Shown here in pieces: positions 1-32,672 of a DNA stretch of 32,672 nt. How positions within the stretch are numbered: position 1 is the stretch's first letter; the number at the start of each line of letters is the position of its first letter. A program made the position numbers and the translations under genes. The stretch is from the IMG/VR virus record IMGVR_UViG_3300042365_000191, positions 1-32,672 of that record; one strand, 5' to 3'. Source of the DNA: a virus. The notes below the pieces were generated by a model, which did not search any database, was not told the DNA's origin, and saw only the letters and a list, made by a program, of their open reading frames with translations.

Positions 1-26
1 ACACCATCATGGGGAGTGGCTGACAT
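1..26 (-). CDS. 5' end of the next late gene, truncated by the window edge
   Basis: An ATG at 26-24 opens a frame reading M-S-A-T-P-H-D-G before the window ends. A purine-rich Shine-Dalgarno (GGAGAG, about 34-39) lies at good spacing upstream, just after the stop of the DUF3168-like gene. In siphoviruses with this gene order the gene after the DUF3168 tail completion protein is commonly the major tail protein. That identity is inferred from position only, since eight residues cannot identify a family. Confidence 0.45.
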
Positions 27-39
27 TTGGGAGTCTCTC

Positions 40-459
40 CTAGTTCTCGACCCACATCACGGAATACGTTTGCGTCACGCTGTAGACCGGCGGCATCTCG
101 CCGCCCGCCAACTGCACGAACCCGTCGGCCTCGTTCTCGAGGCTGACGTTCTTCACTACGGTCGATTCTGCCTCGCCGGTGCCGAAGCCATCCAGCACCC
201 GGCGGCACTTATCAGCCAAGTCTCTTACTGACTCGTAGGTCGTCGCGTAGCAGTCCACCGTGAGCAGCACCGTCGGCGTGCCCATCGGCCCGGCGAGGGT
301 GTGTTCCCGCTGGACGCCAGACCGCCGCCAGGTAATGAACGGCAGATCGGCCGTCGCCGGGGCGATGACCGGATACACCCTGGTGCCCACCAGGGCCGCC
401 ACGGCGGCGTCTGCGACCAGGGCAGACCGGCAGACCTGTTCGGGGCTCTTGAGCGGCAT
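40..459 (-). CDS. DUF3168-like tail completion protein
   Basis: This 139-residue protein has the length and pattern of the DUF3168 / gp17-like tail completion family: an N-terminal helix followed by a V-x-P motif (residues 29-31), a beta-rich middle with a T-V-D-C-Y strand, and a helical segment around residues 75-90. The family caps or joins the tail at the head-tail interface. It follows the gp10-like gene, as in HK97- and SPP1-like late operons, after a 37-base gap. The ATG is the first in frame and no better ribosome site is seen downstream. The family call rests on size, pattern and synteny rather than a search. Confidence 0.75.
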   Translation of the reverse strand: MPLKSPEQVCRSALVADAAVAALVGTRVYPVIAPATADLPFITWRRSGVQREHTLAGPMGTPTVLLTVDCYATTYESVRDLADKCRRVLDGFGTGEAESTVVKNVSLENEADGFVQLAGGEMPPVYSVTQTYSVMWVEN

Positions 460-496
460 GAGGCACTATGCCACGCCCGGCGGGGTGGCTTGCAGG

Positions 497-1324
497 CTAG
501 CCGGGGCCGAGGGTGTCGGTGCCGGTGATCGAGCCCGAGTCGCGGACCCGCAGAGCCGCCCACGCCTCGCCCAGCGACAGGGAGAGTTCCCGCTGGAGGT
601 ACTCGGCAACGCGAGCCTGCGTGTCGTTGAAGGCGGTCAGGACGGGCGGGCGACCGGCCGAACCGCCGACCGGCATGGCCGGGATGACGATGGGCGTTTT
701 CGACTTCTTGAAAAACGCTCGCGGATACGCCGGCTCGGTCTGGACGCGATGCCCAGGCCCACCGCGCGGCGGCCTCGGAGTCGGCACCATGTCGAAGTCG
801 CCCAGCCGGTTGAAGCTCGACGCGATGTAAGCGTTCTGTCCGCTCACCCAATGCACGACGCCCTTGCCGCGGACCGTCTCCTGCCGGCCGTTTCGCACGC
901 GAGTGAACGGCTTCGTGGGTGACGTTCGCTGGTACGGCGTGTTCGAGAACTTGCCGACCCGGCGCACCTGGGTGCCGAACTCCAGCCACCACTGGTGGAA
1001 GCCTCGATCCGGCCCGGCCCGCACCGAGCCGCCGGCCGCGCTCGCGCTGGCTCCTGCCCCGGCTCGCTGGTAGCCGACGATGCCGACCGCCACGCCGGTG
1101 TTGCGGTACTTCACGACCTTCTGCGCCACGGCCCGCTTGAGGTTCCCCGTCGGGCCGACCGGCGTCACCTCGCGGAGCCGCTGGTACATCGGATAGATCG
1201 CCTTCTCAATGGCGTCGCCCAGCACGTCCGCGGCGTCGGCCTTCGGAAAAAAAGCCTTGATGTTGTCGCGGAGCGACCGCAGTTCGTCGGTGTTGATGCT
1301 CAACTGGATGCCGGCGACAGCCAT
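497..1324 (-). CDS. HK97 gp10-like head-tail joining / tail protein
   Basis: The 275-residue product resembles the HK97 gp10 / minor tail family. It has an N-terminal segment with residues like L-R-D-N-I and an A-I-E-K-A-I-Y-P-M helix, then the V-T-P-V-G-P-T-G-N-L-K segment (about 54-64) that is the typical signature of the family. A Gly/Ala/Ser-rich insert follows (about 85-100), then W-L-E-F-G-T, another conserved piece. It is longer than the usual 130-180 residues because of that insert and a long C-terminal half. ATG at 1324 is preceded by GGAGACG, which sits inside the end of the upstream adaptor gene. It should act at the junction of head and tail during virion assembly. Confidence 0.8.
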   Translation of the reverse strand: MAVAGIQLSINTDELRSLRDNIKAFFPKADAADVLGDAIEKAIYPMYQRLREVTPVGPTGNLKRAVAQKVVKYRNTGVAVGIVGYQRAGAGASASAAGGSVRAGPDRGFHQWWLEFGTQVRRVGKFSNTPYQRTSPTKPFTRVRNGRQETVRGKGVVHWVSGQNAYIASSFNRLGDFDMVPTPRPPRGGPGHRVQTEPAYPRAFFKKSKTPIVIPAMPVGGSAGRPPVLTAFNDTQARVAEYLQRELSLSLGEAWAALRVRDSGSITGTDTLGPG

Positions 1325-1326
1325 GG

Positions 1327-1644
1327 CTAGATCGTCTCCTGGCAGAGCAGCTCGTGCTCGCTGCGGTTGGCGTGCTCGAGGAGCGACACGATCTCCAGCG
1401 TGCGGCCACGCCACACGATCCGCATCCGCTGCGTCAGGCCGGTCAAGAATCGCATCCGCACGCGGTGCGAGATCTCGGTCTGCTGCTGCCCGGCCAGCAG
1501 GAACTCGCGGGCCGTCACGCCCTGCACGCTGGCCCACACTTCCGCAAACGTCTCGTCGTAGACCGGCACCATCTCGCCCATCGCGTTTTTCGTTTCGCGG
1601 TAGGCCAGCACGGTGATCCGCTCGCGGAGGTCGCCGGCCTTCAT
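1327..1644 (-). CDS. Phage head-tail adaptor (head closure) protein
   Basis: The 105-residue product starts M-K-A-G-D-L-R-E-R-I-T-V, the usual opening of the Phage_H_T_join family (SPP1 gp16-like head closure proteins). It continues with a W-A-S-V-Q-G-V strand, an I-S-H-R-V-R-M-R-F segment and M-R-I-V-W-R-G-R-T near residues 75-83, all typical of the small beta-barrel fold. It closes the head after packaging and provides the tail attachment surface. ATG at 1644 overlaps the stop of the upstream gene as TGATG; a TTG one codon upstream is an alternative. Position between the gp6-like connector and gp10-like gene matches the standard order. Confidence 0.85.
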   Translation of the reverse strand: MKAGDLRERITVLAYRETKNAMGEMVPVYDETFAEVWASVQGVTAREFLLAGQQQTEISHRVRMRFLTGLTQRMRIVWRGRTLEIVSLLEHANRSEHELLCQETI

Positions 1645-2090
1645 CAAGTGATGCTCCCCTCGCCGACGATGACGATTTTGTAGGGAGCCCCAGCGGTCGA
1701 GGCGATGAACAGACTAGAAGCCGTCGTTCCCGCCGCGGTCGGGTTCGTGGCGAGCAGGATGCCGCCCGGAGGGACGCTGCCCGAATACGCTCCCGTCACA
1801 GTCAGCGTGTGCGTCGTGCCTGTGTTCTCAATGTAGAGCACCTTCGCGGCCGTGAACGAAATCGTCACGCTCGCGCCGTCGCGGGTGTCGGCGAGTGCCG
1901 ACAGCTGCAGCGTGTCGGTGCCGCCCGACGTGCGCGAGTCGCTGTAGATCAGTTCGGCCTGGTTGGCCCCGGTGCCGTCGCCCAAGGCCAGGAAATGCTC
2001 GGCCTTCGTCACGCGGGTGTTGCGGGCGATGTCGGCGGTGTCGGTTTCGATGCCGACGATGCGGCAGAGGATCTCGGCCGAGAGGCTCAT
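1644..2090 (-). CDS. Hypothetical virion-associated protein
   Basis: I do not recognise this 148-residue protein. It is rich in Ser, Thr, Gly and Ala with predicted beta strands (S-V-T-I-S-F-T, T-H-T-L-T-V-T-G-A-Y) and a near-C-terminal P-Y-K-I-V-I-V strand, a composition typical of exposed virion proteins. It sits between the connector and head-tail adaptor genes, an unusual place for an extra gene in the HK97-type order. ATG at 2090 overlaps the upstream stop by ATGA, so translation is probably coupled. A head fibre or decoration-type role is possible but is inferred only from composition and position. Confidence 0.7.
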   Translation of the reverse strand: MSLSAEILCRIVGIETDTADIARNTRVTKAEHFLALGDGTGANQAELIYSDSRTSGGTDTLQLSALADTRDGASVTISFTAAKVLYIENTGTTHTLTVTGAYSGSVPPGGILLATNPTAAGTTASSLFIASTAGAPYKIVIVGEGSIT

Positions 2091-2668
2091 GTGTAGCTCC
2101 CCCACGACACGGTATCGAGCAGCCGCTTCGCAGCGTCGGGCATCGCGCCGTCGCCACGCTTCTCGTAGAGTTCGTGGACGCACATGAGGATCGCCGACTT
2201 CACCCGCTGCGGCACGGTCGTCGGATCGCCGTAGCCGGCCCACCACGAGACGGTGACTGAGTTCTGGTCGATCAAGTGGCTCGGCCAAGAGCCAGCGTAG
2301 AGCGTGCGGATCGCCCCCGGCGTCGAGTCGCGGTCAATCCGGTACTCAGAAGTGGCGAGCGTCGCCGTGCCGCCAGCCTCGCCCGTGACGTAGGTGATCG
2401 TGACCGCCGTGGCCGTGCCCGAAGCGACCATCGGCGGGCGGGGCAGTTCGATCTCGGCCGGGAAGGCGTCGAGCTTCATCACGAGTTGCTGCGTGACGAG
2501 AGCCCGGTCGATGTAGTCCTCGACCCACTCTCTCGCCGTCGTGATGTAGCCCTGGATCAGAGCGTCCTCAGTGGACGCATCGACGCGGCAGTGGGCCTTG
2601 GCGTCCGCGAGCGACACGGGCTCCACGACCGGGCCGGTCGTTCGCTTGAGGCTGCGGTAGCGTCTCAT
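2087..2668 (-). CDS. gp6-like head-tail connector protein
   Basis: The 193-residue product has the hallmarks of the Phage_connect_1 / HK97 gp6 family: a helical N-terminal half with P-V-S-L-A-D-A-K-A-H-C-R-V (about 17-29), then a helix containing A-R-E-W-V-E-D-Y-I-D-R-A-L (about 45-57). A beta-rich middle follows, with W-P as in many members, and a C-terminal helix beginning V-P-Q-R-V-K-S-A-I-L. The family forms the ring below the portal. Start ATG overlaps the upstream stop (ATGA). The N-terminal R-R-Y-R-S-L-K-R-T piece is also typical for the family. Confidence 0.87.
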   Translation of the reverse strand: MRRYRSLKRTTGPVVEPVSLADAKAHCRVDASTEDALIQGYITTAREWVEDYIDRALVTQQLVMKLDAFPAEIELPRPPMVASGTATAVTITYVTGEAGGTATLATSEYRIDRDSTPGAIRTLYAGSWPSHLIDQNSVTVSWWAGYGDPTTVPQRVKSAILMCVHELYEKRGDGAMPDAAKRLLDTVSWGSYT

Positions 2669-2868
2669 TGCCTGCGTCGCTTTCTCGGTGTCACGTCGGC
2701 CGACTCGGCCACCGGCTCCACGCTCGCCGTCTCGATCAGAGACTTCTGGTCGTCACGAACCTCGGTGGCGTATTCCCACGCGATCAGACTCTGCGCCAAG
2801 ATGGCGTCTACCTCGATGACCTCGCCGGGCCGGTAGGCTCCGTGCGGCTTCGCCATTCGTATTTTCAT
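2665..2868 (-). CDS. Small hypothetical protein in the head-tail joining block
   Basis: A 67-residue protein starting M-K-I-R-M-A-K-P-H-G. It has a Y-R-P-G-E-V-I-E-V-D-A-I-L-A segment typical of small phage head proteins that carry a short SH3-like or beta-hairpin motif, followed by a helix (Q-S-L-I-A-W-E-Y-A) and a basic tail ending R-K-R-R-R-Q. ATG at 2868 overlaps the stop of the glycosyltransferase-like gene by ATGA. No enzymatic motif is visible. Function unknown; its location suggests a head or head-completion role. Confidence 0.72.
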   Translation of the reverse strand: MKIRMAKPHGAYRPGEVIEVDAILAQSLIAWEYATEVRDDQKSLIETASVEPVAESADVTPRKRRRQ

Positions 2869-3602
2869 TCTTCCCCCACACTCCATGCAGCCTTCGGCGG
2901 CCTCCGCGTCTCCTGCCATTCGTTGCAGTATTGGAAAACCGGCTGGCCGAGTTCCTGGCTGGGCCAGGTGATGACGTACTCGCCGTGCCCGATACAGACG
3001 CGGGGCGTGATGTAGAGCCGATTGCCGCACGCCTTGAACTGCTTCCAGAACGAGATGTCGGAGTCGACCCGCCCCTCGCCCCAGCCGCCTTGCGGATCGG
3101 GCTTCTCGTGGAACCACGGCTTTGCCATCCGCCGCAGGGCAGCGGTCGAGATGATGGTGCAGCCGAAATGCGCGGTGTCCACCTGTTGAACCGGGGCACC
3201 GAACCACTCGCGGGGCACCTGGGTCACGCCACCTTCGGGCGGATTGTCGAGCGTGTCGAGCAGCGTGAGCATCGGTCTGCCGTCCTCCCTCTTCGTCTGG
3301 AGCGGAGCCAAGGCGTCACATTGAAACGTCATCGCCAAGGCGAACAGATGTTCGATGTTCTCCTTCGACACGAAGCTGTCCATGTCGAGCGTGATGATGT
3401 ATTCCGTGGTCGGCTCGAACTTCTCCAGCATCCGGGTCAGCACCTGGCTCCAGAACGCACCCTGGCCGAGCGTCGGGCGAATGTGCAGCGGCATCATCGC
3501 CTCGATGAAGCCGAACACGTTGATGAGCGGCCCGAAGCGTGGCCCGCTCAGGATCGCCTCGCACCGCACCTCGACCGACGATCCGCCGACTTGCACGAGC
3601 AT
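2865..3602 (-). CDS. Putative glycosyltransferase inside the head module
   Basis: This 245-residue protein looks like a GT-A-fold glycosyltransferase. It carries T-L-D-M-D-S-F at about 71-77, where D-M-D is a DxD metal/nucleotide-sugar motif. Later it has a W-G-E-G-R-V-D-S-D-I-S-F-W segment (about 180-192), similar to the acceptor-binding loop of GT2-like enzymes. The donor and acceptor cannot be read from sequence. It lies just downstream of a strong terminator after the capsid/second head protein pair, so it may be expressed less than the capsid. Together with gmd/fcl and three further transferase-like genes it suggests phage-directed glycan synthesis. ATG at 3602 has no strong Shine-Dalgarno. 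Confidence 0.65.
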   Translation of the reverse strand: MLVQVGGSSVEVRCEAILSGPRFGPLINVFGFIEAMMPLHIRPTLGQGAFWSQVLTRMLEKFEPTTEYIITLDMDSFVSKENIEHLFALAMTFQCDALAPLQTKREDGRPMLTLLDTLDNPPEGGVTQVPREWFGAPVQQVDTAHFGCTIISTAALRRMAKPWFHEKPDPQGGWGEGRVDSDISFWKQFKACGNRLYITPRVCIGHGEYVITWPSQELGQPVFQYCNEWQETRRPPKAAWSVGEE

Positions 3603-3614
3603 GGATTTGCACCT

Positions 3615-3661
3615 GTGGGAAAACAGAAACGGCGGGGAGGCACGATTGCCTTCCCCGCCGT
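3615..3661 (-). terminator. Strong intrinsic terminator after the second head protein gene
   Basis: On the minus strand two arms (3661-3648 and 3641-3629) form a G+C-rich stem of 13 pairs with one bulged A and a six-base loop, followed directly by a T-rich tract (TTTCTGTTTT). The plus-strand side lacks a T tract, so it should work only on leftward transcripts. It starts about 27 bases after the stop at 3688. It would separate the abundantly needed capsid genes from the downstream glycosyltransferase and joining genes. Confidence 0.85.
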
Positions 3662-3687
3662 CTACTGTGCTCGTCGCGTCAAGCGGA

Positions 3688-4137
3688 TCAGCCGACCGCC
3701 TGGGAGCTCACGCCCTTGTCGGACGCTGACACCGGGCCAGCCTCGCCCTTGCTCAGACGGCAGGTCGTGACGACGCCGCACGTCGAAGCCGGGGTGGCGT
3801 AGACGGTGAGATACCGCTTCTTGCCCTTGAGGTCGATGTCGAACCGATGGGCGTAGCCGACACCAGCGGTAGCCGTCACGCCGGCAGCGACCGTGAAGTC
3901 CGTGCCAGAGACGAACCCGCTGATGTTGGCCTGGCCCGACCCGCTCACGTCGCTCTGGGCAACCCGCAGCACCGTGGCAGCGGTCGTGGGGCCGCTGGCC
4001 GAGGTGAAGGGGGAGAACAGAACGTCGATCGACGCGTGGTTGAAGTTCAGCGTGTCGATCTCGAGCGAATGGGTCGCGTTCAGGGCCACCGAGGTCTCGG
4101 CCTTGCTGACGGACTTGCTAGCAGCAACGTGGTTCAT
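3688..4137 (-). CDS. Probable head decoration / second structural head protein
   Basis: A 149-residue Ser/Thr/Ala/Gly-rich, beta-rich protein with few charged residues. It lies immediately downstream of the major capsid gene (32-base gap) and just before a strong terminator, which is the arrangement expected for an abundant virion protein. It has alternating hydrophobic strands (T-A-A-T-V-L-R-V-A-Q, Y-A-H-R-F-D-I-D-L) and K-K-R-Y-L-T-V-Y-A near residues 104-112, a piece also seen in small phage capsid-associated proteins. An AGGAG about 11 bases upstream supports the ATG. Decoration or cement function is inferred from position and composition. Confidence 0.72.
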   Translation of the reverse strand: MNHVAASKSVSKAETSVALNATHSLEIDTLNFNHASIDVLFSPFTSASGPTTAATVLRVAQSDVSGSGQANISGFVSGTDFTVAAGVTATAGVGYAHRFDIDLKGKKRYLTVYATPASTCGVVTTCRLSKGEAGPVSASDKGVSSQAVG

Positions 4138-4169
4138 GGATCAAGAAACTCCTAGGAAGGTGTCAGGTA

Positions 4170-5534
4170 TCAGCCGAACTTGAGGGCCACGACCGGGCCG
4201 GCCTTGGTGGTCGAACCGAGGTCATGCACGACCATCGCGTTGCGGGTCGTCGCGAAGGTGAGCGTCTGGTCGAGCTCGATGTACCGCTCGCTCGCGGTGC
4301 GGATCGAGATGGCCCGACGCTCGCCGAACGTGGCCGCCTGCGACAGGTCGCCGAAGAGGCAAGCCACGCCGGCGGTGGTGCCCGTCAAGCGGGACTCCAT
4401 CGAGTGAACCAGCCGCACCGGGTAGCCGAGGAACCGCTCGCCGAACCCGGTCGCCACGTCGCTCGTGCTGTTCCCGCCAGGGCCGCTCGACCCGCCGGGC
4501 AGCATCGCGAGACGCAGCATCGCCGAGCCCCAGCCGGCCGGGCTGATGTAGAAGGCAGCGTTCCGGCGGGCGTAGAGCGGGAGCCGAGCGACCATGTCGG
4601 TGAAGTTCCCCATGGTCAGGGCACCGAAGGTCTGGTTGCTCGTCGCCGTCACGACCGACGCGGAGAAGGGCGACTTCACGATCTTCGTCGCGATGCCCTC
4701 GACACCGTGGTAGGCCGAGGTGCCGTCGCCGATGAAGCCCGCGTTGTCGAAGGCTTCGGCGTAAGCCTGGGCCACCTCGACCGCCATGGCGTCGGCCAGG
4801 TCGATGATCGAGTCTTCGAGCAGCGAGTTCGGAACGCGGTTCGCCACGCCCCAAATCTTCGCCGACAGTTCGATGTTGTCGAACGTCACGTCGCTGGCCG
4901 TCACCTCGACGTTCTCGCCGACCGGGCGAGCGGCAAGGCCACCCGTCCGACGGGCGATCACGAGCGTGTCGCTGTTCATGTTCACCCGGCGGGCGTACTG
5001 CGGGAACGCGCCGTACTCCTCGACCAGGCGGATGATCTCGTTGCTCATCTCGGGGGAGACGAGCACGCCGCCGAGCGAGTTGACACCGCCGGCCTGGACG
5101 CGGCTCTCGACGCCGTGATCCTTGCACCACCGCCGGGCTTCGGCATCGCCGAACACATGGCCCTTGATGTGCATTCCAGCACGGTACGCCGTCTCGGCAT
5201 CCTTGAACGCACGCAGATTGTTGTGCGACTTCGGCACGGCGTACTCTCGCTTCTCCACGGCAGTCTCCTTGACCTCGGGGGTGTCGATGGCCTTGGCGGG
5301 AGCGGAACGCTCCAGCACGGCCCGCAGTTCGGTGTTCTTCGCGGCGACCCGCTGCAGGAACTCGATCCGCTCGCGGAGCTTGTCGGCACGCTGCTCGAGC
5401 GAGCGGAGCGACGCCTCCTGCTCCTCGGTCATGGGCTCGGCGGCGGCATCGCCCTCGGGGGCGTCCTCGCTCATCGTCTCCATCTCGGCGACGACAGCGG
5501 CGAGCTCGTCCAGCAGAGCCTTGATCTTGTCCAC
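4170..5534 (-). CDS. HK97-fold major capsid protein with N-terminal scaffolding (delta) domain
   Basis: The 454-residue product is a fused scaffold-capsid protein. Residues about 1-75 are charged, acidic and coiled-coil (heptads such as L-R-S-L-E-Q-R-A-D-K-L), like the HK97 delta domain. The capsid core begins near residue 120 with G-G-V-N-S-L-G-G-V-L-V-S-P-E-M and continues with V-E-E-Y-G-A-F-P and a G-D-G-T-S-A-Y-H-G-V-E-G-I motif typical of the family. I start it at the GTG at 5534 because AGGAG lies eight bases upstream; a longer upstream frame has no good ribosome site. The upstream protease should remove the delta domain. It lies two genes after the portal and protease, the classic order. 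Confidence 0.93.
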   Translation of the reverse strand: MDKIKALLDELAAVVAEMETMSEDAPEGDAAAEPMTEEQEASLRSLEQRADKLRERIEFLQRVAAKNTELRAVLERSAPAKAIDTPEVKETAVEKREYAVPKSHNNLRAFKDAETAYRAGMHIKGHVFGDAEARRWCKDHGVESRVQAGGVNSLGGVLVSPEMSNEIIRLVEEYGAFPQYARRVNMNSDTLVIARRTGGLAARPVGENVEVTASDVTFDNIELSAKIWGVANRVPNSLLEDSIIDLADAMAVEVAQAYAEAFDNAGFIGDGTSAYHGVEGIATKIVKSPFSASVVTATSNQTFGALTMGNFTDMVARLPLYARRNAAFYISPAGWGSAMLRLAMLPGGSSGPGGNSTSDVATGFGERFLGYPVRLVHSMESRLTGTTAGVACLFGDLSQAATFGERRAISIRTASERYIELDQTLTFATTRNAMVVHDLGSTTKAGPVVALKFG

Positions 5535-5644
5535 GGCGGAATCTCCTAGTGCGATTCGTGGCGACGCGGACGCATCGCCTACGGTCGAAACTAGGGTTCG
5601 CGGGGGGCACCCATGCAGATGCACGAGCGCGGGCAGTAAAGAAC

Positions 5645-5815
5645 TCAGCCCGCCTTGACGCGGCGAATCTCAGCCGCTGGCAAGATGTGTTTGTCGGTGT
5701 TGCCGCACCGGCAGCGGAGGTAGCGGGTCTGGTAGTCGCCCGACCGCTGGCTCGATGCGACAACGAACTTTCCGCTCTTGCACAGCGGGCAGGAATCGCC
5801 GGATTTAGCGGCCAT
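5645..5815 (-). CDS. Small zinc-ribbon-like protein
   Basis: A 56-residue ORF starting M-A-A-K-S-G-D-S-C-P-L-C. It has one C-x-x-C knuckle (C9, C12) and a second cysteine pair C-R-C (C35, C37), the layout of a small zinc ribbon such as Com-type translational regulators, though the second pair has one residue between the cysteines rather than two. GAGGAAGC lies immediately before the ATG and the gene overlaps the end of the prohead protease by 11 bases, so it is probably coupled. Function unknown; placing a zinc ribbon between protease and capsid is uncommon. The 110 bases between its stop and the capsid start hold only the capsid ribosome site. Confidence 0.7.
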   Translation of the reverse strand: MAAKSGDSCPLCKSGKFVVASSQRSGDYQTRYLRCRCGNTDKHILPAAEIRRVKAG

Positions 5816-6821
5816 GCTTCCTCAGAACGTCACGGTAGAAAGCCGCACGGTTCGCGGCATATTCGCGGGCTTCGTCGTGCCGACGCTGCTCCTTGCGGAA
5901 GTGGTCGAATGACCGCTGGGCCACCGTCACGTCGGCATCGGGATACGCGGGAAACGTCACCGGACCCACGTCCAGCAGCGAGTCGATGCGGGTGATCGTC
6001 CGCACACTGCGGCCGTCCTCAATCGCCCACGCATCGCCGCCGCTCGGGACGGTGAAGCTGAACGACGAGCCTTTGACGATGCCCGCCCGAATGTTGCTGG
6101 CGATGTCCCGCCCGTAGGTAGTGTCGGGCACGGGGAACTCATATCGCAGCCCGACCTCGTCCACGCTCATCGACAGAGTGCCGGGATAGCGGGCGAGCGG
6201 GTAGTTCGCGTCGTGGTTCCAGAGGGCGCGAGTCTCTAGCGACTTCTTGCGGCCGCGCCGCTCGGAGACAATGCCGAAGGCAGCGGGGTCGATCCGCTCG
6301 ATGAAGTCGCCCAGGTCGAGCGAGTTCACGCCGAACTTCGCCGCGTAGCCGACGATGTATTCCCGCTCGCTGCCGTCCTCGGCGCTGCGGCTCTCGACCG
6401 CCAGAAGCGGCACCGCCGACTCCACCTCGTCAATCGCCAGACTGCGTCGCTCGATGTTCATAGTCGTGCTCCTTGCGTTCTCGTCCGCTGCGTTCATCTG
6501 CCGAACCAGTTTGCTTGACCACGCCTGCCCGGCGTCGCCGCCCCACAAACTCCAGGCGATCCTCCCGGCGGATGGCCAGCCGTCCTCACCGGGGCTCCAC
6601 CCTTCGCCCTGCTTGTCGATCTCGTGCCGGTCGAAATACGCCTTCATCCTGCGTGCCGTCTCTGGGCTGATCGTCGTGCCGTTGCTCAGGTCGCGTCCGC
6701 GGGCAACGCCGACTGCCGTGCCGCCGCGTCCGTACTCGCTTCGCCAATCGAGCCCCTTCTGTGCCTCACTCCGCACGCCAGCCGGGGGCGTGAAGTCGAT
6801 GTGGTCGTACCTAGCTGCCAC
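5805..6821 (-). CDS. Prohead maturation protease (S78 type) with an N-terminal accessory domain
   Basis: The 338-residue frame has two parts. Residues about 8-110 form a domain seen in front of many phage prohead proteases (G-R-G-G-T-A-V-G-V-A-R near 31-41, S-A-G-R-I-A-W-S-L-W-G-G-D near 84-96). Residues about 124-310 are the HK97-type S78 protease, with W-N-H-D (H203) and K-G-S-S-F-S-F (S252/S253) as the expected catalytic His and Ser. It should process the capsid scaffold domain. The GTG at 6821 has a GGGGCG ribosome site and overlaps the portal stop by 11 bases. A second strong site, AAGGAG about eight bases before an in-frame ATG at 6461 (codon 121), could give a protease-only product of about 218 residues. 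Confidence 0.88.
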   Translation of the reverse strand: MAARYDHIDFTPPAGVRSEAQKGLDWRSEYGRGGTAVGVARGRDLSNGTTISPETARRMKAYFDRHEIDKQGEGWSPGEDGWPSAGRIAWSLWGGDAGQAWSSKLVRQMNAADENARSTTMNIERRSLAIDEVESAVPLLAVESRSAEDGSEREYIVGYAAKFGVNSLDLGDFIERIDPAAFGIVSERRGRKKSLETRALWNHDANYPLARYPGTLSMSVDEVGLRYEFPVPDTTYGRDIASNIRAGIVKGSSFSFTVPSGGDAWAIEDGRSVRTITRIDSLLDVGPVTFPAYPDADVTVAQRSFDHFRKEQRRHDEAREYAANRAAFYRDVLRKHGR

Positions 6822-8676
6822 GCTTTCGCCCCTTCCGCTTCGGCTTGCCGTAGGCGTTCTCCTCGACCGGTGGCGGCTCGGGCAGCGGGTCGATCTTCGT
6901 GAGCGTTGCCACCTTGTGACCGACTTGCGTCTCGGTCGCACGCCACTCGCCGGCCACCTCTTCGTAGACCGTGATGAGGGCGGCAGGGTCGTCCTCGCTC
7001 GCCTCGATCTTGAAGTCGGTGCCTGGGATGTCGAGCGTGCCGTAGTCCATGACGTGGTCGATCCGCCCGCGAGCGCGACCGCCCGACGAATCCCACGAGA
7101 CGAAGTCGCCTTCCGACACGGTGCCAGGTTTGGCCCGATCCTCGGAGCGACCCGCCGGGGCGGCAGGCACCGGCTCGGTTTGCAGCGGCTGTGCATCGAC
7201 CGCTGCGGGTGCTGGCTGACGCTCCACCACCCCGGCAAGGATCGCCGCAATCTGTGCGGCATTCATGCTCGGGAACGCCGCAGCGACCATCGCAGCCGCA
7301 CCGTCCTTCGACACCAACCCATCGACCACCGACTGAATGATCGCAATGAGCCCCGTGATCTGAGCACCGTTCAGCGACACGTCGGCGACTTGCGGAGCCT
7401 CGGTCTCGACAGGCTCGCCCGGCGTCGCCGGCACCACCGGCTCGCCAGCCGCAGCGGCAAGCCCGCCCTCGACCGCCTGGCCGTCGATCTCGCTTCCCGG
7501 CTGCTGCTGGGCCAGCACGTCGCCCTCGCTCGGCTGCTCGCCCAGCGTGCCCATGTTCAGCGGGCGGTAGCGAACGTCGCCGCCCTCGACCGGGTCGAGG
7601 TTCTCGGTGGCGCGGATGTCGTTCGTCGAAACGACGCCGATGTCCCACATTGCCCGGTAGTACGCAGACCGGCTGGCGGCATCGCCACGCAGCAGTCCAC
7701 GCACGTCGAACTCGATCAGATAGCGGTCGTCTTCCGCGATGAGGTCGCGCATGAACGCCGACTCAAAACGCCGCAGCCACGGCATGATGCAATGCGTGAC
7801 GAACGCGATATCGCCATCCGGTGTCGCGGGGCCGATGCCAAGCAAATGCCCAGGCACGCGGAACAGACGGGCGATCTCCTCGAGCTGGTAGCGGCGCAGC
7901 TCGATGAACTGGCTGTCGGTATTGCTCGCCTGCGGAATGTCGTAGGGCTTCAATCCGCCGGTCAGCACCGCCGTGTTGTGAGCGTTGCCGACGCCGCCGT
8001 GCCGCCGGTCCCACTGCGACCGCAACGCCTCGCGGGCCTCCGCATTGAGTTGCCCATCGGTCGAGAGAACGAACCCAGGGCGGGCACCGGCAGCGAAGAA
8101 CCGCGCCCCGTGCAACTCGCACGCCCGAGCTAGTGCGATGGCGTCTTTGCACTCGGCGACCACGCTCATTCCGTTCACGCCGTCGTCGGACGGGCCGCGA
8201 ATCTGAAGGATCGCATCGTCGGCGTAGACGGTCTCGGTGCCCTTGTCCTCGCGGTACTTGTATCGCAGCTTGCCGTTCTCGATCCGCTCCACCTTCATCC
8301 GGCTCGGATGCAGCGGCACGATCTGCCCGGCCTTGAGTTCGTCAAATGCGTCGCCCCATAGCCCGACGTGGAACACCGACTGCTCACGCCACTCGAAGCT
8401 CGTCTGCCATCCGTTCGGCTGCGAGTGCAGTTGCCGATACAGCGGCAGTTCGCGGGCGATCCGCTTCCCGCCCCCAGCCGTCCGCTCCAGCACATGCAGG
8501 GGCAATCCCGCCACCGTCTCCGCAATCACCCGCAGGCAGGCGAACACCGCCGCGACCTGGTGAGCGTTGCTCTCGTCAATTCGCACGCCAGCGTTCGACC
8601 GGCTCGATGGCTCGTCGTCCCACATGCGGGACTCGCCAGGGAGCCAGAGGATGCGGTTGTCGGCGGGGGCGATCAT
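6811..8676 (-). CDS. HK97-family portal protein with a C-terminal Tudor-like extension
   Basis: The first ~380 residues are a typical HK97/SPP1-type portal. Recognisable pieces are H-Q-V-A-A-V-F-A-C-L-R-V-I-A-E-T-V-A-G-L-P (about 38-58), P-N-G-W-Q-T-S-F-E-W (about 86-95), a G-D-A-F segment, and R-R-Y-Q-L-E-E-I-A-R-L-F-R-V-P near 260-274. The portal is the DNA entry ring. A Pro/Ala/Glu-rich linker follows, then about residues 515-595 a small beta domain with G-D-F-V-S-W-D-S-S-G-G and D-D-P-A-A-L-I that matches HVA1/Tudor-like domains in pattern. The tail is strongly basic (G-K-P-K-R-K-G-R-K-R). ATG overlaps the terminase stop by ATGA. At 621 residues it is much longer than the usual 400-450. 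Confidence 0.92.
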   Translation of the reverse strand: MIAPADNRILWLPGESRMWDDEPSSRSNAGVRIDESNAHQVAAVFACLRVIAETVAGLPLHVLERTAGGGKRIARELPLYRQLHSQPNGWQTSFEWREQSVFHVGLWGDAFDELKAGQIVPLHPSRMKVERIENGKLRYKYREDKGTETVYADDAILQIRGPSDDGVNGMSVVAECKDAIALARACELHGARFFAAGARPGFVLSTDGQLNAEAREALRSQWDRRHGGVGNAHNTAVLTGGLKPYDIPQASNTDSQFIELRRYQLEEIARLFRVPGHLLGIGPATPDGDIAFVTHCIMPWLRRFESAFMRDLIAEDDRYLIEFDVRGLLRGDAASRSAYYRAMWDIGVVSTNDIRATENLDPVEGGDVRYRPLNMGTLGEQPSEGDVLAQQQPGSEIDGQAVEGGLAAAAGEPVVPATPGEPVETEAPQVADVSLNGAQITGLIAIIQSVVDGLVSKDGAAAMVAAAFPSMNAAQIAAILAGVVERQPAPAAVDAQPLQTEPVPAAPAGRSEDRAKPGTVSEGDFVSWDSSGGRARGRIDHVMDYGTLDIPGTDFKIEASEDDPAALITVYEEVAGEWRATETQVGHKVATLTKIDPLPEPPPVEENAYGKPKRKGRKRGS

Positions 8677-10304
8677 ATGAAGAAGATTTCAGGCGTACCG
8701 CTCGGCTGCTGCTCGGCACCCATCCACGCCGCGATTCCTTCGCAGCAGGCCACGATGCCGTCTATTCGCTCCGTGCTCTTCGCCTTGCTGGGGTAGATGT
8801 TGCCGTGCCGGTCCTCGGCCACCGCACAATTCGACGCATTCCACGAAAACACCGGCTGCCCGGCGTGCCGCACCTTGCCGGCCAGCACGAGGTTTTCCAG
8901 CGTCTTCAAGGGGGCCGACATGGCGCGCCCGCCTTGTGGATATCCAACCACGTCTACCCCATCCCCTTGCAGCATGTTCGCCAGCATCTGCCCGTTGAAC
9001 TTCAGATCCACGGCCAGGCGACGCACGTTGTACTGGCTGCAAATCGCCGCAATGTCACGGTGCAGAATCGTGTAGTCGGTGACGTTCCCGTCCGTGACTC
9101 GGATGTGCCCGTCACGAATCCACCCGAGGTAGTCCACCTTGTCGCGGTGCGACCGCTCGGCTGCGTTGCTCTCGGGAATCCAGAAGAACGGCAGGATGTC
9201 GAGCGAGTTGTCTTCCGGGTCGGGGCAGACGAGCACCAGGGCGGTGAGGTCATACGTGCTCGCAAGATCGAGCCCCGCGTACACCGGGCGGTCGCCGAAC
9301 TCGCGCAGCGGGCCGCCGCACGAAGCCCACGCATCCGGCTTGAAGAACCGCGTGTCTTGCGTCGTCCAGACGTTGAGCCTGTACCGCAGAAACGAGTTGA
9401 GCTTCGTCGGGCTCTGCTCCGCCTCACGGGCATCCGCCGCGAACGACTCCTCGGTGATCGTCTCCCCTAGCGACGGGTTGGCGATCCGCCAGACCTTCGG
9501 AGTCTTCCACGTTCCATCGGCCGCACACTCGGGCGGGGCCGCGTAGATGCACCCGTAGAACGATGGGTCGAACCCCGGATCTGCGATGCACTTCTCCGCG
9601 TAGGCGTGCTGCTCCCAGCAGATGCTCTTGCGGTCGAATCCCGCCGTCGTGATCGAGAGAATGAGCGGCTGCCGGCGAGCCGCGCCGCCGTATCGCAGGG
9701 CATCCCACAGCCGGCGGTCACGCTGGGCATGAAGCTCATCGAATAGCAGCATGTGGATGTTCAAGCCTTCCGCCCGAAACGCATCCGCCGACAGCACCCG
9801 ATAGAACGAGTTTGTCGCCTTGTGAATGATCGTCTTGCGCGAGTCGATCACCTCCAGCACCCGAGACAACGCGGGCGACGAGCGGACCATCGCCGCAGCC
9901 TCGCGGTAGATGATGCCCGCCTGCTCACGGTCTGCGGCGGCACCGTAAATCTCGGCACCTTGCTCGCCATCCGCGACAAGCCCATACAGGGCGATGCCCG
10001 CGAGGGTTGTGCTTTTGCCCTGCTTTTTGGGCAATTCGATGTACCCCACCCGCGCCTGCCGAGTCTTGTCGGGCTTCACCCGGCCGAAGATGTTGCCGAG
10101 CACGTTTTTCTGCCACGGCATCAGCGTGAATGGTTTGCCAGCCGTCTGCCCCTTGCTGTGCCGCAAGAGGCTCTCGAAGAAGTCAAAGACTTGAGCGGCT
10201 CGCCCCTCGTCAATCTCGGGGATGACGCCAGCCTTCTCAGCCGCCTTGATGGCGGGCGAAGAAATCTGCCAAGTCGTCGGCGGGCTTTTCTTGCTTCGTG
10301 CCAA
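8673..10304 (-). CDS. terL: Terminase large subunit
   Basis: The 543-residue protein has both terminase modules. The ATPase has a Walker A-like L-P-K-K-Q-G-K-S-T at about 91-99 and Walker B L-L-F-D-E-L-H at about 186-192 (D189, E190). The RNase H-like nuclease begins near A-G-L-D-L-A-S at about 343-349 with D346 as the first metal-binding aspartate, and a later V-D-L-K-F-N segment. It is the Terminase_1 type found with P27 small subunits, and it translocates and cuts genomic DNA during packaging. It starts at a TTG that lies 68 bases inside the end of the small subunit gene. The start is the least certain part; no ATG lies nearby in frame. Confidence 0.93.
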   Translation of the reverse strand: MARSKKSPPTTWQISSPAIKAAEKAGVIPEIDEGRAAQVFDFFESLLRHSKGQTAGKPFTLMPWQKNVLGNIFGRVKPDKTRQARVGYIELPKKQGKSTTLAGIALYGLVADGEQGAEIYGAAADREQAGIIYREAAAMVRSSPALSRVLEVIDSRKTIIHKATNSFYRVLSADAFRAEGLNIHMLLFDELHAQRDRRLWDALRYGGAARRQPLILSITTAGFDRKSICWEQHAYAEKCIADPGFDPSFYGCIYAAPPECAADGTWKTPKVWRIANPSLGETITEESFAADAREAEQSPTKLNSFLRYRLNVWTTQDTRFFKPDAWASCGGPLREFGDRPVYAGLDLASTYDLTALVLVCPDPEDNSLDILPFFWIPESNAAERSHRDKVDYLGWIRDGHIRVTDGNVTDYTILHRDIAAICSQYNVRRLAVDLKFNGQMLANMLQGDGVDVVGYPQGGRAMSAPLKTLENLVLAGKVRHAGQPVFSWNASNCAVAEDRHGNIYPSKAKSTERIDGIVACCEGIAAWMGAEQQPSGTPEIFFI

Positions 10305-10710
10305 GTCGCACCCTGGAGGAAGGCGTCAGCCCGAACTCGGTCATCAGCGACGCTTGCATGCTGACCAGCGCTTTGTACATCGGGCCGGCAGGGTTCTGTT
10401 TCACGCCGCCAAGGTTGGTCCGCATCACTGGGCCGCTGGCCCGAAGTTCGAGCAGGCAAGCTTGTGCCGCAGCGTACACCTCGCATAAAGTCGCAAGAGC
10501 CTCGCCGTCGCCGGTCGTGAGCACGTTCATGCCGAGCAAGACCGGAACCAGTTCCTCCCACTTCGCCACGGCGAGCGGTTCAACTCGGAGACGTTCCGGC
10601 ATCGGCGGCGATCCGGCGGGAGCCGAAGGCTCCCGCTTGACAGGCCCGCGTTGCGTGCCTTGGAGGATCTTGATTGCGGTCGGCTTGGGCCTGCGGCCTC
10701 GCGTCGCCAT
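10237..10710 (-). CDS. terS: Terminase small subunit, P27 family
   Basis: The 157-residue product opens with R-G-R-R-P-K-P-T-A-I-K-I-L-Q-G-T, the standard N terminus of P27-type small terminases, followed by P-P-M-P and A-K-W-E-E-L-V-P-V-L (about 48-57), also typical. It ends in the usual basic, helical C-terminal stretch. The protein recognises the packaging site and regulates the large subunit. Order HNH - small - large terminase is a common arrangement in cos-type phages. No clear Shine-Dalgarno precedes the ATG. Confidence 0.9.
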   Translation of the reverse strand: MATRGRRPKPTAIKILQGTQRGPVKREPSAPAGSPPMPERLRVEPLAVAKWEELVPVLLGMNVLTTGDGEALATLCEVYAAAQACLLELRASGPVMRTNLGGVKQNPAGPMYKALVSMQASLMTEFGLTPSSRVRLGTKQEKPADDLADFFARHQGG

Positions 10711-10848
10711 GCGGGTTTTCTAGGGGAAAGTTTTCAATGGCTATTTGGTCACACACGCCGGGGCTAGTACGTCTGGTTTTGCTCGTTGGCACTTTGGGCT
10801 GCCTACCCCCTACCCGGTCCTGCCGCTTTTCCGCGCACGCAACCGCGA
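10711..10848. other. Intergenic gap between HNH and terminase genes, candidate cos/packaging region
   Basis: This 138-base stretch is the longest non-coding gap in the late half of the window. It lies exactly where many HNH-bearing cos phages carry the packaging site. It contains a C-rich near-repeat (CTACCCCCTACCC, plus strand, about 10803-10815) and an AT-richer part near 10721-10745. I see no convincing hairpin terminator or gene in it. Assignment as cos is inference from position only. Confidence 0.3.
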
Positions 10849-11157
10849 TCACCGGCTCTCCCGCGTGGTCTTCCGCGTGTGGCAACCCGCACACAGACAC
10901 TGCCCGTTGTCCACCTCGTAGCGCAGGTCGGGCCGCACCTTCACCGGCACGATGTGGTCAGCGTGGGCCTCACGCTTCTGCCCGCACACCCGCCCGCAGT
11001 CGCGGCAGGCGTAGCCATCGCGGAGCAGCACAGCCTCACGCCACGCCTTGTGACGCTGTGAGCAGTAGCCCCGAGCCGCAGCGTTGGGCCGAGCCTCTAG
11101 GCGTCGCACCTTCGCGGTGCCGCGTGCCGGCTTCCACATCTCGATCCGCTGCGGCAT
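10849..11157 (-). CDS. HNH endonuclease
   Basis: A 102-residue HNH protein with C51-x-x-C54, then H-A-D-H-I-V-P-V (65-72) forming the catalytic His motif, an N in D-N-G-Q, and C89-x-x-C92-H. The four cysteines make the structural zinc site and the beta-beta-alpha metal site carries the nuclease activity. Genes of this kind beside terS/terL take part in cos cleavage and packaging in HK97-like phages. GAGGAG six bases before ATG 11157 decides the start over a longer upstream frame. The N terminus is basic, fitting DNA binding. Confidence 0.88.
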   Translation of the reverse strand: MPQRIEMWKPARGTAKVRRLEARPNAAARGYCSQRHKAWREAVLLRDGYACRDCGRVCGQKREAHADHIVPVKVRPDLRYEVDNGQCLCAGCHTRKTTRESR

Positions 11158-11167
11158 CGCTCGCTCC

Positions 11168-12154
11168 TCACACCAGGATAGATCCAGCCAGGGCTTCTCT
11201 TGCAGCAAGCCTCGAGTCCGCGTCCACCATCATCCGCACCAAGGCATGGAAGCCTGTGCGAGGTCGCCAGCCAAGCAGCTCGGCGGCAACGCTGGCATCC
11301 GCCTGGAGCACGTCAACCTCGGCCGGGCGGTAGTACCTCGGGTCGATCTCGACGTGGTCACGGTAGTCGAGCCCAGCATGGGCGAACGCCGCTTCGCAGA
11401 ACTCCCGCACGGTATGCGTCTCGCCCGTGCCGATGACGTACTCGCGTGGCTCACCTTGCTGGAGCATGAGCCACATGGCCTCGACATAGTCGCCAGCGAA
11501 GCCCCAGTCTCGCCGAGCATCGAGGTTGCCGAGGTAGAGTTTTTCCTGAAGCCCGTGCTTGATTCGCCCGACCGCCCGCGTGATCTTGCGGGTCACGAAC
11601 GTCTCGCCACGTCGCGGGCTCTCGTGGTTGAACAGGATGCCGCACGAGGCGTGAAGTCCATAAGACTCGCGGTAGTTGATCGCGGTCGCGTGGGCGAACA
11701 GTTTCGCGCAAGCGTAGGGCGATCGTGGGTGGAACGGCGTGGCCTCGCTCTGCGGGGCAGGGGCGTTGCCAAACAGTTCGCTGCTCGACGCCTGATAGAA
11801 CCTCGCCTGCGGCGCGTGGTCGCGGATCGCCTCAAGCATCCGCAGGCAGCCGAGCCCAGTGGCGTCGGCCGTGTAGGTCGGCTGGTCGAACGACACGCGG
11901 ACGTGGCTCTGGGCGGCGAGGTTGTAGACCTCGTCTGGCTGGACCTCGCGGACAATGCGGGCCATCGCGCCGCCGTCGCACACGTCGCCGTGGTGGAGGT
12001 GGAGTCGCTCGAACTCGTGATCGATGCGGCCCGTGTTGAACGTGCTGGCTCGCCGCACGACGCCATGCACCTCGTAGCCCTTCGCGAGCAGGAACTCGGC
12101 GAGGTAGGAGCCGTCCTGGCCCGTGATGCCGGTGATCAGAGCGCGACGCTGCAT
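11168..12154 (-). CDS. gmd: GDP-mannose 4,6-dehydratase
   Basis: The 328-residue enzyme has the NADP-binding G-I-T-G-Q-D-G (9-15), the L-A-A-Q-S-H-V segment (79-85), an S-S-S-E-L-F-G catalytic loop (123-129), Y147-x-x-x-K151 (S-P-Y-A-C-A-K), and N-H-E-S-P-R-R-G (176-183), a very specific Gmd motif. It converts GDP-D-mannose to GDP-4-keto-6-deoxymannose. It is nearly full length for the family (about 340-370). ATG 12154 follows GGAAAG and overlaps fcl by 19 bases; an ATG five codons upstream is possible. With fcl it forms the two-step GDP-L-fucose pathway. Confidence 0.95.
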
Positions 12155-13047
12155 CGTTCTTTCCACCATGCGACTGTCTCGCGGATGCCGTCCTCCAGGC
12201 TTACTCGGGGCGTCCAGCCGAGCAGGCTCGCGGCCCGCGACGCATCGACGGCTCGGCGTGGCTGGCCATTCGGCATCGAATCGTTCCAGTAGACTGCGCC
12301 GGCAAATCCGCATGCGTCGGCGACCATGTCGGCAAGCCGCCGCATGGTCACTTCTCCGCCGCCGCCCAGGTTGATCGGCTCGGCGTCGCTGATCGTTTCT
12401 CCAGCCGCGACGATGCCGGCCGCCGCGTCGTCAACGTGAAGGAACTCGCGTGACGCGGAGCCGTCGCCCCACAAGACCACATCGCGTCCATCGCAGAACT
12501 TGCGAATCATCGCCGGGATGACGTGGCTCGACGCCGGGTCGAAGTTGTCGCCCGGGCCGTAGAGGTTCGTCGGGATCACGACCGCGCCGGCCATGCCGTA
12601 CTGCCTGTTGTACTGCTTGAGCAATTCGTAGACGGCTCGCTTCGCTACGCCATAGCCGGCGTTCGTCTCTTCCGGGTAGCCGCTCCAGAGGTCGCCCTCG
12701 GCGAACGGCGGCCTGCAGAACTTCGGGTAGGAGCAGACCGTGCCGACGACGACGACCTTCTCGACGCCGTGGATGCGGGCCTGCTCAATGACGTTGAGCC
12801 CCATCGCGAGGTTGGCGTAGGTGAATCGCCCTGGCTGGGCCATGTTCGCGCCGATGCCGCCGACCTCGGCCGCGAGGTGGTAGACCACGCAAGGTTTCGC
12901 TGCCGCGAAATACTCTGCCGTCGCGGCGGCGTCAGTCAGGTCGCAGCCCCATCGTCGTGGTCGCAGCACGTCGTGGCCCGCCGCCTCAAGGAGCCGGCAG
13001 ACGCGACGGCCGAGGAATCCGTTGCCGCCGGTGACGAGTGTCGTCAA
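12136..13047 (-). CDS. fcl: GDP-L-fucose synthase
   Basis: The 303-residue short-chain dehydrogenase has G-G-N-G-F-L-G (7-13) for [14 protein letters not shown] (56-65), G-T-V-C-S-Y-P (102-108, with C105 matching the catalytic cysteine of E. coli WcaG), Y132-x-x-x-K136, and S-S-H-V-I-P-A, whose His matches the other catalytic residue. It epimerises and reduces GDP-4-keto-6-deoxymannose to GDP-L-fucose. The start is a TTG overlapping the upstream stop as TTGA. No ATG near the Rossmann motif is in frame, so this start is needed to keep the first strand. Confidence 0.93.
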
Positions 13048-13361
13048 GGCTCGACCTCGTCTCTCGGCAGCATCGCCACTGCATCGCCCCACGGAATGAC
13101 CTCGACGCTGGCGAGCAACACGGCCTTGTCTGCCGATTGCCACATGGCGTGCAGCATCCCGCCGGGCATCACCTCGGTGAGCAGGTCAGCCGAGAGCATC
13201 AACCGCCCGTCTGTCATCACTCGCGGCACCGGAACGCATGCCGGATGGCCGTGGACCGCGTGCAGTTCGGCCAGCCTCGCGGCGAGGGCCGGCGTGAATA
13301 CGAGCGCGTACTGTTTCGCGTCGTCGTAGGAGATCGGAAGCGACAGTTCGCCGAGTGTCAT
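13044..13361 (-). CDS. Hypothetical protein of the tail/fibre region
   Basis: A 105-residue protein starting M-T-L-G-E-L-S-L-P-I-S-Y-D-D-A-K. It is mixed alpha/beta with a V-F-T-P-A-L-A-A-R-L-A-E-L helix and a V-P-R-V-M-T-D-G-R-L-M-L-S hairpin. No catalytic or metal motif is seen. ATG overlaps the upstream stop by ATGA. Its position between structural proteins and the sugar genes suggests an accessory virion or assembly role, which is inference. Confidence 0.7.
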   Translation of the reverse strand: MTLGELSLPISYDDAKQYALVFTPALAARLAELHAVHGHPACVPVPRVMTDGRLMLSADLLTEVMPGGMLHAMWQSADKAVLLASVEVIPWGDAVAMLPRDEVEP

Positions 13362-14218
13362 AGCGCTGCCCTGATGGCGGACATGAACGTGTCGAGCCTC
13401 GCCTGGAGTGCCGGCAGATCGACGGCCCGGCCGATGGAGTACCACGACAGACGCGCGTTGCTGAAAAGGTTCGCCACGCCAGTGCTCAAATTAAGCGACG
13501 AAAACACGCGAGTGCTTTCCGTGCGCGACGCCTGGGATGCACGGGCGAACTGCCGGGAACTGGCCCCGGCGGTCGCGGCGAACCAGTGGCCCTGCGTGCG
13601 GGAGAAACCGATCAGCCCCGTCGCCGTCGCCCGGCCGGCAAACGTGTCAGTCGTGGCGCTGCGCATCCGCGCGAGCACGTCTGCCGCGTTGTTGGAGACC
13701 AGAATGTGGCAGTCTCCCGCGCTACCAGACCCGACGCCAAGGTAGATAGGAAAATTACTCGCGTTCGTCGCCGCGGTCGTCGCATATACCGCCATGTGCA
13801 AGTCGTCCTGCGGGTCGGCGTTCTGCGCCCGGTTGCTGTTTAAGCTCTTGTTGCTGCCGTTGCCGGCCAGCCCAGTACGCCGCGAGTAGTCGGCCTGGAC
13901 GAAATTCGCCGGGCTTGGAGCCGGGCCGACGAGTGGCGTCAGAATTCCCGAAAGGGTGCGAGCGCCGGCCAGGATGCAGGCAGCGCCGAGTCTCGGCCAC
14001 ACGCCATCGGCCTTCAGCCCCACGACCAGCGCGTTGATCGCTACTCGCACCGGCCGCTCCAGTGGTGCCGCGTCCGCGGCCTCGACCCGAAGGATGTAGT
14101 CCGTCGCGTCGGCGTCATACGCCGCAGCATCGATCAGTGGAACCGGCAGCGGCCTGCCAAGCAGCGTCGCAGGCATCGCTGGCGGCGCGTAGCCGCTCGT
14201 CAGGATGCCGTCGTTCAC
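13358..14218 (-). CDS. Virion-associated protein of the receptor-binding region
   Basis: This 286-residue protein resembles a widespread but poorly characterised phage particle family. It has an alpha-helical L-V-V-G-L-K-A-D-G-V-W-P-R-L segment (about 65-78), then a concanavalin-like beta region containing N-F-V-Q-A-D-Y-S-R-R-T-G-L-A-G-N-G and D-D-L-H-M-A-V-Y. Such proteins are usually near tail fibre genes and may bind glycans or virion parts. It overlaps its neighbours by ATGA at both ends. Function beyond virion association is not readable. Confidence 0.72.
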   Translation of the reverse strand: MNDGILTSGYAPPAMPATLLGRPLPVPLIDAAAYDADATDYILRVEAADAAPLERPVRVAINALVVGLKADGVWPRLGAACILAGARTLSGILTPLVGPAPSPANFVQADYSRRTGLAGNGSNKSLNSNRAQNADPQDDLHMAVYATTAATNASNFPIYLGVGSGSAGDCHILVSNNAADVLARMRSATTDTFAGRATATGLIGFSRTQGHWFAATAGASSRQFARASQASRTESTRVFSSLNLSTGVANLFSNARLSWYSIGRAVDLPALQARLDTFMSAIRAAL

Positions 14219-14598
14219 AGGTCAGCCCCGAGCGCCGTCACGTCGATGCTTTCGGCATTGTGCGTCGAGACTCGCACCGACCACGACGCGCTTGGCAGCA
14301 CGAGATTGGTGTAGAGCGTGCTTACCCTCGTGCCCTTCACGCTGGCGGACACGGTGGCGGCAGCAACGGACACTTCGTCGAAGAAGAAGAACGTCGTGCC
14401 GTCATGTAGGAAAATTCGCACCATGCCTGCCGTGGTTGTGACGCGGGCCTGGACGACGATCTCGGCGATTCGCGTTCCGGTGCTGGCCCCGGTGATGAGC
14501 GTCGCCACCGTGCCAGTGCCGTCGCGGTTTGTGTTCGCGGTTGCGATGTTGACGCTGGCGACGCGGGGCGTGACGGCGAACACGGGATCGGCGGCCAT
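14215..14598 (-). CDS. Small beta-rich virion protein
   Basis: A 127-residue protein, poor in charged residues and rich in Val, Thr, Ala and Ser. It has strands such as M-V-R-I-F-L-H-D-G-T-T-F-F-F-F and S-W-S-V-R-V-S-T, compatible with an immunoglobulin-like or jelly-roll fold. AGGAGTCTCCA before ATG 14598 is a good ribosome site. It follows the fibre gene with a nine-base gap. I do not recognise the family; a tail-tip or head-fibre part is plausible. Confidence 0.7.
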   Translation of the reverse strand: MAADPVFAVTPRVASVNIATANTNRDGTGTVATLITGASTGTRIAEIVVQARVTTTAGMVRIFLHDGTTFFFFDEVSVAAATVSASVKGTRVSTLYTNLVLPSASWSVRVSTHNAESIDVTALGADL

Positions 14599-14607
14599 TG
14601 GAGACTC

Positions 14608-15915
14608 CTAGCGGAACGAAGACCAGAGGTAGGTATTGATCGCCGCGCGGGCGCGAGACGACAGGCGGGCGTTGGAGAGCGTGCCAGAGGTCAAATCGCT
14701 GGCGTTGGTGCTACCGCTCGTGACGGTCTTCCAAGTCTGATCGCCGGCGAGGAACGTCGTGGACGTGGCCGACCCGCTGCCCAGCCTCGCCGTTGCAATC
14801 GTCCCAGACGCGATGTCGCTTGCCGCGTGGGTGTGACTCGTCGCAGCGTAGGCCGTGCTGACCGAGATCACGCCGTCCGTGATCGTCACGCCAGCGCCAA
14901 TCTTGACACCGCCGAGGACGCTGTTCGTAGCGGTCGGCAGCGTGTATTCCGTGGGGATCGTGGGCTTGTCGTCGAGGTCGTCATACGAACCGCTGGTCGC
15001 CACCGTAGCCAGCCCGGTCACGTTCGCGGCATCAACGGTGCCGGTCCATGCGGTGTTCTGCGTCGTGAAACTGTTTCCTTGGGGGTCGTCATAGAAATCG
15101 AGGCTGTAGAGTTTGAATCCGCCAAGCGATCCGGCAATTGTTTCAACGCGAATCGGGTTGGATAAGTCGAGAGATCGCAAGCACAGGAAGTCGTCTTCGT
15201 CGATCGCGAAATATCCGCCAGACAGGGCGGCTGGTACGCCGCTGGTGATGTCGCCCCAGTCGTGAGCGTGCGACGTGGCCGCGTAGGCGGTCGAGACTGA
15301 GATCACGCCGTCCGTGATGGAGACGCCTGTGCCAACCTTGACGCCGCCCAGCACCGAGCCAGTCGCAGTCGGCAACGTGTAGCCAGACGACGCAGAGATC
15401 ACGCCGTCGCCGTCGATGCTGATGCCGCTCCCAATCCGCACCGCGCCTCGCGTGTTCGCCGCCGCCAGTGGCAGGCGATCCGCCGAGAGCGTGCCGCTCG
15501 TCAGCAGGCTCGCGTTCGTTGTCGGCGGAGCGGCGGCGATGACAGCGGTCGTGAAGTCAGTGATCTGCGACGCTGTGTGCGTATGGGAGAGCGGCGTCCT
15601 GGCGTCGCTCAACCGGGCGTCATTGCCTTGGCAGGCCGTGCCGGCCGTTGTGCCGTAACTGACGACGAGCGCGCCGCCAACGGTAGAGAGTCCCGCGCCA
15701 ACAGCCAGGCCGATGTTCGCGGCCGACGACGTGCCGGAGTTCGTGATCGGCGCAGAGACGGTGACTACCCCGGAAGACCCCGTCGGCCCGAAACCACCGC
15801 TGACCGCAACGTCCACCGTCGCGGCCGTGCTGCCGGCGGCCACGTCGATCTGCGTCTCGCCGGCGCTCGCCGTGATCGGGCTCGCGCCGCTGACGCTCGC
15901 GTTGATCTGCGACAT
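14608..15915 (-). CDS. Repetitive tail fibre-like protein
   Basis: The 435-residue product is low-complexity, Ser/Thr/Ala/Gly-rich and built of repeats, as in phage fibres. Two modules of about 45 residues share Y-T-L-P-T-A-T-x-S-V-L-G-G-V-K (one near 183-197, the other near 330-344) and each runs on into I-T-D-G-V-I-S-V-S-T-A-Y-A-A-T-S-H. Shorter S-G-T-L/I-x-x-x-R-L units recur at several points and are typical shaft repeats. ATG 15915 overlaps the upstream stop as TGATG, which excludes the longer frame. It probably binds the host surface; no enzyme domain is seen. The C terminus ends A-I-N-T-Y-L-W-S-S-F-R with no chaperone domain. Confidence 0.82.
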   Translation of the reverse strand: MSQINASVSGASPITASAGETQIDVAAGSTAATVDVAVSGGFGPTGSSGVVTVSAPITNSGTSSAANIGLAVGAGLSTVGGALVVSYGTTAGTACQGNDARLSDARTPLSHTHTASQITDFTTAVIAAAPPTTNASLLTSGTLSADRLPLAAANTRGAVRIGSGISIDGDGVISASSGYTLPTATGSVLGGVKVGTGVSITDGVISVSTAYAATSHAHDWGDITSGVPAALSGGYFAIDEDDFLCLRSLDLSNPIRVETIAGSLGGFKLYSLDFYDDPQGNSFTTQNTAWTGTVDAANVTGLATVATSGSYDDLDDKPTIPTEYTLPTATNSVLGGVKIGAGVTITDGVISVSTAYAATSHTHAASDIASGTIATARLGSGSATSTTFLAGDQTWKTVTSGSTNASDLTSGTLSNARLSSRARAAINTYLWSSFR

Positions 15916-16232
15916 CACAGCACCTCGACGAACCCGGTGAGAGCCGTCCGCGTGGCGTTGTTCTCGACCCAAGTCATCCGCCAGCCGTAGGTGCCTCGTG
16001 GAATCACGGCCGTCTGGGCATCGGTGAGGGCGATGTTGTATTGCCCGTTTGATGCGTTGGCGGCCGTGACGGTAAACGCCTGGACGGTGTCGCCGCTAAT
16101 GAGCGAATAGATGGCCGCCGTGACCGAGTAGCCGGTCATCGTGATCGAGAAGTCGATCAGCGTCGAGAAGTCGTCGCCGCGGTTGAACGCAAGTCCGAGA
16201 GTTCCCGGCGTCTGTTCGTAAGAGGCTGCCAT
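15915..16232 (-). CDS. Small fibre-associated / baseplate-like protein
   Basis: A 105-residue protein with L-A-F-N-R-G-D-D-F (about 14-22), then alternating strands ending R-G-T-Y-G-W-R-M-T-W-V-E-N. The F-x-R-G-D start and W-x-x-x-W-V-E pattern resemble the N-terminal beta-sandwich of BppU/fibre attachment proteins, which bind sugar receptors or anchor fibres to the tail. It precedes the fibre gene directly, with coupled TGATG. The assignment is by pattern and context. Confidence 0.68.
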   Translation of the reverse strand: MAASYEQTPGTLGLAFNRGDDFSTLIDFSITMTGYSVTAAIYSLISGDTVQAFTVTAANASNGQYNIALTDAQTAVIPRGTYGWRMTWVENNATRTALTGFVEVL

Positions 16233-16235
16233 TCG

Positions 16236-16481
16236 TCACGGCTCCACTGTGCTGGTCGTCGCTCGCGGTTGTAACGCATAGAGCAAGCGAGTCTGCTCCG
16301 TCAGCGCGTGGGCGAGCTCGCGCTGCGTCTCCCGCACTTCCTTGAGCGTCAGCCGGTGTTCCTCGAGCAACGGCAGCAGCAAATCCTGCCGGATGAAAAA
16401 AGCGAGTGCGAGCGCCACTAGGGTCGGAAAACCCCAGCGCTCTATGATGCCGAACAGCGTCTCCTTGGTTTCCGCAGTCAC
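16236..16481 (-). CDS. Small membrane protein with coiled coil, holin-like
   Basis: An 81-residue protein with one membrane segment (about residues 17-32, F-P-T-L-V-A-L-A-L-A-F-F-I) followed by a basic/polar helix (L-L-E-E-H-R-L-T-L-K-E-V-R-E-T-Q-R) predicted as a coiled coil. This is the topology of BhlA/UviB-type holins and of similar small proteins found beside lysis genes. The GTG start overlaps the upstream stop by GTGA; a longer frame upstream lacks support. Holin function is inferred from topology and from neighbours (lipoprotein, membrane proteins, peptidase). Confidence 0.68.
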   Translation of the reverse strand: MTAETKETLFGIIERWGFPTLVALALAFFIRQDLLLPLLEEHRLTLKEVRETQRELAHALTEQTRLLYALQPRATTSTVEP

Positions 16482-16837
16482 CGCGTCGCCTCCTGCTTCC
16501 ACACCGCGAGCAAGACGCGATTGGCTCGCCGCTCCAGCCACCACTTCAGAATCAACTGTACGACTGCCGACGCCACTGCTTGCAGCACCAAGGCCCAGAC
16601 CATGCCGTACTCTGCCGCCTCGCGTCCGCTCATCACTTGGTGCGCCCGCTTGATGTCAGCCACGATGACGCCGGCCACGATATTGCGCTCCCGCTGCTCT
16701 TGCGCGTACTTCAAAAACTCGCCAGCCCAGTTCTCGACCGCGAGTTGCACGAAGTCGTCGCACGTCGCCCGGCCCACGAGGAACTTGCGGACGCCGAGCC
16801 GCCGCCACACATAGGTTTGAAGGTCAGCAATGGTCAC
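16478..16837 (-). CDS. Hypothetical protein with a C-terminal membrane segment
   Basis: A 119-residue protein. The N-terminal two thirds are soluble and helical (W-R-R-L-G-V-R-K-F, C-D-D-F-V-Q-L-A-V-E-N-W, H-Q-V-M-S-G-R-E-A), and residues about 85-106 form a hydrophobic segment (W-A-L-V-L-Q-A-V-A-S-A-V-V-Q-L-I-L) followed by basic residues, so the N-terminal part probably lies outside the cytoplasm or the tail in it, by the positive-inside rule. GTG overlaps the lipoprotein stop by GTGA. Part of the possible lysis block; function unknown. Confidence 0.65.
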   Translation of the reverse strand: MTIADLQTYVWRRLGVRKFLVGRATCDDFVQLAVENWAGEFLKYAQEQRERNIVAGVIVADIKRAHQVMSGREAAEYGMVWALVLQAVASAVVQLILKWWLERRANRVLLAVWKQEATR

Positions 16838-17097
16838 GGCCGCACCTTCCCGGTGCCACCGCACGCGCCACATGAAACGACGACGCGGCCATCCGTGGGC
16901 AGCTTGCCCGTGCCGCTGCACGGTTCGCACTTGTCGCCCGGCCTCGGCCCAGGTGCAGGCGGCGGGTCCACTTCCGCACGCAACGCCATCACGGCCCGTG
17001 CCGTCTCGACTGCGAGGTCGGCCGACACGGTCGGATCGTCGGGCAGCGTCGCCACGCAGCCAGCCATCACGACGACGAACACGAGCAGGAACCTCAC
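16834..17097 (-). CDS. Lipoprotein with a DnaJ-type zinc motif pair
   Basis: This 87-residue protein starts M-R-F-L-L-V-F-V-V-V-M-A-G-C, a short signal peptide with lipobox and modifiable C14. After a Pro-rich linker (about 45-54) it has two C-x-x-C-x-G-x-G motifs (C57/C60 and C76/C79), the repeat known from the DnaJ zinc domain, together forming one likely zinc site. The combination on an exported lipoprotein is odd. ATG overlaps the upstream stop by ATGA. A position next to the holin-like gene recalls outer-membrane spanin lipoproteins, but the zinc motif does not fit that family, so the role is unknown. Confidence 0.75.
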   Translation of the reverse strand: MRFLLVFVVVMAGCVATLPDDPTVSADLAVETARAVMALRAEVDPPPAPGPRPGDKCEPCSGTGKLPTDGRVVVSCGACGGTGKVRP

Positions 17098-18017
17098 AGC
17101 ACGTCTCCCGTCCAGTCGGGCAGTTGCGTGGGCTTGAATCCCGAGTAGCCCGCGTAGACGTAGGAGTCACGGCCCGAGAGCATCCGCGTACACACGTCGG
17201 CGTCGATCCAGAATGAGCAGTTCCGCACGACGACGGGCATCGTCTCGGGGTAGTGGCGGCCGACGGTGTTGGAGTCGCCCCACGAGTTCAAACAGAGCAG
17301 GCCGGGCCGTCGGCCCCACCTCACGCCGGCCAGGCACATGCAGTGCCACCACACGCCGCCTGGCTTGCAGAAGCCGTCCTCGTCGCGGGACATGGAAAAG
17401 CCCTGACCGCTACACGCCACGCACGCAAAGCCGTTCTGGATCGCCGCCGCCGCTTCCTCGAACGTCGTGGCGAGCGTCGTCTCGCTGCACCGCCGCAGCT
17501 GGGCGTAGGGCTCGAGCTCGTCGGGCACGCCCATTCGGCCCCAGGTGCGATCCCGCTGGGCCTTGTCGGCCTCCGCGATCACCACGCCGCCGTAGTCGAT
17601 GCCATAGTGCAGAGCCCCGAAGTCGCGGATGGCTTTCGCCGCATGGAAGCCCGTGCTGCCGTCACCGCCGTTGTTTGCCTTTTGCCCGCGAGCCTCGACA
17701 CGGGAAAACCCGTAGAGCGACGCCTCAACGGTGCGAGCTCGCACGACCTCGGGCTCGTGGCGATGCACAACGTCGCAGGCGGCCACGAAGTCCACGGCCA
17801 GGCTCGCACCCCAGCCGACGCAAGATCCCACGTCGCCCTGCGAACCGCGCCGCCAGTTGGGCAGGCACTTGAGCAGTGCCGGGTACAGCATCACCTCGCG
17901 GCGGTCGTCAGCCCGGAAGCCGGGGGCCGCACTCGCCAGCGTCGGGTGCGGCAACGTGGCGACGAACGCCGCAGAGCCCTCGGGATCGGGCACGTAGCCG
18001 AACGCATGACTCGCCAC
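17094..18017 (-). CDS. Papain-like (C1A-type) cysteine peptidase
   Basis: This 307-residue protein has all papain landmarks in order: Q60-G-D-V-G-S-C66-V-G-W-G (oxyanion Gln and nucleophile Cys), H225 in V-W-W-H-C-M-C-L-A-G, and N244 in C-L-N-S-W-G, the almost invariant N-S-W-G of the family. There is no signal peptide and no obvious pro-region beyond about 45 residues. The GTG start has GGAGG before it. It could act in lysis, in virion maturation, or as an injected or tail-borne protease; neighbours (membrane proteins, lipoprotein, fibre genes) fit lysis or tail. No cell-wall-binding domain is visible. Confidence 0.82.
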   Translation of the reverse strand: MASHAFGYVPDPEGSAAFVATLPHPTLASAAPGFRADDRREVMLYPALLKCLPNWRRGSQGDVGSCVGWGASLAVDFVAACDVVHRHEPEVVRARTVEASLYGFSRVEARGQKANNGGDGSTGFHAAKAIRDFGALHYGIDYGGVVIAEADKAQRDRTWGRMGVPDELEPYAQLRRCSETTLATTFEEAAAAIQNGFACVACSGQGFSMSRDEDGFCKPGGVWWHCMCLAGVRWGRRPGLLCLNSWGDSNTVGRHYPETMPVVVRNCSFWIDADVCTRMLSGRDSYVYAGYSGFKPTQLPDWTGDVL

Positions 18018-18020
18018 GGC

Positions 18021-18629
18021 TCAGCCTCCCGTGGCCGCCCACGCGATCGCCCGTGCCACTTCGGCGTAGCGGGCCCGTACGTCGGGCGTGACGGGCACAC
18101 TGTCGAGGCCGAGTGCAGACCTCATGGCGGCCTCGACGGCCTCCCTGAGCCCTTCCACGCTGCCAGGAGCGACGTTGCCGATCCGACGCCATGCGATGTC
18201 GAGGGCCGTCACCGTCAGCACCCGGAGACTCGCCGTGTCGGTCAGCACGGCCACGCTCGTCGCGCCCTCGGCCTCGACCACGAGCGCGGCCTTCGCCCAG
18301 GTCGCTGCCCATAGAGCCCGCTTGTCGGCCGGCAGGCCGGCGAGGGCGGCCCGCACGGGCTCGACAAGCCGCTGGGCCTCGGGGCTGGGCGTCGGCACCG
18401 TGACGCTCGGAGCAACCGGGGCGGTGAACTTGGGCATGGGGATCATGCCCCACGCCGCCGCGATCACGAGGCAGGCTGCGGCGACTCGCCCGATGGTGGC
18501 TGCGTGGGCGCGGGCGGCTTCGGTGGCCTGAGCGAGCCAGCCCACGATCCGCTCCCAGTGCGGGGCGGCCAGTAGAGCAGCCGCCGCCACCACGGCGGCG
18601 ATGCGAATGACGGTGTCATCGGTGGGCAT
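18021..18629 (-). CDS. Hypothetical membrane protein
   Basis: A 202-residue protein with two predicted membrane segments in the first third (about residues 8-22, I-A-A-V-V-A-A-A-A-L-L-A-A, and about 46-60, A-A-C-L-V-I-A-A-A-W-G-M-I), followed by a Pro/Thr-rich stretch (about 63-80) and a helical soluble domain rich in Ala and Val. ATG at 18629 overlaps the upstream stop as TGATG, which fixes the start against a longer frame. It lies just before the cysteine peptidase. It could belong to a lysis or envelope-modifying set, but nothing identifies it. Confidence 0.7.
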   Translation of the reverse strand: MPTDDTVIRIAAVVAAAALLAAPHWERIVGWLAQATEAARAHAATIGRVAAACLVIAAAWGMIPMPKFTAPVAPSVTVPTPSPEAQRLVEPVRAALAGLPADKRALWAATWAKAALVVEAEGATSVAVLTDTASLRVLTVTALDIAWRRIGNVAPGSVEGLREAVEAAMRSALGLDSVPVTPDVRARYAEVARAIAWAATGG

Positions 18630-18928
18630 CACTTCACGCCTGCGAACGTCAGGAGCAACCGCACCAAGTTCTCGCCTTCCTTCGTTTTCAGCACGTCGGC
18701 CAGAGCACGCACCACGGCGTCGTCGGCTGCGGCGTCGGTCTTCGACGCCAGCCACTCGGCGGCCTCGCTCACGACGAGCGACTTCGCGTACGGGTCGGCC
18801 GTGCCCACGAACTGCTGGGCGTATGTCACGAGTGGGTGCCACGCCTGGAGCAGACGCAACGCCTGCCAGATGTTGAGCGTCGCACCGTACTGCTGCTCTT
18901 CGGCAGCGGTCATCTCGAACTGGGGCAT
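18629..18928 (-). CDS. Small helical hypothetical protein
   Basis: A 99-residue, mostly helical protein starting M-P-Q-F-E-M-T-A-A-E-E-Q-Q-Y. It has an N-I-W-Q-A-L-R-L-L-Q-A-W helix and an acidic/alanine-rich middle (S-E-A-A-E-W-L-A-S-K). CGGAGG eight bases before this ATG decides the start; a longer reading from 18997 overlaps the upstream gene and lacks a ribosome site. No known motif. It is coupled to the membrane protein that follows. Confidence 0.65.
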   Translation of the reverse strand: MPQFEMTAAEEQQYGATLNIWQALRLLQAWHPLVTYAQQFVGTADPYAKSLVVSEAAEWLASKTDAAADDAVVRALADVLKTKEGENLVRLLLTFAGVK

Positions 18929-18947
18929 GGGCGTCGCCTCCGGGGGT

Positions 18948-19199
18948 CTATTCCTTTTTGGCAGGCGGATCGCCGTCCCTTGCAGATTCGTCGTCATACC
19001 CCCCGTTTATCGTGTCGTTCAGCCAGTCGTAGATAAATGCGTAGATGTCAACCACCTCCGAGACGGCGTCCGAGCGGTCGAGGCGGAACGGATAGCCGAA
19101 GTGATCCTCATCCACGACCTTGCCGTCTCCGTCACAGCGGTAGACCGAGACGTACTTCCTCGACACGTCGATGACTATCTTGCCCTCGGTCGGGTTCAC
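18948..19199 (-). CDS. Small acidic hypothetical protein
   Basis: An 83-residue protein with a compact beta hairpin at the start (K-I-V-I-D-V-S-R-K-Y-V-S-V-Y-R-C-D-G-D-G) and an acidic helix (A-V-S-E-V-V-D-I-Y-A-F-I-Y-D-W-L), ending in a disordered charged tail (D-P-P-A-K-K-E). I chose the GTG at 19199 because it overlaps the upstream stop by GTGA, the rule in this genome; a GTG three codons upstream is equally open. No family recognised. Confidence 0.62.
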   Translation of the reverse strand: MNPTEGKIVIDVSRKYVSVYRCDGDGKVVDEDHFGYPFRLDRSDAVSEVVDIYAFIYDWLNDTINGGYDDESARDGDPPAKKE

Positions 19200-19600
19200 C
19201 ACTGGCACTCGCGGTTGAGGTCGTCAAGCATGTCGCGGGCTTCGTCTGGAGTTTCGACAGGCCGCACGGAAAACATCTGCGGCTTCGTCACCTGACGCTG
19301 GGCACGGACTTCGTCCGTCCACTTGCTGGTGACGCACGTCGTGCGGGCCGCCACCCACGGCGCGAGATTCAGACTCGCCTCGCTGGCGGCGATCTCCTCG
19401 GGCGACGGCTTGTCGGATGATCGCGGCGGTCGGAACCGTAGCCGCCGGTCGTGCCGCAACGGCAGCGGCAACACGTCGCGGAGCCTCACGACTTGGTCGC
19501 GGCTGACCGACCAGAACGAGCAGATGGCGGCGTAGCTTGAATGGCTCGCCCACTGGAGCTTGAGCGTGGCAATGTCGATGCGTGAGGTGTCACCCGCCAC
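19196..19600 (-). CDS. HTH-type protein related to the protein at 25947-26279
   Basis: A 134-residue protein. Residues about 8-30 (I-A-T-L-K-L-Q-W, Y-A-A-I-C-S-F-W-S-V-S-R-D-Q-V) resemble a helix-turn-helix of the resolvase/RepA type. A later segment P-S-P-E-E-I-A-A-S (about 67-75) followed by S-L-N-L-A-P-W-V-A-A-R (about 77-87) closely matches the protein at 25947-26279. The GTG start has AGAGGAAACG upstream and overlaps the end of the glycosyltransferase gene by 11 bases. It may be a phage regulator. The C-terminal half has no motif. Confidence 0.62.
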   Translation of the reverse strand: MAGDTSRIDIATLKLQWASHSSYAAICSFWSVSRDQVVRLRDVLPLPLRHDRRLRFRPPRSSDKPSPEEIAASEASLNLAPWVAARTTCVTSKWTDEVRAQRQVTKPQMFSVRPVETPDEARDMLDDLNRECQW

Positions 19601-20465
19601 GTTTCGTTTCCTCTGGAATCCAAAACGACACGCACCGCATTGAAGGATTAAGTGCCATGCGACCACCGTGCTGCGCGATGCTGGCAGCAAAGGTCACATG
19701 TTCACAGTCGGAACCGTCGTACCGACCTTGCAGGAACCGTAGCCCGTCGTAGATCGCAAGCTGCCCGAAGGCCGAGTTGACCTCGACCGGCGGCGAGCCC
19801 ACCGGAGGATGCCAGTGGTGGAACCACTGCTGGTCCCGTTGCCGCCAGTGGTTCCACCTGCACGCAAAGGCGTCGTAATGCACCGTCATCGGCCGCGGCG
19901 TGATCGGTGGCCCCCACTCACCCCACGAGTAAGACGCCAGTGCGTAGAGGCTACTGTCGGCCGCCATGTGGTAGACCGACGTGGCGATGCCGTCAACGCT
20001 CCAGCCACCCCAGGGGTCGGTGTCGAACACTACCACTAGGTCGGGCCTCTCGCCGTTCCGCACGAACGTCTGGCACGCGGTGCGGTACTCGGCTAGAGCA
20101 AGCGTCCGTATGGGGGCGGTCGTGTAGTTCAGGTGCGGGCGACCGTAGTCGTTCCGTGATACGTGCCGTTGCTGCCCGTCGCTCCAGGCGGCGAGCACTT
20201 CCTTCGTCTCGTCGGCGGAATCGTTTTCGTGGATGTACGCCGACCACTCGCGGAACATCGCGCCGGTCTGCTCGACAAGTTCCAGCGTTCGCGGCAGCCA
20301 GGGCATCGCATTGCGGCAGATAGCAACGAGAGCGACCGTCTTGGTCTTGGCGATCTCTCGCCCCGCACGCACCGCCTCCGCGTAGTCCTTTGCGAACTCG
20401 GGGTCAGGCGGCAGCAGCACGTCAGGATGGTGCCGCTCGATCTCGTCAAGCGTGATGGTTGCCAT
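19590..20465 (-). CDS. Putative glycosyltransferase, CAP59 (GT69)-like
   Basis: A 291-residue protein whose motifs fit the CAP59 mannosyltransferase-like group: V-A-L-V-A-I-C-R-N-A (about 44-53), H-E-N-D-S-A-D-E-T (79-87), and D-L-V-V-V-F-D-T-D at about 142-150, where D-T-D is the expected metal-binding site, then W-S-V-D-G-I. Substrates unknown. It is the last transferase of a run of three, next to a methyltransferase, so a shared glycan is likely. ATG 20465 has a weak upstream G-rich site. The C-terminal part (G-S-D-C-E-H-V, S-M-R-C-V-S-F-W) also matches the group pattern. Confidence 0.7.
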   Translation of the reverse strand: MATITLDEIERHHPDVLLPPDPEFAKDYAEAVRAGREIAKTKTVALVAICRNAMPWLPRTLELVEQTGAMFREWSAYIHENDSADETKEVLAAWSDGQQRHVSRNDYGRPHLNYTTAPIRTLALAEYRTACQTFVRNGERPDLVVVFDTDPWGGWSVDGIATSVYHMAADSSLYALASYSWGEWGPPITPRPMTVHYDAFACRWNHWRQRDQQWFHHWHPPVGSPPVEVNSAFGQLAIYDGLRFLQGRYDGSDCEHVTFAASIAQHGGRMALNPSMRCVSFWIPEETKRGG

Positions 20466-20486
20466 GCCGTCATCGTCCCGGCACCG

Positions 20487-21113
20487 TCAAGCCTGCGGCC
20501 ACTCGTGATGCACCGTCTGCCCCGTCACTGCCATCGTCGTGAGTTCGGGGTAGGCATAAGTGCCCACCACGCTCATCTCGCCTTCGCCGCGGCCCGTTGA
20601 CTTGTGGTTGTGCCACGTCCGAATCGACAGGGCCGGGTTGACCACGTCGTAGCCCGCTTTCATTGCCTCGCCTGCGATCGCGTTGTCGCAGCCGATGTAG
20701 CCCAGCGGGATGCGGTCGCCGATCCCGACAAGCTCGCCGCCCATGAACGCCCACACGTCCTGCGAGCCGCTGTAGAACCGCTCGTCAACGTACTGCCCGG
20801 TCATGCGTGGCGTCGCGGGCGACTCCCACCGGGTCAGCGTGACGAACCGCTTCGGGTCGCACACCGCCCCGTCGAGCAGCCGGGCCGTGTGGTCGAACTG
20901 AATGTCGGCGTTCGCCAGCACGCAGACGCGGCCTGCGAACTGGTCGGCACAGAGCCGGAACACATGCCCGTACCGCAGCCGCTCGTCTGTATCGAAACTC
21001 AGCGGCACGATGGTCTCGAAGATGCCGAGTTCCACATTCGCCTTGAGCGTGCCGTCGAGTTCGGCGATTCGCTCAGGGTCACTCGGCTTGTAGTGCTCGA
21101 TGAAAAGAATCAC
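20487..21113 (-). CDS. Putative glycosyltransferase-like protein
   Basis: A 208-residue protein with A-N-A-D-I-Q-F-D at about 67-74 (a DxQxD-like metal motif). It also has V-T-L-T-R-W-E, Y-S-G-S-Q-D-V-W-A-F, and I-G-C-D-N-A-I-A containing a second acidic site near residue 145, then W-H-N-H. The order (nucleotide-binding strand, metal motif, acceptor loop) resembles GT-A enzymes that extend surface glycans. ATG overlaps the upstream stop by ATGA. The family is not one I can name, so the call is tentative; it could be a transferase lacking full activity. Confidence 0.6.
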   Translation of the reverse strand: MILFIEHYKPSDPERIAELDGTLKANVELGIFETIVPLSFDTDERLRYGHVFRLCADQFAGRVCVLANADIQFDHTARLLDGAVCDPKRFVTLTRWESPATPRMTGQYVDERFYSGSQDVWAFMGGELVGIGDRIPLGYIGCDNAIAGEAMKAGYDVVNPALSIRTWHNHKSTGRGEGEMSVVGTYAYPELTTMAVTGQTVHHEWPQA

Positions 21114-21808
21114 AGTCGCGGCTCCACTTCCACGAAGTCACGGACAATCTCGCCGCCCAGGTCGTCGGCGGTCTGCGGAACGTGGTGGTACTTCGCGTGC
21201 CACTCTGGCCCGGAAACGTGCGTGCCCTTCTCGGCCCCGATGTTCTGAATCCGGCTCACAGTCGGAAATGCCTCCCACCGCGTGCGGCGGATGACGTTGT
21301 TCACGATGATGTCCCAAGATGGGCCGTCCTTCGATGTCCATCGCGGGGCCATCTCGACCCATCGGTCGATCCACGTTCCCCACCCCCACGGCGTGAACCA
21401 GCGGCGAGTGCCGCACTCCGAGAGTCGCCCGTTGCTCGCTTGCTGATAGCCCGAGATCGTGAACACGTTCGGATCGTGGCGGTACTGGTCGCGTGCCCAA
21501 CTGAACCAGAGCAAGGCATCGCGAGTCGGCACGCAGTCATCCTCGAAGTGCAGGTGGAACTCCGACTGCATGATCTCGAAGCCGTACCGCATGCACGTAT
21601 AGATCGCGTCGTTGCAGCCGGCGTGCTCCTCGAACACGAGGCACTCGAAGCCGTACTTCGCGGCGATCTCGCGGCTCGCTTCCGTCTCTTCGCACGGGTC
21701 GAGCAGCACCGTGACGCGGCAACTCGCCACGCCGACGCACCGCGAGACGGCCTGACAGGTCTGGTCAAGGTACGCGGGGCGGTTGTAGCCGCTGATGGTG
21801 ATGTTCAC
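21110..21808 (-). CDS. Putative glycosyltransferase (GT2/GT13-like)
   Basis: A 232-residue protein starting V-N-I-T-I-S-G-Y-N-R-P-A-Y-L, the standard opening of GT-A enzymes. It has F-E-D-D-C-V-P at 88-94 (E-D-D metal site as in GlcNAc transferase I-like enzymes), then F-T-I-S-G-Y (about 115) and W-G-W-G-T-W-I-D-R-W near 139-148. It would transfer a sugar from a nucleotide donor. The GTG start overlaps the upstream stop by GTGA, giving a compact catalytic domain without membrane anchor. Acceptor unknown. Confidence 0.72.
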   Translation of the reverse strand: MNITISGYNRPAYLDQTCQAVSRCVGVASCRVTVLLDPCEETEASREIAAKYGFECLVFEEHAGCNDAIYTCMRYGFEIMQSEFHLHFEDDCVPTRDALLWFSWARDQYRHDPNVFTISGYQQASNGRLSECGTRRWFTPWGWGTWIDRWVEMAPRWTSKDGPSWDIIVNNVIRRTRWEAFPTVSRIQNIGAEKGTHVSGPEWHAKYHHVPQTADDLGGEIVRDFVEVEPRL

Positions 21809-22386
21809 GTCTTCTCGCACCACGCCACGAGCAGCCCGTTCCAGTAGCCGGCCGCATCGTTGAGCCGGTCGCTCGGATACACGTTTCGGCTCACGACGTT
21901 CATCCTGCCACCGAGGGCAAGCATCCCGGCGTCGCACCCGCGATGCACTTTCTCCCACGAGTAATCGTCCACGATGTAGACGAACGCATCCGCAAGATGC
22001 GGCCACGCAATCGCAAGCTCGCGGGCGTGATGCTCTTCCTCGTGCGGCCCGTCGTAGAGGTAGACGCTGAACTGCGTGCCGCCGAACGTGTCGGCAGGCA
22101 GCGGAGCGAACCAGTCGCGGTCGTGAATCGTCGCCGGTAGACCGAACCGCTCGCACGTCGCCTGCAACTCGGCCCGCGTGTCGCCGAACTCGCTGTGATT
22201 GTCGATCATGTGGATGCACTCCACAGCGTTTCCGTGGCACATCGCCACGGCGGTCGAGCCCTTGTAGGAGCCGACCTCGAGGATGCGGGCCTGCGGCACC
22301 GTGGCGACGGCTTGATTCAGCAGCCGTCGATTGGCGGAAGAGGAAAAGCCGGGGAGGTCGAGGGCTTCTATCCAGGATGGCGTCAC
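21805..22386 (-). CDS. Class I SAM-dependent methyltransferase
   Basis: A 193-residue protein with I-L-E-V-G-S-Y-K-G-S-T at 35-45, the SAM-binding glycine loop. It also has an acidic strand end H-M-I-D-N-H (about 60-65), Y-L-Y-D-G-P-H-E-E-E-H-H near 109-120 and V-Y-I-V-D-D-Y-S near 137-144. This is the Methyltransf_24-type pattern common in glycan or small-molecule methylation clusters. GTG overlaps the rusA stop by GTGA. Next to three glycosyltransferase-like genes it may methylate the same sugar, but the substrate cannot be read. Confidence 0.82.
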   Translation of the reverse strand: MTPSWIEALDLPGFSSSANRRLLNQAVATVPQARILEVGSYKGSTAVAMCHGNAVECIHMIDNHSEFGDTRAELQATCERFGLPATIHDRDWFAPLPADTFGGTQFSVYLYDGPHEEEHHARELAIAWPHLADAFVYIVDDYSWEKVHRGCDAGMLALGGRMNVVSRNVYPSDRLNDAAGYWNGLLVAWCEKT

Positions 22387-22796
22387 GAGATCCGCACGGT
22401 CGTCCGTGCCTCCGTGCCCCACGTCTTCTCGATCACGACCTTGCCGATCTGCACGTCGTCCTTCCAGGCCACGCCATTGAGCGAGTCCTCGATGCCCTTG
22501 GCGTAGTTCGTGCAGTCGCCTCGCGGCACCGGCCTGGCCGACCTCGGGTTGAGCTCGCCGCTCTTCCGGTAGTGCGACGGTGGCCGAGCGAACACCAGGT
22601 CGATGACGACCGTCAGCGGGGCGTCGTCGATCGGCGTGGCCCCCGCAGCTCGAGCAGCTGCAGCAATCGCAGCCCGGTAGGCGTGAATCGGGTGCGACGC
22701 CGGCGTGTATGCGTGGCCGTGTTTGCCGCGCGTCGTGATGCGTGGCCTTGGCTGCGGCACGGGGTCGCCGACTACCTCGAACGCGATTGGTCGCAT
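22383..22796 (-). CDS. rusA: RusA-type Holliday junction resolvase
   Basis: A 137-residue nuclease with V-V-G-D-P-V-P-Q-P-R-P-R near 8-19 (typical RusA opening), and the catalytic block D94-C-T-N-Y-A-K100-G-I-E-D104-S-L-N-G with D113/D114 after it. RusA dimers cut four-way junctions, and phages use them for recombination and for resolving branched DNA before packaging. It starts inside the end of the serine protease gene (25-base overlap) with no clear ribosome site. Along with the RecT-type protein it completes a recombination pair. Confidence 0.92.
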   Translation of the reverse strand: MRPIAFEVVGDPVPQPRPRITTRGKHGHAYTPASHPIHAYRAAIAAAARAAGATPIDDAPLTVVIDLVFARPPSHYRKSGELNPRSARPVPRGDCTNYAKGIEDSLNGVAWKDDVQIGKVVIEKTWGTEARTTVRIS

Positions 22797-23560
22797 GCCA
22801 GGACGCTACACGTCGCGTCAAACTCTTCGCCCATCACCTCGTGATACCAATCGTGGTACAGGCTCACCCGCGTGTGGGCGGACTCTTCGCCGGCCCTGCT
22901 GCGAGTGCGTGTGCCATCTGCGGTCTTCATCGTGAAGCTGTTGATGCCTGCGAGACGCTGGTGAACGAAGAGCGGCCCGCCCGAATCGCCAGGTGCGATG
23001 CACAGCGGCAGCGGCGATCCGCCACGCATGGCCGGCAACACGATCAGCCCATGCTCAAAGCGGACGATCTTGCCCGTGCCTGCCCGAAGGGCCCCGTCGC
23101 CGTGCGTGTGCCCCGTCGAGAGCCTGCCGGTCAACCCGTAGCCAGCAACGCTGACCGTGTCTCCTATCGCTTCCTCGCCGCTCGACAGGGGCGGGTATGA
23201 CCGGAGGCCGAATGGTTCGGCAACCCGCACCAGGGCGATGTCGTGCCACCCGTAGTTGCCGTCTTGGTACTCGCGGTGGGCGAAGATCCGCTCCACCCGC
23301 CGGATGCCGTTGGCCGTGTGAACGATTGCCTTGGCGTAGCCCTCGACGACGTGGGCCGCCGTCAGGGCCCAGTGATCGGCGATCAGCACGCAGCTGCCGC
23401 AGGGCATCGTCCCGTCTGGCAGTGTGCCGATGATCTTGGCCGTGTACGGGGCGAAGTCTCGGCCGTACTCGAGGTAGCGGGCGTCGGGTATAGCGTCGTC
23501 GGTCGTGCCCGCGAAGGCCGACGACGCCCAGCACAGAAGGAAAATTCCCAGTGCCCGCAT
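22772..23560 (-). CDS. Secreted trypsin-like (S1) serine protease
   Basis: The 262-residue product has a clear signal peptide (residues about 1-17, cleavage after A-F-A) and the full chymotrypsin-like triad: H70 in L-T-A-A-H-V-V, D107 in W-H-D-I-A-L, and S193 in P-G-D-S-G-G-P-L. C54/C57 lie close to the N-terminal strand. This would act outside the cytoplasmic membrane. Such a complete exported S1 protease is not usual in phage genomes; it may be a host-derived cargo gene, a lysis or superinfection factor, or an envelope-modifying enzyme. ATG 23560 has no clear Shine-Dalgarno. Confidence 0.87.
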   Translation of the reverse strand: MRALGIFLLCWASSAFAGTTDDAIPDARYLEYGRDFAPYTAKIIGTLPDGTMPCGSCVLIADHWALTAAHVVEGYAKAIVHTANGIRRVERIFAHREYQDGNYGWHDIALVRVAEPFGLRSYPPLSSGEEAIGDTVSVAGYGLTGRLSTGHTHGDGALRAGTGKIVRFEHGLIVLPAMRGGSPLPLCIAPGDSGGPLFVHQRLAGINSFTMKTADGTRTRSRAGEESAHTRVSLYHDWYHEVMGEEFDATCSVLACDQSRSR

Positions 23561-23606
23561 GCGTGCATGGTGGCACAGCGGGCAAGGAACCTTGCAGGGA
23601 GTGTGG

Positions 23607-23810
23607 CTATATGTCGAGGAGCTCGCCCGGAATCATCTGGCGGATCGTCTCTGCCAGCCGTCGCTCCTCTGCGGTCGGCTCGCCGTGCTTGCACAGGTAA
23701 CGGCAGTGCTGGTCGATCTGCCAGAGCACCTGTCTCGCTTCACTGCCCAGCCTCGCAGAGTCGTACTCGGCCTGGTCGTCTGGCAGCGTGAATTGCAGTG
23801 TCGCCTTCAT
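23607..23810 (-). CDS. Small phage protein, paralogue of the protein at 27490-27702
   Basis: A 67-residue protein. M-K-A-T-L-Q-F-T-L-P-D-D-Q-A-E lines up with M-K-A-K-L-T-F-T-L-P-D-D-E-A-E of the 27490-27702 product, and both continue with an L-x-x-I helix, K-x-G-E and end in M-I-P-x-E-L. Proteins with this F-x-L-P-[DE] start are common in phage early regions; no function is known to me. I start it at the ATG that aligns with the paralogue rather than a longer GTG frame. The 148-base gap before it contains AT-rich -10-like hexamers but no clear promoter. Confidence 0.78.
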   Translation of the reverse strand: MKATLQFTLPDDQAEYDSARLGSEARQVLWQIDQHCRYLCKHGEPTAEERRLAETIRQMIPGELLDI

Positions 23811-23958
23811 GACACTTTTCGTCAGTTTGTGTGTAGTCGCGCTATCCGTGCTTCGTAACAGCGGGCCGCCGCGTCTCACGGCCGTGCGGCGCGAATCGCC
23901 GGGGCGTTATACAGCAGGGTGGCGATTATCCGGGTCCGTATAAACACTGGTTCTGTTT

Positions 23959-24303
23959 CTAACCCTCGGCCGTAGCGAGCAGTCCGTCGTGCCGAAACGA
24001 CATGATCGGAATGTCCATCCCGATCTGGCGGGCTGCCTCCAAAACGTCTTCGGCCCTGTAGTACCGCTCGCCGTCAATGACGACGCCACTGCAAATCGGA
24101 AACCGCTCCGGCTTGCGGTGTTCCACGGGCCGCTCTCGGCCCTGCTCGGCGATCCACGCCTCGAGGTCTTCCAGCTTGTACCTCACAGACTTCCCGAGCT
24201 TCGTCGTTTGCGGCCCCTTGCGAAGCCATGCGTAGCGGGCGAGGGTCTGCGGTGCAAACCCAAGGTACTCGGCCGCCTGCTTCCTGGTCATCAGTCGTTC
24301 CAT
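23959..24303 (-). CDS. Excisionase/AlpA-type HTH regulator
   Basis: A 114-residue protein with an N-terminal HTH_17 domain: L-M-T-R-K-Q-A-A-E-Y-L-G-F-A-P-Q-T-L-A-R (4-23), the wing K-L-G-K-S-V-R-Y-K-L-E-D-L-E-A-W-I (35-51). This winged HTH is shared by phage excisionases and AlpA-like activators. The C-terminal half (Y-R-A-E-D-V-L-E-A-A-R-Q) looks like a second small helical piece. AAAGGAG eight bases before ATG 24303 sets the start. No integrase is in the window, so excisionase function is unproven; a transcription factor is equally likely. Confidence 0.83.
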   Translation of the reverse strand: MERLMTRKQAAEYLGFAPQTLARYAWLRKGPQTTKLGKSVRYKLEDLEAWIAEQGRERPVEHRKPERFPICSGVVIDGERYYRAEDVLEAARQIGMDIPIMSFRHDGLLATAEG

Positions 24304-24329
24304 CGCATCGTCTCCTTTGGTGCTGCGTG

Positions 24330-24358
24330 AATCCTGTCGCAACGTAGCGGCCTGTCAA
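24330..24358 (-). promoter_or_regulatory. Candidate sigma-70-like promoter of the HTH gene
   Basis: On the minus strand TTGACA (24358-24353) is a perfect -35 hexamer, followed after 16-17 bases by a weak -10 (CAGGAT/AGGATT, about 24336-24330). It lies 27 bases upstream of the HTH start. A perfect -35 with a weak -10 suggests activator or repressor control. Confidence 0.45.
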
Positions 24359-24400
24359 TCGCTCGCCAAAGATTCAACCAGCGTCAATCAGCGTCAATCA
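24353..24400. repeat. Triple GATTGAC direct repeats overlapping the promoter
   Basis: GTCAATC (plus strand) occurs at 24354-24360, 24383-24389 and 24393-24399; the last two are in a perfect 10-base tandem repeat (GCGTCAATCA twice, 24381-24400). The first copy contains the -35 hexamer of the candidate promoter. The arrangement is that of operator or activator sites for a DNA-binding protein, most simply the HTH protein encoded just downstream. Confidence 0.6.
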
Positions 24401-24412
24401 GTGTGGCCCGAA

Positions 24413-24468
24413 ACAGAACCAGCGGATGAAGCGGACGGCAGGGCCGCCGCTTATCCTGCGTGTTATGC
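24413..24468 (+). other. attC-like recombination site 1 (cassette left boundary)
   Basis: Read on the plus strand: ACAGAAC (R''-like), nine bases, AAGCGGAC (L''-like), a short centre, GCCGCTT (L'-like), eight bases, then GTTATGC (R'-like). The arms pair fully as GGAT-AAGCGG-CGGC against GCCG-CCGCTT-ATCC, leaving only G24428 and A24435 extrahelical, both in the left arm. Unequal 9/8 spacers and two extrahelical bases in the left arm are the defining layout of integron attC sites. The expected cut is between G24462 and T24463. Confidence 0.72.
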
Positions 24469-24684
24469 CGTCTCCGTCTTGTCTGTCGCGCACATCAGCC
24501 AATCAACGTCCCCGTCGTTGAACGCCACGACTTCAAACGATCCGTGCCTGTCTTCATGCGAAATCGACATTCCGTGCTTGCGGCACACCTCAATCACCTC
24601 CGAGAGAAACGAATCGACGACGGCGTTTTCAACGTCTCCGACGTACTTATACGGCCACTCGCTTTGGCATTTGCCCCTCAACAT
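24463..24684 (-). CDS. Small acidic phage-type protein carried in the putative cassette
   Basis: A 73-residue acidic protein. The central part V-D-S-F-L-S-E-V-I-E-V-C-R-K-H-G-M, then S-I-S-H-E-D-R-H-G-S-F-E-V-V, resembles a small family I know from many phages (K-x-G-x-S-I-S-H-E-D-x-H-G-A-F), ending in D-W-L-M. Function is not known. AAAGGAGGA sits nine bases before the ATG at 24684, clearly better than any upstream start. Its TAA stop overlaps the left cassette junction, as the first codon-sized part of R'. The whole gene and its ribosome site fit inside the cassette. Confidence 0.76.
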   Translation of the reverse strand: MLRGKCQSEWPYKYVGDVENAVVDSFLSEVIEVCRKHGMSISHEDRHGSFEVVAFNDGDVDWLMCATDKTETA

Positions 24685-24788
24685 CTTGTCCTCCTTTGCG
24701 ATTGGCATAACCACGCGATGCAGCGGACCCGCGAGAGCGTCGGTAGGTTTGTTCATGGTCGTAGGTCGCGGGCCGCTGATCGCTGGCG
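24463..24788. mobile_element. Putative integron-type gene cassette, 326 bp
   Basis: The unit starts at TTATGCC (after the R' G of attC-like site 1) and ends at the R' G of attC-like site 2. The R'' of site 2 (GGCATAAC, 24704-24711) is the exact reverse complement of GTTATGCC across the left junction (24462-24469). In integrons the two ends of one cassette must match this way, because they are joined in the free circle, so this is the strongest sign of a real cassette. It holds one gene (24463-24684) on the minus strand, opposite to the usual gene orientation relative to attC, together with its own Shine-Dalgarno. Confidence 0.62.
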
Positions 24789-24794
24789 TTCTCA
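24704..24794 (+). other. attC-like recombination site 2 (cassette right boundary)
   Basis: Plus-strand layout: GGCATAAC (R''), nine bases CACGCGATG, CAGCGGAC (L''), an extended stem CCGCGA/TCGCGG around a 31-base loop, GCCGCTG (L'), eight bases ATCGCTGG, and GTTCTCA (R'). Arms GCGAT-CAGCGG-CCCGCGA pair with TCGCGGG-CCGCTG-ATCGC, leaving G24720 and A24727 extrahelical in the left arm, the same two positions as in site 1. At 91 bases it is within the usual attC size range. Expected cut between G24788 and T24789. Confidence 0.75.
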
Positions 24795-24938
24795 GCCTCG
24801 TGCCGCCATGTAGAGCCCGATGTTCGCAGCCGCGTACCCGGCGTAGGCGATGGCGAGCCCGTGCTTGCCATGCCACGCCAGGTCGCCGGCCACCCAGACG
24901 TAGATCACGCCAGTAAGAGCGATTAGCCAGGGTGCCAT
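24792..24938 (-). CDS. Small two-helix membrane protein
   Basis: A 48-residue ORF, M-A-P-W-L-I-A-L-T-G-V-I-Y-V-W-V-A, then a polar turn (D-L-A-W-H-G-K-H-G) and a second hydrophobic helix (A-I-A-Y-A-G-Y-A-A-A-N-I-G-L-Y). It is probably an inner-membrane protein with two segments and a short loop. The ATG lies three bases after the stop of the secreted protein gene, with GGTGACGC as a weak ribosome site, so it is likely coupled. Its TGA falls in the R' end of attC-like site 2. Function unknown. Confidence 0.65.
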   Translation of the reverse strand: MAPWLIALTGVIYVWVAGDLAWHGKHGLAIAYAGYAAANIGLYMAARG

Positions 24939-24941
24939 GCG

Positions 24942-25244
24942 TCACCGATACCGAATGACAGCGAACCACTGGCGACGCACCGGCGAGTATGCCACGCCCT
25001 CCTCGACGATCGGCCGCTGGCCGAAGAAGCAGCACGCCCGCCTTGCGGCCTCCGGCGTCGAACCGCATCCGATGCCCTCGCGTCGTCCACCGTTGCGGCC
25101 ACAGTGCCGCAAAATGCCCGTGCGGGCCATTTCCTCAGCGTCGTCCTGGGCCGAGCCAAACACGACCTTACGGGCGTAGATCGTCGTGTCGGCCGTGACC
25201 GTGACAGCGACGCAGGACAACACGAGAGCGAGCAGGAACCTCAT
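24942..25244 (-). CDS. Small exported cysteine-containing protein
   Basis: A 100-residue protein with a signal peptide (M-R-F-L-L-A-L-V-L-S-C-V-A-V-T-V-T-A-D, cleavage near residue 19). The mature part has four cysteines (about 48, 60, 71, 72), giving room for disulfides, and ends in R-R-Q-W-F-A-V-I-R-Y-R. GGAGGAT before ATG 25244 is a strong ribosome site. I do not recognise a family. A periplasmic or surface role during infection, such as superinfection exclusion, is possible but not shown. Confidence 0.75.
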   Translation of the reverse strand: MRFLLALVLSCVAVTVTADTTIYARKVVFGSAQDDAEEMARTGILRHCGRNGGRREGIGCGSTPEAARRACCFFGQRPIVEEGVAYSPVRRQWFAVIRYR

Positions 25245-25306
25245 GGCGAATCCTCCGTGACTCGGCCGCGACGGGCGGCCGCATGTGAATCACGGTAGGT
25301 GGGGCG

Positions 25307-25624
25307 TCAAGTTGCCAGCCGTTCCAGCAGCCCCCGCAGCGTGGCGGCGCGCTTGTTCGCTACCGGCACGTTGTGCGGGCCGTCGATCTTGGAAAAAAAC
25401 CTGACCGCCTCCCGCTCCTCGTCGGTGAGCGTGAACGGCGTCAGCGTGCAGTATCGCGTCACGGTGCCGGTGACGTATGGGCAGGGCTGCGACCGCAGCC
25501 GCTCCACCTCGCCGGCCGCCGCTTCCAACTGCAATCGCCAGTCCTCGCCTATCCGCTGCACGGCAGCCACGGCGTCGTCGCCGCCGTTGCGGATGCGGAT
25601 GTCGAGTTCCTTCATGTATCCCAT
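25307..25624 (-). CDS. Hypothetical protein beside attC-like site 3
   Basis: A 105-residue protein. The N-terminal part is helical and coiled-coil-like (W-R-L-Q-L-E-A-A-A-G-E-V-E-R-L-R). The C-terminal part, L-T-D-E-E-R-E-A-V-R-F-F and A-A-T-L-R-G-L-L-E-R-L, is a motif pair I have seen in small phage proteins of unknown role. AAAGGAGAGACG before ATG 25624 sets the start; a second ATG three codons later is possible. The gene starts 19 bases after the attC-like site, so its ribosome site, but not a promoter, lies between. Confidence 0.72.
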   Translation of the reverse strand: MGYMKELDIRIRNGGDDAVAAVQRIGEDWRLQLEAAAGEVERLRSQPCPYVTGTVTRYCTLTPFTLTDEEREAVRFFSKIDGPHNVPVANKRAATLRGLLERLAT

Positions 25625-25642
25625 CGTCTCTCCTTTACGCCC

Positions 25643-25691
25643 ACATAACCACGCGATGCAGCGGACGAGCCGCTGATCGCTGGCGTTTTCT
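25643..25691 (+). other. attC-like recombination site 3
   Basis: Plus strand: ACATAAC, CACGCGATG, CAGCGGAC, a two-base centre, GCCGCTG, ATCGCTGG, then GTTTTCT. The left block of 22 bases and the right block of 19 bases are identical to site 2, while the 50-base centre of site 2 is absent, so the two are close relatives with different loops. Extrahelical G25658 and A25665 occupy the same positions. At about 49 bases it is near or below the usual lower size limit. Its R'' (GCCCACATAAC) has no matching start in the window, so the left end of its cassette is lost, diverged or elsewhere. Confidence 0.65.
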
Positions 25692-25898
25692 TACTGAATG
25701 GAAAAATGCCCCCGTCCCATCGTCGCCGAGCCGTTGTCGGGCTGCGTACGCCTAGAGGCTCCGAGCGGAAGGCCAAACGACTCGTAGGGCGCGAGCCGAC
25801 CTGCCGCCGGGTGTTCCATTTCGCGATTATTGCCCGTGAAGCAATGTGCCCGAAATAGGCCACCCTCTCGCCGCGATGTCTGTGCTTCGCCATCCGCC

Positions 25899-25917
25899 GA
25901 TATACCGTCGGTATATC
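25899..25917. promoter_or_regulatory. 19-bp palindrome, likely operator
   Basis: GATATACC-GTC-GGTATATC is a perfect inverted repeat of eight-base arms around three bases. It lies in the 255-base gap (25692-25946) between attC-like site 3 and the HTH gene, AT-rich against its surroundings. An HTH dimer could bind it. Apart from this palindrome the gap shows no gene I would support. Confidence 0.5.
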
Positions 25918-25946
25918 CAGAGTCGGCGGGCTACAGTCGCTCTCAC

Positions 25947-26279
25947 TCACCGTACCCATTTTCGCTGCGCGACGACGCGCGTCTCCATGACCTCGACCCC
26001 CTGGTGGGAGCCTTTTTCTCGCAGCTCGTGAATCCGCAGTTCCCGGATTCTCGACTGCACCCACGGCGACAGCTGCAGCGAGTCGCCGCTGGCTGCGTCC
26101 TCCTCTGGCGACGGTGCCTCGGGCTCGTCGTCTCGCTGCGATGCACGCCACGGCAGTTTGCCGGCCGCTTGCATGTTGCGAATGGTGGTCATGCCGACGC
26201 CAACCCTGCCGGCCAGTGACGACACGCTTTCGCCTGCCAGCCAGCCGGCATGTAGTGCGTCTACGTCGTACGTCTTCAT
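25947..26279 (-). CDS. HTH-domain protein, partial paralogue of 19196-19600
   Basis: A 110-residue protein starting M-K-T-Y-D-V-D-A-L-H-A-G-W-L-A-G, with S-V-S-S-L-A-G-R-V-G-V-G-M-T-T-I-R-N-M (19-37) as a helix-turn-helix of the resolvase/transposase type. A linker P-S-P-E-E-D-A-A-S (56-64) leads to S-L-Q-L-S-P-W-V-Q-S-R (67-77), shared with the 19196-19600 product, and a basic C-terminal tail. CAGGAG inside the end of dnaN serves as ribosome site; a longer frame is rejected because it overlaps dnaN by 137 bases. Probable DNA-binding regulator. Confidence 0.76.
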   Translation of the reverse strand: MKTYDVDALHAGWLAGESVSSLAGRVGVGMTTIRNMQAAGKLPWRASQRDDEPEAPSPEEDAASGDSLQLSPWVQSRIRELRIHELREKGSHQGVEVMETRVVAQRKWVR

Positions 26280-26283
26280 CGAG

Positions 26284-27384
26284 TCACTCCTGGGCCAGCG
26301 GCATGATGACGCCCGTGTAGGGGCCACACTTGAGCAGCACCCGGCTCTGCGGGTCGGTGGCGTACACGTCCACCTGCGGCTCCTCGTCACCGGGGATGTG
26401 GGCGAGGAACTGCGACACATATCGCGGGTCCAGCTTCGTCGCGCTGGTAGTCCCAGCAGCCACGATGTCGCACTTCACCCGGCTCTCGCCGTACTCGCTC
26501 GAGCGGCCCGAGATCGAGACGGCATTGGCCGTCCACTCGAAATCGACGCCCTTCGACTGCTCGCTCGTGACGATGGCGGCCGACTGCACCGCCGACAGGA
26601 GCTCGGCCACGTTGCACACCGTGGGATCGCCGGCCACCTCGCCAAGCACGTCACGCCACCGGGGGAACTTTCCGTCGAGGAGCTTGGCCGTCACGGTCGC
26701 GCCGTCGAGGGTGAACCGCACGTCGCCGCGATTAGCCTCGACCTGGACGCTGCCGTCACCGTTGGCAAGCGAAGCCGCCACAAGAACAGCACGGGCCGGC
26801 ACGATGGTCTGGCTGTCGTCCACCGCTTGGTCCGTCTCCGTCTCCACGCACGACAGACGCCGGCCGTCCGTCGCCACCCAGGTCGGATTGCCCGCCGTCA
26901 CGTCGATCAGCACGCCGCCGAGGGCGAATCGGGACGACTCGCTGTCGCACGCGTACGCCGTCGCATGGACGGCCCGCCGGAACTGATCCGCAGGCAGCCG
27001 GCACACCGCCTTGAGCTCGCCCGTGGCGTCCGCAGGGAACTCCGCAGCGTCCTCGGTCGGCAGAGTCCACGAGCCCCGGCCCACCTTGACGACGATGGTC
27101 GCACCCTTCGGCGTCAGCGTCACCTCGTCACCGGCAGCCGCCTTCAGGATCGCCGCCAACTTCGCCGCCGGCAGCAGGATCGCATCGCCGTGGTAGTCGA
27201 TCCCCCGGTCGATCCGCACCTCAAGGTCGGTGGCAGAAAGCAACCCGTCGCCGAGGCGAACGTTTTGCAGCACGGGGCGCGGCGACTTCGTCGGCACAGC
27301 CCGGAGCACATCAGCCAGAGCCGCCTTCAGCGTGTCCGCGTCCAGCGTGATACCGCCCGTCTTCGTCTTCGTTGCAGTCGCCAT
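26284..27384 (-). CDS. dnaN: DNA polymerase III beta subunit (sliding clamp)
   Basis: The 366-residue product has the three-domain clamp layout. Pieces are T-L-K-A-A-L-A-D-V-L-R-A-V (17-29) and K-S-P-R-P-V-L-Q-N-V-R-L (33-44), a conserved N-terminal stretch, then I-L-L-P-A-A-K-L-A-A-I-L-K (about 69-81), V-A-T-D-G-R-R-L (the T-D-G-x-R-L signature of domain 2), K-F-P-R-W-R-D-V (about 212-219) and the C-terminal G-V-I-M-P-L. It should encircle DNA and tether a polymerase. As no phage polymerase is visible, it may redirect the host replisome. AAGGAAG before ATG 27384 supports the start. Confidence 0.9.
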   Translation of the reverse strand: MATATKTKTGGITLDADTLKAALADVLRAVPTKSPRPVLQNVRLGDGLLSATDLEVRIDRGIDYHGDAILLPAAKLAAILKAAAGDEVTLTPKGATIVVKVGRGSWTLPTEDAAEFPADATGELKAVCRLPADQFRRAVHATAYACDSESSRFALGGVLIDVTAGNPTWVATDGRRLSCVETETDQAVDDSQTIVPARAVLVAASLANGDGSVQVEANRGDVRFTLDGATVTAKLLDGKFPRWRDVLGEVAGDPTVCNVAELLSAVQSAAIVTSEQSKGVDFEWTANAVSISGRSSEYGESRVKCDIVAAGTTSATKLDPRYVSQFLAHIPGDEEPQVDVYATDPQSRVLLKCGPYTGVIMPLAQE

Positions 27385-27493
27385 GTCGCGCTTCCTTTTT
27401 CCTGAGAGAACAACCAACCAGAATCCCGAGGGCGAACGTCGCCGCCAGGACTATTTCGCCGATTGCCATAAGCACCAGGTCGTGGACGGTCAT
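27311..27493 (-). CDS. Small single-pass membrane protein overlapping dnaN
   Basis: A 60-residue protein. M-T-V-H-D-L-V-L-M-A-I-G-E-I-V-L-A-A-T-F-A-L-G-I is one membrane helix (about 6-28), followed by S-L-R-K-K and a polar tail that lies in the overlap with dnaN (74 bases, different frame). The ATG is coupled to the upstream stop by ATGA. Overlap of this length with a conserved gene makes the C terminus constrained. Function unknown. Confidence 0.6.
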   Translation of the reverse strand: MTVHDLVLMAIGEIVLAATFALGILVGCSLRKKEARHGDCNEDEDGRYHAGRGHAEGGSG

Positions 27494-27702
27494 CGCAGTT
27501 TCTCCGTCAGTTCGTGCGGGATCATGTCGCGCCTGAGCTGCTCGAGCACCTTGCGCACGTCGTCGGTGATCTCGCCGTACTTCACGAGCTCACGCGCCCA
27601 ATTGTTGATTCGTTCCAGGGCGATGAGCGCATCACGCCCGGCGAGGGCGTACTGGAATTCCGCCTCGTCGTCGGGCAGCGTGAATGTCAACTTCGCCTTC
27701 AC
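27490..27702 (-). CDS. Small phage protein, paralogue of the protein at 23607-23810
   Basis: A 70-residue protein, M-K-A-K-L-T-F-T-L-P-D-D-E-A-E-F, with a helix I-A-L-E-R-I-N-N-W-A-R-E-L-V-K-Y-G-E and the terminal D-M-I-P-H-E-L. It matches the 23607-23810 product along its whole length. ATG overlaps the upstream stop (ATGA). The family is frequent in phage replication regions without a known function. Confidence 0.78.
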   Translation of the reverse strand: MKAKLTFTLPDDEAEFQYALAGRDALIALERINNWARELVKYGEITDDVRKVLEQLRRDMIPHELTEKLR

Positions 27703-27935
27703 TTCTTCGCTCCCGTCAACGCCGCCACGTACTCGAGGAGGTGGTCACGCTCGGCTTCCAGCTTCTCGGCCCGGCTCGCCGACTGGTGGCTCTTGCTGAC
27801 GCAGATCCGAATCACGTCGGCGGCCCACTCCAGGAGCTGCCGGCTCTTGTCGTCGATGTCGTTCGACCATGCGTGGCGGGCGCACATTGACGCGAGCACG
27901 CCTGGCGACGGTGGTGGGGGGGGCGTTTCAGTCAC
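27699..27935 (-). CDS. Small hypothetical helical protein
   Basis: A 78-residue protein with a proline run near the start (residues 5-9) followed by helices (S-R-Q-L-L-E-W-A-A-D-V-I-R-I) and a C-terminal heptad stretch (A-E-K-L-E-A-E-R-D-H-L-L-E-Y). I start it at the GTG that overlaps the upstream stop by eight bases; a longer frame from 28013 would lie fully within the LexA-like gene. No motif of known function. Confidence 0.6.
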   Translation of the reverse strand: MTETPPPPPSPGVLASMCARHAWSNDIDDKSRQLLEWAADVIRICVSKSHQSASRAEKLEAERDHLLEYVAALTGAKK

Positions 27936-28155
27936 AGATAACCTCGATTCCACGAGTGACGCCGGGACGCCGGCGGATGAGCCCTTTCCGCTCCAGGGCT
28001 TTGAGATGGCCAACCACGCCGGTGACGTTGTTCACGCCAATGTGCCGGGCGATCTCTCGGATCGAAGGCCCGTAGAGATGCGAGTTGGCCCGGATGAAGG
28101 CGAGCACCTCGGCCTGGCGGGATGTCGGCGGTAGCGGGTCGATGGTGGTGTTCAT
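27928..28155 (-). CDS. LexA-type winged-helix DNA-binding protein without peptidase domain
   Basis: A 75-residue protein covering only the LexA N-terminal domain: P-T-S-R-Q-A-E-V-L-A-F-I (10-21), P-S-I-R-E-I-A-R-H-I-G-V (30-41), V-V-G-H-L-K-A-L-E-R-K-G-L-I-R-R (47-62), and R-G-I-E-V at the end. The C-terminal self-cleaving domain is absent, so RecA-triggered inactivation is not expected. It may bind SOS-like boxes or a phage operator, perhaps competing with host LexA. ATG overlaps the upstream stop by ATGA. Confidence 0.85.
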   Translation of the reverse strand: MNTTIDPLPPTSRQAEVLAFIRANSHLYGPSIREIARHIGVNNVTGVVGHLKALERKGLIRRRPGVTRGIEVICD

Positions 28156-28628
28156 GCCGCGTCTCCAATGCGTCCGCCGTTCGCCATGCCGAGTCGCCGC
28201 TGCAAATAGCGAACGAGCCCGAAAGCGGTAGCCATTTCGATCTTGTGGCAGGCCGCCTTGTCTGCAATCAAATCAACGATGGACTGGTATTCGTCATGCT
28301 TCGCGTCATCTACGACCAATGTCAGTTCCTCACGCATCCGGGCGTTCTGGTCGGCGTCGATCTTCACGAGCTGGCGAGGCTCGTCGTGCGAAGACCTTCT
28401 GGACGACAGCTTGCGAACACGATCTAGCGAGCGGTATTCGTCACGCACCCACTTCAGTTGCGGATAGTTCGACTCGTTGTTTCGCTTGACGTTGCGGATG
28501 GCGTCGTAGAGCGAGCCCTGATCGAGGCCGCTGAGGTCGTCCGTCCACAGACGCTTTTCCTCGGCCGTGAACTGCACGAGCGGCCAGAGCTCGTTGATCG
28601 CTACACGGTTGTCGTCCCACGTTCTCAC
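28152..28628 (-). CDS. Hypothetical replication-region protein
   Basis: A 158-residue protein with W-P-L-V-Q-F-T-A-E-E-K-R-L-W (15-28), L-D-Q-G-S-L-Y-D-A-I-R-N-V-K-R (35-49) and P-Q-L-K-W-V-R-D-E-Y-R (56-66), a pattern that recurs in proteins next to phage replication genes and is reminiscent of helicase-loader-like N-terminal helices. The C-terminal half is helical and charged. GTG overlaps the upstream stop by GTGA. The loader idea is context only. Confidence 0.7.
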   Translation of the reverse strand: MRTWDDNRVAINELWPLVQFTAEEKRLWTDDLSGLDQGSLYDAIRNVKRNNESNYPQLKWVRDEYRSLDRVRKLSSRRSSHDEPRQLVKIDADQNARMREELTLVVDDAKHDEYQSIVDLIADKAACHKIEMATAFGLVRYLQRRLGMANGGRIGDAA

Positions 28629-29449
28629 AAGTTCCCTCCTGCCGGTTGTCGGCTGCGGCCTCGTGCCTGGTGCTGCGCCTTCGGGTCGGCGAACTCGCCT
28701 GCCCTGATCCTCTCGATGTAGTCAAAGAATCTTGTGACCGGCAGCGGCCGGTCGAAGAACTGTCGGCTCGGCAACCGGGCCAGAGCCTCGCGGGCCCGCT
28801 GGAGCCAGCCAGGCGTAGCCGCAAGGTCAGTCCACCCGTCGGGGGCCGTCAGGTGCGGCCAAGGCTCGGCCCGCTCGGTCGCGTTCCAGACGGTGGCAAA
28901 CCGCTGCCACTCGTCTGCTGCCCAGCCGGGTTGGCGAAATTCGTCTTCCGCCGTGTGTGTGTGTGTATTTAACTCTTCCCGAAGGGAAGAAGTTGACGTT
29001 GGTGTTGACGTTGGTGTTGGATGGTTGTTTTTTGCTCCACGGTTGCCCTGCGTCTGCTCTGCGTTTGCTCCACGATTGCTCCACGATTGCTCCACGTTTG
29101 CTCGTGCGGCGATGGCTGCCGCCTTTGCCGCCGCTGCCCGTTTTGCCGCTTCTACCCGCTTTTCCTTGAGTTCCACGCAACGGCCACGGTGCTTCTCAAG
29201 CCTTGGATTCCGACGCAGGCCGTCCACATCGACGGGGAACTTGTCCGCCAGCATTGGCCAGGCCGACGTGACGCCGGGCGACAGCCGCTCGATCTGCTCG
29301 AGCTCGGCCGGGATGCCGCCACGGTCCCAGGCCACCATCAGCAGCGTCAGGTAGTGGCCACGTTCCTCGGCCGTCCAACCGAACGTGCTCGTCAGGAAGT
29401 CCCTGACGTACAGCGGCATGTAAACGTCCACTCGCAGCTCGTCGCTCAT
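28625..29449 (-). CDS. DUF1376-type replication-associated protein
   Basis: The 274-residue protein begins with a DUF1376 domain: Y-M-P-L-Y-V-R-D-F-L-T-S-T (10-22), then A-E-E-R-G-H-Y-L-T-L-L-M-V-A-W-D-R-G-G (27-45). DUF1376 proteins occur at phage replication origins as YdaU-like or O-like proteins. Residues about 95-160 are a low-complexity linker made of short repeats (a 12-base DNA repeat at 28992-29015 and a GT run at 28953-28966), and the C-terminal third holds R-A-R-E-A-L-A-R-L and R-F-F-D-Y-I. AAAGGAGG before ATG 29449 supports the start. It probably takes part in replication initiation. Confidence 0.82.
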   Translation of the reverse strand: MSDELRVDVYMPLYVRDFLTSTFGWTAEERGHYLTLLMVAWDRGGIPAELEQIERLSPGVTSAWPMLADKFPVDVDGLRRNPRLEKHRGRCVELKEKRVEAAKRAAAAKAAAIAARANVEQSWSNRGANAEQTQGNRGAKNNHPTPTSTPTSTSSLREELNTHTHTAEDEFRQPGWAADEWQRFATVWNATERAEPWPHLTAPDGWTDLAATPGWLQRAREALARLPSRQFFDRPLPVTRFFDYIERIRAGEFADPKAQHQARGRSRQPAGGNL

Positions 29450-29518
29450 CTTGGCCTCCTTTACATTCCGCCCCGCCGCGTCGAAGCGGCATCGTGCCTA
29501 TCACGAGGGCGGCGACGA

Positions 29519-30391
29519 TCAGTCCAAGTACTTGAAAGGGTCGCACTTAGGGCTGCGAGAAAACATCGACGAAGGCGACTTTGTCCACCGGTCAATGCAG
29601 GCGAGCCCGATACGGCAGGCTTCGTTGAACGGCTCGAAGCCAGATGAGCCAACAAGGCGAAACGCATCCATCGCGTCAGCAAACAGTTGCACGCAGTCCT
29701 TGTGCTTTCCTTCTTTGACACCAGCATCGCTGGCGTAGCGCGCGAAGAACTCGTTCACTTGGCTTCCGTGCTTGCGGTAAGCCATGAAGTAGCAGCACAA
29801 AACAGGCCCATATGCCTTGTGCTTACTAAGGTCCAGCAAGTCCAGAGCAAGAATCTCTGACCGAAATTCTTCGACGGCGTCGTAGACAGAGGCGTGCTTT
29901 GCCGAAGAGTGAGTTCCAGACGAGTTGACCGACATGCCGCAGATGTAGCCGTAAGCGGAGCGGACGGCATTTGAGAACTTGGCCTGCCGCACCAGCGTGC
30001 TCTGGGGCTCGATACCGCATTCCCGCATCGCGCCAAAAACACGGTCCGTCGCCGTCTCCCCCTCTTCCTTGCTGTTGAAGTGCCCGTACAGACGCTTGGC
30101 CTCTTCAATATCAGCGACGACGTACGTGCGAACGTCAATCTGCTCCGGCGCAGTCTCAGGACGATCGCTCCATACCTTTGATCGAGTATGCCCCTCAAGC
30201 TTGCAGCGTCCGCCAGCCCACTCGGCCATGTGGACAAGCAGATGAGCAGCCTCTAGCCGATAGAGGTGCTTTGCCTGCATGGCTCGCTTCTCGGTGTCTC
30301 GCTGGCGCGGATTGTCGGGAACTTCCGCCCACTCAGCAGGCGTCATCGTCGTCATGTAGATTTCGTGTGCCGCATTGAGCTCAGTAGCCAT
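29519..30391 (-). CDS. ParB-like domain protein, lower G+C
   Basis: A 290-residue protein. Residues about 12-115 look ParB/sulfiredoxin-like: P-D-N-P-R-Q-R-D-T-E (25-34), C-K-L-E-G-H-T-R-S-K-V-W (about 62-73, equivalent to the G-E-R-R box), an acidic strand V-R-T-Y-V-V-A-D-I-E-E-A-K-R-L-Y-G-H-F-N-S. The rest is helical, ending in P-F-K-Y-L-D. AAAGGAG before ATG 30391 sets the start. The gene is visibly less G+C-rich than its neighbours, hinting at a different origin. Its role could be DNA binding, partition or nuclease; ParB assignment is by pattern and moderately sure. Confidence 0.62.
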   Translation of the reverse strand: MATELNAAHEIYMTTMTPAEWAEVPDNPRQRDTEKRAMQAKHLYRLEAAHLLVHMAEWAGGRCKLEGHTRSKVWSDRPETAPEQIDVRTYVVADIEEAKRLYGHFNSKEEGETATDRVFGAMRECGIEPQSTLVRQAKFSNAVRSAYGYICGMSVNSSGTHSSAKHASVYDAVEEFRSEILALDLLDLSKHKAYGPVLCCYFMAYRKHGSQVNEFFARYASDAGVKEGKHKDCVQLFADAMDAFRLVGSSGFEPFNEACRIGLACIDRWTKSPSSMFSRSPKCDPFKYLD

Positions 30392-30440
30392 TTCTCGTCT
30401 CCTTTGCTTTCGCTTCCCTTTCACCATCCTCGGCCGCACG

Positions 30441-30752
30441 TCAACGAGACGCCGCCGTTGCTTTCCACACCCGCTCCGGTCGTCCACTCGCTGACGGCCT
30501 AGTGCTCCCCGTCGTCTCCACTCTCCCGGCGCGTGCAAGCCCGTGCATCCTTCGGGCCACCTGTTGCTCAGTAAGCCCGCAGCGCGCGGCGATCTCGTCC
30601 TTGGTGCCTGGCCCAGCGGCGAGGGCCTCGAGGATTCGCCGTTCGTGGTCGCCGAGGAACTCTCGTGCCGCGTCGCCCGCGATCTGCGACGTGACCGGAT
30701 CGGTGCGGCGAAAGAGCGGGAGGTCGCACTGCCGGTCGAGGTAGACGCCCAT
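30441..30752 (-). CDS. Winged-helix DNA-binding protein
   Basis: A 103-residue protein. Residues 36-80 form a winged helix: H-E-R-R-I-L-E-A-L (36-44), T-K-D-E-I-A-A-R-C-G-L-T-E-Q-Q-V-A-R-R-M-H-G-L-A-R-A-G (50-76), then a wing with V-E-T-T-G. The N terminus, L-F-R-R-T-D-P-V-T-S-Q-I-A, is a common leader in small phage HTH proteins. ATG overlaps the upstream stop by ATGA (30752-30755). Probable regulator. Confidence 0.8.
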   Translation of the reverse strand: MGVYLDRQCDLPLFRRTDPVTSQIAGDAAREFLGDHERRILEALAAGPGTKDEIAARCGLTEQQVARRMHGLARAGRVETTGSTRPSASGRPERVWKATAASR

Positions 30753-30901
30753 CACTTGGCCTCCTGCCGGCGGATCTTCTTCATCGCCGTGCTTAGCCCT
30801 GCCGGCGTGCATCCCATCCGCATGGCGATGTATTTGGCTTGCACGCCCTGGGCGAGCAGCTGCTTGACGCGCTCGATGTCGATTCGTGGGCGGCCGGGCA
30901 T
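30752..30901 (-). CDS. 49-residue HTH protein
   Basis: This short ORF reads M-P-G-R-P-R-I-D-I-E-R-V-K-Q-L-L-A-Q-G, then Y-I-A-M-R-M-G-C-T-P-A-G-L and K-K-I-R-R-Q-E-A-K. The Q-G-V-Q-A-K-Y-I-A-M-R-M-G-C-T helix pair is a resolvase-like HTH. AAAGGA is seven bases upstream of the ATG. The frame is open much further upstream (to about 31080) but lacks any ATG or GTG apart from a GTG directly before the ATG, so a longer protein is unlikely. The 157 bases before it (30902-31058) otherwise show no gene. Confidence 0.68.
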   Translation of the reverse strand: MPGRPRIDIERVKQLLAQGVQAKYIAMRMGCTPAGLSTAMKKIRRQEAK

Positions 30902-31058
30902 CACGCATCCTTTCGTGTTTCGGCCCCGTGACGTGGGGCACCCGGTCGAGTCACCTGGTGGAGTCCGGGCCTCGGCTGCACTGATACGACGCCTCTTGAG
31001 TGCGATGGCGGCAGATGCGGCTGATGAGGCCGCTGCGGCAACTGCGTGCCGGCGAAGG

Positions 31059-31313
31059 TCAATCTCCGGTTCGTCGTGGTCGGTACGGTTGCTGCGTCTT
31101 TGGGTTGGCGACCTCGGGCGGCAACAGCGCCTCCAGGCTCTTGCACCGCTGCTCTAGGTATTCGTGTCGCATCCGCAGTTCGGCGAACTCCCGAAGCCGA
31201 CGCTCGACTTCTGTGGCGAAGTAGTTGTCCACGCCCCACCGCTCCTTGAGCCGATACACGAGGTTGAAGTCGGGCAAATTCGTGAGGTCGCGCCAGCCGG
31301 TGTTGGTGCTCAC
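31059..31313 (-). CDS. Small hypothetical coiled-coil protein
   Basis: An 84-residue protein with a charged helical region (E-V-E-R-R-L-R-E-F-A-E-L-R-M-R-H-E-Y-L) likely to form a coiled coil, and a basic tail (Y-R-P-R-R-T-G-D). GTG overlaps the upstream stop by GTGA. Unknown function; early region position. Confidence 0.62.
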   Translation of the reverse strand: MSTNTGWRDLTNLPDFNLVYRLKERWGVDNYFATEVERRLREFAELRMRHEYLEQRCKSLEALLPPEVANPKTQQPYRPRRTGD

Positions 31314-31597
31314 CTCGCCACCTCGTGCTGCTGAATCAGTGCGCGCAGCCTACAAATGTCCTCGTCGTTGTCCGCATTGCTCGCCGGGTCCGAACGCTCG
31401 CTGGCGTTCGACTCGGCGATAGCAAGCTCGCGCCGCAGCACGTTGAGGCCGTGCTCGCGGTCGCGCAGCTGCCGCAAGTACGGAAGTGCTTGATCGACCA
31501 AGGCGCGAAACACGCCACCACGCTCATGCCAGTCGTCGCGGGCAAGTTCAAGGTCTGCAATAGTCAGGATCGCATCGAGATGTCGTGCCGCACTCAT
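31310..31597 (-). CDS. Small helical hypothetical protein
   Basis: A 95-residue helical protein starting M-S-A-A-R-H-L-D-A-I-L-T-I, with a D-W-H-E-R-G-G-V-F-R-A-L segment, and a C-terminal acidic stretch (D-N-D-E-D-I-C-R-L-R-A-L). ATG overlaps the recT stop by ATGA, so it is coupled to it. It could be an accessory of the annealing protein, which is speculation; no motif is seen. Confidence 0.66.
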   Translation of the reverse strand: MSAARHLDAILTIADLELARDDWHERGGVFRALVDQALPYLRQLRDREHGLNVLRRELAIAESNASERSDPASNADNDEDICRLRALIQQHEVAR

Positions 31598-32454
31598 GTC
31601 GTCACCTCGTGCTGGGCGGCCTCGTGGGCGAACTCCTGTCCACGGTCCTCGGGCACGGACGACAGGATGTCGAGTTTGCCGTTGATGAGCAGGAACAACT
31701 CGTCGGCCTGCGCCGGCGTGTAGAAGCCGCTCTTGAGCCGCTGCTCGACGATTCCCTGCATCCGCTCGAGCTGCCCGGCCGTCGCCGTCTGGACGTGGTG
31801 CCTGGCCTTCTGCATGTCCTCGGCTGTCGCGGTGGTCGCCTGGGCCGCCGTCTGGATCTCGGGCCGGTGCGTGGTGGGCGCGTCGAACTTGGGCCGCACG
31901 ACGATGGGCTCCGATGCCGGCGTGTCTGCTATTTCGTCCGGGTCATAGATCCCGACGGCACCCTCCCAGCCCACGCTCTTGAGCCCGGCCGTGATCGCAC
32001 GACTGCGGAGCATCGCCTTCGGGTGCTTGGCGTAGTTGTCGTTTGAAGCCAGGCCGGCACGCTTCGCGTCCTCGATCGTGAACGTCTCGGTGTGCTCGTC
32101 ACCGTTCGGGTGCTTGAGCACCAGCACGGCCTTCGTCTCGGTCAGTTCCTTGAACACCGCCCTCCCGCCGGCGCTCTTGAACCGTGCCAGCTGCGAGTCG
32201 GCCCGCTCGGTAACGGTGCCCTTGATGACCTGGAGCTTGCGGCAGGCAGCCATCGTGCCCATGCCCATCTCGCGGCCCATCAGCACAATCGCAGCAAACG
32301 AAACGCCGTCCTTGATGTGCGACGGGAGGAAGCCCGTTCGACGCAGCTGATCGCCCATCGTCACCAGTGAGCCAAAGTCGGCTGCGTCGTTGCTTCGCTC
32401 GGCGAGGGCCGTCCCCCTCGCGGGCTGCGTGTGTGTGGAAATCTCCGTCGTCAT
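31594..32454 (-). CDS. recT: RecT-type single-strand annealing protein
   Basis: The 286-residue protein has a RecT-like core over about 30-175: G-F-L-P-S-H-I-K (41-48), S-F-A-A-I-V-L-M-G-R-E-M-G-M (52-65), V-I-K-G-T-V-T-E-R-A-D (76-86), then P-K-A-M-L-R-S-R-A-I-T-A-G-L-K (145-159) and G-I-Y-D-P-D-E-I (168-175), which is the conserved end of the RecT domain. It anneals complementary strands in recombination or replication restart. The rest is a charged, low-complexity tail. AAAGGACG before ATG 32454 sets the start; the longer frame starting from a GTG is the leader. No phage exonuclease partner is seen in the window. Confidence 0.87.
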   Translation of the reverse strand: MTTEISTHTQPARGTALAERSNDAADFGSLVTMGDQLRRTGFLPSHIKDGVSFAAIVLMGREMGMGTMAACRKLQVIKGTVTERADSQLARFKSAGGRAVFKELTETKAVLVLKHPNGDEHTETFTIEDAKRAGLASNDNYAKHPKAMLRSRAITAGLKSVGWEGAVGIYDPDEIADTPASEPIVVRPKFDAPTTHRPEIQTAAQATTATAEDMQKARHHVQTATAGQLERMQGIVEQRLKSGFYTPAQADELFLLINGKLDILSSVPEDRGQEFAHEAAQHEVTT

Positions 32455-32479
32455 CTGTCCGCGTCCTTTCGTAGTGGAA

Positions 32480-32500
32480 AAACGACGATTCGTGTCGTTT
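32480..32500 (-). terminator. Terminator-like hairpin upstream of recT
   Basis: Minus strand: AAACGAC / GTCGTTT pair perfectly around a seven-base loop and the right arm runs on into two more Ts, giving a T5 run. It is 7 bp long and not very G+C-rich, so strength is probably moderate. It ends only about 25 bases from the recT start, an attenuator-like position. Confidence 0.5.
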
Positions 32501-32510
32501 CTTCGATATG

Positions 32511-32542
32511 AAAAGCCCGCCTTGCGTCGTGCTAAGCGGGTT
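32511..32542 (-). terminator. Second terminator-like hairpin, recT leader
   Basis: On the minus strand CCCGC (32540-32536) and GCGGG (32520-32516) form the stem, extendable by TT/AA with one bulge, followed directly by CTTTTC. It lies just upstream of the 32480 hairpin. Two such structures in tandem would end readthrough from the right or control entry into the early operon. Confidence 0.45.
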
Positions 32543-32562
32543 GTTCGTGCGTCCTTGCTGCT

Positions 32563-32601
32563 GCGGTTCCACCGCATCCTTCCGTTAAGCGATTCCACCG
32601 C
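32563..32601. repeat. Duplicated 13-base dyad, candidate operators
   Basis: GCGGTTCCACCGC (32563-32575) and GCGATTCCACCGC (32589-32601), differing at one base and 26 bases apart (about 2.5 helix turns). The first is an inverted repeat, GCGGT/ACCGC around TCC; the second is nearly so. They lie upstream of the two hairpins and recT and could bind a regulator of the leftward early transcript. Confidence 0.45.
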
Positions 32602-32659
32602 TCATCGGTCCTGTGTGTTTCTGTTCACCTCATCCCCGCCGATGGGCGAGGAACTTAAT

Positions 32660-32672
32660 GGGGGGGGGGGGG
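32660..32672. other. Terminal 13-base G run
   Basis: The window ends in 13 consecutive G residues after GAACTTAAT. A homopolymer exactly at a sequence end is typical of two-colour sequencing artefact, but it could also be a real tract that broke assembly. Nothing similar is seen at the left end, and the two ends do not share a repeat. Confidence 0.7.

Follow-up and report, generated by a model that had tools for sequence, protein, structure and literature searches.

Gene context of the array

The window analysed here is a linear viral record of 32,672 bases, encoding terminase, portal, capsid, DnaN and RecT-like proteins almost entirely on the minus strand, and the terminase, portal and capsid genes are those of a tailed phage (phrog_9, 1.8e-153; phrog_12, 1e-95; phrog_10, 1.2e-40). 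An array of integron-type sites lies downstream of dnaN, by direction of transcription; dnaN is a core gene with 37 related loci. The array had no match in 50,697 deposited phage records, and the closest DnaN in the deposited phage collection was 30% identical. Aragorn identified no tRNA in the window.

Several observations stand apart from the array. A gene for a trypsin-like serine protease (22772-23560; PF00089, 9e-19) adjoins its attI end. The ORFs at 11168-12313 and 12136-13143 overlap and match the same part of the nucleotide-sugar epimerase family phrog_540, a duplication. Among the TerL matches in G041, G015, G017, G022, G024, G005, G011 and G012, several cross one in-frame stop (TGA, TAG or TAA).

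The features of the array and its surroundings are listed below. Bit scores and E values are those of R1, an attC covariance model built for this analysis with the window left out, which is not IntegronFinder's model; scanner positions come from a geometric search for AAC-9-L''8 ... L'-9-GTT in which 10 or more of 11 positions pair. A slash in a sequence marks a cut.

About 23870-23951, plus strand: phage-borne attI, the primary cassette insertion site; two GTTAT/GATTAT-type repeats, core CGTATAAACACTGG/TT
23951-24462, plus strand: cassette A, 512 bp, TTCTGTTTC ... GAAACAGAAC with attC1; R' and R'' complementary at 10 of 10 bases
23959-24303, minus strand: cassette A gene, HTH_17 or excisionase-like DNA-binding protein (PF12728, 6.7e-11; phrog_66, 6.8e-12)
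24413-24468, plus strand: attC1 (scanner 24417-24464); 50.4 bits, E 2.6e-14
24463-24788, plus strand: cassette B, 326 bp, TTATGCC ... GGCATAAC with attC2; R' and R'' complementary at 8 of 10 bases
24463-24684, minus strand: small ORF of cassette B (MLRGKCQSEWPYKYVG...), AAGGAGG ahead of its ATG
24705-24794, plus strand: attC2 (scanner 24709-24790); 79.0 bits, E 9.4e-24
24789-25685, plus strand: segment C, the 897 bp that separate attC2 from attC3; not a clean cassette
24942-25244 and 25307-25624, minus strand: further ORFs of segment C
25643-25691, plus strand: attC3 (scanner 25647-25687); 51.4 bits, E 1.3e-14
26284-27417, minus strand: phage dnaN, sliding clamp (phrog_947, 2.9e-57; PF02767, 6.9e-19)
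31594-32598: RecT-like protein

The three sites are integron attC sites

All three sites have a common layout, with AAC, nine bases, an eight-base L'' containing one extrahelical A and a variable loop, followed on the right side by a seven-base L' and nine bases (GCCGCTG-ATCGCTGGC-GTT in the corrected reading). This 9/9 spacing is that of aadA-type attCs read from real class 1 integrons. An extrahelical G and an extrahelical A are present in the left arm at every site, and because such bases lie in one arm only, the sites have a single orientation. The loop is short in attC3 and long in attC2, which has a terminal stem (CCCGCGA...TCGCGGG) and is up to 97.6% identical to attCs of other phage contigs; attC1 is of the same type as the first attC in a host integron (L133, described below).

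An earlier note, made by inspection of the letters, had proposed these three sites as attC. Their positions, the G and the A that are extrahelical in the left arm, the identity of the second and third sites over blocks of 22 and 19 bases, and the one common orientation all held, R1 matching solely the plus strand. What failed was the right spacer, which had been given as eight bases (9/8) both here and for aadA-type cassettes; it is nine bases in both, so that the layout is 9/9. The note had also suggested a covariance search on the predicted strand, and with R1 this was passed at all three sites.

Within the window, R1 identified these three sites only, all on the plus strand, with nothing else at E values up to 1. 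Two class 1 integrons carry six attCs between them (aadA2, cmlA1, aadA1, qacL, aadB and catB3), and the same model found every one; none was in its training set. The geometric scanner gave 309 matches in 2.16 Mb of loci, compared with 0 in a reversed-sequence control at that score. In the window it gave three matches and no more, all on the plus strand. A fourth candidate (15808-15903, minus strand) had a score of 9, the level of the reversed control, and was rejected. Nothing in Rfam matched the window sites at gathering thresholds, and the pattern GCAGCGGACN{3,30}GCCGCTG had 0 matches in the window record, the gap lengths in this pattern being wrong. As a separate observation, a Burkholderiales attC-like palindrome (L140:2958-3051) matched the geometry on both strands.

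Relatives were sought with one arm only (AACNACGCGATGCAGCSGA). At least 119 stretches of viral contigs matched this pattern, and nearly all had the second arm (CGCTGATCGCTGGCGTT) behind it. Among 85,000 prokaryote genomes, 59 stretches matched the one-arm pattern, approximately the number estimated by chance, and the second arm was present in about a dozen of these, mostly from Planctomycetota. An alignment of 36 sequences without the window had invariant AAC and GTT, paired bases in 95.9% of cells and compensatory double changes in 145 cells vs 39 in shuffles. Four pair positions lie outside those required by the scanner; at these, 162 distinct sites had 623 Watson-Crick pairs, 3 G-T pairs and 22 other combinations, compared with 258, 54 and 336 in the shuffled control. 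The near absence of G-T pairs indicates that the hairpin is maintained as DNA and not as RNA, and an RNA function was rejected because G-U pairs are lacking.

One alternative is that these are look-alike hairpins, of RNA or DNA, with another role such as a terminator, a regulatory RNA or a replication or packaging site. In its favor, intergenic hairpins are common in phages and the sites lie between genes. Against it, G-T pairs are almost absent, cassette ends are complementary, R1 also finds class 1 attCs, and homologous arrays adjoin intI in hosts; we consider this alternative all but excluded. We conclude that the three window sites are genuine integron attC sites, as the earlier note had held, although their recombination by IntI remains an inference without assay data.

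Cassettes A and B and segment C

The left R' of an integron cassette pairs with its right R'', because the two are joined in the cassette circle. Over 129 pairs of neighboring sites in viral contigs, cassette ends matched at an average of 3.39 of 4 bases outside GTT/AAC, compared with 2.27 of 4 after the pairs were shuffled (maximum 2.54 over 1000 shuffles), so that the two ends of a cassette covary. Segment C departs from this rule: its left end is GTTCTCA, a mismatch to the GTTATGT expected from the right R''. Its ORF at 24792-24938 (minus strand) encodes a membrane-type protein of 48 aa and adjoins dnaN in relatives.

The gene of cassette A runs antisense to attC1. Its family matches were obtained on a 127-aa ORF (23959-24342), and we infer from the sequence that translation starts at 24303, behind AAAGGAG. 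The ORF of cassette B, for which the scan of cassette proteins gave no family match specific to it, extends upstream in frame, without a stop, to an ATG at 24756 within the attC2 loop; a start there would add the leader MNKPTDALAGPLHRVV.

A phage-borne attI

The array ends at an attI, and the left end of cassette A directly follows the attI stretch, with the cut inferred to fall between G23950 and T23951. Some 24 other phage loci have this attI at 72-79% identity over about 70-138 bp, with a different cassette after each cut. A nucleotide profile of 18 phage attI sites was searched over 558 kb of genome loci; in twelve Planctomycetota integrons its top-scoring matches lay on the same strand as intI, 200-320 bp beyond the 3' end of that gene (E 4e-7 to 0.055). 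Reversed sequence gave no matches. BLAST of the phage attI against the host loci returned nothing, whereas the profile search did match. We conclude that the phage attI and the attI next to intI on Planctomycetota chromosomes are homologous.

A separate search of all viral contigs with an attI-core pattern yielded 57 matches among the loci analysed. Counting the 41 with at least 1.2 kb of downstream sequence, an attC on the same strand was present within 3 kb of the core in 29 and on the opposite strand in 0. The bases after the cut matched the first R'' at 4 of 4 positions in 28 of 32 cases. The TerLs of contigs with attI sites range from 99% down to 27% identity, and thus several phage lineages are involved.

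The integrase is found in planctomycetes and not in the phage records

The window fulfills the criteria for a CALIN (three attCs within 1.3 kb, intI absent) and, of those for a complete integron, has attI and lacks intI: no TIGR02249 match, and hence no integron integrase, was found in the window contig. Nor was one found above the family cut-off in any of 41 attC-bearing viral records. When all viral contigs were scanned with host IntI, a single relative was recovered, at 43% identity (L228:5001-5945), and the fetched stretch that holds it had no R1 attC match. The lack of intI is therefore a direct observation for the records examined, and carriage of IntI by these phages was rejected for them; since many viral records are fragments, intI elsewhere in some phage genomes is not excluded.

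Among the genomes of one family (that of G042), 27 of 72 had an IntI above the cut-off. In a planctomycete chromosome fragment (L133), with IntI beside radical-SAM, ROK and ABC-F genes, the cassette at attI is an antisense DUF551 cassette closed by the attC type of the first window site, and the second cassette has an attC 97-98% identical to phage attCs; the MAG contig is 7.6 kb long, and the array is at its end. From the attCs, attI and cassettes shared with MAGs, we infer that the phages infect these planctomycetes, without support from CRISPR spacers or isolates. Because the window phage has attCs, swappable small genes and a docking site but no integrase, it most likely borrows the host enzyme to acquire and rearrange genes, as many relatives in environmental samples most likely do too. 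That host IntI recombines phage sites in trans is likewise inferred, with no recombination data, as is the passage of cassettes between phage and host.

Reversed polarity, putative start codons within attC, and cargo

The main ORF was antisense to attC in 118 of 129 viral cassettes, compared with only 5 of 25 in arrays of bacterial genomes (Fisher p 5e-13), which places attC at the 5' end of phage cassette genes. Both window cassettes are antisense and so fail the canonical criterion of a gene sense to an attC at its 3' end. All 36 attCs beside dnaN (36/36) point against phage transcription. This polarity is observed and not inferred.

The loop of 91 of 120 long attCs contains an ATG on the bottom strand, and 73 of these 91 have a Shine-Dalgarno-like motif. 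From the loop ATG, 90% of frames read 60 codons or more into the cassette body without a stop, compared with 13% and 58% in the other frames, and distances from the ATG to the attC end were mostly 40, 43, 46, 49, 55 or 58 bases, a single phase. The third codon position was the most variable, or tied, in every class tested. Leaders encoded from the loop would include MTNEVDEMSAASRGS, MSDDNTQDGAEPSPASAGS and MTHDVAGPSVASLGS. When bodies were shuffled among attCs, 79% were still open, which reflects the common phase and the tendency of GC-rich DNA to leave antisense frames open; this result weakens the frame test. A second leader class, that of attC2 in the window, uses another phase and lacks a clear Shine-Dalgarno motif, and the start within cassette B itself is better than the one in the attC2 loop. 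The open frames that begin in attC are shown, and translation starting there is inferred, there being no expression data.

DUF551 accounted for 13 of the 104 cassette proteins. Others were Dam, N6/N4 and C5 methyltransferases, a Mom-like modification protein, a PAPS-reductase-like protein and HTH proteins; most of the 104 had no known family.

Cassettes are gained, lost and exchanged among phages

Another phage contig (L108) carries the body of cassette A at 99.4% identity over 467 bp, with different sequence before G/TT. The aligned regions (window 23951-24440, L108:2300-2789) also have the same body with a different attC hairpin, a swap not accounted for by IntI cutting at R' only. Five contigs (L001, L056, L081, L087 and L097) share a 278-bp cassette that is 93-100% identical among them; its left junctions are exact and its flanks unrelated. 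Three cassettes are ordered differently in L047 and L056.

Close relatives of the window differ in cassette content. A contig with 91-95% DNA identity to it (L226) lacks 23811-24940, and with it cassettes A and B; it has no attI, and its copy of attC3 (L226:2594-2643) has a mutated right arm, GGCCGATG in place of GCCGCTG, which we read as a platform in decay. A relative at 82-89% (L227) has, at the same attI junction as the window, an N6/N4-type DNA methyltransferase cassette (L227:9008-9832) whose frame opens in the attC loop with the leader MTHDVAGPSVASLGS. Phages with related dnaN have from 0 to 7 attCs near this gene. We conclude that the cassettes are mobile in nature. The presence-absence comparison in related phages that the earlier note had proposed thus gave both gain and loss (dnaN neighbors, L226 and L227), and neither of the outcomes it had named as refuting, absence of a covariance match or fixed sites without gain or loss, was obtained. 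That note had not mentioned the attI, the lack of an integrase, the reversed orientation of the genes or the start codons within attC.

Two other explanations of these arrays were considered. In the first, the window is a passive CALIN, its cassettes and a partial attI having been acquired once from a host chromosome by illegitimate recombination and being now fixed and decaying. The absence of intI, the mutated attC3 and missing attI of L226, and the irregular segment C favor this view. However, attI and arrays occur in phages with TerLs as little as 27-33% identical, exchange has been recent (99-100% identical cassettes in new contexts), and the phage-specific gene pool and reversed polarity are unseen in host arrays; we judge a passive origin very unlikely. 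In the second, homologous or annealing-type recombination alone moves cassettes between phages, with attC arms as short shared anchors and IntI uninvolved. This would fit the RecT-like gene of the window phage and the change of hairpin on cassette A in L108, unexplained by R' cutting alone. Exact G/TT left junctions in unrelated flanks and pairing cassette ends are, however, IntI signatures, and attI is conserved, so that this second possibility is also given very little weight.

A proposed integrase-less integron platform

The explanation we prefer, and consider very likely (probability about 0.85), is that the window carries a phage integron platform which has no integrase of its own and is operated in trans by host IntI. 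The evidence is from sequence only, without recombination, expression or infection data, and recombination is inferred. The platform would consist of attI and, behind it, a series of mobile cassettes that each end in an attC. When the phage infects a Planctomycetota host, the IntI encoded in the host chromosome would work in trans on the phage attI and on the folded bottom strand of attC, cutting G/TT in the R' box, so that cassettes could be gained, lost and reordered on phage DNA and swapped with other phages and with the host integron. Phage transcription runs toward attI, with genes antisense to the canonical attC orientation and attC 5' of the gene. In many long-loop cassettes, the attC loop contains a Shine-Dalgarno-like sequence and an ATG, and we therefore propose that attC doubles as a translation-start module and supplies a short N-terminal leader.

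A bolder form of this reading, which we hold to be likely, is that diverse Planctomycetota phages maintain a dedicated platform, served by host IntI in trans, and have evolved reversed cassettes with attC as a start and leader module. In this form attC would be a mobile ribosome-binding-site, start-codon and leader module in fixed phase, and 5' modules and bodies would be exchangeable.

If this is true, phages are regular integron users and not accidental carriers, sampling small genes (DUF551, DNA methyltransferases, Mom-like) site-specifically in infection while the host integrase pays. Phage pan-genomes and host integrons would be linked in both directions, providing a source of cassettes in bacterial arrays, and the evolution of attC into a translation-start module becomes testable. 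The number of phage contigs with attC sites rises from about twenty to well over a hundred.

Comparison with known systems

The earlier note regarded cassettes as known mainly from chromosomes and plasmids, a view that needs updating because phage attC clusters have been published. Phage CALINs were reported in 2023, with attC clusters in 21 of 10,705 phage genomes, including Tetrasphaera TJE1, Pseudoalteromonas PH101 and Polaribacter P12002L; IntI1 recombined 5 of 6 phage attC sites tested, and the TJE1 and PH101 arrays were described as typical of bacterial arrays (Qi et al. 2023, PMC9892861). In the open-access literature searched, we found no report of phages with attI but without intI, nor of a phage-wide cassette pool, reversed polarity or start codons within attC. 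Phage CALINs are known (PMC9892861), and the attI-bearing, integrase-less platform of reversed cassettes would be a new form of these.

Like the window, the published phage CALINs (PMC9892861) are attC arrays in phage genomes without an integrase; unlike it, they are scattered single phages, whereas one attC family, an attI, a gene pool and reversed cassettes are common to many lineages here. A Shewanella prophage also has attI and an attC array in prophage DNA, but carries an intact intI in the same prophage, and the window phage has none. Class 1 mobile integrons share with the window the 9/9 geometry and the extrahelical bases, and the same model finds both, but their attCs are at the gene 3' end and intI1 and attI1 are carried along, unlike in phage cassettes. 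Finally, the chromosomal integrons of Planctomycetota (L133, L144, L152 and L135) have a homologous attI and the same attC family and geometry as the phages; they differ in having intI and genes mostly sense to attC (20 of 25), whereas in the phage records intI is absent and the genes are mostly antisense.

Follow-up and report, generated by a model that had tools for sequence, protein, structure and literature searches.

The window, by which is meant the whole stretch of DNA that was analysed, is the 32.7-kb IMG/VR virus record IMGVR_UViG_3300042365_000191. Genes for capsid, protease, portal and both terminases, together with RusA, a primosomal protein, a RecT-like protein and a beta clamp, identify the contig as that of a tailed phage, and its recognised phage genes lie on the minus strand. 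Within it stands an attI-like site followed by an array with three attC sites and no intI nearby; two or more attC sites with no intI close by are termed a CALIN. The features are as follows.

4170-10710, minus strand: head and packaging module (major capsid, protease, portal, TerL, TerS; PHROGs matches to 1.8e-153)
23845-23950, plus strand: attI-like site at the array head, matched by the profile; cassettes start at G23950|T23951
23951-24462, plus strand: cassette 1 (body and attC1), with 13-bp matching ends GTTCTGTTTC / GAAACAGAAC
23959-24303, minus strand: HTH_17/excisionase-like gene of cassette 1 (Pfam PF12728, 6.7e-11), antiparallel to the attC
24414-24469, plus strand: attC1, R'' CAGAAC ... 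R' GTTATGCC; z -3.4 for the fold of 24410-24471
24463-24788, plus strand: cassette 2, a 326-bp unit with 8-bp matching ends and G|TT at either border
24463-24684, minus strand: 73-aa gene of cassette 2, an ORF with a ribosome site and a TAA stop inside the left junction
24704-24795, plus strand: attC2; fold z -3.1
24789-25689, plus strand: remnant or fused cassette region (TM gene 24792-24938, 100-aa gene, 105-aa gene, attC3)
25641-25694, plus strand: attC3; fold z -3.6; kept at the same position in the relative L171
31594-32460, minus strand: RecT-like annealing protein (phrog_4171, 1.3e-14)

The cassette array of the phage contig

The preliminary description had drawn a single intact cassette from T24463 through G24788, and these borders are right. 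The left junction GTTATGCC (24462-24469) and the R'' of the unit's own attC, GGCATAAC (24704-24711), are exact reverse complements at 8/8 positions. Taken by itself this match is modest, since the five bases past AAC would agree by chance about once in 1,000 cases, but it is made secure by the family as a whole: of 105 cassettes delimited by two successive attC sites, matching ends of at least 7 bp occur in 75, against about 14 expected with shuffled partners. attC2 folds on the bottom strand (z -3.1, with no shuffled sequence equally good), and three extra bases on the L'' side, C, G and A, fix its orientation; a bottom-strand fold is found in all three attC sites, with z from -3.1 to -3.6. 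The count of one cassette was too low, since an intact cassette (23951-24462) and the attI-like site precede the unit and a remnant follows it.

Also borne out was the account of the gene inside, which is antiparallel and has its own ribosome site, AAAGGAGGACAAG, ahead of the ATG at 24684. The frame is open further back, to an ATG within attC2 (MNKPTDALAGPLHRVV...). Its 73-aa product has no Pfam, PADLOC or PHROG match; relatives of the gene occur in two other contigs (L033 and L044, 74-76% DNA identity), each beside an attC. Expression of this gene from the phage operon is plausible, because the recognised phage genes of the window are on the same minus strand. The boundary rule, the attC structure, mobility between contigs and the attI-like site at the array head support the proposed integron-cassette reading, and 24463-24788 is a real integron-type cassette, the second of its array. 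Transfer as a unit is seen for cassette 1 and many others, and for cassette 2 itself in the form of the 74-76% gene relatives. The empty site that would join 24462 to 24789 was sought in the compared relatives and no exact case was found: L171, L138 and L143 are without the array, and L172, L137 and L136 have other cassettes.

The body of cassette 1 recurs in L030 with 463 of 466 positions identical. L030 is itself a phage contig, but its TerL shares only 39% identity with that of the window, and apart from this cassette it has no long DNA match to the window. The identity starts exactly at G|TT and stops within the L'' arm just past R'', so the attC stem differs between the two contigs. The scanned cassette proteins, which include the L030 copy of the HTH gene, give a match to HTH_17 (4.7e-11), and one member matches the phrog_66 excisionase/regulator (4.5e-11). 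A near-identical copy of attC1 is present in the integron of a planctomycete genome (G001, see below). The region 24789-25689 has mismatched ends, GTTCTCAG versus CACATAAC, with a matching length of only 3, and from 24941 onward it is retained in L171. This relative, part of the same contig as L070 (TerL 98.9%), keeps attC3, but attI and cassettes 1 and 2 are absent from it; another, L172, carries in the same place an attI, one different cassette encoding a DNA methyltransferase, and an attC.

Elsewhere in the window, two ORFs at 11168-13143 resemble by eye the sugar-nucleotide genes for GDP-mannose dehydratase and GDP-fucose synthase. A trypsin-like protease gene (also by eye) at 22772-23560 adjoins the array and has only two relatives in IMG/VR, and the variable region is flanked by two small genes, 23607-23810 and 27490-27702, with similar products (MKATLQFTLPDDQAEY.. 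/ MKAKLTFTLPDDEAEF..).

Sites and cassettes in related virus records

The attC 21-mer TAACCACGCGATGCAGCGGAC occurs in 48 IMG/VR stretches, its partner arm nearly always following. The array region had no DNA match among 50,697 phage records and 72,556 plasmid records from public collections. A structural attC detector found 171 sites in the 1.74 Mb of fetched loci and 0 in shuffled sequence, the largest array (L009) having up to 14. The exact junctions and the transfer of cassettes led us to reject the reading of these hairpins as mere terminators or regulatory elements. The virus records are mostly fragments whose completeness is not established; of 44 that bear attC, TerL was found in 15 and a portal in 13, and about two thirds have neither of these two searched families, so that phage status is established for part of the set only. 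An integron integrase over the curated cut-off was found in 0 of these 44 mostly fragmentary records, the window being likewise negative; four records have weak matches below the cut-off, of a kind that control genomes show as well. As no intI was found in these records, the phage locus is not a complete integron, though the genomes may carry one outside the fragments.

The attI-like element is about 105 bp long. Its profile matches about 26 virus contigs, immediately ahead of the first cassette; wherever attC sites were detected in these contigs, the element precedes the first of them and its orientation is constant. Its conservation stops at ...AAACACTGG|TT, beyond which about 25 different first cassettes follow, and related phage backbones are alike up to the G|TT of attI and divergent after it. 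In L267 and L278 one and the same cassette (250 nt, 100%) follows attI alleles with 69% identity, and in L267 and L018 one and the same 45-nt attI is followed by unrelated cassettes. Such patterns mark the element as the probable primary insertion site at the head of the array. One virus contig (IMGVR_UViG_3300042301_003480, 60.6 kb, with L267 and L277) has two different attI-like sites, each with an array. The array heads of L029 and L037 agree fully over the final 45-46 nt of attI and are unrelated further upstream, as though the attI core itself had moved.

Cassette genes usually read toward their own attC, although this is not obligatory, and those of the phage cassettes are antiparallel. 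Of 93 cassettes whose ends match, 91 have an antiparallel ORF ending near the left junction, 69 of them with stop offsets of 1, 4 or 9 nt, distances that arise because TAA, TGA or TAG is built into the junction or stands beside it. The attC of 41 cassettes contains a ribosome site and an ATG, and in 31 of these the gene is in frame with that start codon, compared with 47% when bodies are random. The methyltransferase frame of L172 likewise opens at an ATG within its attC, which suggests that attC can act as the translation start of a cassette gene. As the genes end at the left junction and have their starts within or next to their own attC, the phage operon could read the array and an integron promoter would be unneeded. 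Most cassette products are without a recognised family; those that have one include a Mom-like DNA modification protein, N6_N4 and Dam-like methylases, a PAPS reductase/SspD-like protein, HTH regulators and DUF551 proteins. The cargo appears to consist of putative phage accessory functions, namely DNA modification, regulators and small proteins without an assigned role.

The planctomycete counterpart

Among GTDB genomes an attC 20-mer of this type was found in only five contigs, all of planctomycete MAGs, and all 5 of the examined planctomycete genomes with phage-type attC (G001-G004 and G242) carry an integron integrase over the cut-off, which in G001-G004 shares a contig with attC in three cases. 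Integron integrases are present in 76 of the 248 genomes of their class. In planctomycete integrons attI adjoins the 3' end of intI. A weight matrix built from phage attI sites only was run on 834 GTT sites, drawn from planctomycete intI flanks and one G242 array head that has no intI nearby, and its best five were the attI positions of G242 (two), G004, G003 and G001, with scores between 5 and 11, where the background reached at most -1.3; all the genomes holding them are carriers of phage-type attC. At the array head at the C6 end of G242 (L282) a phage-type first cassette follows the host attI-like site, with no intI within about 19 kb upstream, and the contig ends inside the array.

Cassettes are shared as well. 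Three in G242 match phage cassettes at 98.5, 94.4 and 90.4%, and in this genome host-type attC accompany genes of mostly canonical direction, whereas phage-type attC accompany antiparallel genes. The cassette next to intI and attI in G001, the first of its array, opens with GTTCTGTGGCTACTTG, a recurrent start of phage cassettes, and bears the attC1-like site. A TerL of the window's type was not found in the candidate hosts, except for a 33% relative in G001. The phage family probably infects Planctomycetes, a host link that is based on MAGs.

Proposed movement of cassettes and its significance

The locus is most likely a phage integron without intI, an attI-type site with an attC-bounded array, for which host IntI probably acts in trans. 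According to the proposed cycle the host enzyme, in a planctomycete cell whose chromosome carries an integron, would bind the folded bottom strand of attC on the phage DNA and cut at G|TT, and would thereby shift cassettes between phage attI and attC sites and the host array, while the phage operon would read the cassette genes from the attI-distal side. The sequences themselves show the anatomy, the exact junctions, cassettes common to unrelated phages and to host genomes, no intI in the searched records, and likeness to host attI; the part of host IntI as catalyst, its action during infection and the role of the cargo are inferred. Site-specific recombination is supported by the G|TT junctions, by attI and by transfer of body plus attC. 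A wider proposal, which we hold to be somewhat likelier than its negation, is that of a widespread phage lineage with its own attI and array and no integrase, in which host IntI acting in trans trades anti-defence cassettes with host integrons and attC supplies the ribosome site and start codon for many cassette genes.

An alternative dispenses with integrase altogether: a phage RecT-like protein would anneal the roughly 20-nt identical attC arms, shuffling would be mainly homologous, and the attC sites would be hitch-hiking remnants. The window does encode a RecT (31594-32460). Near-identical cassette pairs lose identity inside attC past the shared L'' arm, and not at R', in about half of cases; about a dozen pairs diverge in this way, among them the HTH cassette, which has another attC in L030. 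In L136 and L137 the array is joined to the backbone at microhomology; at L136:7440-7610 the array end is fused into the 3' part of a TM gene at a short common GCGT, with attC and gene truncated. In unrelated contexts, however, the left breakpoints of shared cassettes coincide with G|TT (0 or -1), identity through body and attC as far as the GTT is seen in about a dozen pairs, the switch at the G|TT of attI is fixed without homology across it, and the phage attI resembles that of the host, all of which makes shuffling by homology an unlikely main process. The breakpoints inside attC and the microhomology fusions nevertheless imply that arrays are remodelled by homologous or annealing recombination as well. 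Site-specific recombination and this second process probably both act on them; the RecT-like protein of the phage is a candidate for the latter and possibly a helper in array rearrangement.

It is very improbable that the arrays are dead relics, pieces of host integrons (CALINs) once copied by phages and now immobile and vertically inherited. The searched phage records are indeed without intI, and attC3 with 24789-25689 looks degenerate, attC3 being inherited in place, but near-identical cassettes occur in unrelated phages and hosts (99.4%, 98.5%) and near-identical backbones have different first cassettes. Least credible of all is an assembly chimera of phage contigs with host integron arrays: the contigs are metagenomic and repeats favour misjoins, yet the same attI-array layout recurs in many contigs from independent samples, and phage cassettes differ in orientation from those of host type.

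Integrons are chiefly known as bacterial gene-capture devices, and phage copies have been reported as rare fragments. Integrons and CALINs in bacteriophage genomes, with phage attC that recombine with attI1 by IntI1, were described by Qi et al. 2023 (PMC9892861), and those phages resemble the present family in their attC arrays without integrase and in DNA methyltransferase cargo; the family described here differs in that a large group of uncultured phages has an attI-like array head and no intI, in its antiparallel genes, and in the cassettes that it has in common with planctomycete integrons. The sedentary chromosomal integrons of Planctomycetes share the attC arms GATGCAGCGGAC / GCCGCTGATC and the attI sequence, whereas the phage copies are without intI and the host-type cassettes are mostly canonical where the phage-type are antiparallel. 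The atypical Treponema integron (PMC3607928) also has a non-canonical layout, with intI and cassette genes reading the same way, but it is on a bacterial chromosome and has intI. As far as the open-access literature shows, attI without intI across a phage group and direct sharing of cassettes with planctomycete integrons are new, as are antiparallel cassettes, junction-borne stops and possible attC-borne starts.

If this reading is correct, a phage group carries a permanent locus of acceptor site plus array and seemingly depends on a host enzyme for its use. Phage arrays are a possible source of many uncharacterised small cassette genes, and the trans action of IntI on infecting phage DNA becomes a testable question. 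Phage integrons would offer a route for phage genes into chromosomal integrons and back.
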